A DNA stretch of 64,000 nt. Source: Gammaproteobacteria bacterium. GTDB taxonomy: Bacteria > Pseudomonadota > Gammaproteobacteria > Pseudomonadales > Azotimanducaceae. The position numbers were made by a program, and so were the translations under genes. The notes under the pieces are model-generated. The model searched no databases and had not been told where the DNA came from. It worked only from the letters and a program-made list of their open reading frames with translations. Below, piece after piece: positions 1 through 64,000 of this stretch. Location of the stretch: contig VXNM01000010.1 in NCBI GenBank assembly GCA_009840545.1, positions 840,627 through 904,626 on the forward strand. The letters are read 5' to 3'. Within the stretch, counting starts at the first letter, position 1; every line of letters begins with the position of its first letter.

Positions 1-1
1 A

Positions 2-394
2 GCCAATGGGTACAAGAACGTCAAGGAAATGTATGTTGCCGTCGCTGTTGGAGACCAACCGATTCACGACTTGCTTCCTGTTGAACTCATTAATGGAGAG
101 GCAGTACACAAACCTGACGCTGAACCCAGCAAGAAACAAGAGCTTGTTGTGCAGGAGCTAGAAGTAAGTGCTACGGATCGTCCGCGTCTGTTGCTCGACA
201 TAACGATGGCTCTTGCAACTCTGTCGGTCAATGTAGTTGGAGCTGCACTGCACTCTCCCCGGCCAGGAGAAGCAGCCACGCTCAACTTGAAGGTTGAGGT
301 CGACGACTTTGAGAAGACGCGACGTGTGATCAACAAACTACGCGCAGTACCTGATGTATCCAACGTTTTGCGGATTGAACAAAACGAACGTTAA
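2..394 (+). CDS. RelA/SpoT-type (p)ppGpp synthetase, C-terminal part (5' truncated by window)
   Basis: The reading frame is open from base 2, with no start needed, so this is the 3' end of a longer gene. The last ~75 residues form an ACT domain (DRPRLLLDITMALATLSVNV, then a LKVEV strand and a final VPDVSNVLRI) that closely resembles the C-terminal regulatory ACT domain of RelA/SpoT. The upstream ANGYKNVKEMYVAVAVGD segment fits the helical/CC region before it. RelA/SpoT proteins make and/or break the alarmone (p)ppGpp in the stringent response, and the ACT domain senses ribosome state or regulators. The synthetase and hydrolase domains are outside the window, so RelA and SpoT cannot be told apart. 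It ends 9 bp before adk. Confidence 0.8.
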   Translation, partial: ANGYKNVKEMYVAVAVGDQPIHDLLPVELINGEAVHKPDAEPSKKQELVVQELEVSATDRPRLLLDITMALATLSVNVVGAALHSPRPGEAATLNLKVEVDDFEKTRRVINKLRAVPDVSNVLRIEQNER

Positions 395-1045
<651 letters not shown>

Positions 1046-1090
1046 CAGAGACCAAGCGATACTCCTGCATTGAGACCAGGGTGGTTCGCT

Positions 1091-2305
1091 TCAAACGAAC
1101 GTGTGAAGACCGGGCAAGAGCAAGACATTGACTGTCTGTCCCTGACGTAGCACTCCAAGATGTGAAGGGACTTCAATCAGACAGTTGCACTGATAGAAGG
1201 ATGCCAGTCGATTGGAGCTCTGATCTCCTGTTGGGGTGACCTGAAGGGAGCCCTCCCTCGAGATGAGGATTCCACGCTGATATTCTCGTCGACCGGTTCG
1301 ATGTTGGATACCTGAGGAGAGTGTCGCTTGAAAGTTGGTGGGCTTGCGCCACGGCAGTCCTGATAGGGCGTCGATGGTCGGTGCCACGAAAAGCAAGTAG
1401 GTAATGATTGTGGAGACTGGATTGCCGGGCAAGCCAAAGAAAAGGCTGCCGTTTACATTGCCGACGGCTAGCGGCTTTCCAGGTTTTAATGCAATCTTCC
1501 AAAAATTGAGACTTCCCGCCTCCTCGATTACGGATCGGACTAGGTCCGTGTCTCCAACTGATACACCGCCGCTTGCGACGATTAGGTCAACTTCGCCTGC
1601 AATGCTGTCGATTGCGCTACGTATTTCCGTCTTGTCGTCCTTGAGATGTCCAAGGTCCATAACCTCAACCGGTTTCGACTCGAGCAGCATCGAAAGGGAC
1701 ATCCGGTTCGATTCATAGATTTGTCCGTGTTTCAGATCCGTACCTGGGTCTTGCAGTTCATCACCTGTCGAGAAAATAGCCACTCGAATCTTGCGAACTA
1801 CTTCTACCTCGGATATGCCACAAGCTGCGAACCAACCGACGGTAAAGGCGGACAGGAATTCCCCTGTATTCACTAAACGCTTTCCGGCAACGACATCCAT
1901 CCCTCGTCGGCGTATGTTGTCTCCTGCCTGAACGGTGTCGCTCAGCATGATGGAGTTGCCATTTCGAAGAGTGTCTTCCTGAATCGCTATCGCAGACGTC
2001 CCCGGGGGAATAGCCGCTCCCGTGAGAATCCGGCAAGCCTGTTCGGTGTTTAGTGTCTTCGTGTAAGGGTGACCTGCCAATGACTCGCCTACCACTTCAA
2101 AGTTCTCACCGGCTTCGAATGAATTGGACCCACTAATTGCGTAGCCATCCATTGCTGAGCAATCGAAAGGCGGCAAATCGATCGGTGCTGTCACAGGACT
2201 TGCGGGTGATCGGCCGAGAGCTTCCGAAACCGGTATGAATTCGGACTCGTCGACGTTTTGGATAAGTGAGATTAGATGCTTCTGAGCATCCTCTACGGAT
2301 AACAT
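1091..2305 (-). CDS. moeA: Molybdopterin molybdotransferase MoeA
   Basis: Inserts molybdate into adenylated molybdopterin in molybdenum cofactor synthesis. The product carries the MoeA N-terminal signature (LPPFDCSAMDGYAI), the GAAIPPGTSAIAIQEDT region, the MoCF/MogA-like domain with FSTGDEL and ASGGVSVGDTD, and LPGNPVS near the end. The start was set at the ATG at 2305 (MLSVEDAQ), giving 404 residues as usual. An in-frame ATG at 2314 would overlap the tsaB start codon, and the longer upstream frame lies inside tsaB and has no family similarity. It is divergent from tsaB and convergent with adk. No other cofactor genes are in the window. Confidence 0.94.
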   Translation of the reverse strand: MLSVEDAQKHLISLIQNVDESEFIPVSEALGRSPASPVTAPIDLPPFDCSAMDGYAISGSNSFEAGENFEVVGESLAGHPYTKTLNTEQACRILTGAAIPPGTSAIAIQEDTLRNGNSIMLSDTVQAGDNIRRRGMDVVAGKRLVNTGEFLSAFTVGWFAACGISEVEVVRKIRVAIFSTGDELQDPGTDLKHGQIYESNRMSLSMLLESKPVEVMDLGHLKDDKTEIRSAIDSIAGEVDLIVASGGVSVGDTDLVRSVIEEAGSLNFWKIALKPGKPLAVGNVNGSLFFGLPGNPVSTIITYLLFVAPTIDALSGLPWRKPTNFQATLSSGIQHRTGRREYQRGILISREGSLQVTPTGDQSSNRLASFYQCNCLIEVPSHLGVLRQGQTVNVLLLPGLHTFV

Positions 2306-2312
2306 ACGCTGC

Positions 2313-2936
2313 ATGACTACAGTTCTCGCACTTGAGACAACCTCCGAAATGTGTTCCGTGGCACTGAACCGGCGGCGCAATATCTTAGCGGAAAGCCATA
2401 TTGCTCCCAGACGTCACAATGAATTAGTCTTGCGACTGATCGACAAGTTGCTAACAACAACCGAAATCCAACGAACTAAGATTGATTTGATTGCTTTTTC
2501 TTGCGGGCCTGGTTCGTTTACAGGTGTCAGATTGGGTGCTGCTGTTGCTCAAGGAATAGCTATGGGACTTGGCATCAAAGTGATCCCAGTTCCGACTTCC
2601 GATGTCATGGCAAGTCGTGTATCCAAGTTTTTCCCCGATCGATCTGAGTTTTTTCTGAAACGTCAGTCTCATAGGGGTTGGGCATACGTCGCGCGATATC
2701 GATTGGCATCTCGTTCATTGACGTGTGTAGAGTCAGATCAATTGGTGGAGGAGAGCCACGTCCCTAAACAAGCCATCTCCAATGTGGATGTTCTGTTTAA
2801 TGCCGAGGATGTCATCCGAGTCGCGTTGAATCGAACAGATCAGGCTGTCCATCCCCACCTCGCTTTGCCGAAATTTGTCGACGGAGACTCTCCATACATT
2901 CCAAGCGCACGCGAAGCCAAGGAATCGCATTCTTGA
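2313..2936 (+). CDS. tsaB: tRNA threonylcarbamoyladenosine biosynthesis protein TsaB
   Basis: TsaB is the inactive ASKHA-fold partner of TsaD (with TsaE) in making t6A37 on ANN-decoding tRNAs. The N-terminus MTTVLALETTSEMCSVAL and the central CGPGSFTGVRLGAAVAQGIA are family hallmarks. At 207 residues it is somewhat shorter than E. coli TsaB, and its second half is weakly conserved, as is normal. The ATG at 2313 lies 7 bp from the chosen divergent moeA start, so each gene's promoter must lie inside or very close to the other. The TGA stop at 2934-2936 is followed, in the same frame, by an uninterrupted frame leading into rsmJ (see findings). Confidence 0.92.
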   Translation: MTTVLALETTSEMCSVALNRRRNILAESHIAPRRHNELVLRLIDKLLTTTEIQRTKIDLIAFSCGPGSFTGVRLGAAVAQGIAMGLGIKVIPVPTSDVMASRVSKFFPDRSEFFLKRQSHRGWAYVARYRLASRSLTCVESDQLVEESHVPKQAISNVDVLFNAEDVIRVALNRTDQAVHPHLALPKFVDGDSPYIPSAREAKESHS

Positions 2937-3029
2937 ACGTCTTTCGCCACACAATTCTCTGCCATTAGTAGCCAATTAGCAACAGTATTTCTGGAACGAG
3001 GCGACGTTCGAGGGCAAGAGCTTGCTCTC

Positions 3030-3668
3030 TTGCTTGACCTTAAGACGGACGATATCCAAGACGCTCCTGACGAATGGCATCTGACAATTGAACACGGAAA
3101 GCTAGCACTTCGCCAATCTGATGGGAATCTCTTCACGTTCTCGTTCGAGGATATTAGGAACCGGGTTGAAAACGCGCGTTGGTCGGCTATCGCCAAAGCA
3201 TGTGCCTCGGTGCGTCGGCCCAAGGTTCTTGATGCGCTAGGCGGTTGGGGACTGGATGCGATCATACTTTCGATGGCCGGTTGTAGAGTTACGGTCACGG
3301 AAGCAAGTCCGATTGTCTGTGCTGTCGCGAAAAATCTCGCCCGCGAAGCTAATACTCCGCTAGCTTTCACTTGTGGATTCGTAGAGGACTACCTGAATAC
3401 AAGCGGAGAACTATTCGATGTCGTTTATCTCGACCCGATTTTTCCGCAGCATCCAAAGGGAGCTCGTCCGTCACGTCGCATGCAGATTCTTCATTCGCTT
3501 GCCAAAACCGATTCAGACCTGCGCGCAGTATTTGAGATTGCCAAGAAACATGCGCTCAATCGGGTGGTTGTCAAGCATCGTCGGAACCAACCAACTCTGT
3601 TTGGTGCACCCCACTGGCAGATTACGAGCAAGACCGTTCGTTTCGATATCTACAGAGCTAGCGCTTGA
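3030..3668 (+). CDS. rsmJ: 16S rRNA (guanine1516-N2)-methyltransferase RsmJ, start uncertain
   Basis: RsmJ methylates G1516 of 16S rRNA using SAM. The SAM-binding segment VLDALGGWGLDAI corresponds to DATAGLGRDA of E. coli RsmJ. The catalytic region YLDPIFPQHPKGARPSRRM and the C-terminal VVVKHRRN..RFDIYRA also match. The TTG at 3030 gives 212 residues, but similarity to the family N-terminus seems to continue upstream (QLATVFLERGDVRGQELALLLDL), where the only possible starts are ATT 2964 or CTG 2991 and no good Shine-Dalgarno is visible. That upstream frame is open back to the tsaB stop codon. The last 11 bp overlap the convergent plsB 3' end. Confidence 0.85.
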   Translation: MLDLKTDDIQDAPDEWHLTIEHGKLALRQSDGNLFTFSFEDIRNRVENARWSAIAKACASVRRPKVLDALGGWGLDAIILSMAGCRVTVTEASPIVCAVAKNLAREANTPLAFTCGFVEDYLNTSGELFDVVYLDPIFPQHPKGARPSRRMQILHSLAKTDSDLRAVFEIAKKHALNRVVVKHRRNQPTLFGAPHWQITSKTVRFDIYRASA

Positions 3669-6006
3669 CGTATTTTTCCGCGAGGTGCAGAAAGTCTGCA
3701 GGAAGAACGCCACGGGCTTGCTCGAGGATCGCAAGTGCAGTTTCGGTTGACTCAATATTTCCGTCTTGATTCTCAAGCATTACTCCGTGCTTGATCATCG
3801 AATTCGTCACGTTTTCGAAGAATCTTCGATCGACGAAATGTGGTGACTCATCGCCATATACGCGTGCTAGCAATCGACCGGTCTGTTCAGCCTTTTCGAT
3901 GAGCGATTGGGCATTCAACTGGGATTTTTCATGATGCAAGAGCGTGAGCAAGACTGTATAGAAACGGTTCAACATGGGCAGCACGAATTTAGCAAACAAG
4001 CTCAGTATTTGTCGTTTTTCCGGAGTCTGGCTAGCTTGGAGCATGTCGCCATTTGTGCGTTGGATGAGCTTCAGACGTTCAAGGCAATCAATCCATCTTC
4101 GTATCAATCGTGGACTTGAACCGAAACTCAATTGCACTGTCACGAATGGCGCTAGAAAGTTTATTGTCTCGACGGTCTCTCGCATTCTCAAGGAGGTCTC
4201 GCGGTTCATCAGAATGGCCGCGATCAAACCTTGGAGAGCCACAACATGTAGAGCATTGTTGCGAAACCAGGTGAGTTGGTGTGCCATTTCCTCATTGCAC
4301 GTAATCAACCCAATAGATCCATCCCATTCACGGCGAACCAGATTCAAAAGAACGCAGCGTTCAACGATTTCCTGTGGCGTTTCGGAAGGCAATACGAGGT
4401 CATGACGATGAGAATTGAAACTCAGAACATTGCTCAACCAATCCAAGTATTCAACCAAGGTCTCTTCATCAATACTGTGCGAGGGTGACGTGAGAACTAC
4501 AAGCGCGACAAGGTTAATGGGTGTTAGCACCGCCGCATTGTTGATCGCATGCGTAATTGCATAACCCAAACGTTCAGTTTCTTGCTTCAAGCTTGAGTCA
4601 GAAATAAACGTATCGAGTCTTATGGGTTCCGCAATATGTACGTCCACACGTCCTAGACGCGACTTTAGAAGACGCATAGCCAGTACGACATCTTGTAGGG
4701 TCTCTGGGCTCTTGGGTTTCCCAGAAAGTTCATCCAGATATGCTGAAGTATCGGGTACGGACTCATACGCCATGTAAATGGGCACTACAGCCATTGGTCT
4801 AGGCAGACCTCTTTCCCGACTGGATAAGACCATGCTCAAGAGACCAAATCGAGGAGGTAAGAGCGACCCCGTTCTACTTCTTCCACCTTCCACAAAGAAT
4901 TCGACACTGGTCCCCTGTTCGAGACAAAGGTGAAGGTAAGATTCCAGAACGTTCTCGTATACGGGGTCCTCTTTAAAGGACCTGCGCATGAAGAATGCTC
5001 CGCATCTTCGAAGCAACGGACCGACAACCGGGATATCTAAGTTGTCTCCAGAGGCGATTTGAGGGATTGCGAAACCATGTTGAAACAGCAGATAGGAGAG
5101 TACGAGGTAGTCGGTTTGAGACCGATGATTTGGAGCGTAAATGAGAGTGTGGGTCTTCGATATGGATTCAAGGCGGTCTCGGCCAATCAGCTGGAGACCG
5201 TCATATACACGCCGAAAGTACCATCCCAGCACCCTCCGCACCATCATCATCGCTGGGTACGACATCCGCGTTGCCATCTTGCGAACTTCACGCTTGAGCA
5301 TTCGACGGGTTTTTGCTGAAACCGTCTCCTCTTCCTCGGCAATTGCGCTGGCTACCTCTTCGACGATTCGATCGACCGTGTGATCGAGTCGGTATAGATC
5401 TGGTCCGATCGTTGCGTGGCGGGTTTCCTTGAATTGCTTTCGGAGTCGAACGCCGATGTGACGCAAGTTCCAATTGACAGACTCGTCTCGCTTGGAAATT
5501 GAACTCCAATCCAGTGGCGCACCAAAATCGATCAGTACGTCCTTGCGACTGAACAAAAAGGTCAGGACTCGACGCAGAGCGAAGCTTGGTCCATAGCGCT
5601 CGGAGATCAGACTTCGCCAAATGAACTTCTGTCGTTGAGCGGTCCTTCCCCAGAAGATGGATACCGGAATTACCTGAATTTCCGAATCTGGCCGCTCGAG
5701 AACTTGCTTTTGCCAATCAACCATTTCGGTTGAGAACCGACGCAACGTGTAGCGACGCCGCCATCCGAGCGGACGCAGCAAAAAAAACGACTCAATACGA
5801 CTGTTTTTTCCAGCCGTCGTCACACTCCGAAGAAGTGCAAGATCGAAAGAGGAACGGCGATACAACGCAAAGAGGCAAGTATCGGAATTTGCATTCGCCT
5901 CGCCAATAACGGTGGGCCGAACGACCCACCGGACTAGAGCTTGGAGTATTCCTACTCTAATGTTGTGAAGAGTATCCGGCCTACCAACCTTAGAGACCAC
6001 CTTCAA
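3658..6006 (-). CDS. plsB: Glycerol-3-phosphate acyltransferase PlsB
   Basis: Membrane-associated enzyme that puts the first acyl chain on sn-glycerol-3-phosphate, starting phospholipid synthesis. The 782 residues are close to the ~807 of E. coli. Acyltransferase block I NHRSQTDYL (His294, Asp299), block II GAFFMRRSFK (~337-346) and block III FVEGGRSRTG (371-380) are intact, followed by the block IV proline region (MAVVPIYMAYE). The start overlaps the 3' end of gspD by 17 bp, which suggests translational coupling to the secretion genes upstream, an unusual partnership. It converges on rsmJ with an 11-bp tail overlap. Confidence 0.95.
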   Translation of the reverse strand: MKVVSKVGRPDTLHNIRVGILQALVRWVVRPTVIGEANANSDTCLFALYRRSSFDLALLRSVTTAGKNSRIESFFLLRPLGWRRRYTLRRFSTEMVDWQKQVLERPDSEIQVIPVSIFWGRTAQRQKFIWRSLISERYGPSFALRRVLTFLFSRKDVLIDFGAPLDWSSISKRDESVNWNLRHIGVRLRKQFKETRHATIGPDLYRLDHTVDRIVEEVASAIAEEEETVSAKTRRMLKREVRKMATRMSYPAMMMVRRVLGWYFRRVYDGLQLIGRDRLESISKTHTLIYAPNHRSQTDYLVLSYLLFQHGFAIPQIASGDNLDIPVVGPLLRRCGAFFMRRSFKEDPVYENVLESYLHLCLEQGTSVEFFVEGGRSRTGSLLPPRFGLLSMVLSSRERGLPRPMAVVPIYMAYESVPDTSAYLDELSGKPKSPETLQDVVLAMRLLKSRLGRVDVHIAEPIRLDTFISDSSLKQETERLGYAITHAINNAAVLTPINLVALVVLTSPSHSIDEETLVEYLDWLSNVLSFNSHRHDLVLPSETPQEIVERCVLLNLVRREWDGSIGLITCNEEMAHQLTWFRNNALHVVALQGLIAAILMNRETSLRMRETVETINFLAPFVTVQLSFGSSPRLIRRWIDCLERLKLIQRTNGDMLQASQTPEKRQILSLFAKFVLPMLNRFYTVLLTLLHHEKSQLNAQSLIEKAEQTGRLLARVYGDESPHFVDRRFFENVTNSMIKHGVMLENQDGNIESTETALAILEQARGVLPADFLHLAEKYVKR

Positions 6007-7945
6007 ATATTTCTTCTGGAGTAGGTGTTTTTAGTTCTTTGCGACCGCGTTGGTTTTCCAATCGGAGCTGCCATATTCCCCTCAGTCTTGAGCTTGAGAT
6101 TTCCGCGATTTCGTCTGCAGAGGAAATCACGGTGGGACGCAGAAAGATCAACAGGTGGCTCTTTGACTTTATTGTTCTGTTGCTACGAAATAAGCGGCCC
6201 AAGAGTGGGATTTGACCGAGGACTGGAACTCGATGCCCGGTCTGATTGAGGTCGTCTCTCATCAATCCGCCCAAAACTATGGTCTGTCCGTTTTCGGCGA
6301 CAACCGTTGTTTGGACTCTTCGCTCGCTTGTCACGATATCGCTGAAGCCTCCTTCGCCGATCCCTAAGTTGGGCGAAATCACTGCACCGACAACATTGGT
6401 AACTTCCATGCGAACGCTCAGATCTTCCCTTATGTTAGGAGTAACGGTCAATGTCACACCAACATCGTCTCGTGAAATCGTGTTTAAGGGGGTTTGTCCT
6501 TGCTCTCGCTCAATCCCAAAGGTTCCGGTTCGAAACGGAACCTCCTGTCCGACGAAGATCTCTGATTGTGCATTGTCTAGTGCGTAGACGTAGGGCGTGG
6601 AAAGAAGGTCAGCTCGAGAACTGGTCACAAGCGCATTGATGATTGCTCCGAAGGAAACACCCATGGGATCCAGCTTGGCAACGGCAAGCGAAGGAGATGC
6701 AAGTTGACTCAGTACAACCGCTCCCGGACTTACCGCTCCATCTGAGCCCTGGGCTTGTCCCAAGCTAGTCAAAAGGCTTGTCAAGATGCCGCTTACCGAT
6801 GTGGTTATGAGAGGAGTTTCTTCGCCACTTTCGTCGGTCGCGCCAAGCTCAATGCCTTTGACATCGTCGTCGGAGACTGTTACCTCTACGATGGCGGACT
6901 CGATGAGAACTTGCAACTTGGGTCGGTCCAATTGGGAAATGATTCCGCTGATATCAGAAAGGAACGACGGTGTTCCTCGTGCTAGAACTGCATTGTTGGA
7001 TGCGTCGAATTGAACGGAGAAGTTCATGTTGATGGTGGACGATTGCTGGAGATTTCCCGGCTGACCCGTTTGATTACCCTCGAGATCGAGAAGGTTGCCT
7101 AGTACTTCAGAGATGTTCTCTGCATCAGCATGTTGCAAATAGAAGACACGGGTTGTTGATGTGATTTGATACGGCTGGTCCAGTTGCGCGATCGTGTCGG
7201 ATGCGATAGCAAGCTCCTCGGACGAACCTCTAAGGAACATAGTGTTGTTGTTTTCATTGGCGAATGCGATGAGTCCGATTGGACCTGCGCTTCCTCTCAT
7301 CATTTCGGGATGAATCTCTTCCAGCATTGATGCAACATCCCGTACCCATGCATGTTTCATGGGTATGATCAGGCTCGAAACTGCGTTGACTTGGTCCAGT
7401 TGTCGAATCAGCTCCAGAATTCTTACAACGTTGCCTGCATGGTCGGCAATAATCAGTGCGTTGGGGTCGGTTACCGGTGCTAGGTGGCCGTATGCAGACA
7501 CAATCTGGCGCAGGACTCTAGAAGCTTCCGCCGAGGTTATGTGTTTGAGCCCAATCACTTGGGCGACGAAGGTGTCGCCGCTGATGGCACCCCCTGCTTC
7601 TTCGTAGTTCCAAGCTTTGGCACTGGCGTGTGGAACTACTCGAGATATATTTCCATCATCGATCACTTGAAAGCCCTGGACACGAAGTACGGACTCCAAG
7701 AGCTTGAAGACGCCGTCCGCATCGAGTTCTTGGTCAGAGATAATCGAGACTGTTCCCCGGACGCGAGCATCCACCACGAAGGATCGATTTGTAATGGTCG
7801 CAACTTCTTCGATGAAGTCTGCAAGCTCGATGTCTTGATTGTTGATGGTGTAGACCTGCGAGTTCTGGGCAAAAACCGAGGTGACCAGGACCATGAGGCC
7901 TGCAGCCAAGACGGTCTTGAGGCTGCTGTTACTTGATGTGTTCAT
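5990..7945 (-). CDS. gspD: Type II secretion system secretin GspD
   Basis: Outer-membrane secretin that forms the exit channel of the type II secretion system. A signal peptide spans residues 1-26 (ending SVFA/Q). Then come an N0 domain (YTINNQDIELADFIEEVATIT), repeated N1-N3 KH-like domains (GLKHITSAEASRVLRQ, MKHAWVRDVASML, YLQHADAENISEVL), and the C-terminal secretin domain with GQEVPFRTG and VGVTLTVTPNI, ending in the GGLMRDD and PLLGRLFR motifs. At 651 residues it is typical of the GspD family rather than PilQ. It overlaps gspC by 4 bp (ATGA-type). The remaining gsp genes are not adjacent. Confidence 0.94.
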   Translation of the reverse strand: MNTSSNSSLKTVLAAGLMVLVTSVFAQNSQVYTINNQDIELADFIEEVATITNRSFVVDARVRGTVSIISDQELDADGVFKLLESVLRVQGFQVIDDGNISRVVPHASAKAWNYEEAGGAISGDTFVAQVIGLKHITSAEASRVLRQIVSAYGHLAPVTDPNALIIADHAGNVVRILELIRQLDQVNAVSSLIIPMKHAWVRDVASMLEEIHPEMMRGSAGPIGLIAFANENNNTMFLRGSSEELAIASDTIAQLDQPYQITSTTRVFYLQHADAENISEVLGNLLDLEGNQTGQPGNLQQSSTINMNFSVQFDASNNAVLARGTPSFLSDISGIISQLDRPKLQVLIESAIVEVTVSDDDVKGIELGATDESGEETPLITTSVSGILTSLLTSLGQAQGSDGAVSPGAVVLSQLASPSLAVAKLDPMGVSFGAIINALVTSSRADLLSTPYVYALDNAQSEIFVGQEVPFRTGTFGIEREQGQTPLNTISRDDVGVTLTVTPNIREDLSVRMEVTNVVGAVISPNLGIGEGGFSDIVTSERRVQTTVVAENGQTIVLGGLMRDDLNQTGHRVPVLGQIPLLGRLFRSNRTIKSKSHLLIFLRPTVISSADEIAEISSSRLRGIWQLRLENQRGRKELKTPTPEEIFEGGL

Positions 7946-8904
7946 TGGTCTATTGGGATCTCTATGTTGATTATTTCGTCGCCGCGTTTCACTTGAAGCT
8001 TCGCAGAATTGCTGTTCATTTGTGAGAGCACTCGCGGTAGGTCGCTTTCGATGTCGCCTAGGACTTCACCGTTTACAGACGTAAGAATGTCCCCTTTCCG
8101 CAGTCCAAGTTGCTTGGCCAGACTCTCATTCACCCTATAGCCTGATGCCGTGTCCTGTGAGACGGGAGTCAAACCTATTTCCTGCAAGAATTGCTTTGGA
8201 TCTTCTTCGAGTCTTTGTTTGTAGGATTCGATGAGTTCGCGGGTCCCCTGTCCAGGCCCAGCATTGGATTGTTCCTGTTCGGTCGCCTCGGACTCGCTAT
8301 TACTCTGATCGGACGGGTTCTCTTCTTCCGCTTGTTCCTCTTGGTCGTTGTTGAGCATTTGCTGGTTGATGAATCCTGAAGTCCCCGAGTACTCGGAAGC
8401 AGACTCCGTCGAATCTACGGGAAGGACGATCTCTCTAGGCTCAAAGTAGTCGAAATCTGAGTCGAAAGCGAGCAGTTCACGTTGGCCAAGACGTTCCAGA
8501 ATGACACGATCTCTCAGTACTTCCGAAAGATTCGCTACACCTGCGATTCGATCACCGTGAGTGAACTTTTTCGGTCTCTGTGTTCCCTGAGCAATTCGAG
8601 CCCAGGACAAGTCAGGATTTGTTTCGTCAAAAACCACCGAGATCAAGGTCAGGTTAAGGGTTGTCGTCGCCAATTGCTCGATATCAAACTCCTCGGGTTG
8701 TGCTTCCGATCCAAACAAATCCACTCTTGCGATGTCGTCAACCCTTACAGTTGGTTGATAAGTCGTAGAGACGTTGGTGGTCGGAGACGTTTCGATTGGA
8801 GACATGAGGTCGTAGATGCTGTAGACAATTCCGACAAGCACCGCAACAACAACCAAGACGCGTACAGGCATCGCGACTCTATTCAGTATTGCATTCAAAT
8901 TCAT
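7942..8904 (-). CDS. gspC: Type II secretion system inner-membrane protein GspC
   Basis: GspC links the inner-membrane platform of the type II secretion system to the secretin. It has a short cytoplasmic N-terminus and one transmembrane helix (about residues 14-34, PVRVLVVVAVLVGIVYSIYDL). A periplasmic homology region follows (LNLTLISVVFDETNPDLSWARI). A long acidic Glu/Ser/Gln linker spans about 170-225. The C-terminal PDZ-like domain includes YRVNESLAKQLGLRKGDILT and VNGEVLGD. The order gspC-gspD with coupled ends fits the canonical partner pair. The acidic low-complexity linker is longer than usual. Confidence 0.87.
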   Translation of the reverse strand: MNLNAILNRVAMPVRVLVVVAVLVGIVYSIYDLMSPIETSPTTNVSTTYQPTVRVDDIARVDLFGSEAQPEEFDIEQLATTTLNLTLISVVFDETNPDLSWARIAQGTQRPKKFTHGDRIAGVANLSEVLRDRVILERLGQRELLAFDSDFDYFEPREIVLPVDSTESASEYSGTSGFINQQMLNNDQEEQAEEENPSDQSNSESEATEQEQSNAGPGQGTRELIESYKQRLEEDPKQFLQEIGLTPVSQDTASGYRVNESLAKQLGLRKGDILTSVNGEVLGDIESDLPRVLSQMNSNSAKLQVKRGDEIINIEIPIDQ

Positions 8905-8943
8905 GATGTCAGTTTTTTCCTGTAGTAGTCATCAAAATGCCGA

Positions 8944-9675
8944 TCACCTAAATACCTGGCGAGAGACCTTGAAGACCTCGGCGCCAGCCGGACCCTGAGA
9001 GTCCCACGGCATTTGTACAAGTTCAAACATTTGCCTTGTTAACCCGATGTGTAGCCAACCCGAACTTGCTTCCAGCCTAGCATTCATAAGTTCGGTGTCG
9101 TCCTGTTCATCAACAGCGGTCAAGATCACGTCTCCTTCCGTCGTGCTAAATTCTCCCACCATAGGGGGCAGATCGATTTCTCTGGTCTCGTCTCCAGTGC
9201 GATAACGACTCGTTCCTCCGTCCCACCGCACAGTTCCCGCCAGCGAACTGATCTCGTTCTTGCCGTTCACCAGCACGCTTACGTCTTCGATTTGAATACT
9301 ACCGCTAATCTTCATTTCGTAGTGTAAAAGGATTGAGTTCACGATAGACGATTGGAGTTCTGCATCAGCAACCAAAGAGGTCTTTGCGAATCCCTTGGCT
9401 AGGGTTCCATGCACTTGGAGGGAGGGGCTGTTTACTGAGATGTTGTATACAAGATTGGCACGAAGCAATCGCTGTGGGACGACAGCCCACGAGAGCGTCC
9501 CAAGATTAGTGCCGGGAACTACTAGTTGCGCGGAGCCTTTCCAGACGGTACCGCGAGCATCCAGCAAGTGAACTTCGTAGTCGTGTAGAAGCATTGCAAA
9601 CACCCGTGCGGGTATAGCGACAATCACGGCAGCTAGAAAGACGACTACTGCTAGGACAATGAGAGCTCGTTTCAT
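8944..9675 (-). CDS. gspN: Type II secretion system protein GspN
   Basis: GspN is an accessory inner-membrane component found in a subset of type II systems, of unclear mechanism. An N-terminal hydrophobic anchor (residues 4-27, ALIVLAVVVFLAAVIVAIPA) precedes a beta-rich periplasmic domain with the family-typical GTVWKGSAQL and a LGTLSWAVVPQRLL stretch. The 243-residue length fits the family. Its start overlaps the dapE stop by 4 bp (ATGA), so it is probably translated from a dapE-gspN-gspC-gspD-plsB message. Placement next to gspC-gspD supports the call; sequence alone is weakly conserved. Confidence 0.8.
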   Translation of the reverse strand: MKRALIVLAVVVFLAAVIVAIPARVFAMLLHDYEVHLLDARGTVWKGSAQLVVPGTNLGTLSWAVVPQRLLRANLVYNISVNSPSLQVHGTLAKGFAKTSLVADAELQSSIVNSILLHYEMKISGSIQIEDVSVLVNGKNEISSLAGTVRWDGGTSRYRTGDETREIDLPPMVGEFSTTEGDVILTAVDEQDDTELMNARLEASSGWLHIGLTRQMFELVQMPWDSQGPAGAEVFKVSRQVFR

Positions 9676-10808
9676 ATCAACAAACGTTCCAGTATGCGCT
9701 CGTAGATGAGCGTGAGCGTCTCAAGTTCCTCAAGATTTACACATTCGTTGTACTTGTGGATTGTGGCGTTTACAGGACCCAATTCGACAGTTTCGACACC
9801 GTGTGGCGCAATGAATCGACCGTCAGATGTTCCCCCAGATGTGGAAGGAACGGGACTTGTGCTGGATTCAGCTTGGACGACGTTGAACACCGTGTGCATG
9901 AATTCGCCTCGCTTTGACAGAAAAGGCAAGCCGGACTGTTGCCACTCTATTCGATAGTTGAACTCGTTTCCTAACAGATTGAGCTCTTGTTCCACCACCT
10001 CTTTCAAGTCGTCAGGAGTCTGTTCGGTATTGAACCGGAAATTGAAACTAACAGAAATCTCTCCAGGTATTACATTGTGTGCGCCTGTTCCAGAATTTAC
10101 ATTGGAAATTTGAAAAGTGGTCGGTGGAAATGCTTCATTTCCCTCGTCCCATACACGGTTGGCCAATTCGCTTAGCAACGGTAATGCTCTATGCACGACA
10201 TTCGGAGTCTTCTCCGGATAGGCGACATGTCCGATCGATCCTTCGATGATCAACTCTCCATTCAGTGAACCGCGTCTTCCGATTCGGATCGTATCCCCGA
10301 TGATTGATAGCGATGAGGGTTCTCCTATGATGCACCAATCAAGAAGTTCGTTACGGCGCAGTAGTTCAGACATCACGTGGCGCGTTCCGTGGATCGCAGG
10401 TCCCTCTTCATCACTCGTAATAAGAAACGCGATGGAACCTCTGTGGTTTGGATGTCTTGAAACGAATCTTTCGGTTGCTACAACCATTGCCGCGACGCTT
10501 GATTTCATGTCGGCTGCACCACGACCGTAAAGCCAGCCATTCGCTATGGTTGGTTCAAATGGTGGAGTATTCCAACGGTCGAGATTTCCCACTGGAACGA
10601 CATCGGTGTGCCCAGCAAAGGTGAGCAATGGTTTTTGAGAACCACGCCGACACCATAAGTTGGACACGGAGTGTGCCGGCATGTGTTCGACTTTGAATCC
10701 AGCTTGGCTTAGTCGGTCAGCAATTAGGTCTTGGCAACCTCCATCATTGGGCGTTACGGACTCACGAGAAATGAGGTTCATTGCCAAATTAATGGTTTTG
10801 CTATCCAA
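9672..10808 (-). CDS. dapE: Succinyl-diaminopimelate desuccinylase DapE
   Basis: Hydrolyses N-succinyl-LL-2,6-diaminopimelate in the succinylase branch of lysine/meso-DAP synthesis. It is an M20-family dinuclear zinc enzyme. Metal and catalytic residues are visible in FAGHTDVVPVG (His67, Asp69), GRGAADMKSS (Asp ~100) and TSDEEGPA (catalytic Glu-Glu). The C-terminal zinc ligand His falls in NATIHKYNE, and the FGTSDGRF-like region appears as GTSDGRFIAPHG. The 378 residues match the family. It lies 170 bp downstream of dapC, the preceding transaminase of the pathway, on the same strand. Confidence 0.96.
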   Translation of the reverse strand: MDSKTINLAMNLISRESVTPNDGGCQDLIADRLSQAGFKVEHMPAHSVSNLWCRRGSQKPLLTFAGHTDVVPVGNLDRWNTPPFEPTIANGWLYGRGAADMKSSVAAMVVATERFVSRHPNHRGSIAFLITSDEEGPAIHGTRHVMSELLRRNELLDWCIIGEPSSLSIIGDTIRIGRRGSLNGELIIEGSIGHVAYPEKTPNVVHRALPLLSELANRVWDEGNEAFPPTTFQISNVNSGTGAHNVIPGEISVSFNFRFNTEQTPDDLKEVVEQELNLLGNEFNYRIEWQQSGLPFLSKRGEFMHTVFNVVQAESSTSPVPSTSGGTSDGRFIAPHGVETVELGPVNATIHKYNECVNLEELETLTLIYERILERLLI

Positions 10809-10978
10809 AGTTCAAATTCCTCTATTTGCTAGTTTTGAAGCGCAGAATTTTCAACATGAAATCGGAAAGGCCAAGAGTCTCGAAGCAAACGATATTGTTG
10901 TGCACGGCATTCGGCAGTTCACTCCATTTCTCTGATTCCCAAATCGGAGGGCCGACAGCCTGTGTAGTGATAGTACTT
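10809..10978 (-). other. Intergenic gap between dapC and dapE
   Basis: These 170 bp separate two genes of one pathway. In many relatives dapD and/or an ArsC-like gene sit here. Short frames cross the gap on both strands, but they have no recognisable motif and run into dapC coding sequence. I see no clear terminator or consensus promoter. Confidence 0.4.
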
Positions 10979-12166
10979 CTACGCAGTAAGATCGCTATGG
11001 GTGAAACACAATCGTTGAATTGCATCCACGCACTCATCAAGTGGAGCTACCAGTGCAATTCGAATGCGATTCGCACCCGGATTGTGTCCGTTGACAGTTC
11101 TTGCTATGTACTTGCCTGGCAGAACCGTGATGTTTTCACGTAAGAACAGTTCAGCGGCAAATTGCTCATCGTCCATTTCAATGTCAGGCCAGAAGTAGAA
11201 CGCTCCTGTGGGAAGTTCACAGCCAAACTGCGACTTGACAAGAGGATGAGTTTGTTCAAACTTTGCCCGATACAGTGCTCGGTTCTTATCGACATGGTCC
11301 TCGTTCGACCAAAGCAACTGACTCGCTTCTTGGATGATGTCTGGCATTGCACATCCATGATAGGTTCTGTATTGAAAGTAGGCTGCAATGCATTTTGGGT
11401 CTCCGGCTGCGAATCCCGATCGCAGACCGGGTACGTTGGATCGTTTGGACAAGCTGTTGAAAGACACACAATTTCGAAAGTCGTCAATCCCCAGATCCGA
11501 AGCTGCTTGCAGGATCCCACATGGGGGACATTCCTCATCGTTGTAGATCTCTGAGTAGCATTCATCTGAAGCAATCACGAAGTCGTGCTTTTGAGCGAGT
11601 TCGATCCAGCGTTTGAGCTCGTCAAGTTCAAGAGTCGCTCCTGACGGATTGTTAGGCGTACAGAGAAAGAGCAGCTTTGTTTGTCTCCAAACATTCTTCG
11701 GAACCAGGTCAATGTCTAGTTTCTCCGTACAGGGAGCGTAGTACGGATCGGTTCCTGCCAGAAGAGTCGCACCCTGATAGATTTGATAGAACGGATTGGG
11801 AAGGACGGCTCTACCTGTCGACCCTCCCAATATGGCTTGTCCGAACGAGAATAGACCTTCACGTGTTCCGTTCACTGGAAGAACCTGCGTCTCGGGATTG
11901 ATAACAGAGCCAAAGCGCTTTGCAATCCACGCAGCGATAGTTTCCCTTAGCTCACGAGAGCCTCGAGTAGATGGATAGGTATCCAAACTACTCCTCAATC
12001 GTGCTTCATCGCGGAGGAGATGGACAACTAACTCTGGGGCTTCATGCTTGGGTTCTCCCAACGCGAGAGATACATGCGGCTGATTAGAAATCGAAACGAA
12101 ATCGGATTTGAGCTGGTTCAATCGCTCGAAGGGGTAAGGCTGAAGCCTTTCGAGATATCGATTCAA
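10979..12166 (-). CDS. dapC: Succinyldiaminopimelate transaminase DapC
   Basis: PLP-dependent class I/II aminotransferase that makes N-succinyl-LL-2,6-diaminopimelate from the keto precursor. PLP-site residues are visible: TPNNPSG (171-176), ASDECYSEIY (Asp201, Tyr204) and the Schiff-base lysine in SLSKRSNVPGLRSGF (Lys241). The final Arg for substrate carboxylate is in NRIRIALV. It resembles the proteobacterial DapC subgroup (MNRYLERLQPYPFERL N-terminus), and it lies 3 bp from glnD upstream and 170 bp from dapE downstream, which supports DapC over a general aspartate transaminase. Confidence 0.92.
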   Translation of the reverse strand: MNRYLERLQPYPFERLNQLKSDFVSISNQPHVSLALGEPKHEAPELVVHLLRDEARLRSSLDTYPSTRGSRELRETIAAWIAKRFGSVINPETQVLPVNGTREGLFSFGQAILGGSTGRAVLPNPFYQIYQGATLLAGTDPYYAPCTEKLDIDLVPKNVWRQTKLLFLCTPNNPSGATLELDELKRWIELAQKHDFVIASDECYSEIYNDEECPPCGILQAASDLGIDDFRNCVSFNSLSKRSNVPGLRSGFAAGDPKCIAAYFQYRTYHGCAMPDIIQEASQLLWSNEDHVDKNRALYRAKFEQTHPLVKSQFGCELPTGAFYFWPDIEMDDEQFAAELFLRENITVLPGKYIARTVNGHNPGANRIRIALVAPLDECVDAIQRLCFTHSDLTA

Positions 12167-12169
12167 GAC

Positions 12170-14803
12170 CTATGCGACACTCTTAAGAGCTTCGTCAATC
12201 CTTGTGGTCATCGTATTCACAATAGATTGCATTCGTAGGGAATCGTTCAAGGGTTGCCCTCCACTGCCTGACACTACAAAGATGTCCTCAACTCGCTCAC
12301 CCAGCGTTGCAATGCGTGCTTCGTGAAGCTCGACATGAAGATCCACAAAAATTTCACCGACTAGAGCCAAGAGACCGGGTCGATCCGAGACGATTAGTTC
12401 CAATGTGGACTTTCCTTCGTCATTGGGTAGGGACAGTGTGACATTGGCGGGTCGGACGAATTGTGTGAGCTGCCGCGAAATACGCCGGACTCGCCTTTTT
12501 TGAAGGCGGGGAGGTTCACGAATGACGGTAAGAAGCTTTTCGGAAATCCTCTTCCTCTCCAAGTCATCCTCAATCGGTTTTCCGTGGGTGTCTAGCACCA
12601 CAAATGAGTTGTAGCACATTTGCGAAATTCCGGTTTCAATCCTGGCATTGACGACTTGCAATTGCATCTGATCAAGCGTGGAGACGCAGTGAGCAAAGAG
12701 CATTGGCCGGTTTTCCGCGTAGACGAAAACCTGTGTAGCCCGTTCGCTTTTTGCGGGACCCTCGATGTCCTGCACTAGGACAAAAGGAGTGCGCTGATCC
12801 TGGTTTTTGTGGATTGCCTCGGTTAGCTCCACTGTTAGCAATGTGTCTTGGTGCGCAGTTAGCGAATTGCGAGCATCAGTCCAAATGCTCTCAGCAGATT
12901 GAGCACTTACACCATGACTCTCAAGTAACTGCAACGATTTGCTACAAATGTCGTTAATCTGGTTTACGGAATCTGTTTCTCCTTCTTGCGGAGCTCGAAT
13001 AATCGTTCTAGTGGATCGATAAAGTTTGCTGATCAAAGTAGCTCGCCACCCATTCCACAGGTCAGGATTGGTTGCGTTGATGTCAGCAACAGTCAATGCA
13101 ACTAAGTAGCTGAGCCGGCGTTCATTACCCACCAGCGATGCGAACTTCTCCAAGACTCTCGAGTCATCAATGTCCTTCTTTTGCGCAGTGGTGGATAAGG
13201 CCAAATGGTGCTTTACGAGCCAGGAAACCAACTCTGTATCCTCAGTACTCAGCCCAAGGTTTTCGCAAAACTCTTTAGCGACTATTTCACCCAGTTCAGA
13301 GTGATCACCGCCTCGTCCCTTTGCTATATCGTGGAACAAACCTGCCAAGAACAACAACTCGACCTTTGTAATGTGGGCGAGGGCTTCAACTACGAAAGGA
13401 AAATCGTTCCGGTACCTGGACATGAAAAATCGCCGCAGGTAGCGAATAATCATGATGGTGTGTGCGTCGACGGTATAGATATGGAACAAATCGTGTTGCA
13501 TTTGCCCAATAACCCTTCCAAACGCAGGTATGTAACGACCCAAAATGCCATAGCGCCGCATTCGAGTGAGGTGGCTCGCGACCGTATAGGGCGAACGCAG
13601 CAAATTTAAGAACAGCTGACCTACAGTGGGATTTCTTCGGAAATCCTCATCAATGAGATATACGCTCTTGCGAATGAGCCGTATCGTGGACGCTCTTACT
13701 CCTGTGATTTCCTTGTGGTTCGCCATGACTACGAAGATCTCCATCAAGGCGACGGGTTGCTCCTCAAAGATCTTGTCGTGTATGACTTCAATGTACCCGT
13801 CACGCATCTGAAAGCGTTCATTGAGAGGACGAGCCTTTCTGCTTCCACCGTGAAGAATTTCTTCCTTGAAGTGCTGGAGGAGTATGTCGTTGACTTCACG
13901 CAATTCAAGCACGTGTCTGTAGTAGTCGCGCATGAACTTCTCGACGGCTAGAAGGCCGTCAGATTCAAAATAGCCGAAACGATCGGCAATCTGTCGCTGA
14001 AAGTCAAAGACCAAGTGGTCCTGGCTGCGACCTGCGAGCAAGTGCAGAGCAAATCGAACCTTCCAAAGAAAGGATCGACCTTCGAGGTATGTGTCTCGCT
14101 CTTGATGAGTGAGGAGTCCCAACTTGCAGAGCTTGTCCACAGAACTTGTGCCGAAGTGCCTCTCGGTTATCCAACCGATGGTCTGAACATCCCGTAGACC
14201 TCCTGGAGACTGTTTCACATCGGGTTCGAGCCCATACTCCACGTCGCTCCATTGTGAGTGGCGTGCATCCTGTTCGGAGCTTTTGGCGGCAAAGAACTCT
14301 TTACTTGGCCAAAGCCATCGGCTGTTCAGAGCCCGGTCTAGCTTCACAGAGAGGCCGTTTGATCCCGCAAGCAGTCGTCGTTCCATCAGTGATGTCATGA
14401 CTGAGACGTCTTTCCTGGCTTCTTCTCTGCAATCACGAACAGATCGAACACTCTGTCCTATATCAAGATTGAGATCCCAAAGCAGTCTTATGAATTCTTC
14501 AAGTCGAATATCTGTTTGGAGGCGACCTTCAACAAGCAAGAGCAAGTCGATGTCCGAGTGTGGGTGCAATTCGCCACGTCCATAGCCGCCTACGGCAAAA
14601 AGTGCTGCACTCTCGTTTTGGTCAAACCAGTGTTGCCAGATCTCAGTTAGGAAACCGTCGATGAAGTTGGATCGAGAATGGACGAGCTGATCAACGGGAA
14701 CCCCTTTCCAAAACCGATGAGCTAATGCTTCATCGGCTCGAGCGATTCTGCGCTTGAATTCTGCAAGTTGCACATTAGGCAACTCTTGGATGGGATTCTT
14801 CAT
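12170..14803 (-). CDS. glnD: PII uridylyltransferase / uridylyl-removing enzyme GlnD
   Basis: Bifunctional nitrogen sensor that uridylylates PII (GlnB/GlnK) under nitrogen limitation and removes UMP when glutamine is high. The nucleotidyltransferase motif GGYGRGELHPHSDIDLL (residues 72-88, Asp84/Asp86) is intact. An HD hydrolase domain (AGLFHDIAKGRGGDHSELG, WLVKHHLAL) is in the middle. Two C-terminal ACT domains (VFVYAENRPMLFAHCVSTLD and LELIVSDRPGLLALVGEIF) bind glutamine. The 877 residues match the family. It overlaps the upstream map gene by 29 bp. The map-glnD-dap order opposite rpsB is classical gammaproteobacterial synteny. Confidence 0.96.
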   Translation of the reverse strand: MKNPIQELPNVQLAEFKRRIARADEALAHRFWKGVPVDQLVHSRSNFIDGFLTEIWQHWFDQNESAALFAVGGYGRGELHPHSDIDLLLLVEGRLQTDIRLEEFIRLLWDLNLDIGQSVRSVRDCREEARKDVSVMTSLMERRLLAGSNGLSVKLDRALNSRWLWPSKEFFAAKSSEQDARHSQWSDVEYGLEPDVKQSPGGLRDVQTIGWITERHFGTSSVDKLCKLGLLTHQERDTYLEGRSFLWKVRFALHLLAGRSQDHLVFDFQRQIADRFGYFESDGLLAVEKFMRDYYRHVLELREVNDILLQHFKEEILHGGSRKARPLNERFQMRDGYIEVIHDKIFEEQPVALMEIFVVMANHKEITGVRASTIRLIRKSVYLIDEDFRRNPTVGQLFLNLLRSPYTVASHLTRMRRYGILGRYIPAFGRVIGQMQHDLFHIYTVDAHTIMIIRYLRRFFMSRYRNDFPFVVEALAHITKVELLFLAGLFHDIAKGRGGDHSELGEIVAKEFCENLGLSTEDTELVSWLVKHHLALSTTAQKKDIDDSRVLEKFASLVGNERRLSYLVALTVADINATNPDLWNGWRATLISKLYRSTRTIIRAPQEGETDSVNQINDICSKSLQLLESHGVSAQSAESIWTDARNSLTAHQDTLLTVELTEAIHKNQDQRTPFVLVQDIEGPAKSERATQVFVYAENRPMLFAHCVSTLDQMQLQVVNARIETGISQMCYNSFVVLDTHGKPIEDDLERKRISEKLLTVIREPPRLQKRRVRRISRQLTQFVRPANVTLSLPNDEGKSTLELIVSDRPGLLALVGEIFVDLHVELHEARIATLGERVEDIFVVSGSGGQPLNDSLRMQSIVNTMTTRIDEALKSVA

Positions 14804-15602
14804 CGCGTAGTGTCAATATTTCTCGGCCTGACTCGGTTACAAGAATCGTGTGCTCCCATTGGGCAGATAGCTTGCGATCCCTAGTAACTACAGTCCAACC
14901 ATCGGGTAGGATGCGAACGAATCGTTTTCCTGCGTTGATCATAGGTTCGATGGTAAACGCCATGCCCTCCTTGAGAACCATGCCGGTATTGGGCTCTCCA
15001 TAGTGCAGAACTTGAGGTGCATCGTGAAATACCCTTCCAATTCCGTGGCCACAGAATTCACGAACGACAGAAAAGCGATTGGCTTCAGCAAATTTCTGTA
15101 TTGCGTAGCCGATGTCTCCTAGTGTGCTTCCTGGCTTGACGGTATCAATCCCTCGATACATGCATTCCTGCGTTGTCTCGACCAATCGGCGAGCCAATAC
15201 CGAGGGTTCGCCGACGAAAAACATCTTGCTGGTGTCTCCGTGAAATCCGTTCTTGATGAGAGTGACGTCGATATTGAGGATGTCTCCCCTTCTAAGGATT
15301 TTCGAATGGGATGGAATCCCATGACACACGACGTTGTTCACAGACGTGCAAGTGGACTTGGGAAACGGTGGCTGGGACTCGGAGTTAGTGTAATTGAGGG
15401 GTGCGGGCGTGCAATCGAGTTCTTCCGTCATGAATACGTGGCACTTCTGATCGAGTTCGTCAGTCGAGACACCCGGATGTATATGCTCACCGATCATCTC
15501 GAGGACCGTCGCTGCGAGCTTGCCGACATCGCGCATATTCGCTATGTCTTGCTCATTAAGTATCGGAGGCTCTTCCAAGACTTTTCGAACAGAATTTGTC
15601 AA
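14775..15602 (-). CDS. map: Methionine aminopeptidase, type I
   Basis: Removes N-terminal Met from nascent proteins in the cytosol. The type I metal-binding set is present: the NIDVTLIKNGFHGDTSKMF segment (two Asp ligands), EFCGHGIGRVFHD (His), FTIEPMIN (Glu) and QWEHTILVTESG (Glu), plus the substrate-site His in VVCHGIPS. At 275 residues it is slightly longer than E. coli MetAP because of a short N-terminal extension (MTNSVRKVLEEPPILNEQ). Divergent from rpsB as in E. coli; its 3' end overlaps glnD. Confidence 0.96.
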   Translation of the reverse strand: MTNSVRKVLEEPPILNEQDIANMRDVGKLAATVLEMIGEHIHPGVSTDELDQKCHVFMTEELDCTPAPLNYTNSESQPPFPKSTCTSVNNVVCHGIPSHSKILRRGDILNIDVTLIKNGFHGDTSKMFFVGEPSVLARRLVETTQECMYRGIDTVKPGSTLGDIGYAIQKFAEANRFSVVREFCGHGIGRVFHDAPQVLHYGEPNTGMVLKEGMAFTIEPMINAGKRFVRILPDGWTVVTRDRKLSAQWEHTILVTESGREILTLRDEESHPRVA

Positions 15603-15905
15603 ATGGGGATTGCTAGTAGCCGAGTACAGTTCGCACAGCTCTCGAACTGCGTGAATCTTATCAAGCTGCTTAGACCGGCTGCAACGAGCTACGAAGCGTG
15701 GATTCTATCTGACATCGTGGCATCGCCGATATAATCGACACCGAAAAATACCGGATCAGTTCGAACCGAGCCGGTCCGGAAGAGTAGACGTGTGAGCTTC
15801 AAGGCGTTTCACGGGTGGTTCCAAGTTCAGCATTGAACGGAACGAATTCAACGCCTGGTCACACATCAAAGCGCTTTGGCGCATGACAACCCGGAGATAC
15901 TTGCT
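15603..15905. promoter_or_regulatory. map / rpsB divergent regulatory region with rpsB promoter
   Basis: This 303-bp stretch has no supportable gene and separates map (reverse) from rpsB (forward). On the forward strand a perfect -10 TATAAT is at 15730-15735, with CTGACA at 15709-15714 as a near-consensus -35 and a rather short 15-bp spacer. Transcription from there would give an rpsB leader of about 160 nt. In gammaproteobacteria the rpsB leader is where S2 represses its own synthesis, but I did not fold this leader. The start-deciding Shine-Dalgarno GGAG is at 15893-15896. The map promoter was not located. Confidence 0.6.
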
Positions 15906-16784
15906 ATGAGCGAAATTGGCATGCGCGACATGCTCGCAGCCGGAGTTCACTTCGGCCATCAGGCTCGCTACTGGAATCCGAAAATGGCACCTTTCATTTT
16001 CGGTGTCCGAAACCACGTTCACATTATTCACCTCGAGCGCACCGCCGAAGCATTGGACGACGCGCTCACTGCGGTTCGTCGCATAGCGGCGCAGAACCAA
16101 AAAATACTTTTCGTGGGCACAAAACGGGCTGCCCAGCGCGTCATCAGGGAACAAGCCCAGCGAGTTGGAATGCCTTATGTAGACCAACGTTGGTTGGGTG
16201 GAATGCTCACTAACTACAAGACGATACGACAATCCATCAGAAAACTGAAAGAGCTCGAGGAACAGGAAGAAAAGGGCACTTTCGATTTGCTCACTAAGAA
16301 AGAGGCGTTGCAAAAAAGACGAATGATGGATCGGCTCGAGAGGGGTCTTGGCGGTATCAAGGATATGGGAAGTCTGCCAGACGCACTATTCGTGGTGGAT
16401 GTCATGCACGAACGCATTGCTGTTGTGGAAGCCAACAAATTAGGGATTCCAGTAATTGGAGTTGTGGATACCAATAGTGACCCGCGCGGAGTCGACTGGA
16501 TCATCCCGGGTAACGACGATGCAATTCGCGCCGTTCGTCTCTATGTCACTGCGGTTGCCGATGAAGTGCTTGTGGGAAAGAACATTGCTCAAGGTGGAAT
16601 CACCATCGAGGAGTTTGAAGAACGCAAACAGAAGGAGAAAACCGCAGATCAGGTTGAATCGGAAGATGTTCAAGCCAATGCTGAGCCGACACCGGAGATC
16701 GAATCCGATTCGGAAGACTCGGATGACTCAACGGAGCCTGAAGCCAGCTCTGATGAAGAAAATTCCACGGACGACAACGAATAG
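15906..16784 (+). CDS. rpsB: 30S ribosomal protein S2
   Basis: Small-subunit ribosomal protein needed for S1 docking. The start is the ATG at 15906 ([19 protein letters not shown]), the family N-terminus, with GGAG 9 bp upstream; an ATG 30 bp earlier adds non-family residues. Conserved blocks [32 protein letters not shown] and [12 protein letters not shown] are intact. It has an acidic Ser/Glu/Asp-rich tail of about 50-60 residues after the core ([20 protein letters not shown]), beyond the ~241-residue E. coli protein. It is followed by tsf with 38 bp between, the usual operon. Confidence 0.97.
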
Positions 16785-16822
16785 TCTGTTTGAATTTAAA
16801 TTGACTGAGAGAAATGCATGCC

Positions 16823-17620
16823 ATGGTTGATGTAGCAAAGATCAAGGAAGTTCGAGAACGAACCGGTGTTGGGTTCGGTGACTGCAAAAAAGCGCTGGAA
16901 GAAGCAGATTGGGATATTGAATCAGCACTGGACGTGCTACGAAAGCAAAGTGCTGTTAAGGCCGCAAAGCGAGCGGACCGTGATGCTTCAGAAGGGCGAC
17001 TGGCATTGAAAATTTCGGACGATGGTTCAGCGGGTGCGATAGTCGAGGTGAATTCCGAAACCGATTTCGCTGCTCGCAACGAACGATTCGTTCAGTTCTG
17101 TGAACGTGCTGTAGATGCGGTAATTGCAGACGGTCCAGAAGCAATCAATGCATTGGAGAAAGACAGAAACGAATTGATTTCGGCAATTGGCGAAAACATC
17201 TCAATACGACGGGCGGAACGTTTAGTATCTTCCGGCGGTGTAGTGGCTGGTTACCTTCACGCCACTGGAACGGTGGGTGCAATTGTAGAGCTGAGCAGTG
17301 ACGCTGGGGAGTTGAACAAGAATGTCGCCATGCACGTGACTGCGGAGAACCCTCTGGTTGTGAACGCGGGTGAGCTTCCTCAGGATGTGATTGATCGCGA
17401 AACAGAGATCTTCACGACTCAAGCTAAGGAGACCGGCAAACCTGACCGCATTGTGGAGAACATCGTCCGCGGCAAGTTGGCGAAATTCAAAGCGGAGTCT
17501 TGTTTGAACGAACAACAGTACATCTGGGATCGGGATCAACGGGTCGGAGCGCTGCTTGCGGCTAGTGGAACGGAGTGTCGCAAGTTTGTGCGATACCAGG
17601 TCGGCGAAGGTATTGCGTAG
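16823..17620 (+). CDS. tsf: Elongation factor Ts
   Basis: Guanine-nucleotide exchange factor for EF-Tu. The N-terminal UBA-like helix set with VRERTGVGFGDCKKALEEADWDIE and the core TDFAARNERFVQF (the TDFV-type motif contacting EF-Tu) identify it. At 265 residues it is a little shorter than the E. coli protein. I chose the ATG at 16823 (MVDVAKIKEVR) because it fits the family start and has GAGAGA about 10 bp upstream. The in-frame ATG at 16814 would add only three residues and leave little room for a ribosome site. It is the second gene of the rpsB-tsf-pyrH-frr operon. Confidence 0.95.
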   Translation: MVDVAKIKEVRERTGVGFGDCKKALEEADWDIESALDVLRKQSAVKAAKRADRDASEGRLALKISDDGSAGAIVEVNSETDFAARNERFVQFCERAVDAVIADGPEAINALEKDRNELISAIGENISIRRAERLVSSGGVVAGYLHATGTVGAIVELSSDAGELNKNVAMHVTAENPLVVNAGELPQDVIDRETEIFTTQAKETGKPDRIVENIVRGKLAKFKAESCLNEQQYIWDRDQRVGALLAASGTECRKFVRYQVGEGIA

Positions 17621-17672
17621 AAATTGCTTAGCGTCTTCAGGACTCCGTCATATGCTGTTGTAAGTCCTGGGA

Positions 17673-18404
17673 ATGAAGTACCGACGCATCACGCTAAAAC
17701 TTTCGGGAGAAGCATTTAGCACACCCGAGAGCGGATTAATTGATGCGGGTATTGTTTCCCTCTTGGCGACCCAAATCACCGAACTCTCCAAACTAGGCAT
17801 TGGAATTTCGATTGTTCCCGGAGGAGGCAATGTATTTCGCGGTCGCGACCTGACCGTTGAAGCCCAGGACATAGGCATCAATCCACTTTCGGCGGATCAG
17901 ATCGGAATGCTTGCAACCGTGATGAACGCGCTTGTGTTGCGTGATGCATTGGCAAGCATGCATGTTCAATCTATTCTGTTCACTCCCCACGCGATCAACG
18001 GAGTGACTCTGGGTTTTTCTCGCCATCGTGCTATGGCGGAACTAGAGCAAGGCAACGTTGTTGTTTGCGCCGGCGGTACGGGGAATCCGTTATTTACGAC
18101 AGACACAGCTGCGGCGTTGCGTGCAATAGAACTCTCTTCAGATGTCGTATTGAAGGCCACTCACGTCGATGGAGTCTACGAGGACGATCCGAAAACAAAC
18201 ACGGAAGCACGTAGATTCGAGAATCTGACATTTGAAGAAGTAATACAGCGAGATCTAAAAGTAATGGATCTTGCTGCGTTCGCATTGTGTCGGGAAAACC
18301 AAATGCCGATAATTGTTTATAACCTCAATTCGCCCGACGCATTGACTAAGATTGTGAAAGGTGCGAATGTAGGCACTCTAATTTGCAACTCCGATTGGAG
18401 TTAG
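17673..18404 (+). CDS. pyrH: Uridylate kinase
   Basis: Phosphorylates UMP to UDP in pyrimidine synthesis; hexameric amino-acid-kinase-fold enzyme regulated by GTP and UTP. Motifs KLSGEAF (residues 8-14), PGGGNVFRG, the aspartate-rich middle and FTTDTAAALRA are all present, and the 243-residue length is standard. GGGA lies just before the ATG. It sits 52 bp after tsf and ends 5 bp before frr, a conserved arrangement that ties nucleotide supply to translation. Confidence 0.97.
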   Translation: MKYRRITLKLSGEAFSTPESGLIDAGIVSLLATQITELSKLGIGISIVPGGGNVFRGRDLTVEAQDIGINPLSADQIGMLATVMNALVLRDALASMHVQSILFTPHAINGVTLGFSRHRAMAELEQGNVVVCAGGTGNPLFTTDTAAALRAIELSSDVVLKATHVDGVYEDDPKTNTEARRFENLTFEEVIQRDLKVMDLAAFALCRENQMPIIVYNLNSPDALTKIVKGANVGTLICNSDWS

Positions 18405-18409
18405 TAGAC

Positions 18410-18967
18410 ATGATCGACGAAATCAAAGACGATGCCGGCACGCGAATGGACAAAACGCTCAATGCGTTGAACGCCGCGTTTGCTCGTATACGAACCGGTC
18501 GAGCCAATCCTGCGTTGCTCGATACCGTTTCGGTCGAATACTTCGGTACTAAGGTTCCTGTGAAACAGGTTGCATCCATCACAGTTGAGGAAGGTCGCAC
18601 ACTTGTAGTTTCTCCGTGGGAAAAGTCGACGCTCGTCGATATCGAGCGTGCAATTCAGGGTAGTGATTTGGGGCTCACTCCAACAAGCAATGGGGAAGTG
18701 ATCCGCCTACCGTTACCGCCCCTGACGGAGGAAAATCGTAGAGATCTGATTCGGCATGCGCGATCCGAAGCGGAACATGCTCGGATTGCCGTCCGAAACA
18801 TTCGACGAGACGCCATACATGATGTAAGGGAACTCATGAACGAAAAACTCGCAACCGAAGATGAAGCACATCAAGCGGAACGAGAATTGCAGGAAATTAC
18901 AGACAACAAAGTCAATTCGATCGATAACGAACTCGCGATCAAGGAAAAGGACTTACTTGATTTTTGA
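18410..18967 (+). CDS. frr: Ribosome recycling factor
   Basis: Splits post-termination ribosomes together with EF-G. Start set at the ATG at 18410 (MIDEIKDDAGTRMDKTLNAL), giving the canonical 185 residues. A frame extension to 18383 lies inside pyrH and has no family match. Conserved signatures are RIRTGRANPALLD, the hinge PLPPLTEENRRDLI and the C-terminal basic helix with AVRNIRRDA. It is the last gene of the rpsB-tsf-pyrH-frr group and is followed closely by uppS. Confidence 0.97.
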   Translation: MIDEIKDDAGTRMDKTLNALNAAFARIRTGRANPALLDTVSVEYFGTKVPVKQVASITVEEGRTLVVSPWEKSTLVDIERAIQGSDLGLTPTSNGEVIRLPLPPLTEENRRDLIRHARSEAEHARIAVRNIRRDAIHDVRELMNEKLATEDEAHQAERELQEITDNKVNSIDNELAIKEKDLLDF

Positions 18968-19003
18968 CTGCCATATCGGCGTGTCTTGGAATTGTGGGGT
19001 GAA

Positions 19004-19783
19004 ATGCACATCGTGCTAGATTTGCACCCCAATCAAGACCGCATTGAAATAGCAGATGCCGTACCGCGGCATGTTGCGATAATCATGGACGGCAACCATC
19101 GTTGGGCGCACCAGAATCGGGTACCGGGTGCTTTGGGTCATAGGGCGGGAGCGCGCAACGTTCGACCGGTCGTTGAAGCTTGCGCGGACGCAGGTGTTCA
19201 ATGCGTGACTCTGTTCGCATTTAGCACCGAAAATTGGTCTCGTCCGCCACGTGAAGTCGAACTTCTGATGACCCTGGTGCGAGAAACTCTCAATCGCGAC
19301 GTGGAAGCGCTCAACAAGCGTGATGCTCAATTGATCTTCATCGGTGACAGATTTCGGTTTCCCAGTGACTTGCAGGAAATGATGCTCAACAGCGAGAAAC
19401 TCACCGAAAACAACTCCACTTTAAAGCTAGTCATCGCTCTGAGCTATGGGGGTCGGTGGGACTTGGTACAAGCCGCAAAGAAAATCGCGGTTCATGTTTC
19501 AAAAGGCGAGTTAGATTTGGGAGACTTAGATGAAGACAGTTTTGAACAGTACCTCTCGACCGCCGGAATCCCCAGTCCCGATTTTTGCATCCGCACCGGA
19601 GGCGACCAGCGTTTGAGCAATTTCATGCTCTGGGATATGGCTTATACCGAGTTTTACTTCACGGATACGTACTGGCCAGACTTTGGCAAGGACGAACTGA
19701 TCGAGGCACTCTACGATTACACACAGCGAAAACGTCGATTCGGCGCACGTCGATCAAAGACACTTGCCCAGGCCACAAATTAA
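19004..19783 (+). CDS. uppS: Undecaprenyl diphosphate synthase (cis-prenyltransferase)
   Basis: Adds isopentenyl units to farnesyl-PP to make the C55 carrier lipid for peptidoglycan and LPS. The HVAIIMDGNHRWA motif carries the catalytic Asp, and LFAFSTENWSRP, LSYGGRWDL and the C-terminal CIRTGGDQRLSNFMLWDMAYTEF are classic UppS blocks. The ATG at 19004 is preceded by GGGGTGAA; an in-frame TTG at 18986 is a weaker alternative. The 3' end overlaps cdsA by 20 bp. It needs isoprenoid precursors, yet the MEP genes usually found nearby (dxr) are absent here. Confidence 0.95.
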   Translation: MHIVLDLHPNQDRIEIADAVPRHVAIIMDGNHRWAHQNRVPGALGHRAGARNVRPVVEACADAGVQCVTLFAFSTENWSRPPREVELLMTLVRETLNRDVEALNKRDAQLIFIGDRFRFPSDLQEMMLNSEKLTENNSTLKLVIALSYGGRWDLVQAAKKIAVHVSKGELDLGDLDEDSFEQYLSTAGIPSPDFCIRTGGDQRLSNFMLWDMAYTEFYFTDTYWPDFGKDELIEALYDYTQRKRRFGARRSKTLAQATN

Positions 19784-20573
19784 GATCCCCAAAGCTCTCG
19801 TTCCGAGGCTAATAACAGCCGCGGTTCTCATTCCTGCCGTCGGAGCAATTATTTGGTGGGTTGACCAACCCATCATCTACGGACTGTTGTGCATTGTTTG
19901 CTTCGGATTGCTGTTCGAGTGGGCGGCTGTAGCCCACATTCAATCCAACATCGTGAAGCTCTTCTATGCCGGAATCGGAACTTCAATGGCAATTGTGATT
20001 CCGCTGCTTGGGGACGGTGCGATACTTGCCACTGCGATTCTTGCGGTTTGCGCAAGTGTTCCTGCTTTCATTTCGGTACTTTTGTTCTCGAAGGTTCAAC
20101 GTCTTCTTACTAATTCTGTAGTCGTGGCAGTTCTAGGTTGGGTCATTTGCGTTGGAGCGATGGTTTGCTGCGGGTTTCTTCGCGGAGGAGGATTTGCGCT
20201 CTTGTCTCTTTTTGTCGTTGTGTGGTTGGTGGATACCGGCGCTTACTTTGCTGGAACCTATTTTGGCTCCCACAAACTCAATCGTACGCTGAGCCCAAAC
20301 AAGACATGGGAAGGTGTCATTGGAGGAGTGACTTTGGGGCTTATTGCTTGTTTAGTCCTGGACATCTTCATTGGTTGGTTTCCCATTCCAAATTATTGGG
20401 CATGGCTGATTGTGGCGTTTCTCGCCGTTGTGGGCGACCTGTTTGAGAGTGCACTAAAGAGGGTGGCTGACATGAAGGACTCTGGCGATCTTCTACCTGG
20501 CCATGGTGGACTGCTGGATCGATTGGATTCTGCCTTGTTGGCCGCTCCCTGCGTTTACTTGCTTCTAGCGTGA
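19764..20573 (+). CDS. cdsA: Phosphatidate cytidylyltransferase CdsA
   Basis: Polytopic inner-membrane enzyme making CDP-diacylglycerol from phosphatidate and CTP. Several hydrophobic helices are visible, and the C-terminal signature GDLFESALKR..KDSGDLLPGHGGLLDRLDSALLA is diagnostic. The TTG start at 19764 gives 269 residues and overlaps uppS by 20 bp, suggesting translational coupling. In E. coli-like genomes dxr or dxr-rseP follows; here only about 95 bp lead to the probable rseP start. Confidence 0.93.
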   Translation: MPRPQIKIPKALVPRLITAAVLIPAVGAIIWWVDQPIIYGLLCIVCFGLLFEWAAVAHIQSNIVKLFYAGIGTSMAIVIPLLGDGAILATAILAVCASVPAFISVLLFSKVQRLLTNSVVVAVLGWVICVGAMVCCGFLRGGGFALLSLFVVVWLVDTGAYFAGTYFGSHKLNRTLSPNKTWEGVIGGVTLGLIACLVLDIFIGWFPIPNYWAWLIVAFLAVVGDLFESALKRVADMKDSGDLLPGHGGLLDRLDSALLAAPCVYLLLA

Positions 20574-20667
20574 ATTCGATGCTTTCGAACATCTTGGGAA
20601 AGTCCGTGCGAACTAGAGCGCGCCCAAATTGTCTACTATTCGAGAGAACACCCGTCAAGGATCAGCG

Positions 20668-22002
20668 GTGCAAGTTCTAATTTACGCAAGTGCTTTGATA
20701 GGAGCGTTCTTAATCCTTGTGACTGCCCATGAGTTAGGGCACTACGTGGTTGCTCGAAAACTCGGTGTCCAGGTTCAAAGATTTTCCATTGGTTTGGGAC
20801 CTGTCGTATGGAGCCGTACAAGTAAGGACGGTGTTGAGTTTGCCCTATCCGCCATTCCTATTGGCGGTTATATTTCGATGCTGGATACCCGCACGCAAGA
20901 AGTTCCCGCGCATCTAGAACACAAAGCGTTCAATTGTGTAGCGCCGTGGCGGCAAATCGCTATTGCGGCCGCGGGACCGCTAGCCAATCTTCTCTTAGCC
21001 TTTGTGCTGTTCTGGCTCGTGATGTTCAATGGCATTCAAGTCGCCGTACCTTTTGTAGGACAGGTGCGAGACGATTCACCAGCGTACGACGCGGGTTTGC
21101 GTGGCGGGGAAGAGGTGGTCGCTGTAGACGGGACACCCGTCGCACAATGGATGGACTTGTATCGAGGAGCGCTGAATCGTGTCGGTGACACTGGGACTTT
21201 GTCAATCGATGTTTCCACCCCCAACAATGGTGTGAGTACGCACGAAATCCCAATAGAGAGCTTCTTGAGTGCCTCCACCGACCCCGATGTTCTTGGTGAA
21301 CTGGGGATTGAGCAAGGAGTGTTGCCGGTTATTGGGTGGGTTCAAGTGGATTCGGCGGCCAATGAAGCCGGCTTGCTAAGCGGAGATCGAGTTCTATCGA
21401 TAAACCACATTCAGGTACGCGTTTTCCAAGATCTGGTCGATATCGTGCGAGCGTCCCCCAACACTGAAATCACCATGCTCATCGAGCGGGATGGACTCTC
21501 ATACACCTTGCAAGTAACTCCAGACAGCATGATTGCTGACGACGGATCGCTCTATGGAATGCTGGGTGTTAAACCTCTTGTGGAGTCTCGCGAAATCGGA
21601 CAGGGAATCATCGGAAGCATGGTGTATGCAGGGTCCGAAACTTGGAGCTTCACAGTTCTTACGGTCACCTCCATCACCAAGATGATCACCGGCCAGATGG
21701 ACACGTCAAATCTTGCAGGTCCCATCACGATAGCGAGGGTGGCTGGTGAAGTGGTTCAACGTGGTTGGGAATACTACGTCCGTCTGATCGCCATGCTCTC
21801 GATCAGTTTGTTCCTTATCAATCTCTTACCAATTCCGGTATTGGATGGAGGACATATCGTCTACGGACTTATTGAGATGGTCACTCGACGCAAGGTTTCG
21901 TTGCGTGTGCAGCAAATTGCCACGATGGCTGGGCTTGCGATTCTGGGTTGCCTGATCATATTGGTTCTATACAACGATGCCGCAAGGTTGGCAGGAATCT
22001 AA
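20668..22002 (+). CDS. rseP: Site-2 protease RseP
   Basis: Inner-membrane zinc metalloprotease that cleaves anti-sigma factors and signal-peptide remnants during envelope stress. The HELGH zinc motif is in the first transmembrane helix (about residues 20-24). The periplasmic part holds two PDZ domains (QVRDDSPAYDAGLRGGEEV and QVDSAANEAGLLSGDRVL), and the second active-site motif LLPIPVLDGGHIVYG contains the third zinc ligand. I chose GTG 20668 because AAGGA lies 6 bp upstream and the HELGH then falls where E. coli RseP has HEFGH; the frame is open back to TTG 20629. It is upstream of bamA, as usual. Confidence 0.93.
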   Translation: MQVLIYASALIGAFLILVTAHELGHYVVARKLGVQVQRFSIGLGPVVWSRTSKDGVEFALSAIPIGGYISMLDTRTQEVPAHLEHKAFNCVAPWRQIAIAAAGPLANLLLAFVLFWLVMFNGIQVAVPFVGQVRDDSPAYDAGLRGGEEVVAVDGTPVAQWMDLYRGALNRVGDTGTLSIDVSTPNNGVSTHEIPIESFLSASTDPDVLGELGIEQGVLPVIGWVQVDSAANEAGLLSGDRVLSINHIQVRVFQDLVDIVRASPNTEITMLIERDGLSYTLQVTPDSMIADDGSLYGMLGVKPLVESREIGQGIIGSMVYAGSETWSFTVLTVTSITKMITGQMDTSNLAGPITIARVAGEVVQRGWEYYVRLIAMLSISLFLINLLPIPVLDGGHIVYGLIEMVTRRKVSLRVQQIATMAGLAILGCLIILVLYNDAARLAGI

Positions 22003-22041
22003 GACAGATGAATTTATTAACGAAATCAGGAAAGATTACAC

Positions 22042-24393
22042 ATGAAATTTCATAGTAAGTACGTTGCACCACTCTTGTGCGCTGGAAGCTTGTTCATCGC
22101 AACGGCAGCATCTGCTCAATTTAGCTTTGAGGTGGAAGACGTAAGGCTCACGGGCTTGCAACGCGTGTCCGCGGGTACGGTATTCAATGAGATTTCGTTA
22201 GAGGTCGGCGACGTTGCGGATGCATTGGCAATTCGCGAGCTAGTTCAAGAACTGTTCGAGACTGGCTACTTCGACGATATCGAGGTCACTCGGGACGAGA
22301 ACGTGGTAGTCGTCAATCTCGTAGAGCGACCAGCAATTGATTCCATCACTATAGAAGGAAACAAAGCAATAAAGACCGAAGACTTGCTGGACGGCCTCGC
22401 AGGACAAGGATTGAGGGATGGTGAGATCTTCAAGCAAGCAACTCTTGATCGAGTACGCATAGAACTACGCAGGCAGTACGTTGCACAAGGTCAATACACA
22501 GCGGACATTCAATCAACTATTCAAGAATTGGCTCGCAATCGTGTCGCTATCAAGATAAATATTGACGAAGGTAAGAAGTCTGGAATTCGACAGATCGAAT
22601 TCGTGGGGAACCACAGGTTCAGCAAGAAAGAGCTTCTTGATGCTATCGAACTCAAAGAACCCACTTTTCTGGGCTTCATTGGTGGCAGCAATCAATATTC
22701 CCGCCAAAAACTGCAAGGCGATCTTGAGACCCTTCAAGCGTTCTACCGTGATCGTGGCTACGTAGAGTTTCAAATTCTGTCTACACAAGTGAGCATGACT
22801 CCGGATCGTAAGCAGGTCTATGTGACGATCGGCATTTCAGAGGGAGAAAAGTTCTCCGTAGACGAAGTGGACATCATCGGCGAGATTGCCGATCTGGACC
22901 CTGAAATGCTCGAGCGCTTCATCGTGATTGAGAAAGGCGAGACATTCTCCAGCGCAAGGGTGACAGGCACTGAAGATCTGTTGACATCCGTCCTAAGTGG
23001 TAATGGTTATACGTTCGGTACGGTGTCCGGCGTTCCGGAGATCAAGGACGACGGCACAGTGGACATAAAGTTTGTCGTGAATAGCGGGAAACGTACATAT
23101 GTCCGACGAATCAATTTCCTCGGCAACACCGTCACTCAAGATGGCGTGCTACGGCGTGAAATGCGTCAGCTTGAAAGCGCATGGGCGTCAACAAATTCGA
23201 TTGATCGTTCAAAAACGAATCTGGAGAGACTGGGTTTCTTTAGCACGGTGAACGTTGAGACCCCAGCGGTTGACGGCACTGATGATCAGATCGATGTGAC
23301 AGTCTCTGTGGAGGAACAACCTACGGGCTCGATATCGGGAACGCTGGGTTATCAGAAGTTCAGTGGATTGATATTGGGTGCGAGTTTTGAACAAAGCAAT
23401 ATAGCTGGCACCGGGAATAGCCTGAGCGTCGGAGTCAATTGGAGCGACTATTCGAAATCGGGGAATCTCTCCTATTTCAATCCGTACTTTACTGAAGATG
23501 GTGTTAGCCGCGGGATTAGCGTCTACTTCAACGACACCAACTACAGCTCGGCATTCCGATTCACGAGATACTCCACTAGTTCGTTTGGTGCGGGAATGAA
23601 CTTCGGTTTTCCCGTCAGTGAAGACCGCAGATTGCAGTTCTCAACTAGGATCGAGTGGACTGACATTACACAGGGATACGACGAAGCTCTCGAGATAACA
23701 GACTTCGTCAATTCAGTAGGCGCGAAGTTCTTGAACTACAAGACTGAAGCGTTGTGGGTGCACACGACCCTAGACAGGCCCATGTTTTCGATGCGAGGCA
23801 CTCGGCACATAGCCGCACTGGAATTTTCTTGGCCAGGAAGCGACTTGCAGTTTTATAGGGCTACTTATAAGGCAGATTGGTTCATTCCGATCAAGAGACG
23901 ATGGTCCTTGCACTTCCGTGGCAATTTCGGTGCGGGCGAGGCTTATGGCAATACCGAGATATTCCCGTTCTACGAACATTTCCATGCAGGTGGATTCGGT
24001 TCAGTTCGAGGATACGAGCGTCACACGCTCGGACCTAGAAGCACTCCAACGGGGTCGGTATCGGTCTACTATCCCAATGGACGGCCATTCGGTGGCAATG
24101 TGCGGGTTGAAACCACTGCAGAGCTCATTTTCCCGCTTCCATTCCTAGATCAAGTTGGACAGGTTAGGTCTGTTTTCTTCGTCGATATGGGCAACGTATT
24201 TAGTACGTTCTGCCCGGAAGAGAGCATAGGATGTTATCGACCGGCATTTAACAAATTGCGTGGTGCAGTCGGGTTAGGTGTTTCATGGCTTACTCGGATG
24301 GGCCCAATGTCATTCTCTCTCGCACATCCGTTCAACCACGAGTCCTTCGACGAACCCGAGGGATTCTCGTTCGAAGTAGGACAGTCTTTCTAA
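22042..24393 (+). CDS. bamA: Outer membrane protein assembly factor BamA
   Basis: Essential outer-membrane insertase for beta-barrel proteins. A signal peptide (residues 1-25, ending ATAASA) is followed by five POTRA domains (first FEVEDVRLTGLQRVSAGTVF; later blocks include IRQIEFVGNHRFSKKEL and VRRINFLGNTVTQDGVL). The 16-strand barrel includes the loop-6 motif SVRGYERHTLGPR (VRGF/Y type), and the protein ends in a C-terminal Phe. Length 783 residues. It follows rseP by 39 bp and precedes skp, the standard envelope-biogenesis cluster. Confidence 0.97.
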   Translation: MKFHSKYVAPLLCAGSLFIATAASAQFSFEVEDVRLTGLQRVSAGTVFNEISLEVGDVADALAIRELVQELFETGYFDDIEVTRDENVVVVNLVERPAIDSITIEGNKAIKTEDLLDGLAGQGLRDGEIFKQATLDRVRIELRRQYVAQGQYTADIQSTIQELARNRVAIKINIDEGKKSGIRQIEFVGNHRFSKKELLDAIELKEPTFLGFIGGSNQYSRQKLQGDLETLQAFYRDRGYVEFQILSTQVSMTPDRKQVYVTIGISEGEKFSVDEVDIIGEIADLDPEMLERFIVIEKGETFSSARVTGTEDLLTSVLSGNGYTFGTVSGVPEIKDDGTVDIKFVVNSGKRTYVRRINFLGNTVTQDGVLRREMRQLESAWASTNSIDRSKTNLERLGFFSTVNVETPAVDGTDDQIDVTVSVEEQPTGSISGTLGYQKFSGLILGASFEQSNIAGTGNSLSVGVNWSDYSKSGNLSYFNPYFTEDGVSRGISVYFNDTNYSSAFRFTRYSTSSFGAGMNFGFPVSEDRRLQFSTRIEWTDITQGYDEALEITDFVNSVGAKFLNYKTEALWVHTTLDRPMFSMRGTRHIAALEFSWPGSDLQFYRATYKADWFIPIKRRWSLHFRGNFGAGEAYGNTEIFPFYEHFHAGGFGSVRGYERHTLGPRSTPTGSVSVYYPNGRPFGGNVRVETTAELIFPLPFLDQVGQVRSVFFVDMGNVFSTFCPEESIGCYRPAFNKLRGAVGLGVSWLTRMGPMSFSLAHPFNHESFDEPEGFSFEVGQSF

Positions 24394-24435
24394 CTAGGTA
24401 GGTGTAACATCGTCCGGTTAGAGACTCACCACACA

Positions 24436-24441
24436 TATAAT
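24436..24441 (+). promoter_or_regulatory. Candidate -10 element upstream of skp
   Basis: A perfect TATAAT stands in the 111-bp bamA-skp gap. A convincing -35 is not seen at the expected distance. A short TTGCG/CGCAA stem just after it would lie in the leader. It suggests that skp-lpxD-fabZ can be transcribed separately from bamA, in line with extra promoters in this cluster in other species. Confidence 0.35.
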
Positions 24442-24504
24442 TTGCGCTACTTCGCAAGTCGATGCGTAGATGATCGCGTGCAAGACGATCAAAAAGGAGC
24501 ATAA

Positions 24505-25074
24505 ATGAACTCTCGCCTTCTCAAAATTCTTTGCATTTTCACGCTTGCGTTTGTGGGTGTGAACTCCTATGGACAGCTAAAAATTGCCGTCGTAAACGCA
24601 ACTCAAGCGATATTCGAGTCCGAAGAAGCCCAAGAAGAAATGACTGTGACCGAGGCAGAACTTAAGCCAGAGCAGGAACGTCTCCAGGGACTGCAGGAAG
24701 AGATTACCGAACTGACAGATCGGCTGCAAACCGACGCGGAGATCATGTCGGACTTGGAGAAGTCTGAGTTACAGAACGAGATTGACGACAAGAAACTCGA
24801 CCTGAACTTCAATGTTGAACGATTTCAACGGCGAATCGATGATGAACGCAACAAGATCTTGCAGCAGCTTGGACCCAAATTCAACGCCGTGCTCAACGAT
24901 CTAATAGAAATAGAAGGTTACGACCTAGTGCTCAACTTCAATCCCCAGATCCATCTCTACGTTAATCCAAAACATGACATTACGAGAAAAGTGACGGAGA
25001 TGCTGAACGATCGACAGGGCGAGCCCGTACCCGATCCTACTGCGGATACTTTAGAGGCGGGGCCCGAAGAATAG
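24505..25074 (+). CDS. skp: Periplasmic chaperone Skp/OmpH family
   Basis: Trimeric jellyfish-shaped chaperone that carries unfolded outer-membrane proteins to BamA. A signal peptide (1-23, ending VNSYG) precedes a beta-strand KIAVVNATQAIFES typical of OmpH. Long charged helices (about residues 40-125) form the coiled-coil tentacles, and a C-terminal EGYDLVLNFN..HDITRKVTEMLN completes the body. An acidic Pro/Asp/Glu tail of about 20 residues is extra. A strong AAGGAG lies before the ATG. Position between bamA and lpxD confirms identity. Confidence 0.92.
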   Translation: MNSRLLKILCIFTLAFVGVNSYGQLKIAVVNATQAIFESEEAQEEMTVTEAELKPEQERLQGLQEEITELTDRLQTDAEIMSDLEKSELQNEIDDKKLDLNFNVERFQRRIDDERNKILQQLGPKFNAVLNDLIEIEGYDLVLNFNPQIHLYVNPKHDITRKVTEMLNDRQGEPVPDPTADTLEAGPEE

Positions 25075-25091
25075 GCATCCACTAGGAATCT

Positions 25092-26141
25092 GTGTATTCG
25101 CTCAAAGAGATCGCTGAAAGAATAGGAGCGTCGCTAGTAGGAGACCCATCGACTTCAATAGAACGATTGGGTTCAATCGAGAATGCCGGTCCTGGCGACC
25201 TCACTCACTTATCCAGTTCACTTTTTCGAAAGTACCTAAAAGACACAAGAGCTTCGGCAGTAATACTGGCCCAAAAAGACCTTCAAGAGTGCCCGGTTGA
25301 TGCGTTGGTGGTGACCGATCCGATGCTTGCATACGCTCATGCTTCGGAAATTTTTGACGACCGACCTCGTGCTCCATTGGGTATTAGCGAGAAGTCGGAG
25401 ATTCATCAGTCGGCAAGCATTGGACAAGATGTTCGTATCGGACCGTTTGTAGTGGTGGAAGCCGATGCTGTAATCAGCGACGGCGTTGAAATTGGCGCAA
25501 ATTGCCACATTGGTGCAAGATCCAGTATTGGTTCGGACACAGTGCTAATGGGTTCCGTGTATCTGTATCACAATGTACGTATCGGTAAGCGCTGTCGCGT
25601 CCATGCAAGTTCGGTGATCGGTGCAGACGGATTTGGAATCGTTCCAGACCGCGAAGGAAAATTGAATCGCGTAGCGCAGATTGGTGGCGTGCGCATAGGT
25701 AATGACGTGGAAATCGGCGCTTCAAACACGATTGACAGAGGTACCACTGACGACACGGTCATCGAAGATGGCGTAAAGTTGGACGATCAAGTCCATATAG
25801 GTCACAACTGTGTGGTTGGTTCCCACTCTATGCTTTGCGGTTGCACTGGACTGGGAGGAAGTGTGACCATTGGGCACCATTGCATACTTGCAGGCGGAGT
25901 AGGAGTGGCAGGTGCCGGCGGCCCGCTTGAGATTGCGGATGGCGTACAAGTGGGAGCGATGACCTATGTGAGTCGCTCCATCAAGGAGCCAGGACAGTAT
26001 CAAGGATCTTCGTTGCACACCCCGATTGGAAAATGGAGACGTAATATGATGCGTCTCACTGAGTTAGACAACTTAGCCAAGAGATTGAATAGACTAGAGA
26101 AACAATTTGAAACAAAGTTGCAGAATCAAGACGGTGATTGA
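25092..26141 (+). CDS. lpxD: UDP-3-O-(3-hydroxyacyl)glucosamine N-acyltransferase LpxD
   Basis: Third enzyme of lipid A synthesis; transfers a 3-hydroxyacyl chain from ACP to the 2-amino group of UDP-3-O-acyl-glucosamine. The N-terminal uridine-binding domain (MYSLKEIAERIGASLVGD..IENAGPGDLTHL) is followed by left-handed beta-helix hexapeptide repeats (IGANCHIGARSSIGSDTVL and onward). The catalytic-His region is DDQVHIGHNCVVGS. A C-terminal helix ends the protein. GTG start with AGGAA upstream; 349 residues, normal for the family. The acyl-UDP-GlcNAc must come from LpxA, whose gene is missing from its usual site after fabZ. Confidence 0.96.
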   Translation: MYSLKEIAERIGASLVGDPSTSIERLGSIENAGPGDLTHLSSSLFRKYLKDTRASAVILAQKDLQECPVDALVVTDPMLAYAHASEIFDDRPRAPLGISEKSEIHQSASIGQDVRIGPFVVVEADAVISDGVEIGANCHIGARSSIGSDTVLMGSVYLYHNVRIGKRCRVHASSVIGADGFGIVPDREGKLNRVAQIGGVRIGNDVEIGASNTIDRGTTDDTVIEDGVKLDDQVHIGHNCVVGSHSMLCGCTGLGGSVTIGHHCILAGGVGVAGAGGPLEIADGVQVGAMTYVSRSIKEPGQYQGSSLHTPIGKWRRNMMRLTELDNLAKRLNRLEKQFETKLQNQDGD

Positions 26142-26155
26142 TTCTATTTTTTGAA

Positions 26156-26593
26156 ATGGAAAGCATTGAACTACACGATTACTTGCCGCATCGGTATCCA
26201 TTCTTGATGGTGGATCGCGTCATCGAATGCGAGCCGGGCAAGTACATAGTTGGAATCAAGAACGTGACAATCAACGAACCGTTCTTTCAAGGTCACTTCC
26301 CTTCTCACCCCATAATGCCAGGAGTCCTTATCGTTGAAGCACTGGCTCAACTAGCGGGAATATTGGCCTCGGTCACAAAGGCCATCCGGCCCGCCAAAGA
26401 TGGATACCTCTACTACTTGGCGGGTACCGACAAGACACGCTTCAAGCGACCCGTAACACCGGGAGATGCTTTGAACATGCGATGCGAGGTTCTTAATGAA
26501 CGCAGGGAAGTGATGAAGTTCATTTGCAATGCATATGTTTCCGAAGAACTGGTCTGTACTTCGGAACTGATTGTGGCAGGCCGCAAAGTCTGA
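26156..26593 (+). CDS. fabZ: 3-hydroxyacyl-ACP dehydratase FabZ
   Basis: Hot-dog-fold dehydratase of type II fatty acid synthesis. LPHRYPFLMVDRV, NEPFFQGHFPSHPIMPGVLIVEALAQ (catalytic His and Glu) and GTDKTRFKRPVTPGD are all family hallmarks. I chose ATG 26156 (145 residues, MESIELHDYL); the frame extends upstream to a TTG at 26138 that overlaps lpxD, adding only hydrophobic residues without family similarity. FabZ draws on the same 3-hydroxyacyl-ACP pool as lipid A, which explains its place in the lpx cluster. Confidence 0.96.
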   Translation: MESIELHDYLPHRYPFLMVDRVIECEPGKYIVGIKNVTINEPFFQGHFPSHPIMPGVLIVEALAQLAGILASVTKAIRPAKDGYLYYLAGTDKTRFKRPVTPGDALNMRCEVLNERREVMKFICNAYVSEELVCTSELIVAGRKV

Positions 26594-26794
26594 AGACAAC
26601 ACTCGCACAGCCGGGTGCAGCTGCACTCCCAGCGAATGGCATATCAAATTATTCCTAGAGTTCTTCTGCCGGTGTTCTGTGTGTCGCGGCGATCGCATCG
26701 TTCAGGACAAACAATTCTGTATCAATTTCCGATTTAGAGGTTGCGTCGGCAATTCGGTTGGCTATCTTAATTAGATGGTCGAGGTAGGCAAGTT
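26594..26794 (+). other. Intergenic gap where lpxA is normally found
   Basis: The 201 bp between fabZ and lpxB contain no convincing coding region on either strand. Hexapeptide repeats of LpxA are not found, and the space is too short for the ~780-bp gene. A perfect 12-bp palindrome GTGCAGCTGCAC is at 26615-26626. A GAGGTAGG ribosome site for lpxB is at the right end. Confidence 0.5.
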
Positions 26795-27943
26795 TTGAAG
26801 GTTGGAATTGTCACGGGCGAGGCTTCTGGAGACTTGCTCGGTTCAGAACTCATGACTGCACTTCGGCAGCTTGATCACGAATTGCAGTTTGTGGGTGTGG
26901 GTGGTGAACGCATGCGGGAGCAAGGGCTCCATGCGCTTGAATCCATTGATCGCTTTTCAATGAACGGTTTTGTCGAACCTCTCACCCGACTTCCTGAACT
27001 TCTTAACTTGCTCCAGTCGCTGGCGACCCGACTTGCTGATACGGACGTGATGGTGGGTGTGGACTTCAATGTCTTCAATCTAATGCTCGAAAAGCGGTTG
27101 AAGGCGTTGGGAACGCCTACCGTTCACTATGTCAGTCCTTCTGTCTATGCTTGGCGTCGAAATCGCATTCGGAAGATTGAAAGATCCGCAGATGTCTTGC
27201 TTACGCTATTTCCCTTTGAACCGAAGTACTACGAGAACACAGGAACGAAAGCCGTTTATGTGGGCCACCCGCTTGCGGACCGCATCTGTCCTAACCGAGA
27301 TCGAGAGTCGGAACGGTCCAGTGCTCGCGCCAAACTTGCCATTGCTTCAACACAAACAGCAATCGCCGTGCTTCCCGGCAGTCGAACATCGGAAATCAGA
27401 TCCCACTTAGATTTGTTTCTACGTGCAGCGGAACGAGTGCAATCCATACTCTCAGCAGCAAGGAGTTTCGTATTCATCGTCCCATGTGTCAGTGAACGAC
27501 GTGCGAACCTAGTGAAACACGGCTCAAGAAGCTTTTCTCACTTGGACTTGCGAGTCGTTGAGAGCGATTCAATTGAAGTGTTTGCCGCATGTGATGCGGC
27601 TTTAGTGAAGTCGGGCACAAGTACCTTGGAAGCATTGCTCATGCGTATTCCCATGGTTGTTGCGTACAGAACAGGTCCGCTGACCTATTCGATTGTTCGG
27701 TCAGTCTTGCAGACGCGATGGGTTGCATTGCCTAACATTCTGACGAGTCGTGAACTTGTACCTGAGTTCTTGCAACAGGCTGCGACTCCCGAGTCTCTGG
27801 CGGTGGCACTTTGCCAAGAAATCCAATCTTCTGAGGAAGACAAAAAGTACTTCGAAGAATTCGATCAACTACATGAGACACTTCGCCGAAATGCCTCCGC
27901 CCGTGCCGCGAAAGCAGTATTAAACTTGGCTGGTACCCCTTGA
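26795..27943 (+). CDS. lpxB: Lipid-A-disaccharide synthase LpxB
   Basis: GT19 glycosyltransferase that condenses UDP-2,3-diacylglucosamine with lipid X to form the lipid A disaccharide at the inner membrane. GEASGDLLGSELM near the N-terminus, VGVDFNVFNL, HYVSPSVYAWRRNR, VYVGHPLADRI, LPGSRTSEI and KSGTSTLEALLMRIPMVVAYR are the family blocks. TTG start with GAGGTAGG upstream; 382 residues. Its TGA overlaps the TTG of rnhB. LpxH or LpxI is not in this window. Confidence 0.95.
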   Translation: MKVGIVTGEASGDLLGSELMTALRQLDHELQFVGVGGERMREQGLHALESIDRFSMNGFVEPLTRLPELLNLLQSLATRLADTDVMVGVDFNVFNLMLEKRLKALGTPTVHYVSPSVYAWRRNRIRKIERSADVLLTLFPFEPKYYENTGTKAVYVGHPLADRICPNRDRESERSSARAKLAIASTQTAIAVLPGSRTSEIRSHLDLFLRAAERVQSILSAARSFVFIVPCVSERRANLVKHGSRSFSHLDLRVVESDSIEVFAACDAALVKSGTSTLEALLMRIPMVVAYRTGPLTYSIVRSVLQTRWVALPNILTSRELVPEFLQQAATPESLAVALCQEIQSSEEDKKYFEEFDQLHETLRRNASARAAKAVLNLAGTP

Positions 27944-28599
27944 AAGAGTTGAAGAACGAAGCGTCTGATCTCTTTGATTCTCACGAGTTGGACATGTCTG
28001 AAGTCGAATGCGGCATCGATGAAGTCGGTCGAGGACCTCTCGCTGGGCCAGTAATAGCGGCGGCAGTGGTGTTGAACGAAAAGAAGCCAATACCAGGTAT
28101 CAAAGACTCCAAGCAACTGACGCACGATCGACGAGTCGAGCTTGCAGACTCGATTCGCAAGAGTGCGCTGGCATGGTCATTGGGCCGATGTGAGCCACAG
28201 GAAATCGATGAACTCAACATCCTGCGTGCTTCGCTGCTGGCCATGGAACGAGCAGTAAAGCAAATCGGGATTCGCCTTGATGTTGCTCTGGTCGACGGAA
28301 ATGTTGCGCCTAGTCTGAGTTGTCCCACTGTGACGATCATAGGAGGAGACCGCAAGGTCACATCTATCGGAGCAGCTTCCATTCTCGCCAAGGTTGCTCG
28401 AGACGAAGAAATGACGAAAGCTGGGACTCGCTACCCCAAATATGGGTTTCAAAACAACAAAGGCTATCCGACTCCTGAGCACCTGAAAGCACTTAGACTC
28501 TTCGGGCCCTGTGCCATTCATCGAAGGACCTTTCGTCCGGTTGCGGACTCACTGCAAGTTCATGGCTCTACAGACGCTACATTGAAAGATCCCACGTAA
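27940..28599 (+). CDS. rnhB: Ribonuclease HII
   Basis: Removes ribonucleotides from RNA/DNA hybrids. The active-site segment CGIDEVGRGPLAGPV gives the Asp-Glu pair, DSKQLT, VDGN and AASILAKVARDEEM provide the remaining residues, and YGFQNNKGYPT is family-specific. The TTG at 27940 overlaps the lpxB stop; an ATG at 27994 (MSEVECGIDEVGRG) is a plausible shorter start and fits E. coli better. The stop TAA overlaps the dnaE ATG. lpxB-rnhB-dnaE is conserved gammaproteobacterial order. Confidence 0.94.
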   Translation: MKELKNEASDLFDSHELDMSEVECGIDEVGRGPLAGPVIAAAVVLNEKKPIPGIKDSKQLTHDRRVELADSIRKSALAWSLGRCEPQEIDELNILRASLLAMERAVKQIGIRLDVALVDGNVAPSLSCPTVTIIGGDRKVTSIGAASILAKVARDEEMTKAGTRYPKYGFQNNKGYPTPEHLKALRLFGPCAIHRRTFRPVADSLQVHGSTDATLKDPT

Positions 28600-31500
28600 T
28601 GACTCTATTCGCACACTTGTCTCTACACACCGAGTACTCAATTGAGGACAGCATCATCCGAATCGATGAACTCGCCGAAAAAACATTGGAGCGGGGAATG
28701 GACTGCGTCGCAATTACCGATCGGAGCAATATGTTCGCTCTATGGAAGTTCCAGAAGCGAATGCGTGCGCAGGGGATCAAGCCTATTTTTGGTGCGGACA
28801 TGCTGTTCGTAAATGGTAGAAGCGATTTAGATCGGATGGTGCTTCTCGCCAAGGAAGAGTCTGGATGGAACAGCCTTCGTAAGCTGATGACGTTCGCCTA
28901 CACCAACTCGGCTGATCATGTTGCTATTACGTTGGACAGTCTGATTGAGCACAACGATGGGTTGATTGCACTTTCTGGCGGTGCGCAGGGACCGATTGGA
29001 CGCTTGCTGATTGAAGAGGATAGGTCTAGTGCGGAGGAAACTACCGCAAAGCTGATAAGTGCATTTGGCGACCGTTTCTACATGGAAATCTCACGAACGG
29101 GGCGGAAGCATGAAGAGGAGTATGTTGCAAAAGCCATTTCTTTTGCGGATGCGTTCCACATCCCCTTGGTAGCCACAAACGACGTTCGCTTCCTGGATCG
29201 AGATGACTTCGCAGTTCACGAGACTCGATTTTGCATTGCGCACAAGCAAAGGGTTGGGGATGGAAGTCATTCGGCTGTGTATAGCGAGGATCAATTTCTT
29301 CGTTCTGCGGAACAAATGAGCCAGCTGTTCGCAGACCTGCCAGATGCCGTGGAGAATGCCTACGAAATTGCGCGTCGATGCACAGTCGAGGTGAAGTCTG
29401 ATCGTTATTTGCCAATGTACAAGACGGATAGTAAGGAATCTCCTGAAGAGTTGCTGGATCGTTACTCCATGGAAGGATTGAAGAAGGTGCTCGACCGACA
29501 CGATGATGCGGAGAGGGACTATGCAAGGCGTGAGGTCTACGAGAAAAGGCTTGAGCGAGAGCTGAACATCATCAAGAGCATGGATTTCGCTGGTTACTTC
29601 TTGATCGTCATGGACTTTGTCAAGTGGGCAAAAGAGCAAGGAATTCCCGTGGGTCCGGGTCGCGGTTCGGGATCGGCCTCACTCGTGGCATATGTACTCG
29701 ACATTACAGAGATTGATCCTATTGAACACGAACTGATGTTTGAGAGACTACTGAATCCGGAACGAGTTTCTATGCCCGATTTCGATATTGACTTCTGCAA
29801 GGACCGAAGAGGGGAAGTTATCGAGTATGTCGCCAATCTGTACGGAAGGGAATCGGTTGGACAGATTGTTACTTTTGGAACGATGGCCGCTAAAGCTGTT
29901 ATCAGAGATGTAACGCGTGTTCATGGAAAACCGTTTGGATTAGGTGAGACGATTGTTAAAGAAATCCCCGACAGATTGAATATCTCATTGACCGAAGTGT
30001 TGCAGGAAAGACCAGAACTGAGTCGAAACATGCAATTGAACGAGGACATCCGTGAAATTGTTGACCGAGCTCTCAAACTGGAAGGAATAGTTCGAAACAT
30101 CAGTAGACATCCGGGCGGCACGGTTATTACACCGAATCGCCTTGATGCCGTAGTGCCTGTGTACACGGAGGGTGGTTCGGCCGACTTGATCTCTCAGTTC
30201 GACAAACAAGACATTGAAGACATAGGAGTCGTAAAGTTCGACTTCCTTGCTCTCAAGACAGTGACTGCCATCTCCAATGCGTGCGAAGCAGCGAATGCAC
30301 TACGCGAGAAAAACAATCAACCTCGTTTGCATCCAAGCGAATTTCCGCTCGATGACGACAAGGTGTTCGAGCTCTTGCGCGAAGCGAACACTGTTGGCAT
30401 TTTCCAATTGGAGTCTCGAGGCATGCGCCGAGTTCTAAAGGATCTACGGCCGGACTCACTTGAGGACTTGACCGCATTGCTTGCGCTGTTTCGACCCGGT
30501 CCCATTCAGTCTGGAGTCGTGGATCTCTTTATTCGGCGCAAACACGGAAAAGAAGTGGTGGACTACCTGCATCCCTTGCTTGAGTCCGTGTTGAAAAAGT
30601 CGTACGGCGTGATGGTCTACCAAGAAGACGTTATGACTGTTGCGCGAGAGCTTGCTGGTTTCTCACTCGGTGAAGCAGATGAACTCCGTCGAGCGATGGC
30701 GAAGAAAATCCGAAGTGAAATGGTTAGCTATCGAAACAGATTCACTCAGGGTTGTATCAAGAACAATGTTGAGGAGTCGATCGCCAAATCAATCTTCGAC
30801 GACATCGAGAAGTTTGCTGAGTACGCCTTCAATCGAGCGCACACAGTGGGCTATGCAGTCGTGGCATACCAAACGGCTTATCTGAAGGCACATTATCCTG
30901 CGGAGTATTTGGCCGCACTTGCGACATGCGACATCGGAAACCGAGATACCGTTCGGGAAATCGTTGACGAAGCCAAGCGCATGGGTTTAAGGCTGGAAGG
31001 TCCATGTGTCAACGAGAGCAGCTATGAATTTACCGGTACCCAAGGTAGGTTTGTAATTGGCATGGGAGCTATCAAGGGATTGCCTAGTTCTCATGCACGG
31101 TCAATCGAGCAGGCACGGCAGGAAGGTCCGTTTGAATCGCTGCTGGATTTGTGCATTCGCGCAAGATTTGGCAGACGCCAAAGAAAGATTTTGGAGTCAC
31201 TGATCAAGTGCGGATGCCTCGACAGTGTAGTTGACGAGGCGGACATCACTCGCGGAAGACCCAAGTTAGAAGCACAACTTGACGATGCATTGGAAGCAGC
31301 GGAAGATCGGGTGTCACAAGCATCACAACCTTTTGACGACCTTCTTGGTGTCTCTGAAGATTCTGAAGCTGTAATCGAAACGCGAGTGTTTGAACCTACC
31401 ACCACGAGGAAAGCACTGTTGGATGAAGGAGAGCGATTGGGTTTCTACGTGAGTGGTCATCCCATGAGTACCTACCGTCAAGAGCTTGATGGAGTCTGTA

Positions 31501-32051
31501 CACACACAGACTTGCGTTCGCTACTTCAAGCAAGAAATAGGCAAGTCGCAGCCGGAGTGGTAAAGAGTTCTCGTATCAGGGATACGAGAACTGGAAAACG
31601 CATACTCGAGGTAATCCTGGAAGATGAGAAGGGGTCCATTGAACTCCCAGTGTTCGATTTTGATGCCACTCAAGTTGAAGACGGTTTGAATGAAGGAGAC
31701 CTTCTCGTGTTTGAATGCAAGATTGTGCGTAGCAAGGATAGAAAGAACTCGGCAATAAACGAACTGAACCTAAGTACGATCACTGAATTTCGAGTACAGC
31801 GCAATGCACGAGTCGAAATTGATGTTGCGCGCAAAGATCAACAGGACACCTTGCTCAATTTGCTGCATGAGGAGACAAGAGACCGAGACGACGATGGTTG
31901 TGGCGTCATCATCAATTACAAGAACGATCAATATTCAACACCCATTAAATTGGACAGCAAGTGGCGGTTGTCACCTACAGAAGAAATGTTGGATCGACTT
32001 GGAGCCCAATTTGGCCCGGAATCGGTTAGGGTTAGTTATCCTTCACGTTGA
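28599..32051 (+). CDS. dnaE: DNA polymerase III alpha subunit
   Basis: Replicative polymerase catalytic subunit. The N-terminal PHP domain starts with FAHLSLHTEYS. The PolC-type polymerase core has GPGRGSGSASLVAYVL and MPDFDIDFCKDR (Asp394, Asp396 as metal ligands). A helix-hairpin-helix region and a C-terminal OB domain (VAAGVVKSSRIRDTRTGK) follow. The 1150 residues match the ~1160 of E. coli DnaE. ATG overlaps the rnhB stop. In E. coli accA follows; here tilS follows after 9 bp. Confidence 0.97.
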   Translation: MTLFAHLSLHTEYSIEDSIIRIDELAEKTLERGMDCVAITDRSNMFALWKFQKRMRAQGIKPIFGADMLFVNGRSDLDRMVLLAKEESGWNSLRKLMTFAYTNSADHVAITLDSLIEHNDGLIALSGGAQGPIGRLLIEEDRSSAEETTAKLISAFGDRFYMEISRTGRKHEEEYVAKAISFADAFHIPLVATNDVRFLDRDDFAVHETRFCIAHKQRVGDGSHSAVYSEDQFLRSAEQMSQLFADLPDAVENAYEIARRCTVEVKSDRYLPMYKTDSKESPEELLDRYSMEGLKKVLDRHDDAERDYARREVYEKRLERELNIIKSMDFAGYFLIVMDFVKWAKEQGIPVGPGRGSGSASLVAYVLDITEIDPIEHELMFERLLNPERVSMPDFDIDFCKDRRGEVIEYVANLYGRESVGQIVTFGTMAAKAVIRDVTRVHGKPFGLGETIVKEIPDRLNISLTEVLQERPELSRNMQLNEDIREIVDRALKLEGIVRNISRHPGGTVITPNRLDAVVPVYTEGGSADLISQFDKQDIEDIGVVKFDFLALKTVTAISNACEAANALREKNNQPRLHPSEFPLDDDKVFELLREANTVGIFQLESRGMRRVLKDLRPDSLEDLTALLALFRPGPIQSGVVDLFIRRKHGKEVVDYLHPLLESVLKKSYGVMVYQEDVMTVARELAGFSLGEADELRRAMAKKIRSEMVSYRNRFTQGCIKNNVEESIAKSIFDDIEKFAEYAFNRAHTVGYAVVAYQTAYLKAHYPAEYLAALATCDIGNRDTVREIVDEAKRMGLRLEGPCVNESSYEFTGTQGRFVIGMGAIKGLPSSHARSIEQARQEGPFESLLDLCIRARFGRRQRKILESLIKCGCLDSVVDEADITRGRPKLEAQLDDALEAAEDRVSQASQPFDDLLGVSEDSEAVIETRVFEPTTTRKALLDEGERLGFYVSGHPMSTYRQELDGVCTHTDLRSLLQARNRQVAAGVVKSSRIRDTRTGKRILEVILEDEKGSIELPVFDFDATQVEDGLNEGDLLVFECKIVRSKDRKNSAINELNLSTITEFRVQRNARVEIDVARKDQQDTLLNLLHEETRDRDDDGCGVIINYKNDQYSTPIKLDSKWRLSPTEEMLDRLGAQFGPESVRVSYPSR

Positions 32052-32060
32052 CAGTCAGCT

Positions 32061-33284
32061 GTGCAAATTGGCGTTGATGTAACAGAGTCCATCCGAACAA
32101 TTCCACACTGCCCAGATTCGGCGATTTGGATTGCATTTAGCGGCGGACTCGACTCAACCGTATTGCTTCATGCGTGTATCGAGGAGTTCAGCGCATCTTT
32201 GTGCAGAGCTATTCACGTAGACCACGGAATCAGCCCAAATTCGAACGAGTGGGCTGTGCATTGCCAGGAATTATGTAATAAGTGGAATGTGCCTCTCGAT
32301 GTAGAGAGAGTCATACTTTCTCGCGGCAATGTCGAGCTCCAAGCTCGATTGGCACGCTATCACCAATTTGAGAGAAGATTGAGAGTCAACGATCTTGTAT
32401 TGACCGCGCATCATGCGGACGATGTTGCGGAAACCCAGCTGTGGCAATTCCTGACAGGACGGGCAGTAGTTGGAATTGCAAGTAAGAAGGTACTAGGTAA
32501 GGGGCACGTTGCCCGTCCCTTCCTCCAATTGACCAAACAACAACTCCGGAAGTATGCTGAGGAACATTCACTTTCTTGGATCGAAGACCCAAGCAATACC
32601 GATACCGCTCTCGATAGAAACTGGATTCGACATCAATTGCTTCCAGATATTGAGCAACGGTTTCCGGATGTCAAAAAGCGATTGGCCGAATTAGCCCCAG
32701 CCAATCTTCCGCAAGCTCAGAGAGGTCCCCTCGACTTATCGAGCACTCAAATAGATGCACGGCATGTTCGAGCGTGGCTGCTTGTACATGGATTGAATCC
32801 GCCTGGCTCAGTTGTCGAGGAAATTATTCGACAGTCACATTCGCGACCGGATTCTTCTCCAATCGTTCAGGTCTCGGATGAACAGCAGGTGCGTCGCTAT
32901 CGAGAACGTTTGCATTTGGTAATGCTTCTTCCCGCTTTTGTAGCGCAAGAGGCAACATCGGGGCAAGACTTGAATCTCAGCAATGGTTGTTTGAGCTGGA
33001 ATCGGTGCAGTCGAGGAATTCCGCAGAATCAGACTTTCCAACTGCGAAATCGGGCTCACTTCGCAGCAACCAAAATTGCAATTCGCATCAACACTATGTC
33101 TAAATCGCTTTCATCGTTGTTTCAAGAAAACGGAATCGCGCCTTGGTTACGTGATGGATGGCCGATTCTCGTGAAGAACGAAAGAGTCGTTTGTATTCCC
33201 GGGATAGCAGTCGCCGACGAGGTCCGAGACAGCTCAACCACAGTGCCAACTTACATTCCTACTTGGAAACCGAAGACGGGCTAG
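32061..33284 (+). CDS. tilS: tRNA(Ile)-lysidine synthase TilS
   Basis: Attaches lysine to C34 of the CAU-anticodon tRNA-Ile so that it reads AUA. The ATP-pyrophosphatase PP-loop is FSGGLDSTVLLH (residues 26-37). Also present are VDHGIS, TAHHADDVAETQLWQFLTG, ARPFLQLTKQQLRKYA and IEDPSNTD..RNWIRHQLLP. GTG start, 407 residues, with the variable C-terminal domain of the family. It is directly downstream of dnaE; accA, normally in between, is not there. Confidence 0.93.
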   Translation: MQIGVDVTESIRTIPHCPDSAIWIAFSGGLDSTVLLHACIEEFSASLCRAIHVDHGISPNSNEWAVHCQELCNKWNVPLDVERVILSRGNVELQARLARYHQFERRLRVNDLVLTAHHADDVAETQLWQFLTGRAVVGIASKKVLGKGHVARPFLQLTKQQLRKYAEEHSLSWIEDPSNTDTALDRNWIRHQLLPDIEQRFPDVKKRLAELAPANLPQAQRGPLDLSSTQIDARHVRAWLLVHGLNPPGSVVEEIIRQSHSRPDSSPIVQVSDEQQVRRYRERLHLVMLLPAFVAQEATSGQDLNLSNGCLSWNRCSRGIPQNQTFQLRNRAHFAATKIAIRINTMSKSLSSLFQENGIAPWLRDGWPILVKNERVVCIPGIAVADEVRDSSTTVPTYIPTWKPKTG

Positions 33285-33470
33285 TGCACCCAGAGGAATC
33301 GATTGAAGCTACAGAGTTTCTCCACTTTTGGTCTGGGCGTTGTCTCTAAATCCATCCTGTTAGTACAATTTGAACTGCAAGTCCTACCAAGCTGGATGGA
33401 ACCAGCTGTTGCGAACCCAATCTCACAACCTCATTGAACTGACGTTGATGGTTCACCGTGTCCAAAGTAA

Positions 33471-35150
<1,680 letters not shown>

Positions 35151-35152
35151 AA

Positions 35153-35989
35153 ATGAACCTCTGTGACTTTGAGGTTGGTGATGGCCACCCCATCTTCCTA
35201 ATTGCCGGTCCTTGCGTCATTGAAGACGAAGAACTGGCCTTGAGCACGGCTGGAACACTAAGGGAAATTACGCAGTCTCTTGGCGTCTCACTTATCTTCA
35301 AGAGCTCGTTCGACAAGGCAAACCGTTCCTCCTACAAGAGCTATCGCGGTCGAGGACTCGATCAGGGTCTTGCCATACTTCAGAAAGTCAAGGACGAGGT
35401 CGAAGTCCCTGTGATAACTGATGTGCACGAGTACACACCGCTTGATGAGGTCAGCGATGTCGTCTCCGTGCTGCAGACCCCGGCATTCTTGTGTCGTCAA
35501 ACGGACTTCATTCAGAATGTTTGCAGACAAGGATTGCCCGTGAACATCAAGAAAGGCCAATTCTTAGCACCCAGCGACATGGTTCACGTTGTCGATAAGG
35601 CAAGACAGACTGGAAACGAGCAAATCATGGTGTGCGAGCGTGGGGCAAGTTTCGGCTACAACAATCTTGTATCGGATATGCGTTCCTTAGCGGTTCTACG
35701 CGAAACCAAGTGTCCCGTTGTATTTGACGCCACCCATTCGGTGCAGATGCCTGGTGGATTGGGGTCGGTCTCTGGAGGACAGCGCAACATGGTGCCCGTG
35801 TTAGCTCGGTCTGCTATAGCCGCAGGAGTGGATGGCTTGTTCATGGAGACCCATCCACGTCCCGAAGAAGCAAAATCCGATGGACCGAACTCCTGGCCAC
35901 TTCACATGGTCGAGCCGCTCTTGAACGAACTGTGTGAAATCGATCGAGTTGTAAAGTCGCATCCATTCTTGGAACACGAAATCTCGTGA
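35153..35989 (+). CDS. kdsA: 3-deoxy-D-manno-octulosonate 8-phosphate synthase
   Basis: Condenses PEP with arabinose-5-phosphate to give KDO-8-P for the LPS inner core. [74 protein letters not shown] and [16 protein letters not shown] are all present. The [12 protein letters not shown]-type loop fits the non-metallo class of E. coli, but I did not confirm metal residues. 278 residues. Start 2 bp after pyrG; the stop overlaps the GTG of eno. Confidence 0.96.
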
Positions 35990-37269
35990 GTCGCATTGCC
36001 GGAATTCAAGCCCTAGAGGTCTTGGATTCGCGCGGCTCTCCCACACTTGAGGTTGATGTTTATTTGTCTGACGGATCCACGGGCCGTGCCATGGTTCCCT
36101 CGGGCGCATCGGTAGGCAGCAACGAAGCACTCGAACTAAGGGACGGAGATCCGTCCCGATTTTTTGGCAAAGGTGTACTCGATGCCATTAATCACATTCA
36201 CGAGGAGATACATCCTGTTCTCGTTCGCGATAAGTCATTCAATCAACGCGAATTGGATTCTGTATTGAGAGAAATCGATGGAACGACCAACAAGTCGAAA
36301 CTAGGTGCAAACGCAATATTGGGTGTTTCGTTGGCATTTGCCCGCGCCGAAGCTCAAGCGTCCGACACACCACTATACAAACACATAGCTAGATTGAGTG
36401 GAGCAGGAGAGGACGTTCGCCTACCAGTTCCAATGATGAACGTCTTGAACGGCGGAGCTCACGCCAACAATCGTATTGACCTACAGGAATTCATGATTGT
36501 CCCAACCGGCATGAATGACTTTGCCTCGGCGATCCGTTGCGGAGCCGAAGTGTTCCATTGCCTTATGAACGTACTGGATCAGGACGGCCACAGCACTGCG
36601 GTCGGAGATGAAGGAGGGTTTGCTCCCGATCTATCTTCAGACGAATCGGCCCTCACGTACTTGGCCCACGCAATTGCCGTTGCTGGCTATGAAATTGGTA
36701 CGGATGTGTGTCTCGCTCTAGACTGCGCGGCTACGGAATTCCATGACAATGGCCACTACGTTCTTGAGGGACGCAACGTGTCCTTTACACCAATCCAATA
36801 TTGCGACTACCTAGACGAGTTGGTGGACAAATTCCCAATTGTTTCACTTGAAGATGGTTTAGCGGAGGAAGACTGGGAGGGTTGGCAAGAACTAACATCT
36901 CGTTTAGGCTCTCGAATTCAGCTCGTCGGCGACGACATTTTTGTAACGAACCCAGGGTATCTACAGAAAGGCATTGATTTGGGCGTCGGAAACTCTGTAT
37001 TGATCAAGTTGAATCAGATTGGAACGCTCACCGAGACTCTGGAAGTCATCCACCTCGCACAGGAATCTGGTTACAAGACTGTCATATCGCATCGATCCGG
37101 AGATACAGAAGATACGTTCATCGCAGATCTCGCGGTTGGGACCGGAGCTGGTCAAATAAAGACAGGTTCAATGTGTAGATCTGAGCGAACTTCCAAGTAC
37201 AATCGTCTCGTACGCATTGAAGCGGACGCGAGTCACTTGGAATACCGAGGGCTTGCAGAGATCGTCTAG
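35986..37269 (+). CDS. eno: Enolase
   Basis: Interconverts 2-phosphoglycerate and PEP; in many gammaproteobacteria it is also part of the RNA degradosome. Motifs include [48 protein letters not shown], the Mg ligand [19 protein letters not shown], and the catalytic loop [31 protein letters not shown]. 427 residues. GTG start overlaps kdsA TGA by 4 bp. It supplies PEP used by KdsA, fitting the operon. Confidence 0.97.
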
Positions 37270-37290
37270 AACACAGGGAGGTGTTAGCAG

Positions 37291-37572
37291 GTGCGTGTCC
37301 TTTGCTTGGTCGCACTTCTTGTATTGGTCGCTTTCCAAAGTACTTATTGGTTCGGACCCAGCGGTTACTTCGCCACGCGACAGCTTGACGCAGAACTCAA
37401 GCATCAGCGAGAGTTCAACTTGGAAGTCATGCGACGCAACCAAGAACTGCGCGAAGAAATCAAGCGACTTCGAACGAGCCCCGATCGCATTGAAGAAATC
37501 GCTCGAACTCAGTTGGGCATGATCGCCGAGGGAGAGACCTTCTACCTTGTGGTCGACTCCGCACGACATTAG
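37291..37572 (+). CDS. ftsB: Cell division protein FtsB
   Basis: Small bitopic divisome protein that forms the FtsQLB complex. One transmembrane helix (about residues 3-21), then a periplasmic coiled coil rich in Glu/Arg/Leu (LDAELKHQREFNLEVMRR, NQELREEIKRLR) and the conserved tail RIEEIARTQLGMIAEGETFY. GTG start, 93 residues. Position after eno is canonical. In most relatives ispD and ispF come next, but here truD begins 13 bp after the ftsB stop. Confidence 0.92.
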   Translation: MRVLCLVALLVLVAFQSTYWFGPSGYFATRQLDAELKHQREFNLEVMRRNQELREEIKRLRTSPDRIEEIARTQLGMIAEGETFYLVVDSARH

Positions 37573-37585
37573 GTGGCCAAGAGCC

Positions 37586-38497
37586 ATGCAGTTTCACCGA
37601 CCAACCGGAGTTCTCCGCGCGCGGATCTCGGATTTTCATGTCTCTGAGTTGTTGGATTGCAACTTCACAGACGAGGGAGAACATCTCTTCCTTGAAATAG
37701 AGAAATCCAACTTAAACACGCGGGAAGTCCAAGACTTCCTCTGTAAACACTATCAAGTTCCTCGAATTGATGTCTCCTATTCAGGACTCAAGGATAAGAG
37801 AGCAATCGCACAGCAGTGGTTTTCAGTTCGCCTACCTAAGACATCGCAACCTCCGAGTCATCCCTGTTTCAAGATTCTTAGGGAGCGTAGGCACTCCCGC
37901 AAACTTCGGATCGGTTCTCATCGCGGAAATCAGTTCACGATTGTTGTGCGCCAGCTCAGCGACGATAACCCTTCGTTGATCGAAGGTATCTTGCGAAACC
38001 CTGTTCCGAATTACTTCGGACCGCAACGATTTGGCCGAAACTTCAAGAACGTTGATCGAGCGCTAAATTGGACTGAACGACCGAGATCTCGAATTGATCG
38101 GACTATTCGATATCGCCATGTCACGACGCTACGATCCTTCTTGTTCAACGAAGTGCTAGCCAAACGTGTGAGGTCGGGAACGTGGAACTGCGAGCTCAGT
38201 GGTGACGTGCTAAGCCATGGGCTGCCGACTGGACCCTTGTGGGGTCGGGGACGGCTGCCAACTACCGAAGATGCTGCAAAAATCGAGGAATCTGTAGGGA
38301 TAGAACATCAGCAAGTGTGCGAAGCCTTGGAGTGGGTGGGATTGCGTCAGGAACGACGATCGTTAAGTGTGCAACCGTCCAATGCGGAAGTCCTCGTTTC
38401 GAACGAGACATTAACCTTGCGGTTCACTCTCCCGCGAGGTTGCTTTGCGACAGCGGTTGTCAACGAATGTGTGGACGTGACGGAGAACGCCCAGTGA
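37586..38497 (+). CDS. truD: tRNA pseudouridine(13) synthase TruD
   Basis: Makes pseudouridine at U13 of tRNA-Glu. The catalytic-Asp motif is SYSGLKDKRAIAQQWFSV. The phosphate-loop region NYFGPQRFGRN is diagnostic, and the insertion domain ends in GPLWGRGR. The ATG at 37586 follows AGGTGG at 37571-37576. A longer frame from 37547 overlaps ftsB and has no similarity. At 303 residues it is shorter than E. coli TruD (349). The stop lies 26 bp before the pcm ATG; surE, normally between them, is missing. Confidence 0.93.
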   Translation: MQFHRPTGVLRARISDFHVSELLDCNFTDEGEHLFLEIEKSNLNTREVQDFLCKHYQVPRIDVSYSGLKDKRAIAQQWFSVRLPKTSQPPSHPCFKILRERRHSRKLRIGSHRGNQFTIVVRQLSDDNPSLIEGILRNPVPNYFGPQRFGRNFKNVDRALNWTERPRSRIDRTIRYRHVTTLRSFLFNEVLAKRVRSGTWNCELSGDVLSHGLPTGPLWGRGRLPTTEDAAKIEESVGIEHQQVCEALEWVGLRQERRSLSVQPSNAEVLVSNETLTLRFTLPRGCFATAVVNECVDVTENAQ

Positions 38498-38523
38498 GGG
38501 GGCTATTGACGAAAGGTGTTGGA

Positions 38524-39159
38524 ATGACATCCGACCGCACAAGAGGAAGGCTAATTGATCGTCTACTTGCGGAGGGTATAGACGACGAAGCAGTGCTCGG
38601 TGCGATCGAGCAAGTTCCTCGACATTACTTTGTTGATGAATCCATAGCACACTTGGCTTACGAAGACCGTGCATTGCCGATTGGCAAGCGACAAACCATA
38701 TCTCAACCCTTTGTTGTGGCACTAATGACCAAGGCAGTTATGCAAACTCCTGATGTGTCCAAGGTCCTGGAAATCGGTACGGGATGCGGCTATCAGGCTG
38801 CTGTACTTGCCAACGTGGTAGATAGCGTGTATTCCGTGGAACGCATTGAGTCTCTGTCTTTGGCGGCAAGAAGTCGCATGAGGAAGCTCGGTCTTGAGAA
38901 TGTGCGCATACGATTCGGGGATGGCTTTGAAGGATGGGAAGAACACGCTCCGTACGACGCCGTTATTGTGACTGCCGCTACCTCCACGATACCTGAAGCA
39001 TTGAAATCGCAGGTAAGAGAGAACGGCCGCATAGTTGTCCCTATCGGGCGAGGCGGATTTCAGAGACTGGTGTGTCTGGATCACATGGATGGCGGTTGGA
39101 AAGAGACCTATATGGAGTCCGTTACGTTTGTCCCCTTGCTTCCTGGAACTACACAGTAG
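38524..39159 (+). CDS. pcm: Protein-L-isoaspartate O-methyltransferase
   Basis: Repairs L-isoaspartyl residues with SAM. Start chosen at ATG 38524 (MTSDRTRGRLIDRLLAEGI), giving 211 residues close to E. coli Pcm; a GTG at 38494 overlapping the truD stop is an alternative. Motifs: PRHYFVDE, ALPIGKRQTISQPFVVALM, the SAM site LEIGTGCGYQAAVLA, YSVERIESL, FGDGFEGW and the C-terminal VPLLPG. The frame runs far upstream within truD without family similarity. DUF368 and nlpD follow. Confidence 0.95.
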   Translation: MTSDRTRGRLIDRLLAEGIDDEAVLGAIEQVPRHYFVDESIAHLAYEDRALPIGKRQTISQPFVVALMTKAVMQTPDVSKVLEIGTGCGYQAAVLANVVDSVYSVERIESLSLAARSRMRKLGLENVRIRFGDGFEGWEEHAPYDAVIVTAATSTIPEALKSQVRENGRIVVPIGRGGFQRLVCLDHMDGGWKETYMESVTFVPLLPGTTQ

Positions 39160-39164
39160 TCTCC

Positions 39165-40022
39165 ATGGCTAATTTCGTTCCTACACCTCGAGATTTGCTT
39201 GGGCTGGTGGTTCGCGGATTCGCAATGGGACTAGTCGAAGTGTTGCCGGGCATATCTGGCGGGACCATTGCATTGCTGACGGGCATATACGATCGGCTCG
39301 TCACGGCACTGTCCGATTTGACAATGTGGACAAAGAACTTATTTAAGAAGAGGGACTTTGATCTGGTCGAGCTGTCGCGATCTCTCGTTGTGATTGCTCC
39401 GTTGGCGATGGGAATGATCGTTGGATTCGGTGTTTCGGTCCTATCTGTTTCTCATGTTCTTGAAACTCGACCCATGCTGGTGTGGGGCGCAGTTTTTGGG
39501 CTTGTGGCAGGTGCTGTGATTTTTACCGGTCTCTCGTCTAAAGTACGGATTCTCGTGATGTTTGCGCCAGTAGGTTTCGCTTTCGCGCTCCTGTTCAATC
39601 TGCTTCCAGGAAGAGAAGCTGATGCGTCTCTCATTGTCGTGTTCGTGGGTGCGGTGCTTGCATTCGGCGCGTGGATCTTACCGGGAATTTCTGGCTCTTT
39701 CGTGCTACTTGTTCTCGGTGTTTGGACGACAATGGTGCAAGCGTTCGCTTCCGTAGATCTGCTTGTGATTTTGGTATTTTTGGCGGGGCTTAAGACTGGG
39801 TTCTTGGTATTCTCGCATCCCATCCGCGTCTTACTTGATAAGTATCGCGATGCTCTGATGGCTGTCTTTTGCGGTTTGCTTGCGGGTTCGCTGTGGCGTA
39901 TATGGCCATGGAACTCGAGCCAGGTTGAACCATCTTCAGTATTTGTAGTCGTGCTGGTGATGTGTTCTTCATTTCTTGTAATTTGTGTGTTGACCTATGC
40001 AAAAAAACATAAAGAAACTTAG
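39165..40022 (+). CDS. DUF368 family membrane protein, likely undecaprenyl-phosphate translocase
   Basis: Polytopic membrane protein (about eight hydrophobic segments) with the two DUF368 signatures: MGLVEVLPGISGGTIALLTGIY near the N-terminus and GAWILPGISGSFVLLVLGVW in the second half, the repeat related by inverted topology. DUF368 members (PopT) have been shown to return undecaprenyl phosphate across the membrane for reuse, so a carrier-lipid recycling role fits. Start at ATG 39165, 5 bp after pcm; the frame upstream lies in pcm. The 3' end overlaps the lipoprotein gene nlpD by 26 bp. Together with UppS in this window it serves the C55 lipid cycle. Confidence 0.85.
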   Translation: MANFVPTPRDLLGLVVRGFAMGLVEVLPGISGGTIALLTGIYDRLVTALSDLTMWTKNLFKKRDFDLVELSRSLVVIAPLAMGMIVGFGVSVLSVSHVLETRPMLVWGAVFGLVAGAVIFTGLSSKVRILVMFAPVGFAFALLFNLLPGREADASLIVVFVGAVLAFGAWILPGISGSFVLLVLGVWTTMVQAFASVDLLVILVFLAGLKTGFLVFSHPIRVLLDKYRDALMAVFCGLLAGSLWRIWPWNSSQVEPSSVFVVVLVMCSSFLVICVLTYAKKHKET

Positions 40023-41019
40023 CGTTTGCATCTTGGTTGTTGTGCTGTGTTCGCTATTGCCGAGTTGCAGTACCCTCAAACCGGCACCAGTTGTAGACCG
40101 TTCGCCAGGAATGGACCAACAGCTGTCCGGGAATCTTCGTACCTATCGCTATATCGTAAAGTCGGGCGACACCTTGTATGCAATCTCGAAATTGCATGGA
40201 TTGACAGTCGCTCAAATTGCCGAAATGAACGGACTGGAGCCTCCGTACACGATTATTCCGAACCAAGTTTTGGTGGTCACTCCCTCTCGCGTACTCTGGC
40301 AGGAGAATATTGCCGCTGAGGAGAACAGCAACTGGGAAATCGTTCCAGCTCGGCGACAACCAGAAGACTCACGATCTAAACCGACTCCAACGGTTGTAAC
40401 GCAACAATCTTCGGCGACAATTGCGCAGTCCAATACCAATCCGGCGAAGCCACCCGAGGTTCGAAAGGCCGAAAAAACACCAATCCGGACTCAAGATGCG
40501 CTTCAAGACGAGAAGCCAGCCATCACAACGGTTTCAATCGACGTAACGGGCGAGGCTTCATCTACAACCACTGAGCAACCCGTGGACGTCGGGGAAGTCG
40601 AAACGGTTGCACAAGAAGATTCACCAAGTCTTGATTCTTTGCCGAAGGGTTGGGAGTGGCCAGTGAACACTAGGCCAACCAAGCCAAAAGGCAATGATGA
40701 CGGATTAACCTACTTCTTGAATCGAGGTACAAACGTCGTTGCTGCTGCATCCGGTAGGGTGAGCTATGCCGGTGTTGCGTTGAGTGACTATCGCTACATG
40801 GTACTTGTCAAGACTCCCGATAACTATGTGATTCAGTACGACTTCAATACTGAATTGAAGGTAAAGGAAAATGACATAGTTTCAAAGGGCCAACCACTCA
40901 TCCGAATTTCAAATAAAGGCGTCCCCAAGAGTGAGGACGAAGACTTATACCGGCAGATTTACTTCGCCATTTGGCACAAGGCAGTTCCTCAGGATCCCAA
41001 CAAACTAATTGGACGCTAA
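39997..41019 (+). CDS. nlpD: NlpD-like murein hydrolase activator lipoprotein
   Basis: Outer-membrane lipoprotein that activates cell-separation amidases. A lipobox LLPSC puts the lipidated Cys at residue 24. A LysM domain follows (YIVKSGDTLYAISKLHGLTVAQIAEMN, ~50-90). A long disordered Thr/Pro/Glu linker covers ~110-215. The C-terminal LytM (M23) domain (NVVAAASGRVSYAG..) is degenerate: the AYAHN motif of E. coli NlpD appears as QYDFN, so no metal site remains. That fits an activator without own hydrolase activity. In relatives rpoS follows; here it is absent and an island begins. Confidence 0.88.
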   Translation: MQKNIKKLSVCILVVVLCSLLPSCSTLKPAPVVDRSPGMDQQLSGNLRTYRYIVKSGDTLYAISKLHGLTVAQIAEMNGLEPPYTIIPNQVLVVTPSRVLWQENIAAEENSNWEIVPARRQPEDSRSKPTPTVVTQQSSATIAQSNTNPAKPPEVRKAEKTPIRTQDALQDEKPAITTVSIDVTGEASSTTTEQPVDVGEVETVAQEDSPSLDSLPKGWEWPVNTRPTKPKGNDDGLTYFLNRGTNVVAAASGRVSYAGVALSDYRYMVLVKTPDNYVIQYDFNTELKVKENDIVSKGQPLIRISNKGVPKSEDEDLYRQIYFAIWHKAVPQDPNKLIGR

Positions 41020-41095
41020 AGGGACATTGACTCCTTCCTAGACAAACAACTGCGCTGACTACTTGGGTGGTCTTAGGGGTTAGTCAAATTCCAGG

Positions 41096-42133
41096 CTAGA
41101 GGCGCAAAGCAGCTTTGACGCTGCGAGCAATCACCTGAGCGAAGGGAGGCGGAACTGCATTGGCGACTTGACTGTGCTGGTCTAAGTCTCTAACGGACCC
41201 AGATAGTCGCCGAATTGGGCCGTGGAATACGTAGCGATCCTCAAACCCTTGAATCCGAGCGGTTTCACGGGGTGTCAGGTAGCGATCCTCGACGGGATGA
41301 AATAGTCTCTCTCCGGAACGCAAAGTGGGAGCGGGAAGGCTTCGGTCAAGACGTCGGAACTTTGTGGAGTCCCGTGGAGTGAGCTTCTGAATGATGTCCG
41401 GAGGCGCATCGGACTTGGACAACCAATCTCCTTCTCGAACATACGCTATGCGGACTCGGTCCCTGGGTGGTGTAGCGTCAATGTGGTTGGGCACACCGGG
41501 GTCTTTCTCTGGTTTAACTGCCGGGGGCAATCCATCGATTGCCTCTTCAGCAGTGGAGGGAGCGGAAAGCAAGACTTGGTATGGGAATTCGTACGTCTGA
41601 TCGCGTGGCAAACAAACAATAAAGACTTGCTTGCGGTTCTGTGGAATTCCATAGTCGACAGCATCGAGAACTATCTGGTGCAAGTCGTAGCCAATAGTCT
41701 TGAACTCTTCGGCCAACACATCCTTGAGTAGCGCTTTTGGCGAATATTTGGTCTTAAGGAATCTCGGAGCCTGTGCGATTAGCACTGCGGATGGCCTCAA
41801 CGCTTGTGCGAACCGCACCATTTCAAGAGCTAGGTGATCTTGTGGGTGAGATATGCCCTTTTTTAGTCCGAGCTGATTGACCGGTTGCGTGGGAGGTCCA
41901 CCGTAAAGGAGTGCCAAGTCCTTGCGACGGGCACCTAGAGAAAAGGCAACACGGGATGGATCCAGCACTCGAATATCCACTTGCCACACCGTTTTTTGAC
42001 GCGAGTTTCGACGAAGTGTGGACACACAATGTGGATCAAGCTCTATGGAGCACAGAGTCTTGAATCCGGCTTTGTCTACTCCTACGTCCAATCCGCCAGC
42101 CCCGGAAAAGAGGCTAACTGCTGGATGTTTCAC
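41096..42133 (-). CDS. DNA cytosine-C5 methyltransferase homologue with degenerate catalytic motifs
   Basis: 345 residues with the fold and motif order of C5-cytosine methyltransferases. Motif I SLFSGAGGLDVGVDKAGF (7-24) and motif II SIELDPHC look able to bind SAM. Motif IV reads GGPPTQPVNQLG: Thr82 (codon 41888-41890) replaces the catalytic Cys of PCQ. Motif VI reads LIAQAPRF (A-Q-A, 41768-41776) in place of ENV, losing the Glu that holds the base. Motif VIII reads QNRKQ, lacking the second Arg of QxRxR. Motifs IX (LPAPTLRSG) and X (QVANAVPPPFAQVI) are recognisable, with a TRD-sized region between. So it may bind DNA and SAM without methylating C5. The frame is intact, arguing against simple decay. 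It overlaps the upstream RHH gene by 20 bp. Confidence 0.85.
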   Translation of the reverse strand: MKHPAVSLFSGAGGLDVGVDKAGFKTLCSIELDPHCVSTLRRNSRQKTVWQVDIRVLDPSRVAFSLGARRKDLALLYGGPPTQPVNQLGLKKGISHPQDHLALEMVRFAQALRPSAVLIAQAPRFLKTKYSPKALLKDVLAEEFKTIGYDLHQIVLDAVDYGIPQNRKQVFIVCLPRDQTYEFPYQVLLSAPSTAEEAIDGLPPAVKPEKDPGVPNHIDATPPRDRVRIAYVREGDWLSKSDAPPDIIQKLTPRDSTKFRRLDRSLPAPTLRSGERLFHPVEDRYLTPRETARIQGFEDRYVFHGPIRRLSGSVRDLDQHSQVANAVPPPFAQVIARSVKAALRL

Positions 42134-42368
42134 GGTTGGACCTTACTGGTTTCGGCTTAATCGCTTGAGAGTCAAGGGAACCCGATAGCGTGACCTCTTT
42201 GAGGTCGTCTCTCAGTGCATATTCCTCGCATGCCTTTCGAATGATGTAAGACAGTGATCGATCTTCCCTGCTGGCAATGGCCTTTAATCGAGAGTGCAAA
42301 GCATCAGAAAGACGAACCTGATTGATGCGGTCGTGGGGACCTTTCCGATACTGCCTCTTGTCATCCAT
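42114..42368 (-). CDS. Ribbon-helix-helix DNA-binding protein
   Basis: 84-residue protein. Residues ~15-53 (INQVRLSDALHSRLKAIASR, then EDRSLSYIIRKACEEYAL) match the CopG/Arc ribbon-helix-helix pattern: a short basic strand, a first helix, a turn with Ser-Leu-Ser, and a second helix. The tail is disordered and Ser/Arg-rich. Such proteins dimerise and bind repeated operators, often their own. It is the first gene of a two-gene operon with the methyltransferase-like gene (20-bp overlap), and tandem TGTNN units lie 16 bp before its start codon. Not recognisable as a known antitoxin, though that fold is shared; the partner is not a typical toxin. Confidence 0.75.
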   Translation of the reverse strand: MDDKRQYRKGPHDRINQVRLSDALHSRLKAIASREDRSLSYIIRKACEEYALRDDLKEVTLSGSLDSQAIKPKPVRSNRETSSS

Positions 42369-42383
42369 GCTGCAAATTCCATA

Positions 42384-42423
42384 TGTGTTGTAGTGTAGTG
42401 TATTGTATTGTAGTGTGGTGTTC
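42384..42423 (-). repeat. Eight tandem 5-bp TGTNN units upstream of the RHH gene (candidate operator)
   Basis: Read on the + strand, eight consecutive pentamers all begin TGT: TGTGT, TGTAG (x2), TGTAT (x2), TGTAG, TGTGG, TGTTC. On the coding (minus) strand each ends in ACA, and two TACAAT hexamers inside the array match a -10 box well. The array ends 16 bp before the RHH start codon. Ribbon-helix-helix repressors such as the omega repressor of streptococcal plasmids bind arrays of short tandem units, so autoregulation is likely; strand-slippage variation is another possibility. Confidence 0.6.
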
Positions 42424-42647
42424 TTAGGTACAGTGTCTTACTTTCTTGTCTGAAAACTACTCGGTGCGCCTTGAAGGAAACAAGATCCAAGAACGATATC
42501 TGAGTAGCGAGCCGATTCGAGCGCTCTTGCGCCTCCCCGAGTGCATGTTGTGAATAATCGACGGCAGGATCGGGGTCTTAATTCAATCTGAAACCTGTGG
42601 TAGGAATGGTCGGTACAAGTAGAGCAACAGGCAATGTCCGGAGCTCA
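42424..42647. other. Gap between the RHH operator and the permease fragment
   Basis: About 220 bp without a supported gene. It should contain the -35 region for the RHH operon on the minus strand and any promoter of the permease fragment. GGAG at 42638-42641 is a good ribosome site for the ATG at 42648. A GAGCGCTC palindrome lies near 42517. No sRNA is recognised, although rsmZ sits near here in Pseudomonas. Confidence 0.3.
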
Positions 42648-43094
42648 ATGACGAGACTTCTAACTGTAGTACTTGCCGAAATGCGGTCTGCCAGACGCCG
42701 AGTGAGATTTTGGGTGCTGTCATCACTCCTTTCCTTGTTTTCATTAACCGGCTATGTAGTTGCGTGCGTATTTGCTCTCTACACATCAGTGAGTTCACCG
42801 TCTTTAGGATCGACTACTCCTTATTACCTTCTCGGAACTATTGATCCGGTCTTCTTTGCCGCGTTTCAAGCTGCCGTTGTTTTTCTTGCATTTGACATTT
42901 CCAATCAGCGGTCGGTGGATCGAATTGGAGAAGTTCTGGATTCGAAACCGGTATTGAATATTGAATATCTGCTAGGCCGAGTAATCGGAATCACGTTCCT
43001 TGTTTGGCTGATAGTGGCTTTCAACGTTTTGACGATGCAATCCGACGGACTAAGACAAAGGACTCTATCTTGGATCGTGAAGAGCGAGCGGTAA
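42648..43094 (+). pseudogene. N-terminal fragment of an ABC-2-type permease-like membrane protein
   Basis: 148 residues from ATG 42648 with three or four hydrophobic segments (FWVLSSLLSLFSLTGYVVAC, VFFAAFQAAVVFLAFDI, VIGITFLVWLIVAFNVLTMQ). The motif RSVDRIGEVLDSKPVLNIEYLLGRVIGI resembles the N-terminus of large ABC-2-type permeases that have AFD..R..R..EVLD.KPVSN..LL.GR. Those proteins are several times longer. Here similarity stops after about 130 residues and the frame ends in a short basic tail (RQRTLSWIVKSER), so I read it as a 3'-truncated remnant. A small functional membrane protein cannot be excluded. Confidence 0.55.
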
Positions 43095-43129
43095 CCAACC
43101 AATAGTAAATAAGCCTCGAACCGTACTGG

Positions 43130-43453
43130 CTAAAGTTCTAAGTACTTTCTCTTGTCGGGTACTTCTCGCCACTCCTCTTCGTCCGGCAGAGGATCCTTGG
43201 CTTCGGTAATGTTCGGCCAGATCTCGGCCTGCTCGGCGTTGATTTCCAAAAACTCAATCTCATCTTCCGGAAGCTCGTCTTCGGGGAAGATTGCATTGAC
43301 GGGACATTCTGGCTCGCAGAGGGCGCAGTCGATGCACTCGTCGGGATGAATAACCAGCATGTTTGGACCTTCGTAGAAGCAGTCCACAGGGCAAACTTCC
43401 ACGCAGTCGGTCAATTTGCATTTGATGCATGCCTGACCAATGACGAAAGTCAT
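43130..43453 (-). CDS. fdxA: Seven-iron (7Fe-8S) ferredoxin FdxA
   Basis: Low-potential electron carrier with one [3Fe-4S] and one [4Fe-4S] cluster. The ligand patterns [18 protein letters not shown] and [13 protein letters not shown] are typical of FdxA, and the acidic C-terminal tail ([15 protein letters not shown]) matches the family. ATG 43453 gives 107 residues ([13 protein letters not shown]), the usual start; an earlier ATG adds 11 unrelated residues. fdxA next to mutS is conserved in Pseudomonas-like genomes. Confidence 0.95.
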
Positions 43454-43544
43454 GAAGTGCCAAGAAATTGAGGAAAAATCGCGCACATTTTACGAATTGG
43501 AATGGGTTCGGTGGTCACTTTGGTAGTCAGTGCTTGAGTGTCAA

Positions 43545-46124
43545 TCAGGCGTGCCGATCTTCACGGTCAATGACTTCGAGGAGTTCATACAGCAAGTCGT
43601 GGGCTGACTTCGGTGATACCTCGTCAAGATTCAGTCGTCGCAATCTTTCTATTACCGGATGATCGTAGTTTTCTTGCTCCAGGTGACTCTCAAACAAGTC
43701 CATGTAGTCACTCTCGCCATTCTTTATGGCGAGTTGCTCAAGTCTATGCAGCTGATTTCGCGCTTGTTGAAGAACCTTGCCCGGAATTCCGGCAAGGCGA
43801 GCGACGTGGATTCCATAGCTCTGTGAGGCAGGTCCTTCTTGGACCGAATGCAAGAATACAACCTTACGATTGTGCTCGATCGCGCTCAAATGGACGTTGT
43901 GCACGGTCTTCAAATTGTCTGCTAAAGCAGTTAGCTCAAAGTAGTGTGTCGAGAACAAAGTAAACGATTGCACGCGCTGCGCCATTGCATGTGCGACTGC
44001 CATCGCCAAAGCAAGTCCGTCGTAAGTGCTGGTACCACGGCCAATCTCGTCAAGCAAAACTAAGCTTGAGGAGCTGGCGTTGTGAAGAATGTTTGCTGTT
44101 TCTGTCATTTCGACCATAAACGTGGACTGACCAGCGGAGAGATCGTCAGATGCCCCGATACGTGTGAAGATTCCATCGATTGGTCCAATGAGTGCCCGGT
44201 TGGCGGGCACAAAACTTCCGGCATAAGCAAGAATGACGATGAGCGCGGTCTGGCGCATGTAGGTCGACTTTCCCCCCATGTTGGGTCCGGTGACAACCAA
44301 CATCCGACGCAACTCGTTCAACTCAAGAGAGTTTGGAACGAAGTCCATTTCCGCGTTCGCGGCCAATACAGGGTGTTTTCCTTCCTCAATTGTCAAGACG
44401 GGTTCATTCGTGAATTCTGGTCGCGTGTAGCCTCGTTCACGAGCAGCGATTGCAAAACTGTTGAGTACATCCACTCTCGCCAGCGCTTCGGAGACCACGC
44501 GCAATTCGCTTGCCGATTTCTCTAGCTGCGTCAAGAGCTCCGAATAGAGTTCTTTTTCTCGAGCGAGAGCATCGGTCTCACTGCGCACATACTTCTCCTC
44601 GAATTCCCAAAGCTCCTCAGTCACGAATCGCTCAGTGTTCTTTAAAGTTTGTCGGCGAACGTAGTTTTCGGGCATTTCAGCTGACTGTGTTCGCGTGACC
44701 TCGATGTAGTAGCCATGAACTCGATTGTGGCCGACACGAAGGGTGGACACGCCGGTGCGTTCTCGTTCCCGTCGCTCCAAGTCTTGAAGAAACTCCGATG
44801 CGTGTGACCGAATGGCACGGAGTTCATCCAGTTCAGCATCAAACCCGCTGGCAATCATCCCGCCATCCCGGACAAATGCTGGAGGTTCCTCAACAATTGC
44901 GTGTTCAATCAGATTGGATATGTCGCTTAGATCTGGAAGACGCTCGAATTTGTCGATTTCTGTTTCGTTTCCGAGATCCGAAATCAATTCCTTTATTTCG
45001 TCATAGCACTGTGCCGATAGTTTGATTCGTTGCAAGTCTCGAGGAGAAGCTGACTTCAATGCGACTCTCGTTACTGTGCGATGCATGTCCCCGATGGGTC
45101 GTAGTTCTCTGGTGAAACTGTTGTACGATTTTGTTGTGAGAATTGCTTCGACTAGATCATGTCGATCATGCACTTCCTCAACGATCGCACTGGGTTCATT
45201 GAGCCACTGTCGAAGTAGTCGCGAGCCCATGGGAGTTGCTGTAAAGTTCAGCACGTCGAATAACGTACCACTGGATTCGGGGCTACTTATTCGTCGATTG
45301 ATTTCAAGATTACGCCGAGTTTGTGCATCCATGTGCAATGTACTCTGATTGGCGTGAAGTTGAATGCCATCAATGAAATCCAATGGTTGGCGGCATGCGT
45401 CTTGGGCGTACGACAAGGCTGCTGCGGCAGCTCCGACGGCCTGTGGCTTGTCCGAGAAACCAAAACCATTGAGATCTTTTGTTCCAAAGTGTTTAGTGAG
45501 AGAGGTCTTTCCCAAAGAGTGATCAAATCTCAAAGGGTCGAGCTCGCGTTGAGCTGCGTCACTCCATACTTCTGTGCACCCCTCAGGAATCAGGACTTCG
45601 GTCGGATTGATTGACTCCAAAATGGCGACAAGATCAGCGTAAGATTTGACTTCAGCGCCGACAAAAGAACCGGTGGAAAGATTTATCCACGCCAACCCCG
45701 CATTTCGAAAACGAGACCGCGTCGCAGAAATTGCGACGAGTACACTCTCTCGATCCGAATCAAGCAGCGCATCTTCTGTGAGGGTTCCGGGAGTGACAAT
45801 GCGCTGAACTTTACGTTCAACAGGTCCCCTCGTAGCGTTTGGGTCGCCAACTTGCTCGCATATCACTACCGAACGACCCATCGAGACCAATCGGTTCAGA
45901 TAGTTGTCTACAGCATGAAACGGAACGCCGCACATCGGGATGGGATTGCCTGACTTGCGTCCTCGGGAAGTCAAAGTGATTTCCAGAAGCTCGGCTGCAA
46001 CTACGGCATCGTCGAAGAAGAGCTCGTAGAAATCGCCCATTCGATAGAAGAGAAGATCGTCGGGGTGTTGCGCCTTGATCGCCAGATACTGCTGGATCAT
46101 TGGCGGGTAGTTGGAAGCGCTCAC
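43545..46124 (-). CDS. mutS: DNA mismatch repair protein MutS
   Basis: Recognises mismatches and starts repair. The mismatch-binding N-terminus [12 protein letters not shown] holds the conserved Phe-x-Glu (FYE). The core and clamp domains follow, and the ABC-type ATPase has Walker [16 protein letters not shown] (about residues 610-625), the Walker B region [16 protein letters not shown], and FSTHYFELT. The C-terminal helix-turn-helix dimer region is [14 protein letters not shown]. 859 residues, full length. Divergent from recA across a 275-bp gap; cinA, often between them, is absent. Confidence 0.97.
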
Positions 46125-46340
46125 TTGTAATTACGGGCCGAGATTGAGAACAGGTGCATGTGTTAGAAACAATTGCGTTGGTAACTGCAAAGAAGACTCT
46201 TGACGCTCAAACAAACTTAGCGGAATAGTGAGATCCCTGTGCATTCTAATTGCACGAGATTACATCCGCTTTGTATTGCGACAGGGTGCTGCAACGAACC
46301 AAAAATCTGTTCAGAATTACGACTATTTTCACAATTAGTA

Positions 46341-46370
46341 TTGCAATTTATACTGATTTTATATACAGTA
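46341..46370 (+). promoter_or_regulatory. recA promoter with LexA (SOS) box
   Basis: TACTGATTTTATATACAGTA at 46351-46370 matches the gammaproteobacterial LexA consensus (CTG-N10-CAG core with TACTG/CAGTA arms) with three inner mismatches. TTGCAA at 46341-46346 and TACAGT at 46364-46369 are spaced 17 bp and would serve as -35/-10, so LexA would cover the -10 and block transcription. It lies 30 bp before the recA ATG. Confidence 0.85.
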
Positions 46371-46399
46371 CACCAATTAAAGAGATCGGAGTAGTTAGT

Positions 46400-47446
46400 A
46401 TGTCGAAAGACAATAGAGATCGAGCTCTCAAGGTCGCCCTTTCACAGATCGAGAAGCAATTCGGCAAGGGGTCGATGATGCGTCTTGGCGACCAAGAGCA
46501 GCAATCTGTTCCTGCCATATCGACAGGTTCGCTGACGCTCGACATTGCGTTAGGCGTGGGCGGATTGCCGCGTGGTCGAGTCGTTGAAATTTATGGTCCC
46601 GAATCGTCGGGCAAGACATCGCTCACATTACATGTGATCGCTCAGGCACAGCGACAAGGCGGGACATGCGCGTTTGTGGATGCAGAGCATGCGATGGATC
46701 CCATCTATGCCAAAACGCTTGGAGTGAACACTGACGACTTGCTGGTGTCGCAGCCTGACACTGGCGAACAAGCGTTGGAAATTTGCGACATGATCGTGAG
46801 GTCGGGCGCAGTGGATGTCGTAGTAATTGATTCCGTTGCAGCGTTAACGCCAAAGGCGGAAATCGAAGGCGAGATGGGTGACTCGCACGTTGGTTTGCAA
46901 GCCAGACTCATGAGCCAAGCTCTGAGAAAGATGACTTCAAGTATCAAAAATTCGAACACACTTGTCATATTTATCAACCAGATTCGATCAAAGATAGGTG
47001 TCATGTTTGGATCCCCAGAAACAACCACTGGGGGCAATGCATTGAAGTTCTATGCAACTGTCAGACTTGATATTCGCCGCATTGGAGCCATTAAGGATGG
47101 AGACGAAGTCGTAGGCAATCAAACACGGGTTCGCGTTCAGAAAAACAAGGTTGCTCCCCCGTTTAAACAAGCTGAGTTTCAGATTCTCTACGCCACTGGA
47201 ATCAACCGTATGGGAGAGATTTTGGACTTGGGCGTAGAACAGGGCTTTATTGACAAGTCCGGCTCTTGGTACTCACTTGAGAGTGAGCGTATTGGACAAG
47301 GACGCAGACAAGCTGAGATTTGGTTGGCTGAGAATCCGGAATCTGCGCGGAAGATCGAATCAGCGATCCGTGGTGCTTTGCTTCCAGACACAGTACCTGC
47401 TGACGAGGAAGAAATAGCGGACGGAACTGCGATTGTCGACGGCTAG
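46400..47446 (+). CDS. recA: Recombinase RecA
   Basis: Forms filaments on ssDNA for homologous recombination and triggers LexA self-cleavage. ATG 46400 ([20 protein letters not shown]), with GGAG upstream and the LexA box before it, is the real start; the frame extends back to 46250 only by chance. Walker [10 protein letters not shown] is at residues 66-74, then [31 protein letters not shown] and the L2 loop [17 protein letters not shown]. 348 residues, and no intein. recX follows 25 bp downstream. Confidence 0.98.
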
Positions 47447-47471
47447 TTCTTGTCCTTGACATTGGATTTTT

Positions 47472-47942
47472 GTGTCGGAAAATTCGAGTACAAACGAGGC
47501 GTACGAACTCGCCGTACGCTTCTTGGCTCGACGAGAACACTCTCGCCATGAGCTTCGCGTAAAACTTCGGCAACGCGGAGTGTCAAGCAGTGCAGTCGAG
47601 TCCGTTCTCGATACGCTTGAGACAAATGGGCTTCAATCTGATGATCGCTACACCGAGATTTGCGTCCGGTCGCGACTGAGAAAAGGGCACGGACCCCTTA
47701 AGATTCGAGCGTATTTGCAACACCACGGAGTCCAGAACTCGAAGATTTCGGAGCACTTGTCAAGCAACGAAGAATATTGGTTCAAGAGGGCCCTTGAGTC
47801 AGATACGAAGTGTCGCGTGCGAAATCAAATCGAACAAGAAAATGCTAGAGACCAGGAAGTGCTACAAGTGCGGGCGAGATATCTAAGTAATAGAGGATAT
47901 CCTGCCAATGTGATTTCTCGTGTGTTGAACTCACCGGCATAG
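47472..47942 (+). CDS. recX: RecA regulator RecX
   Basis: Small helical protein that caps or disassembles RecA filaments. The RecX pattern is present: AVRFLARREHSRHELRVKLRQRG, a second repeat with DDRYTEICVRSRLRKGHGPLKIRAYLQHHGV, and a third three-helix unit with QVRARYLSNRGYPANVISRVL. GTG start, 156 residues. Placed 25 bp after recA, so it is very likely transcribed with recA under LexA control. Confidence 0.92.
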   Translation: MSENSSTNEAYELAVRFLARREHSRHELRVKLRQRGVSSSAVESVLDTLETNGLQSDDRYTEICVRSRLRKGHGPLKIRAYLQHHGVQNSKISEHLSSNEEYWFKRALESDTKCRVRNQIEQENARDQEVLQVRARYLSNRGYPANVISRVLNSPA

Positions 47943-47988
47943 CGAACAACACGCGCAAATTCTTGTCAAACGCCATTCCCACGATTTC

Positions 47989-47994
47989 TATAAT
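47989..47994 (+). promoter_or_regulatory. Candidate -10 box of alaS
   Basis: A perfect TATAAT lies in the recX-alaS gap, with TTGTCA 20 bp before it as a loosely spaced -35. A transcript from here would start near 48001, giving a leader of about 28 nt to the ATG at 48030 and almost none to the TTG at 48006, so it favours the ATG. Confidence 0.45.
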
Positions 47995-48029
47995 TCGAAG
48001 CGATTTTGCCCACCCCACCGACGAAACTC

Positions 48030-50666
48030 ATGCGCACCGAGGAATTGCGGCGCACCTATCTCGAGTTTTTTCAAGAACTTGATCACAAGGTCTATGCTTC
48101 CGCACCATTAGTTCCTGCCAATGATCCAAGCCTGCTGTTCACGGTTGCAGGAATGGTTCAATTCAAAGATGCATTGCTTGGTGTAACAACTCCAGAAGTT
48201 CCTCGTGCGGCTTCGTGTCAGGTGTGCATGAGGGCTGGTGGCAAGCATAACGATCTAGACAACGTTGGGTACACAGCTCGCCATAACACGTTGTTCGAAA
48301 TGTTGGGAAATTTCAGCTTTGGAGACTATTTCAAGGAAGAGGCCATCGAATGGGCGTGGGGTTTTGTCATCGAAGTCCTCAACTTCGATAGGGAGCTGAT
48401 TTGGATCACAACCCACCCATCTGATGTCGAAGCTCGCAAGATTTGGGTGGAGAAAATTGGAATCCGACCTGAACGTGTAGTAACCCATGAAGACAATTTT
48501 TGGGAGATGGGGAACACCGGACCTTGTGGTCCGAACACGGAAATTTTTTACGACCAGGGTTCTGCATTCCAGGGTGGTCCACCAGGGTCGGACGATGAAG
48601 ACGGAGACCGATTTCTTGAGTTTTGGAACCTAGTTTTCCCACAGTTCGATCGTCAACCCGACGGCGAACTAGCTCCGCTTGCCGCCCCTGGTGTGGACAC
48701 CGGATTAGGCTTGGAACGTACCGCGGCGTTAGTGCAGGGTGTAGCAAGCAACTACGAAATTGACCTATTTCGGGACCTCGTCCTTGCAATAAGCCGACTT
48801 GTTCACACAGGCAACAAAACGGAGGTCATGAACTCGCCTTCGATTCGTGTGATTGCAGATCACATTCGGTCTTGCGCGTTTCTCATCGGAGATGGGGTCC
48901 TGCCCTCAAATGAAGGTCGTGGTTATGTTCTGCGACGAGTTATACGTCGTGCATTGAGGCACGGACATAAACTCGGGCTAACAGAAGCTTTCTTTCATCG
49001 ACTAGTCAGCCCACTGGTCGATTCGATGGGCGACGCATATCCGAATTTTGCAAACTCCCAATCTCGCATTGAGGAAGTATTGCTCAATGAAGAGGAAAAG
49101 TTTGCAGGTACTTTGCGTTTTGGCATGTCTATGCTCGAACGGGAAATTGAAAACCTACCACAACCCGTCCTTCAAGGCGATTTGGTTTTCAAACTCTACG
49201 ACACCTACGGATTTCCCGTGGACCTGACGCAAGATATCGCACGAGAACGTGGATTAGAGATGGATTCTGCGGGATTCGAAGCTTTGATGAACGAACAACG
49301 AGATCGTGCACGGAGCTCAGGTCAGTTCGAAAGCAATCAAGGCAATTCGCTTCGATTTGACTCGGAGGTTGAATTTGAGGGTTATCGAAGTCTTGCAGGC
49401 ACAGCGGTCGTGATGGAACTCTTCAAGGGCGATCCTGACCATGATGAGAATGAACCTGTTGACAGTCTCGAGCTGGGCGACAAAGGATTGTTGGTGCTGG
49501 ATCGTACAGGTTTCTACGGTGAGGCTGGCGGTCAAGTTGGAGACACGGGATTCATAAAGACGGAATCTTCGTCATTTGTAGTTCACGATACGCAAAGGAC
49601 AGACAGACAGTTTGTGCATTTTGGTGAGGTTGAGACGGGGCGATTGTGTAAAGGGGACCAAGTATCCACCAACGTCGACTCGGTACGCCGCCAAGACATC
49701 GCAAGAAACCATACTGGAACACACTTACTGCACGCTGCATTGAAGAACGTGCTCGGTCCACATGTAAGCCAGCGCGGCTCTCTTGTTGCTCCGGATCGAC
49801 TGCGTTTCGATTTCTCACACGATCTTCCGTTGGCACAGGAAGAGATTGAGAGAATCGAAGATTCGGTGAATGAGCAAATCGCATTGAACACTCACGTGGA
49901 GACTCAAGTCGTTCCGTACGACGAAGCAGTAAGAATGGGTGCTGTAGCACTGTTCGGCGAAAAGTACGGAGAGATCGTTCGTGTTCTAAACGTGGGAAAT
50001 GGTTTTTCCGTGGAGTTTTGTGGCGGGACCCATGTCGCTTTCACTGGGGAAATCGGTTCATTGCGGATTATTTCCCAATCTGGCATAGCGTCAGGAGTTC
50101 GTAGGATTGAAGCTTTAACGGGTCGAGCAGCTCAATCACAGTCGCGTCGCGACGATCGCGTGTTAAGAAATCTCGAAAACCGTCTACGAACGGGTCGCTC
50201 AACTCTTGGGGACCGTCTTGAAGCATTGCTGGACGAAAACTTTGCGCTATCCAAAAGTCTGGAGGAATCCAAGAAACAGAAGGCATTGAACATCGGAGAG
50301 TCAGTCGCTAAAGAATCGACCACTGTTGCTGGAATTCAAGTGGTGGCGACACGAGTCGATGGCGACGTCAAGTCATTGATGTCTGTGTATGACGACATTC
50401 GTTCTCGACTGAAGAATTACGTGATTGTGCTAGCGGTCGTTGTCGATGAAAGGATTCATCTTGTAAGTGGAATTTCGAAGAATCTCGTTCAGAAGATGAA
50501 GGCGGGTGAACTCATCGAGCATGTTGGTTCACAGATCGGAGCACGAGGAGGCGGCAAGCCAGAAATGGCTCGAGCCGGCGGTGGAACGAATATTGCGGCA
50601 CTACCGAAAGCCTTGGAATCCGTTAAGGACTGGGTTCGAGAGCGGCAATCAGTCGAGACGCCGTGA
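48030..50666 (+). CDS. alaS: Alanyl-tRNA synthetase
   Basis: Charges tRNA-Ala. Class II catalytic core with motif 2 HNTLFEMLGNFSFGDYFKEEA and EIFYDQG; the editing domain has NHTGTHLLHAAL (about residues 560-571) and FCGGTHVAFTGEIG (~664); the C-terminal C-Ala/oligomerisation domain has GARGGGKPEMARAGG. I chose ATG 48030 (MRTEELRRTYLEFF), 878 residues; a TTG eight codons earlier (48006) is possible. The stop overlaps lysC (GTGA). Confidence 0.96.
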   Translation: MRTEELRRTYLEFFQELDHKVYASAPLVPANDPSLLFTVAGMVQFKDALLGVTTPEVPRAASCQVCMRAGGKHNDLDNVGYTARHNTLFEMLGNFSFGDYFKEEAIEWAWGFVIEVLNFDRELIWITTHPSDVEARKIWVEKIGIRPERVVTHEDNFWEMGNTGPCGPNTEIFYDQGSAFQGGPPGSDDEDGDRFLEFWNLVFPQFDRQPDGELAPLAAPGVDTGLGLERTAALVQGVASNYEIDLFRDLVLAISRLVHTGNKTEVMNSPSIRVIADHIRSCAFLIGDGVLPSNEGRGYVLRRVIRRALRHGHKLGLTEAFFHRLVSPLVDSMGDAYPNFANSQSRIEEVLLNEEEKFAGTLRFGMSMLEREIENLPQPVLQGDLVFKLYDTYGFPVDLTQDIARERGLEMDSAGFEALMNEQRDRARSSGQFESNQGNSLRFDSEVEFEGYRSLAGTAVVMELFKGDPDHDENEPVDSLELGDKGLLVLDRTGFYGEAGGQVGDTGFIKTESSSFVVHDTQRTDRQFVHFGEVETGRLCKGDQVSTNVDSVRRQDIARNHTGTHLLHAALKNVLGPHVSQRGSLVAPDRLRFDFSHDLPLAQEEIERIEDSVNEQIALNTHVETQVVPYDEAVRMGAVALFGEKYGEIVRVLNVGNGFSVEFCGGTHVAFTGEIGSLRIISQSGIASGVRRIEALTGRAAQSQSRRDDRVLRNLENRLRTGRSTLGDRLEALLDENFALSKSLEESKKQKALNIGESVAKESTTVAGIQVVATRVDGDVKSLMSVYDDIRSRLKNYVIVLAVVVDERIHLVSGISKNLVQKMKAGELIEHVGSQIGARGGGKPEMARAGGGTNIAALPKALESVKDWVRERQSVETP

Positions 50667-51928
50667 GTCTGGTTGTAGCAAAGTTTGGTGGCACTTCGGT
50701 CGCTGATCTGAAACGAGTTCGAATTGTTGCCGGACATGTCGCATCCTGCAGAGACGAAGGTCACGATGTTGTCGTAGTTGTCTCCGCTATGGCCGGAGAT
50801 ACGGATCGACTGATTGAGTTGGGATCCAGCGTCGTCCAGCAACCTGACCCGCGTGAAATGGACGTCTTGCTGGCGTCTGGCGAGCAGGTGTCGGTCGCGT
50901 TACTTGCTATGGCGATTCAAGAACGAGGACTTCGAGCACGGTCCTTTTTGGCAAACCAAATTCGAATGCGAACCGAGGGGAGCCACATGAGAGCTAAGAT
51001 CCAGTCCGTTGAAGTCAAAAGACTTCAAGAGAATATAGCATCGGGTGTCATTCCAGTTATTGCGGGTTTTCAAGGAATTGGTGCAGATGGGGACGTTACT
51101 ACCATTGGTCGAGGTGGTTCAGACACAACAGCCGTGGCTGTGGCGGCTGCATTGGAGGCGGACGAATGCCGAATTTACACCGATGTGGAAGGTGTGTATA
51201 CAGCAGATCCTCGAATCGTGGAGCATGCACAAAAGTTGGATCGAGTGGTTTGCGAGGAGATGCTGGAAATGGCAGCTTTGGGAGCAAAAGTGTTGCATAC
51301 CCGGTGTGTCGAGTATGCCCACCGATACTCGGTATCGCTTCGTGTGCTATCCAGTTTCGTGCCAGGTACCGGAACTCTGATTTGTGAGGAGGGAGAAGAA
51401 GACGAAATGGAACGACCTGATGTATCGGCTGTCACACATGACAGAAACGAGGCCAAATTGACTGTCACTAGGGTTCCGGACAAACCCGGATTGGCTTACA
51501 AGCTCCTAGGACCCATTGGAGAAGCAGGAATTTCGGTCGACATGATTGTCCAAAACGTAGGAGCTGAATCTCTTACAGACATGACATTCACTGTCAAGCG
51601 TGAGGACTATCAACAAAGTCAGGAAATACTTCGTGAAAGCATCGCTGAGTTGTCGGATGAACTCTCTGAAGAGCAAGTTCAGCTAATGAACGTCGTCGGT
51701 GACGACTCAATTGCAAAGGTAACTGTCGTCGGTGTAGGAATGAGATCTCACGCTGGCGTTGCAACAACCATGTTCGAAACCTTAGCTCAATACGGCATAA
51801 ACATCCAAATGATCTCCACATCCGAAATCAAGATATCTGTGATAATTCACGAAGATTTCTGCGAACTGGCAGTTCGCGCACTTCACTCAGCGTTCAAATT
51901 GGACGTGGCGCATCCTTTGGCTAACTAG
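50663..51928 (+). CDS. lysC: Aspartate kinase
   Basis: First enzyme of the aspartate family (lysine, DAP, threonine, methionine). VAKFGGTSVADLKR (residues 4-17), the SGGEQ-type ASGEQVSVALLAMAI, GRGGSDTTAVAVAAAL and YTDVEGVYTADPRIV identify the amino-acid-kinase domain. Two ACT domains (TVTRVPDKPGLAYKLLGPIG and VTVVGVGMRSHAGVATTMFE) allow feedback control by lysine/threonine. GTG start overlaps alaS by 4 bp. 421 residues, monofunctional. Feeds the dapC/dapE branch seen at 10-12 kb. Confidence 0.95.
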   Translation: MSLVVAKFGGTSVADLKRVRIVAGHVASCRDEGHDVVVVVSAMAGDTDRLIELGSSVVQQPDPREMDVLLASGEQVSVALLAMAIQERGLRARSFLANQIRMRTEGSHMRAKIQSVEVKRLQENIASGVIPVIAGFQGIGADGDVTTIGRGGSDTTAVAVAAALEADECRIYTDVEGVYTADPRIVEHAQKLDRVVCEEMLEMAALGAKVLHTRCVEYAHRYSVSLRVLSSFVPGTGTLICEEGEEDEMERPDVSAVTHDRNEAKLTVTRVPDKPGLAYKLLGPIGEAGISVDMIVQNVGAESLTDMTFTVKREDYQQSQEILRESIAELSDELSEEQVQLMNVVGDDSIAKVTVVGVGMRSHAGVATTMFETLAQYGINIQMISTSEIKISVIIHEDFCELAVRALHSAFKLDVAHPLAN

Positions 51929-51945
51929 AACTGCTGTGTTATGAT
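51917..51945 (+). promoter_or_regulatory. sigma-70-type promoter of csrA
   Basis: TTGGCT (51917-51922) and TATGAT (51940-51945) are separated by exactly 17 bp; four of six and five of six bases match consensus. The -35 overlaps the end of lysC. A transcript would begin near 51952, giving a leader of about 65 nt before csrA. Confidence 0.6.
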
Positions 51946-52016
51946 TTTTGACGCTTCTTTACAGAGTTGGCAAAGACCGTTGCACGAAGCCGGAGACCAA
52001 TTGCGACAAGGAGGTT

Positions 52017-52211
52017 ATGGTGCTCATTCTCACTCGACGCGTGAACGAGACATTGATTATCGATGACAAAATCGAAATCACTGTTCTGCAGACTCGTGGA
52101 AATCAAGTTCGTATAGGAATTCAAGCACCACGCGAAGTCCTCATACATCGCAAGGAAGTCATACAAGACAAGAGACCTCAAGATGGCGAGAGCGGGACCT
52201 CAGAATCCTAG
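52017..52211 (+). CDS. csrA: Carbon storage regulator CsrA
   Basis: RNA-binding dimer that binds GGA motifs and represses or stabilises many mRNAs. The start is ATG 52017 with a strong AAGGAGGT, giving 64 residues ([20 protein letters not shown]). [30 protein letters not shown]-type residues and Arg44 (PREV) are conserved. The frame extends upstream to 51948 without similarity. An extra Val after Met1 is unusual. The order alaS-(lysC)-csrA-tRNA is conserved gammaproteobacterial synteny. The SD itself contains GGA, so autoregulation is possible. Confidence 0.95.
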
Positions 52212-52266
52212 AGCTTTCTTGCCGACACGTAGAATAATCCTAGGCTAAATTCGTACTTGACTTGTT

Positions 52267-52343
52267 GCGCCTGTGGCCAAACTGGATAAGGCACCAGTCT
52301 ACGAAACTGGCGATTACAGGTTCGAATCCTGTCAGGCGCGCCA
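52267..52343 (+). tRNA. tRNA-Arg (anticodon ACG)
   Basis: Cloverleaf read by eye: acceptor GCGCCTG pairs with CAGGCGC, then discriminator G and encoded CCA. The anticodon stem CCAGT/ACTGG encloses loop CTACGAA, so the anticodon is ACG (read as ICG after TadA editing). T-arm ACAGG TTCGAAT CCTGT. 77 nt including CCA. Same arrangement as the csrA-serV-argV region of E. coli. Confidence 0.95.
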
Positions 52344-52370
52344 GATAGTAAACAAGAGATCATGAGCGTT

Positions 52371-52460
52371 GGAGAGGTGGCCGAGCGGCTGAAGGCGCTC
52401 CCCTGCTAAGGGAGTATGGGGTGAAACCCATCGAGGGTTCGAATCCCTCCCTCTCCGCCA
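52371..52460 (+). tRNA. tRNA-Ser (anticodon GCT)
   Basis: Acceptor GGAGAGG pairs with CCTCTCC, discriminator G, encoded CCA. Anticodon stem CTCCC/GGGAG with loop CTGCTAA, so the anticodon is GCU (AGC/AGU codons). A long variable arm (TATGGGGTGAAACCCATC) is the class II feature of tRNA-Ser. T-arm GAGGG TTCGAAT CCCTC. 90 nt including CCA, 27 bp after tRNA-Arg. Confidence 0.95.
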
Positions 52461-52620
52461 TAAACTGAAATGCGATTCCGGCCCAACGCCGTCCCTCAGT
52501 ACTAGGGCCATGCTGTAAAGAGTTTGCATAGAAACCAAGCTTGGAGAAGCCTGATTGAGCGAATTCAGCTGGTCGAGTGATCCGTCGTGCCCTTGGCGGG
52601 GACAGTTAGAACTTTGTTGT

Positions 52621-52833
52621 TTAGTCGGTGAGACTGTGGGCGAGTTGCGTACGAGAACGCTTGTGTTCGTCTCCCTTAGCAACTTCTATGAGTGCCTTGG
52701 CTACCTGAACGCATGAGCCGCAATACATTCCGACTCCGAGGTTTACAGATACGGAATCCAAGTTTTCGTTGCCATTCTGAACCGATGAGACAATCTCTGA
52801 CTCAGTTACAGCATTACAAATGCATATGTACAT
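52621..52833 (-). CDS. bfd: Bacterioferritin-associated ferredoxin Bfd
   Basis: [2Fe-2S] ferredoxin that delivers electrons to bacterioferritin so that stored iron is released. Start at ATG 52833 (MYICICNAVTESEIVSSVQ), 70 residues. Cluster ligands are the C-x-C of YICICNAV and the C-x2-C of GMYCGSCVQVAK. No ribosome site precedes the ATG, while a TACAAT stands 6 bp upstream, so the mRNA may be leaderless. The promoter carries a Fur-like box. Divergent from bfr, its physiological partner. Confidence 0.92.
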   Translation of the reverse strand: MYICICNAVTESEIVSSVQNGNENLDSVSVNLGVGMYCGSCVQVAKALIEVAKGDEHKRSRTQLAHSLTD

Positions 52834-52870
52834 ATTGCAATTGTAAATGATAATGAGTAGCAATTGCAAT
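52834..52870 (-). promoter_or_regulatory. bfd promoter with Fur-like box inside an inverted repeat
   Basis: On the minus strand TTGCAA and TACAAT are spaced by 18 bp, and the -10 ends 6 bp before the bfd ATG. The sequence TGATAATGAGTAGCA (52848-52862, + strand) matches the Fur 7-1-7 consensus TGATAATnATTATCA at 12 of 14 positions and sits in the spacer. A perfect 10-bp inverted repeat ATTGCAATTG / CAATTGCAAT (52834-52843 and 52861-52870) flanks it. Iron-repressed transcription of bfd is expected. Confidence 0.7.
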
Positions 52871-53053
52871 AGCATTAGCATGGCGGTTTTCGGAATTCCC
52901 AAAGTTGCCGAACTTGACGTGTCACGCTCGCCCTGCTGCCCGTTCGCTTTTGTGGTTCGGTGTTGTCAGATCGACAGTGAATCGCGCGTCGCACTTTGCG
53001 TTCATATTTGAAACACTGAGCCTGTTACACCTCAGATATGCCAGTATCCAGAA

Positions 53054-53059
53054 TATAAT
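53054..53059 (+). promoter_or_regulatory. -10 box of bfr
   Basis: Perfect TATAAT 35 bp before the bfr GTG start. No good -35 lies at 16-18 bp, so activation or an extended element may be needed. The remaining ~180 bp between this and the bfd promoter show no further feature. Confidence 0.45.
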
Positions 53060-53094
53060 CTTGGCGAAATCTAGTTGTTAAGTGGTGAAAATAC

Positions 53095-53568
53095 GTGCAA
53101 GCCCAAGATATCAAAGTAATTCATGAACTTAATCGGATATTAAAAAATGAGTTAACTGCGATCAATCAGTACTTTCTGCATTCGAGAATGCTCAAGAATT
53201 TTGGTTTGAACCGACTTGCGGGATACGAGCATGAGCAATCCATAGACGAAATGAAGCATGCAGACACTCTTATTGAACGAATCATTTTGTTGGAGGGATT
53301 GCCAAACTTGCAAGACTTGGGGAAGCTTCGGGTTGGCGAAGACCCCCTGGAAATGCTAAAGTGTGACCTCGCACTGGAACAAGAAGCGATTCCCGACCTG
53401 CGGGAAGCCATTGGATTTTGCGAGTCGGTCAGCGACTACGTATCTAGGGAAATTCTAGAGCGAATCCTGGAGTCCGAGGAGGAACATGTTGATTGGCTGG
53501 AAACTCAACTAGATCTGGTGAATCGCATAGGGATTAGCAACTATCTAGAACAACAGATGCACACCTAG
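53095..53568 (+). CDS. bfr: Bacterioferritin
   Basis: 24-mer iron-storage protein with bound haem. Four-helix ferritin fold of 157 residues. Ferroxidase ligands are visible at [10 protein letters not shown] (Glu), [12 protein letters not shown] (Glu and His, with the haem-ligand Met in DEMKH), [10 protein letters not shown] (Glu) and [13 protein letters not shown] (Glu and His). The order [19 protein letters not shown] closely follows E. coli Bfr. GTG start. Paired divergently with bfd. Confidence 0.96.
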
Positions 53569-53648
53569 TGCGCCCCGTTTGTATGTGAGACGAGTACTAA
53601 ATCGCTCTGGACCGAGACGTTCCGAGAGGTGTAGTTACATCACGATCA

Positions 53649-53676
53649 GGTCGGTATTGTGAAACAATCACCGACC
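53649..53676. terminator. Hairpin between convergent bfr and the secreted-protein gene
   Basis: GGTCGGT-ATTG / CAAT-C-ACCGACC forms an 11-bp stem with a one-base bulge and a 5-nt loop. It stands 80 bp after bfr and 32 bp after the stop of the opposing gene. No long T run follows on either strand, so it may be a weak bidirectional terminator or mRNA-end stabiliser. Confidence 0.5.
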
Positions 53677-53707
53677 GTCACGTGTTTAGAAAGCGTAGCG
53701 TTGTGGA

Positions 53708-54133
53708 TTAAGCCTCTGGCTCATCCTCGGCGGAGTCGTCGGCATCTTCGCCTTCTTCTTCCTCTTCTTCCTCTTTGAGTTTGCCGGTGAAGGACATCTC
53801 AAATCCCTCGGAAGACATCGTTCCACTCAACTCACCATCTTCGACAGTTCCAGAGTAGGACAGCGTGAAGTCGCCTCGTTGTGTTTCCATTGTGACCGAA
53901 AATGAGAACTCGTTTCCATCGACTTTTACATCGGTTCCTTTGTTTTCGCCCCAATCGGAAGCCATGGTTGCGGAGTAGGTGCCTTCGTCGTCTACTGCGA
54001 ATGTAAGAGTAGATTCACCGCCACGGCCTTGCCCTCCCTCCATTTCCAGTACGTAAGTACCGGCAATTTTTGCGAACGCTGTAGCGGATACAAACAGTGC
54101 TACCAACGCCACTAAGAACTTTAGCTTTTGCAT
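53708..54133 (-). CDS. Secreted small beta-rich protein with acidic tail
   Basis: Function not recognised. A signal peptide (1-21, ending SATAFA) precedes a domain of about 95 residues made of alternating beta strands (GTYVLEMEGG, STLTFAVDDEGTYSATM, NEFSFSVTM, FTLSYSGTVEDGELSGTM, FEMSFTGKL). The end is a run of Glu/Asp (KLKEEEEEEEGEDADD). The strand pattern recalls a domain found at the C-terminus of some secreted amidohydrolases, and an amidohydrolase gene lies next to it upstream on the same strand; this link is inference. Good ribosome site (GGAG) before the ATG. Confidence 0.7.
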   Translation of the reverse strand: MQKLKFLVALVALFVSATAFAKIAGTYVLEMEGGQGRGGESTLTFAVDDEGTYSATMASDWGENKGTDVKVDGNEFSFSVTMETQRGDFTLSYSGTVEDGELSGTMSSEGFEMSFTGKLKEEEEEEEGEDADDSAEDEPEA

Positions 54134-54369
54134 TTCGACTCTCCTTTAGTCTCCATTTCTGTGGTTTCAGTAGGATCTCATGCAGAGAAGCGGCATGCTT
54201 GGCTACCACGATCCACGGAACCTACAGCCTAGACCGATTGTACACCTTAGAGTTGTGGGAGTGTGCGATTCCTATCAGCAGCCGTCGATTTCGACCGTTA
54301 GTGAGTATTAGACGCCTGACGGGAAGAGCAGTTTCAAAAATGATTGGAGCACTCCCCGCTAACGGGATC

Positions 54370-55365
54370 CTAAATCGAATAAACTCGGGTTGCCGTATCG
54401 TGGAACAGGCTCGCTTTGTCTGCTGAACTAAAGTCCCTCGCTAGCCTCTTAAACGAATTCCATAGCACGTTGTAAGAGCAACTGGCTTTGTCGACGGGAA
54501 AATTGCTCTCAAACATGCAGCGATCCACTCCAAAGTGCTCGATCATATGCATGTAGTAGGGTCGCGTGGCTTCGACCAATTCAATAGATGTCGGCGGTAC
54601 TTCGTGTTTGTGAAATCCAAATCCGTTGATCGGCATCACTAGCCCGCCCAGTTTTGCCACGACGTTTGCGCAGGTAGCCAACTCAGCTACAGCCCCTTTC
54701 CAATAATCGAAGATCTCGCTCCGCTTGCCAGCATAAGCGTGGATCCCTAGTGGCCCTCCAAAGTGATCGAACACTATGACTTGGTCGGGAAATGATCGCG
54801 CCAGCTGAGTCAAGTCTCCGATCTGCGGGTGATAGAGCCAAGCATCAAAGGTTAAATTGCGTTTTCCCAGCTCTTTGAATCCCTCCTGAAACGTATGGTC
54901 TAGATAAAGGTGCTGCGTAGGATTCGTATGCGAATTGCGCACTTCCTCACTTGGGTCCCATCCTGCCGCATGGCGGATGCCTCTAAATCGTTCGCTCACT
55001 GACATGTGTCTGTCCAAGACATCGCCGACTGCTGCACCAAGTGTCAAATCGGCGAATCCTACGATCCCAGCACAGGCTCTAGATGGACCGTATTGGCCAC
55101 TCGCGCTCATCGCAGCAATTCCGTTGACAAACTCCGTTTCCCCAATTGGTTGCAGGGACTCCAGCCCGCTGGATCGATACATAGAGCCGCATTCCATAAA
55201 CACGGTAGAGACAACGTTGTGCCCGCTGGTGGTGTCTTCGAGCAATTCTTCGAGCAAGTAACGGTTTTCGGGATAGTCCCAAAGGTGATGGTGCGGATCG
55301 CATATTTCGAGATCTGGCTCTATAGTGTCTTCGGTCACCTGGTTCAGCCATTCATTGCGGTTCAT
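54370..55365 (-). CDS. Amidohydrolase family protein (COG3618-like)
   Basis: Metal-dependent TIM-barrel hydrolase of the amidohydrolase 2 family; substrate unknown. The N-terminal CDPHHHLWDYP carries the His-x-His pair, FDHFGGP (Asp/His) lies in the middle, and the C-terminal MFESNFPVDK marks the barrel end with the conserved Asp. 331 residues, no signal peptide, so cytosolic. Relatives act on lactones or decarboxylate aromatic acids. AGGG stands 11 bp before the ATG. Separated from the upstream EF-hand gene by an intrinsic terminator, so it must have its own promoter. Confidence 0.85.
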   Translation of the reverse strand: MNRNEWLNQVTEDTIEPDLEICDPHHHLWDYPENRYLLEELLEDTTSGHNVVSTVFMECGSMYRSSGLESLQPIGETEFVNGIAAMSASGQYGPSRACAGIVGFADLTLGAAVGDVLDRHMSVSERFRGIRHAAGWDPSEEVRNSHTNPTQHLYLDHTFQEGFKELGKRNLTFDAWLYHPQIGDLTQLARSFPDQVIVFDHFGGPLGIHAYAGKRSEIFDYWKGAVAELATCANVVAKLGGLVMPINGFGFHKHEVPPTSIELVEATRPYYMHMIEHFGVDRCMFESNFPVDKASCSYNVLWNSFKRLARDFSSADKASLFHDTATRVYSI

Positions 55366-55383
55366 TTGTAGCCCTGCATGTCA

Positions 55384-55422
55384 ACAAAAAGGGTTACACG
55401 AACAAGTGTATTCGTGCAACCC
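55384..55422 (-). terminator. Intrinsic terminator of the EF-hand gene
   Basis: Minus strand: GGGTT-G-CACGAA stem (two paired blocks with one mismatch) closes on TTCGTG-T-AACCC with an 8-nt loop, followed at once by TTTTTGTTG. It lies 51 bp after the EF-hand stop codon and 18 bp before the next start codon. Confidence 0.85.
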
Positions 55423-55473
55423 GACATTAGAGAATTGATAGGTAGATTTGGATCCCTAGCGGGTGAGGAATTG

Positions 55474-56031
55474 CTACGGTCCTCGTTGTGGAGGCATGGG
55501 CCTACCCTGCCGTTGACCTTGTCGCCCTCCGCCACCTCTCTGCTCTTGAGCACGTTGTTCCATTCGCTCTCGTATTGACTTCTCTTCGGCTTCTACATAT
55601 TCCTCTTTGGTGAGCTTTCCATCCTCGTTTTCGTCGAATTTGTCAAACTGCTCTTCAAGTTCCTTTTCTCGTTCGCGTTTGGCTTCTTCGTCCATTGCTG
55701 GAGTACGTTGCGTCGAACCTGAAGTTCGTGAACTGGATGTACGGGTAGAGGATGTGCTGCTCGTCCCGGTTCTTTGGCGTGTAGTGCTCCCAGTACGTGA
55801 GCTGACTCGTTCTTGAGTGTTCATTTTTTTGAACTCTTCTTTGGATAACGAACCATCTTCGTCTTCATCCATTTCGTCAAAGCGTTCCTCCATGCTTTGC
55901 TTGATGCGTTCCATCATTTGATTGGACGACATGCTTCTCGCGCCGGTTTGTTGTGCTTGTTGCGAAAAAACAGGAACGGTTAGCGCAAACAGGACTGTGA
56001 ATACAGATACGGTTGTCAGAATTCTCTTCAT
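55474..56031 (-). CDS. Secreted EF-hand protein
   Basis: 185 residues from ATG 56031 with GGAGGAG upstream; an ATG ten codons earlier gives a charged extension and is unlikely. A signal peptide (1-23, ending VPVFS) is followed by two EF-hand loops, DEDEDGSLSKEEF and DENEDGKLTKEEY. Between them is a Ser/Thr/Arg low-complexity linker (about residues 75-110). The C-terminus is Gln/Arg/Gly/Pro-rich. Calcium-responsive periplasmic or secreted role inferred; no enzyme domain. Closed by a strong terminator. Confidence 0.85.
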   Translation of the reverse strand: MKRILTTVSVFTVLFALTVPVFSQQAQQTGARSMSSNQMMERIKQSMEERFDEMDEDEDGSLSKEEFKKMNTQERVSSRTGSTTRQRTGTSSTSSTRTSSSRTSGSTQRTPAMDEEAKREREKELEEQFDKFDENEDGKLTKEEYVEAEEKSIRERMEQRAQEQRGGGGRQGQRQGRPMPPQRGP

Positions 56032-56208
56032 ATTTCTCCTCCGTTTCGTGAAAGATTGCACGAGATATAGCCTAGGTCAGGAAAGCAATTGCCTCCCAAC
56101 TGTTGGTGTTTCGAACAGTTTAGTTCAGGTCAACCTGTCTTGGGTTGGACAATTTGGTCTCTGCGAGTTCCGAGATTGAGTCAAGGTACACAACAACTAG
56201 ACATTTCA

Positions 56209-57351
<1,143 letters not shown>

Positions 57352-57454
57352 TTAAAGCCCGTCTGGAACGATCCGAGTTTTCCTTGAATTTGACGAACAG
57401 ATCCTTATTGCGCCGCTTGGTGATTGCTCTGCGGACTAGTACTTGGCGAAAAGG

Positions 57455-58816
57455 CTAGAAGTGGTAGTCCTTGGATTTGAAAGGCCCATTTTTGTTAACT
57501 GATATGTAATCCGCTTGTTCGTCGGTGAGACGCGTAATCGTGCCGCCGAATCCTTCAACCATGAGTTGGGCTACTTCCTCATCTTGTTTTCGCGGCATCA
57601 CCTCAATGCTCACCGGTGGGCGCTGGTTCTCGGGTTGGTCAGCCCACCCTTGTTCGTAGAGATACATCTGAGCAAGAACTTGATTGGCGAACGATCCGTC
57701 CATGACGCGAGAAGGATGCCCCATTGCATTGCCCAGATTGACAAGCCTTCCTTCGGACAACAGTATCAAGTAGTCGCCCGGTTTGTCACTTCTGTAAACC
57801 TGGTGCACTTGCTCTTTCACCTCGTTCCAACGCCAGTGCTTTCGCATGTAGTGCGTGTCGATTTCGTTGTCGAAGTGTCCAATATTGCACACAATGCAGC
57901 CTGGCTTCAGGCGTTGTAGCATTGCGCTATCGCAAACGTTGGTGTTGCCCGTACACGTCACAAGTAAGTCTGTTTCGGCCAACACACGTCCGTTGATATC
58001 TTCTACGCGACCGGTGTTCCGCCCTCCTTTGTAGGGTGATACCACCTCGTATCCGTCCATGCACGCTTGCATGGCACAAATTGGATCGATTTCCACAACA
58101 CGAACGATCATGGACTCCGCACGCAGGCTTGCTGTTGAACCCTTACCAACGTCGCCGTATCCGATCACCAGAGCTTTCTTTCCAGAAAGCAAGACATCCG
58201 TGGCACGTTTGATGGCATCGTTGAGGCTGTGTCGACATCCGTAGCGATTGTCGTTCTTGCTCTTTGTGATTGACGCATTGACATCAATCGCGGGAACTCT
58301 CAACGATCCATCGTCCAACATTTCCCGTAGACGATGAACGCCGGTTGTGGTCTCTTCGCTGATGCCGTGAATTCGATCCAGCATTCTGGGATAACGCTCG
58401 TGGATTAGTTGAGTTAGGTCTCCCCCATCGTCAAGAAGTACATTCGCTTCCCAAGGTTCTCCATTGCACAAGACAGTTTGTTCGATGCACCAATCGTATT
58501 CTTCCTCGGTTTCTCCCTTCCACGCGAAGACAGGCACGCCATCTGCAGCTATCGCGGCGGCCGCATGATCCTGAGTTGAAAAAATGTTGCATGACGACCA
58601 ACGTACATCTGCTCCGAGCGCACGCAAGGTACGAATGAGAACTGCGGTTTGAATCGTCATGTGAATGCAGCCGATAATCTTGGCCCCTTGCAACGGCTGC
58701 TTCTCGGCATACTTGCTTCTTAATGCCATGAGAGCGGGCATTTCCGCTTCAGCGAGGTCAATCTCTCGATTACCGAAATCGGCTAACGAAATATCTGCTA
58801 CACGATAGTCGGGCAT
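57455..58816 (-). CDS. ahcY: S-adenosylhomocysteinase
   Basis: Splits S-adenosylhomocysteine into adenosine and homocysteine, relieving product inhibition of methyltransferases. Conserved blocks: [30 protein letters not shown], the catalytic region [13 protein letters not shown]-like ([17 protein letters not shown]), the NAD site [15 protein letters not shown] and [11 protein letters not shown]; it ends KSKDYHF. 453 residues. A SAH riboswitch was looked for in the 198-bp leader and not recognised. It is divergent from the cytochrome gene at 59 kb. Confidence 0.96.
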
Positions 58817-59014
58817 AGAAAGCTTCTTAGGACTTGTCGAATTGCGATTTGAATGATATGAAGCGTACCTAAAGCTTGATTCAGCCGTAACAATACGATC
58901 TCACAGGTGCATATCGTAGCAAGAGGGGAGTGTGAAGGCAGTTCAAGCATTCTGGTTCCTAAAATGCTGAGGTTGTTAACGCCACGCACGAGATTGGAGT
59001 AGAGATCTAAGCAT

Positions 59015-59380
59015 ATGCACGCCCGAAGCATAAGTCTCTTTTTCTTCCTAGGCTGCTTACTTGCCGGTTGTGGTGGTGGGGGAGGAGGGCCTCCGGCTCA
59101 GACTGAGGAACATCCGGGACAGAATATCTATCGCAAGTATTGTCGCACCTGCCACCAGGGTGGGGTGGCAGGTTCGCCCCTCTTTGGAGACAAAGAAGCT
59201 TGGGCGCCGCGGATGGAGAAAGGTAGGGAAACACTCTTGACCAACACAATAGAAGGTATCCCACCAGCAATGCCTAAAAAAGGCGCGTGCACCGGTTGTA
59301 CAGAAGAAGAACTGGAAGACGCGATCGACTTTATGCTCCAAGCAGTCGAAGATGATCCCGATGAGAGTGAACCTGAATAG
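59015..59380 (+). CDS. Lipoprotein c-type cytochrome (cytochrome c5-like)
   Basis: 121 residues. A lipobox LLAGC (Cys19) follows a hydrophobic signal, then a Gly-rich stretch (GCGGGGGGPP). One haem site YCRTCHQGG (CxxCH) and a Met ligand candidate in PAMPKKGACTGCTEEEL are seen; the CTGC pair is typical of the disulfide in c5/c555-type domains. A tail of Asp/Glu follows. Predicted to be a membrane-anchored periplasmic electron carrier. No oxidase genes are nearby, so the partner is unknown. Confidence 0.88.
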   Translation: MHARSISLFFFLGCLLAGCGGGGGGPPAQTEEHPGQNIYRKYCRTCHQGGVAGSPLFGDKEAWAPRMEKGRETLLTNTIEGIPPAMPKKGACTGCTEEELEDAIDFMLQAVEDDPDESEPE

Positions 59381-59412
59381 TTAGGGTCTGTCCAATCAAT
59401 TTGGGGTTAAGT

Positions 59413-59428
59413 TGGCACAGTTTGTGCT
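59413..59428 (+). promoter_or_regulatory. sigma-54-type (RpoN) promoter before the LRAT-like gene
   Basis: TGGCACAGTTTGTGCT matches the -24/-12 consensus TGGCACG-N4-TTGCW at all of TGGCAC and at the GC, with the required 10 bp between the GG and GC. Only the G of CACG and the first T of TTGC differ. It lies 53 bp before the ATG at 59481. The same bases form the inverted repeat GCACA-GTT-TGTGC (59415-59427), so an operator is an alternative. No enhancer site was found. Confidence 0.55.
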
Positions 59429-59480
59429 ACAGTCATAGGTGACGTTTGGTATAGCGTTCTTGATCACATCTGAGGTTCGT

Positions 59481-59903
59481 ATGGAATATAGACCCGGCGA
59501 TGTTGTGTCGCGTCGTAAAGGCCTTGTTATGCATCGCGGAATCGTGCTTGAAGATGGCCAAGTGTTTCACAACACACCGTTGCAGGGCGAGCACGTCTCT
59601 TCGATGAACGAATTCCGAAAGAACAAACGCATGTTCGTGCACGAAATGGATTCTTCGGAACACTTGGAGGCGTTACGCTACAGTCAAGACGGTTCGGATA
59701 GAAACTACAACCTGTTTACAAACAACTGCGAACACACTATCTCTCGAGCAACAACTGGAAGAGGTCGAAGCCCCCAGCTCGTTTCATTTCTAATCAGTGG
59801 TGGAGTTGCGGCTGCTACGCTCGCGCTTACGCGGTCTCCTGGTTTGGCCATTGCTGGATTTGCACTTACTCGAAAATTAACTTCCGGAAGAGATCCAATC
59901 TAA
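59481..59903 (+). CDS. LRAT-like (NlpC/P60 superfamily) protein
   Basis: 140 residues from ATG 59481 with GAGG upstream; an earlier in-frame ATG at 59439 is within the promoter. The LRAT-type permuted NlpC/P60 fold is recognised by YRPGDVVSRRKGLVMHRGIVL (the His nucleophile activator in MHRG) and NYNLFTNNCEHTISRATTG (the Cys of the NCEH motif). A hydrophobic C-terminal stretch (VSFLISGGVAAATLALTRS, PGLAIAGFAL) looks membrane-associated. LRAT proteins act as thioesterase/acyltransferases or phospholipases. The bacterial role is unknown. It may be under sigma-54 control. Confidence 0.75.
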   Translation: MEYRPGDVVSRRKGLVMHRGIVLEDGQVFHNTPLQGEHVSSMNEFRKNKRMFVHEMDSSEHLEALRYSQDGSDRNYNLFTNNCEHTISRATTGRGRSPQLVSFLISGGVAAATLALTRSPGLAIAGFALTRKLTSGRDPI

Positions 59904-59928
59904 CGGGATTCGCTGTCACCGGCTAGTT

Positions 59929-60600
59929 CTAGAGCCTCAACGCCTCCTGAAATTCCTTAGGTGGTCTGCTGGTAAACGAGTATTTCGAATCTATACACAC
60001 TCGTGTGCTATGCAACAGCAACCGTCGCCATGATTGTTCCGATGACTCCGGTACACCATAGAGTCCATCTCCGACAATGGAGTGACCTATCCACGCCATA
60101 TGTACACGAAGCTGATGTGTTCGACCCGACAAAGGTTGAAGTGTTACTGCGGTTCGATTTCGACCCAATTCCAGAGTTCGGATCCGTGTAGTGCTTGGAT
60201 GGCCGTCACTGGAATCTATAGACCATCCGTCGCGTTGAGTGCGAATCTCCTCTCGTAGTCCAGCAACACGATAACGGCCCTTGCGCCCAGGGTTCAACGG
60301 AAGCTCTACGGTCAAAGTTCGACCTTTTGCAACGTGGCCGGAAATCACGGCAATGTAAAACTTTCGTATGTGTCTCCTAGCAAACTGTCGGGATGCAAAC
60401 GCTTGAAATTCCTTTGTGAGGGCAACTACCATCACGCCACTGGTCCCCTTGTCCAAACGGTGCACGAGCTTTGCTTCGCGGAATTCCTCGCGAATTGTGT
60501 CGAAGACATTGGGTGACCCATCTCGGTCTCGTAACACACTCATGCCGCTGGGCTTTTCGATGACCAGACAATTCTCGTCTTGAAAGAGGATTTCAAACAC
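59929..60600 (-). CDS. RluA-family pseudouridine synthase
   Basis: Isomerises uridine to pseudouridine in rRNA or tRNA. The catalytic motif HRLDKGTSGVMVVALT holds the Asp; IEKPSGMSVLRD and the C-terminal GRTHQLRVHMAWIGHSIVGDGLYG complete the family pattern. No S4 domain. GTG 60600 (VFEILFQDENCLVIEKPSG) gives 223 residues and overlaps the stop of the upstream peptidase gene by 8 bp; a longer frame from an ATG at 60687 lies within that gene. The exact target (RluA, TruC or RluD type) cannot be decided. Confidence 0.85.
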   Translation of the reverse strand: MFEILFQDENCLVIEKPSGMSVLRDRDGSPNVFDTIREEFREAKLVHRLDKGTSGVMVVALTKEFQAFASRQFARRHIRKFYIAVISGHVAKGRTLTVELPLNPGRKGRYRVAGLREEIRTQRDGWSIDSSDGHPSTTRIRTLELGRNRTAVTLQPLSGRTHQLRVHMAWIGHSIVGDGLYGVPESSEQSWRRLLLHSTRVCIDSKYSFTSRPPKEFQEALRL

Positions 60601-61726
60601 TTGTAGCCCAATGTTGAACACATTCGAGCATGGCTGATCGAATACGGAGTAGTCGCGGCAGATCAACGTTCGTGCTGAATCGATCATCTGGGTGGTGGAA
60701 CAATTTATTGGAACCTAGGATCGAGACATATTCCCCTCCGCCATCGAAAATGTTTCGCGCTTCTCCGCCCGGTCTAAAGCCTGGTTTGGTCTCACTGCTC
60801 ACAGATACGTTGTGCTTCTGCAATCTGGAACGCATAGTGCTCAAGTGGTTCTCCGAAGATGACTGAAGACGCACGTTGGAATCAGTCGCACCAAAATTGG
60901 CTCCAAAGTGAACCCACAGGTGGGCGCACTTTGTTAGTTGGGGATTGGTGTCCAAGAATCTAGATAGACCAACGTGACCAAGTTCATGACCAGTGTTGGC
61001 TGTAAAAATGACGTCTCGGGTTGGCGGATGCTGGACAAAATGGCGAAGGCACTCGAGCCAGCAGACAATCCCGCCAATTCTCTCAGCCGTACTGGTGTAC
61101 CAAGAGCTCTTGGGTGTCATGATTACTACGGGAGCAAGGTCGGACCTAATGCCTCGAATTGTTACTTCGACATTTGAAGCATCTGTGTCTTGATCGTCTA
61201 GGACAATTGAAAGTGACGCATGTCGGTTTGAATCTGCGGCACCGAGAAGCTCCTGCTTAGACTCCGAAGGTACTTGCAGGACGGGAGGACCGTATGGCTG
61301 TCCGTACCTGTCGGCATTGAGTAGAGCTAGTCCGGGTATGGGCAAATTCGAGACGACTACGACACCCTTCAACTCTTGACTTCGTCGTGCACTCTCGAGC
61401 GAAGTGTCCGAATTTGACTCGTCCAAGACAAGAATGGAATCCTTGTCGGGGGTGGTGCTCAGTACGCCAGAGCTGTCTCCGCCCAAGGTGGTTCCTCCGT
61501 CAAACATGGGAAACCCCTCGTAGTTCATGTGAGCTATCTGCAGGTAAGCTGTACGAACGTCCTTTCGGATGAATGGAAATTCGTACAGTTCCGCTTTTGC
61601 TCCCAAGCTTGAAACTACTCTAAGCAACCACTCAGATGTTTGTCTGTCGCCCGCGGTACCGGTGCGGTGTTGATCTGACGCATCCCATGAAGCAATCCAA
61701 GGTTGGCAATGATCGTCGAGGGGCAT
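60593..61726 (-). CDS. M28-like aminopeptidase family protein
   Basis: 377 residues with the overall layout of the M28 zinc-peptidase family. A PA-like domain lies between residues ~50 and 190 (GVVVVSNLPIPG). The peptidase part has VIMTPKSSWYTSTAERIGGI, RDVIFTANTGHELGHVGLSRFL (the Glu-bearing motif), WVHFGANFGAT, and the C-terminal His in LFHHPDDRFSTNVDLPRL. The usual HSD-type first zinc motif is replaced by KSSWY, so a full metal site is doubtful. No signal peptide. It overlaps the pseudouridine synthase gene downstream. Confidence 0.65.
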   Translation of the reverse strand: MPLDDHCQPWIASWDASDQHRTGTAGDRQTSEWLLRVVSSLGAKAELYEFPFIRKDVRTAYLQIAHMNYEGFPMFDGGTTLGGDSSGVLSTTPDKDSILVLDESNSDTSLESARRSQELKGVVVVSNLPIPGLALLNADRYGQPYGPPVLQVPSESKQELLGAADSNRHASLSIVLDDQDTDASNVEVTIRGIRSDLAPVVIMTPKSSWYTSTAERIGGIVCWLECLRHFVQHPPTRDVIFTANTGHELGHVGLSRFLDTNPQLTKCAHLWVHFGANFGATDSNVRLQSSSENHLSTMRSRLQKHNVSVSSETKPGFRPGGEARNIFDGGGEYVSILGSNKLFHHPDDRFSTNVDLPRLLRIRSAMLECVQHWATSV

Positions 61727-61736
61727 CTAGTGTCTT

Positions 61737-62006
61737 TCAATGACATCGAACTAGCCAATTATCAATCTTAACGCTACCTTGGTTGCGCAGTTGAATGACG
61801 TAGTTTGTGTCGACAGCAATTCTGTCGAAGCCCTGGTTGCGTGAAACCCACGACATGCCCAAGTACATGTTCGTATACCCGGGGCGATTCGCCAGCATGG
61901 CCACTCTGAGGTTTGTGCCGGTCGTTTTCGAGCAACTGACACAAGACAGATTTGGCTCGCTTAACCGGAGTCGCGATCCCTCAAAGGGGCTCCTTACGTT
62001 CCTCAA
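61737..62006 (-). CDS. Hypothetical small protein
   Basis: 89 codons from a TTG start with GGAG seven bases upstream, ending 10 bp before the M28-like gene on the same strand, so it could be cotranscribed. No recognised domain; Cys pair SCVSC near residue 23. Codon use looks plausible, but a shorter frame also runs on the opposite strand. Weakly supported. Confidence 0.3.
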   Translation of the reverse strand: MRNVRSPFEGSRLRLSEPNLSCVSCSKTTGTNLRVAMLANRPGYTNMYLGMSWVSRNQGFDRIAVDTNYVIQLRNQGSVKIDNWLVRCH

Positions 62007-62089
62007 TTAACTCCAACAGGCGATGGAACCGAGCCCAAGTTTCAAGTGTACCGTTCTGTAGTGCGTCAGTGACACACTAGAGAATGGCA

Positions 62090-62124
62090 AACAAAAGGCG
62101 CGTCTCGTATAAGCCCGGGACGCG
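62090..62124 (-). terminator. Intrinsic terminator of katG
   Basis: On the minus strand CGCGTCCCG pairs with CGAGACGCG (nine pairs, one G-U) around an 8-nt loop and is followed by CCTTTTGTTT. It starts 17 bp after the katG stop codon. Arms are at 62116-62124 and 62099-62107. Confidence 0.85.
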
Positions 62125-62140
62125 GAGTGTCGTAATGAGA

Positions 62141-64000
<1,860 letters not shown>

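Follow-up and report, generated by a model that had tools for sequence, protein, structure and literature searches.

A NotI-type cytosine-C5 methyltransferase of Gammaproteobacteria that has lost its catalytic pocket and keeps its frame, SAM site and target-recognition region

The window analysed here, a stretch of 64,000 nucleotides from a gammaproteobacterial genome (G000), encodes a cytosine-C5 methyltransferase (MTase) homologue whose catalytic pocket is eroded, although its reading frame has been kept by selection. Both the loss of catalysis and the selection on the frame are well supported. Judged from sequence comparison and predicted structure, there is about an even chance that the gene represents a retired restriction-modification (R-M) methyltransferase, retained to serve as a sequence-specific DNA-binding protein that depends on SAM or SAH.

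A full-length homologue with an eroded pocket

The product matches Pfam PF00145 over residues 6-340 (3.1e-43) and also TIGR00675, with a score above that model's cutoff. The features of the gene and its surroundings are collected in Table 1. An earlier note, made from the letters alone, had claimed that three catalytic features were lost together (PTQ, AQA and QNRKQ) from a full-length frame with motif I and motifs IX-X kept, and the codons and the single open frame confirm this. Its account of the individual motifs stands for the loss of the Glu, the Val and the R165 equivalent, but requires correction in the baseline it used for motif VI: the active form in the family described below is EQV, not ENV, so that only Glu and Val have been lost and Gln121 is ancestral. 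R163 is also kept, as is Asn325.

Table 1. Features of the methyltransferase locus, with positions in the window
Feature	Position	Strand	Remarks
nlpD	39997..41019	+	One flank of the insertion site; found in 18/18 genomes of the genus
Pseudo-C5-methyltransferase ORF, 345 aa, GTG start	41096..42133	-	Full fold, eroded catalytic pocket
Motifs IX and X (TPRETARIQGF, QVANAV)	41099..41284	-	Kept
Target-recognition region, residues 207-283	41285..41515	-	Strongly conserved
Motif VIII, QNRKQ (Gln165..Arg167..Gln169)	41627..41641	-	HhaI R163 kept, R165 -> Gln
Motif VI, AQA (Ala120-Gln121-Ala122)	41768..41776	-	EQV replaced; HhaI Glu119 lost
Motif IV-V catalytic loop, residues 78-104	41822..41902	-	PTQPVNQLGLKKGISHPQDH where active enzymes have PCQPFSQIGK..DPRG
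Thr82 (ACG, 41890-41888)	41888..41890	-	At the catalytic Cys position (HhaI Cys81); motif IV is PTQ
Motif I, LFSGAGGLDVG, residues 8-18	42080..42112	-	SAM site, kept
Ribbon-helix-helix (RHH) ORF, 84 aa	42114..42368	-	20-bp overlap with the MTase start; weak RHH_1 and RelB-like matches
Ferredoxin gene (fdx)	43130..43450	-	Opposite flank, followed by mutS

The PC dipeptide, the motif VI Glu and the QxRxR of active C5 methyltransferases are all missing from the protein. Formation of 5mC by the normal mechanism is impossible without the nucleophile, and, with the equivalents of Glu119 and Arg165 gone as well, the protein has no known path to 5mC. That it is a still active enzyme with unusual motifs is extremely improbable: the retention of motifs I, IX and X and of R163 would fit, but the nucleophile Cys, the motif VI Glu and R165 would all have to be dispensable, and R165 equivalents are required for methylation in M.HhaI, M.SssI and Dnmt3a (PMC4802922).

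The AlphaFold2 model of the protein (pLDDT 89.5) aligns with M.HhaI, M.HaeIII and DNMT1 at Z values of 29-34 (VIA-align). Residues 84-98 of the catalytic loop alone fall below a pLDDT of 50, which is not evidence by itself, because a flexible loop in an active enzyme can also score low.

Trivial explanations of the altered motifs were considered as well. A sequencing or assembly error is unlikely, since no position of the Thr codon ACG matches the Cys codons TGC and TGT, and another genome carries losses of its own. A split or frameshifted enzyme with its catalytic motifs elsewhere was rejected, there being a single full-length frame and no second PF00145 match. A lone recent mutation is ruled out, as the orthologue in a congener (G003) is also dead.

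Genomic context

The MTase gene is present in only two of the 18 genomes of the genus and absent from the other 16. By nlpD identity the next congener is G014, whose site is unoccupied; there, 26 bp separate nlpD from fdx. No rpoS is found between nlpD and the ferredoxin-mutS genes (39997-43450), the position that rpoS occupies in many gammaproteobacteria. Between the RHH and ferredoxin genes, a 165-aa ORF (42597-43094, plus strand) with many hydrophobic stretches and no Pfam or NCBIfam match is perhaps a fragment of a membrane protein. A scan for promoters and terminators yielded nothing above chance.

The RHH ORF is a possible operon partner of the MTase in the window. No homologue of it was found among 206 genomes of the family, and it is missing from G003; being restricted to the window's species, it was rejected as a general, conserved partner.

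No endonuclease remnant is detectable at the locus or elsewhere in the genome, and the protein is the sole C5-MTase (PF00145) encoded in this assembly, which is 96% complete. A role as an accessory subunit that stimulates or targets an active methyltransferase, as DNMT3L and DRM3 do, is a known type of role for dead C5-MTases of animals and plants (PMC2965745), but the lack of another PF00145 protein makes it very improbable here, at least as far as C5 partners go, although a partner of the adenine or N4 kind is conceivable.

Origin from a NotI-like restriction-modification pair

Whole genomes and public assemblies yielded relatives at 45-66% identity in Gammaproteobacteria, Bryobacterales, Candidatus Synechococcus spongiarum, Chloroflexi, Gemmatimonadetes and others; in the search of public-assembly contigs, a single-protein query gave nothing and an alignment query found relatives. 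Many of these relatives are marine MAGs, and, judging from record titles and isolate codes, most of the close ones would come from sponge or coral associates. Farther relatives (37-45%) are spread over many phyla, and viral contigs, plasmids and phages yielded distant relatives only. Two loci, L088 and L091, in records labelled Gammaproteobacteria and Cenarchaeum, also have the pair, at 45-48% identity to the MTase of the window; either transfer between domains or mis-binning is suggested by this.

At most of these loci, the MTase gene shares an overlap with a second gene, of 315-370 aa, whose product has no Pfam or NCBIfam match and weak PADLOC matches to type II endonucleases. The model of this partner (pLDDT 89.6) has NotI as its sole significant fold match (3bvq, E 1.7e-6), and in its sequence Asp139 and Glu154 are invariant and Glu125 nearly so. 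The NotI fold, the kept acidic residues and the overlap with the MTase together indicate that the ancestral unit was a NotI-like type II R-M pair.

These endonucleases constitute a widespread NotI-fold family for which Pfam and NCBIfam hold no model (L059:1462-2409, L064:5026-5970, L044:10958-11926 and others), with conserved Glu125, Asp139 and Glu154-x-Met156 and a Cys-rich N-terminal part.

Conservation and loss between two congeners

The orthologue in G003 occupies the same nlpD-ferredoxin-mutS site, is 64-65% identical over 345 aa with zero gaps, and is likewise catalytically dead. Thirteen genes around it are collinear in the two genomes. At 0.36 for 4-fold sites, the MTase is saturated like most of these neighbours (0.35-0.71), which dates its presence at this site back to the common ancestor; its protein identity is close to that of truD and nlpD (68-69%). 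In the tree, the two dead copies are monophyletic (support 99.9/100) and sister to the active L059, which has its endonuclease. The earlier note had asked whether the loss is conserved as a clade, and it is.

Among the near-invariant sites, as defined in 23 active relatives, four have changed identically in both copies (G71K, R169Q, V195A and R310L). R169Q, counted as a shared change by plain parsimony, is the only catalytic change identical in the two; since R169 corresponds to HhaI R165, the loss of one or more catalytic residues predates the split. The remaining losses are concentrated in the pocket. The SAM motifs I-III keep 20 of 20 near-invariant residues in G000 and 19 of 20 in G003, the target-recognition region 32 and 33 of 35, the C-terminal part 20 and 21 of 23, and motif IX 12 of 13 in both, against 11 and 6 of 18 in the IV-V loop (seven of 18 lost in G000) and 3 of 5 in motif VI of either copy. 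Pocket identity between G000 and G003 is 0.31, compared with 0.68 elsewhere in the protein, whereas in 89 pairs of active relatives with the same overall divergence it is at least 0.57; the pocket has diverged more than chance would allow.

The retention of the target-recognition region as the best kept part would also suit a protein that shields sites, occupying the old recognition sequences and blocking circulating NotI-like endonucleases without methylating them, and the NotI-like pair does circulate in neighbours from several phyla. Methylation, however, is far better protection than binding, and shielding leaves the loss of catalysis unexplained; we regard it as decidedly unlikely.

Selection on the frame, which the earlier note had proposed, is borne out: an omega of 1 is rejected for the pair (2dlnL 186), no stop is present, and dN/dS lies far below 1, although the size of omega is not quotable because synonymous sites are saturated (branch lengths 6 and 13). 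In simulations of neutral drift up to the observed loop changes (12 in G000, 19 in G003), about 7 to 11 stops were expected, against the zero present. As far as these sequences go, earlier selection and selection that followed the loss are not fully separable in this pair, for which the timing of purifying selection relative to catalytic loss is probable rather than firm.

Repeated loss of catalysis

Eroded pockets occur in five lineages of the family, solely where the endonuclease is lost or decayed: in none of 14 loci with an intact endonuclease, against 11 of 22 without one (Fisher p 0.002, kinship of loci ignored). This restriction argues that decay or loss of the endonuclease came first and pocket erosion after. 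Besides G000 and G003 (PTQ/PWE, AQA/VQG, QNRKQ/QRRRQ), the lineages comprise G234 and G236 (loci L089 and L090; PTR, a loop deletion, EQP and motif X Asn -> Thr); five Bryobacterales loci (L066, L067, L070, L068 and L087), in which the Cys is kept but followed by other residues (PCP, PCV or PCL), R165 is replaced by Gln and, in L068, the Glu by Gly; L074 (PRQ); and L079 (altered loop, Cys kept). From their sequences, the Bryobacterales enzymes may be called impaired rather than proven dead. Loss of the nucleophile or of the motif VI Glu was found in none of the more distant family members in the motif table.

Decaying endonuclease genes stand beside several MTases (L074:5026-5595, L081:2417-3003, L061:5157-5502); the MTase of L074 already lacks the catalytic Cys, and the MTase pockets of L081 and L061 are intact. 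In the genus of G234 and G236, a BCCT betaine/carnitine/choline transporter gene (L090:2342-3892, and in L089) is the immediate upstream neighbour of the dead MTase and has the same orientation.

L089 and L090 provide the cleanest case of purifying selection following catalytic loss, as they avoid most of the timing problem that affects the window's pair. Their dead motif, a 7-residue loop deletion and the motif X change are common to both, and since then they have diverged by 80 synonymous and 41 nonsynonymous codons, with an omega of 0.08 (2dlnL 169 against omega of 1). A pseudoenzyme under selection is thus found firmly in G234 and G236, and with support, at saturated synonymous sites, in G000 and G003. 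In the former, omega is as low as 0.10 within the changed pocket too, and this conservation could be taken, along with the kept SAM site and most of the fold, as a sign that the pocket has been rebuilt for a different reaction on DNA or RNA. The pocket residues of G000 and G003 differ from one another (T/W, A/V, A/G, N/A), a pattern that fits drift and not a new active site, and a new chemistry accordingly seems quite improbable to us.

The Bryobacterales clade evolves at an omega of 0.19 against a background of 0.07, with omega of 1 rejected (2dlnL 148). Between L066 and L067, five nonsynonymous and one synonymous changes fall in the pocket, and omega outside it is 0.09; the pocket alone looks neutral.

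The higher omega of this clade would be expected if these genes were decaying pseudogenes, useless once the endonuclease was lost, with the frame intact by luck and most of the conservation older than the loss. Consistent with such decay, the dead copies of the window's lineage have evolved faster than their active sister (tree paths of 0.47 and 0.70, against 0.19 for L059), stops are present in two loci of the family (L031 and L063) and decayed endonucleases in others, and 16 of 18 congeners lack the gene. Decay is nevertheless rather unlikely: neither G000 nor G003 has a gap or a stop over saturated divergence, where neutral simulation yields about seven stops, the loss is restricted to the pocket, and L089 and L090 have stayed at their low omega following a loss common to both.

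L066 and L073 occupy the same site, L073 with an endonuclease and L066 without. According to a survey, solitary MTases rarely arise by in-place degradation of R-M systems (PMC4176335), and loci of this type look like exceptions to that rule, although replacement by recombination is possible there, because the MTases are more divergent at synonymous sites than their flanks (4-fold identity of 0.53, against 0.79-0.81).

Proposed history and role

The earlier interpretation holds for the loss, the clade, the selection and the kept SAM and target-recognition parts. It missed that the MTase is half of a NotI-type R-M pair, and this origin alters the account, in that the endonuclease had already gone or decayed when catalysis disappeared. 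We propose that an ancestor of the two congeneric gammaproteobacteria acquired, between its nlpD and ferredoxin genes, a compact type II pair in which the genes for a C5-MTase and a NotI-like endonuclease overlapped. The endonuclease, which is gone from the locus, would have been lost first; the MTase would then have shed the parts that are missing from its sequence (the closing loop, the nucleophile and its contacts to the flipped base), with purifying selection maintaining the fold together with the SAM pocket and the target-recognition region. The protein may now sit on the old recognition site as a repressor, a roadblock or a site shield.

A kept SAM site and recognition region beside a lost pocket point to a protein that binds specific DNA sequences in a cofactor-dependent way. 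When the R165 equivalent is mutated in related enzymes, methylation falls strongly and DNA binding remains (PMC4802922), and in solved complexes with one such residue changed (M.HaeIII C71S; M.HhaI E119A, R165A and R165N) DNA is still bound. M.SsoII requires AdoMet or AdoHcy for its specific DNA complex and is also a transcription repressor, by way of an added N-terminal domain (PMC3978073). By analogy, the window protein would bind DNA, depend on SAM or SAH and exert a regulatory or roadblock effect. Counted against this reading are the lost loop, which also helps to hold DNA, the lack of a known fused repressor domain, the RHH neighbour not being common to G003, and the restriction of the gene to two of 18 genomes of the genus.

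More broadly, it is possible, though we hold it somewhat short of an even chance, that bacteria have a recurrent route from R-M to regulation, in which NotI-type C5-MTases that lost their endonuclease repeatedly shed catalysis and were kept as SAM-gated, sequence-specific DNA-binding proteins. If true, such a route would be a bacterial counterpart of dead Cas proteins or DNMT3L. The usual explanation for orphan methyltransferases is the mark that they place on DNA. Several lineages here gave up methylating but not the protein, whose usefulness must then lie in something else. Non-catalytic roles of DNA methyltransferases in bacteria can thus be put to the test in this family, which also warns against reading 5mC into every annotation of a cytosine methyltransferase; the before-and-after loci of some clades, notably L073 and L066, allow the path to be studied.

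Comparison with known systems

No description of a selected, catalytically dead clade of bacterial C5-MTases was found in a search confined to open papers, which makes this weak evidence of novelty. The nearest systems are the active MTases of the NotI-like pairs (L059, L073, L064 and others), which share the fold, the target-recognition region and the length of the window protein at 60-66% identity; L059, L073 and L064 keep PCQ, EQV and QxRxR beside an intact endonuclease, whereas the window gene is without both. Solitary methyltransferases such as Dcm likewise lack an endonuclease, but they are studied for their methylation, which the window protein cannot perform. DNMT3L of animals and DRM3 of plants resemble it as catalytically mutated C5-MTase homologues under selection (PMC2965745), although they partner active paralogues, and the window's genome has no other C5-MTase. 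In the proposed role of DNA-binding regulator, the likeness is to M.SsoII and M.EcoRII, C5-MTases that repress their own gene (PMC3978073, PMC3874152); these are active and carry an added N-terminal helix-turn-helix, a domain that the window protein lacks, its motif I beginning at residue 8 without any extension.
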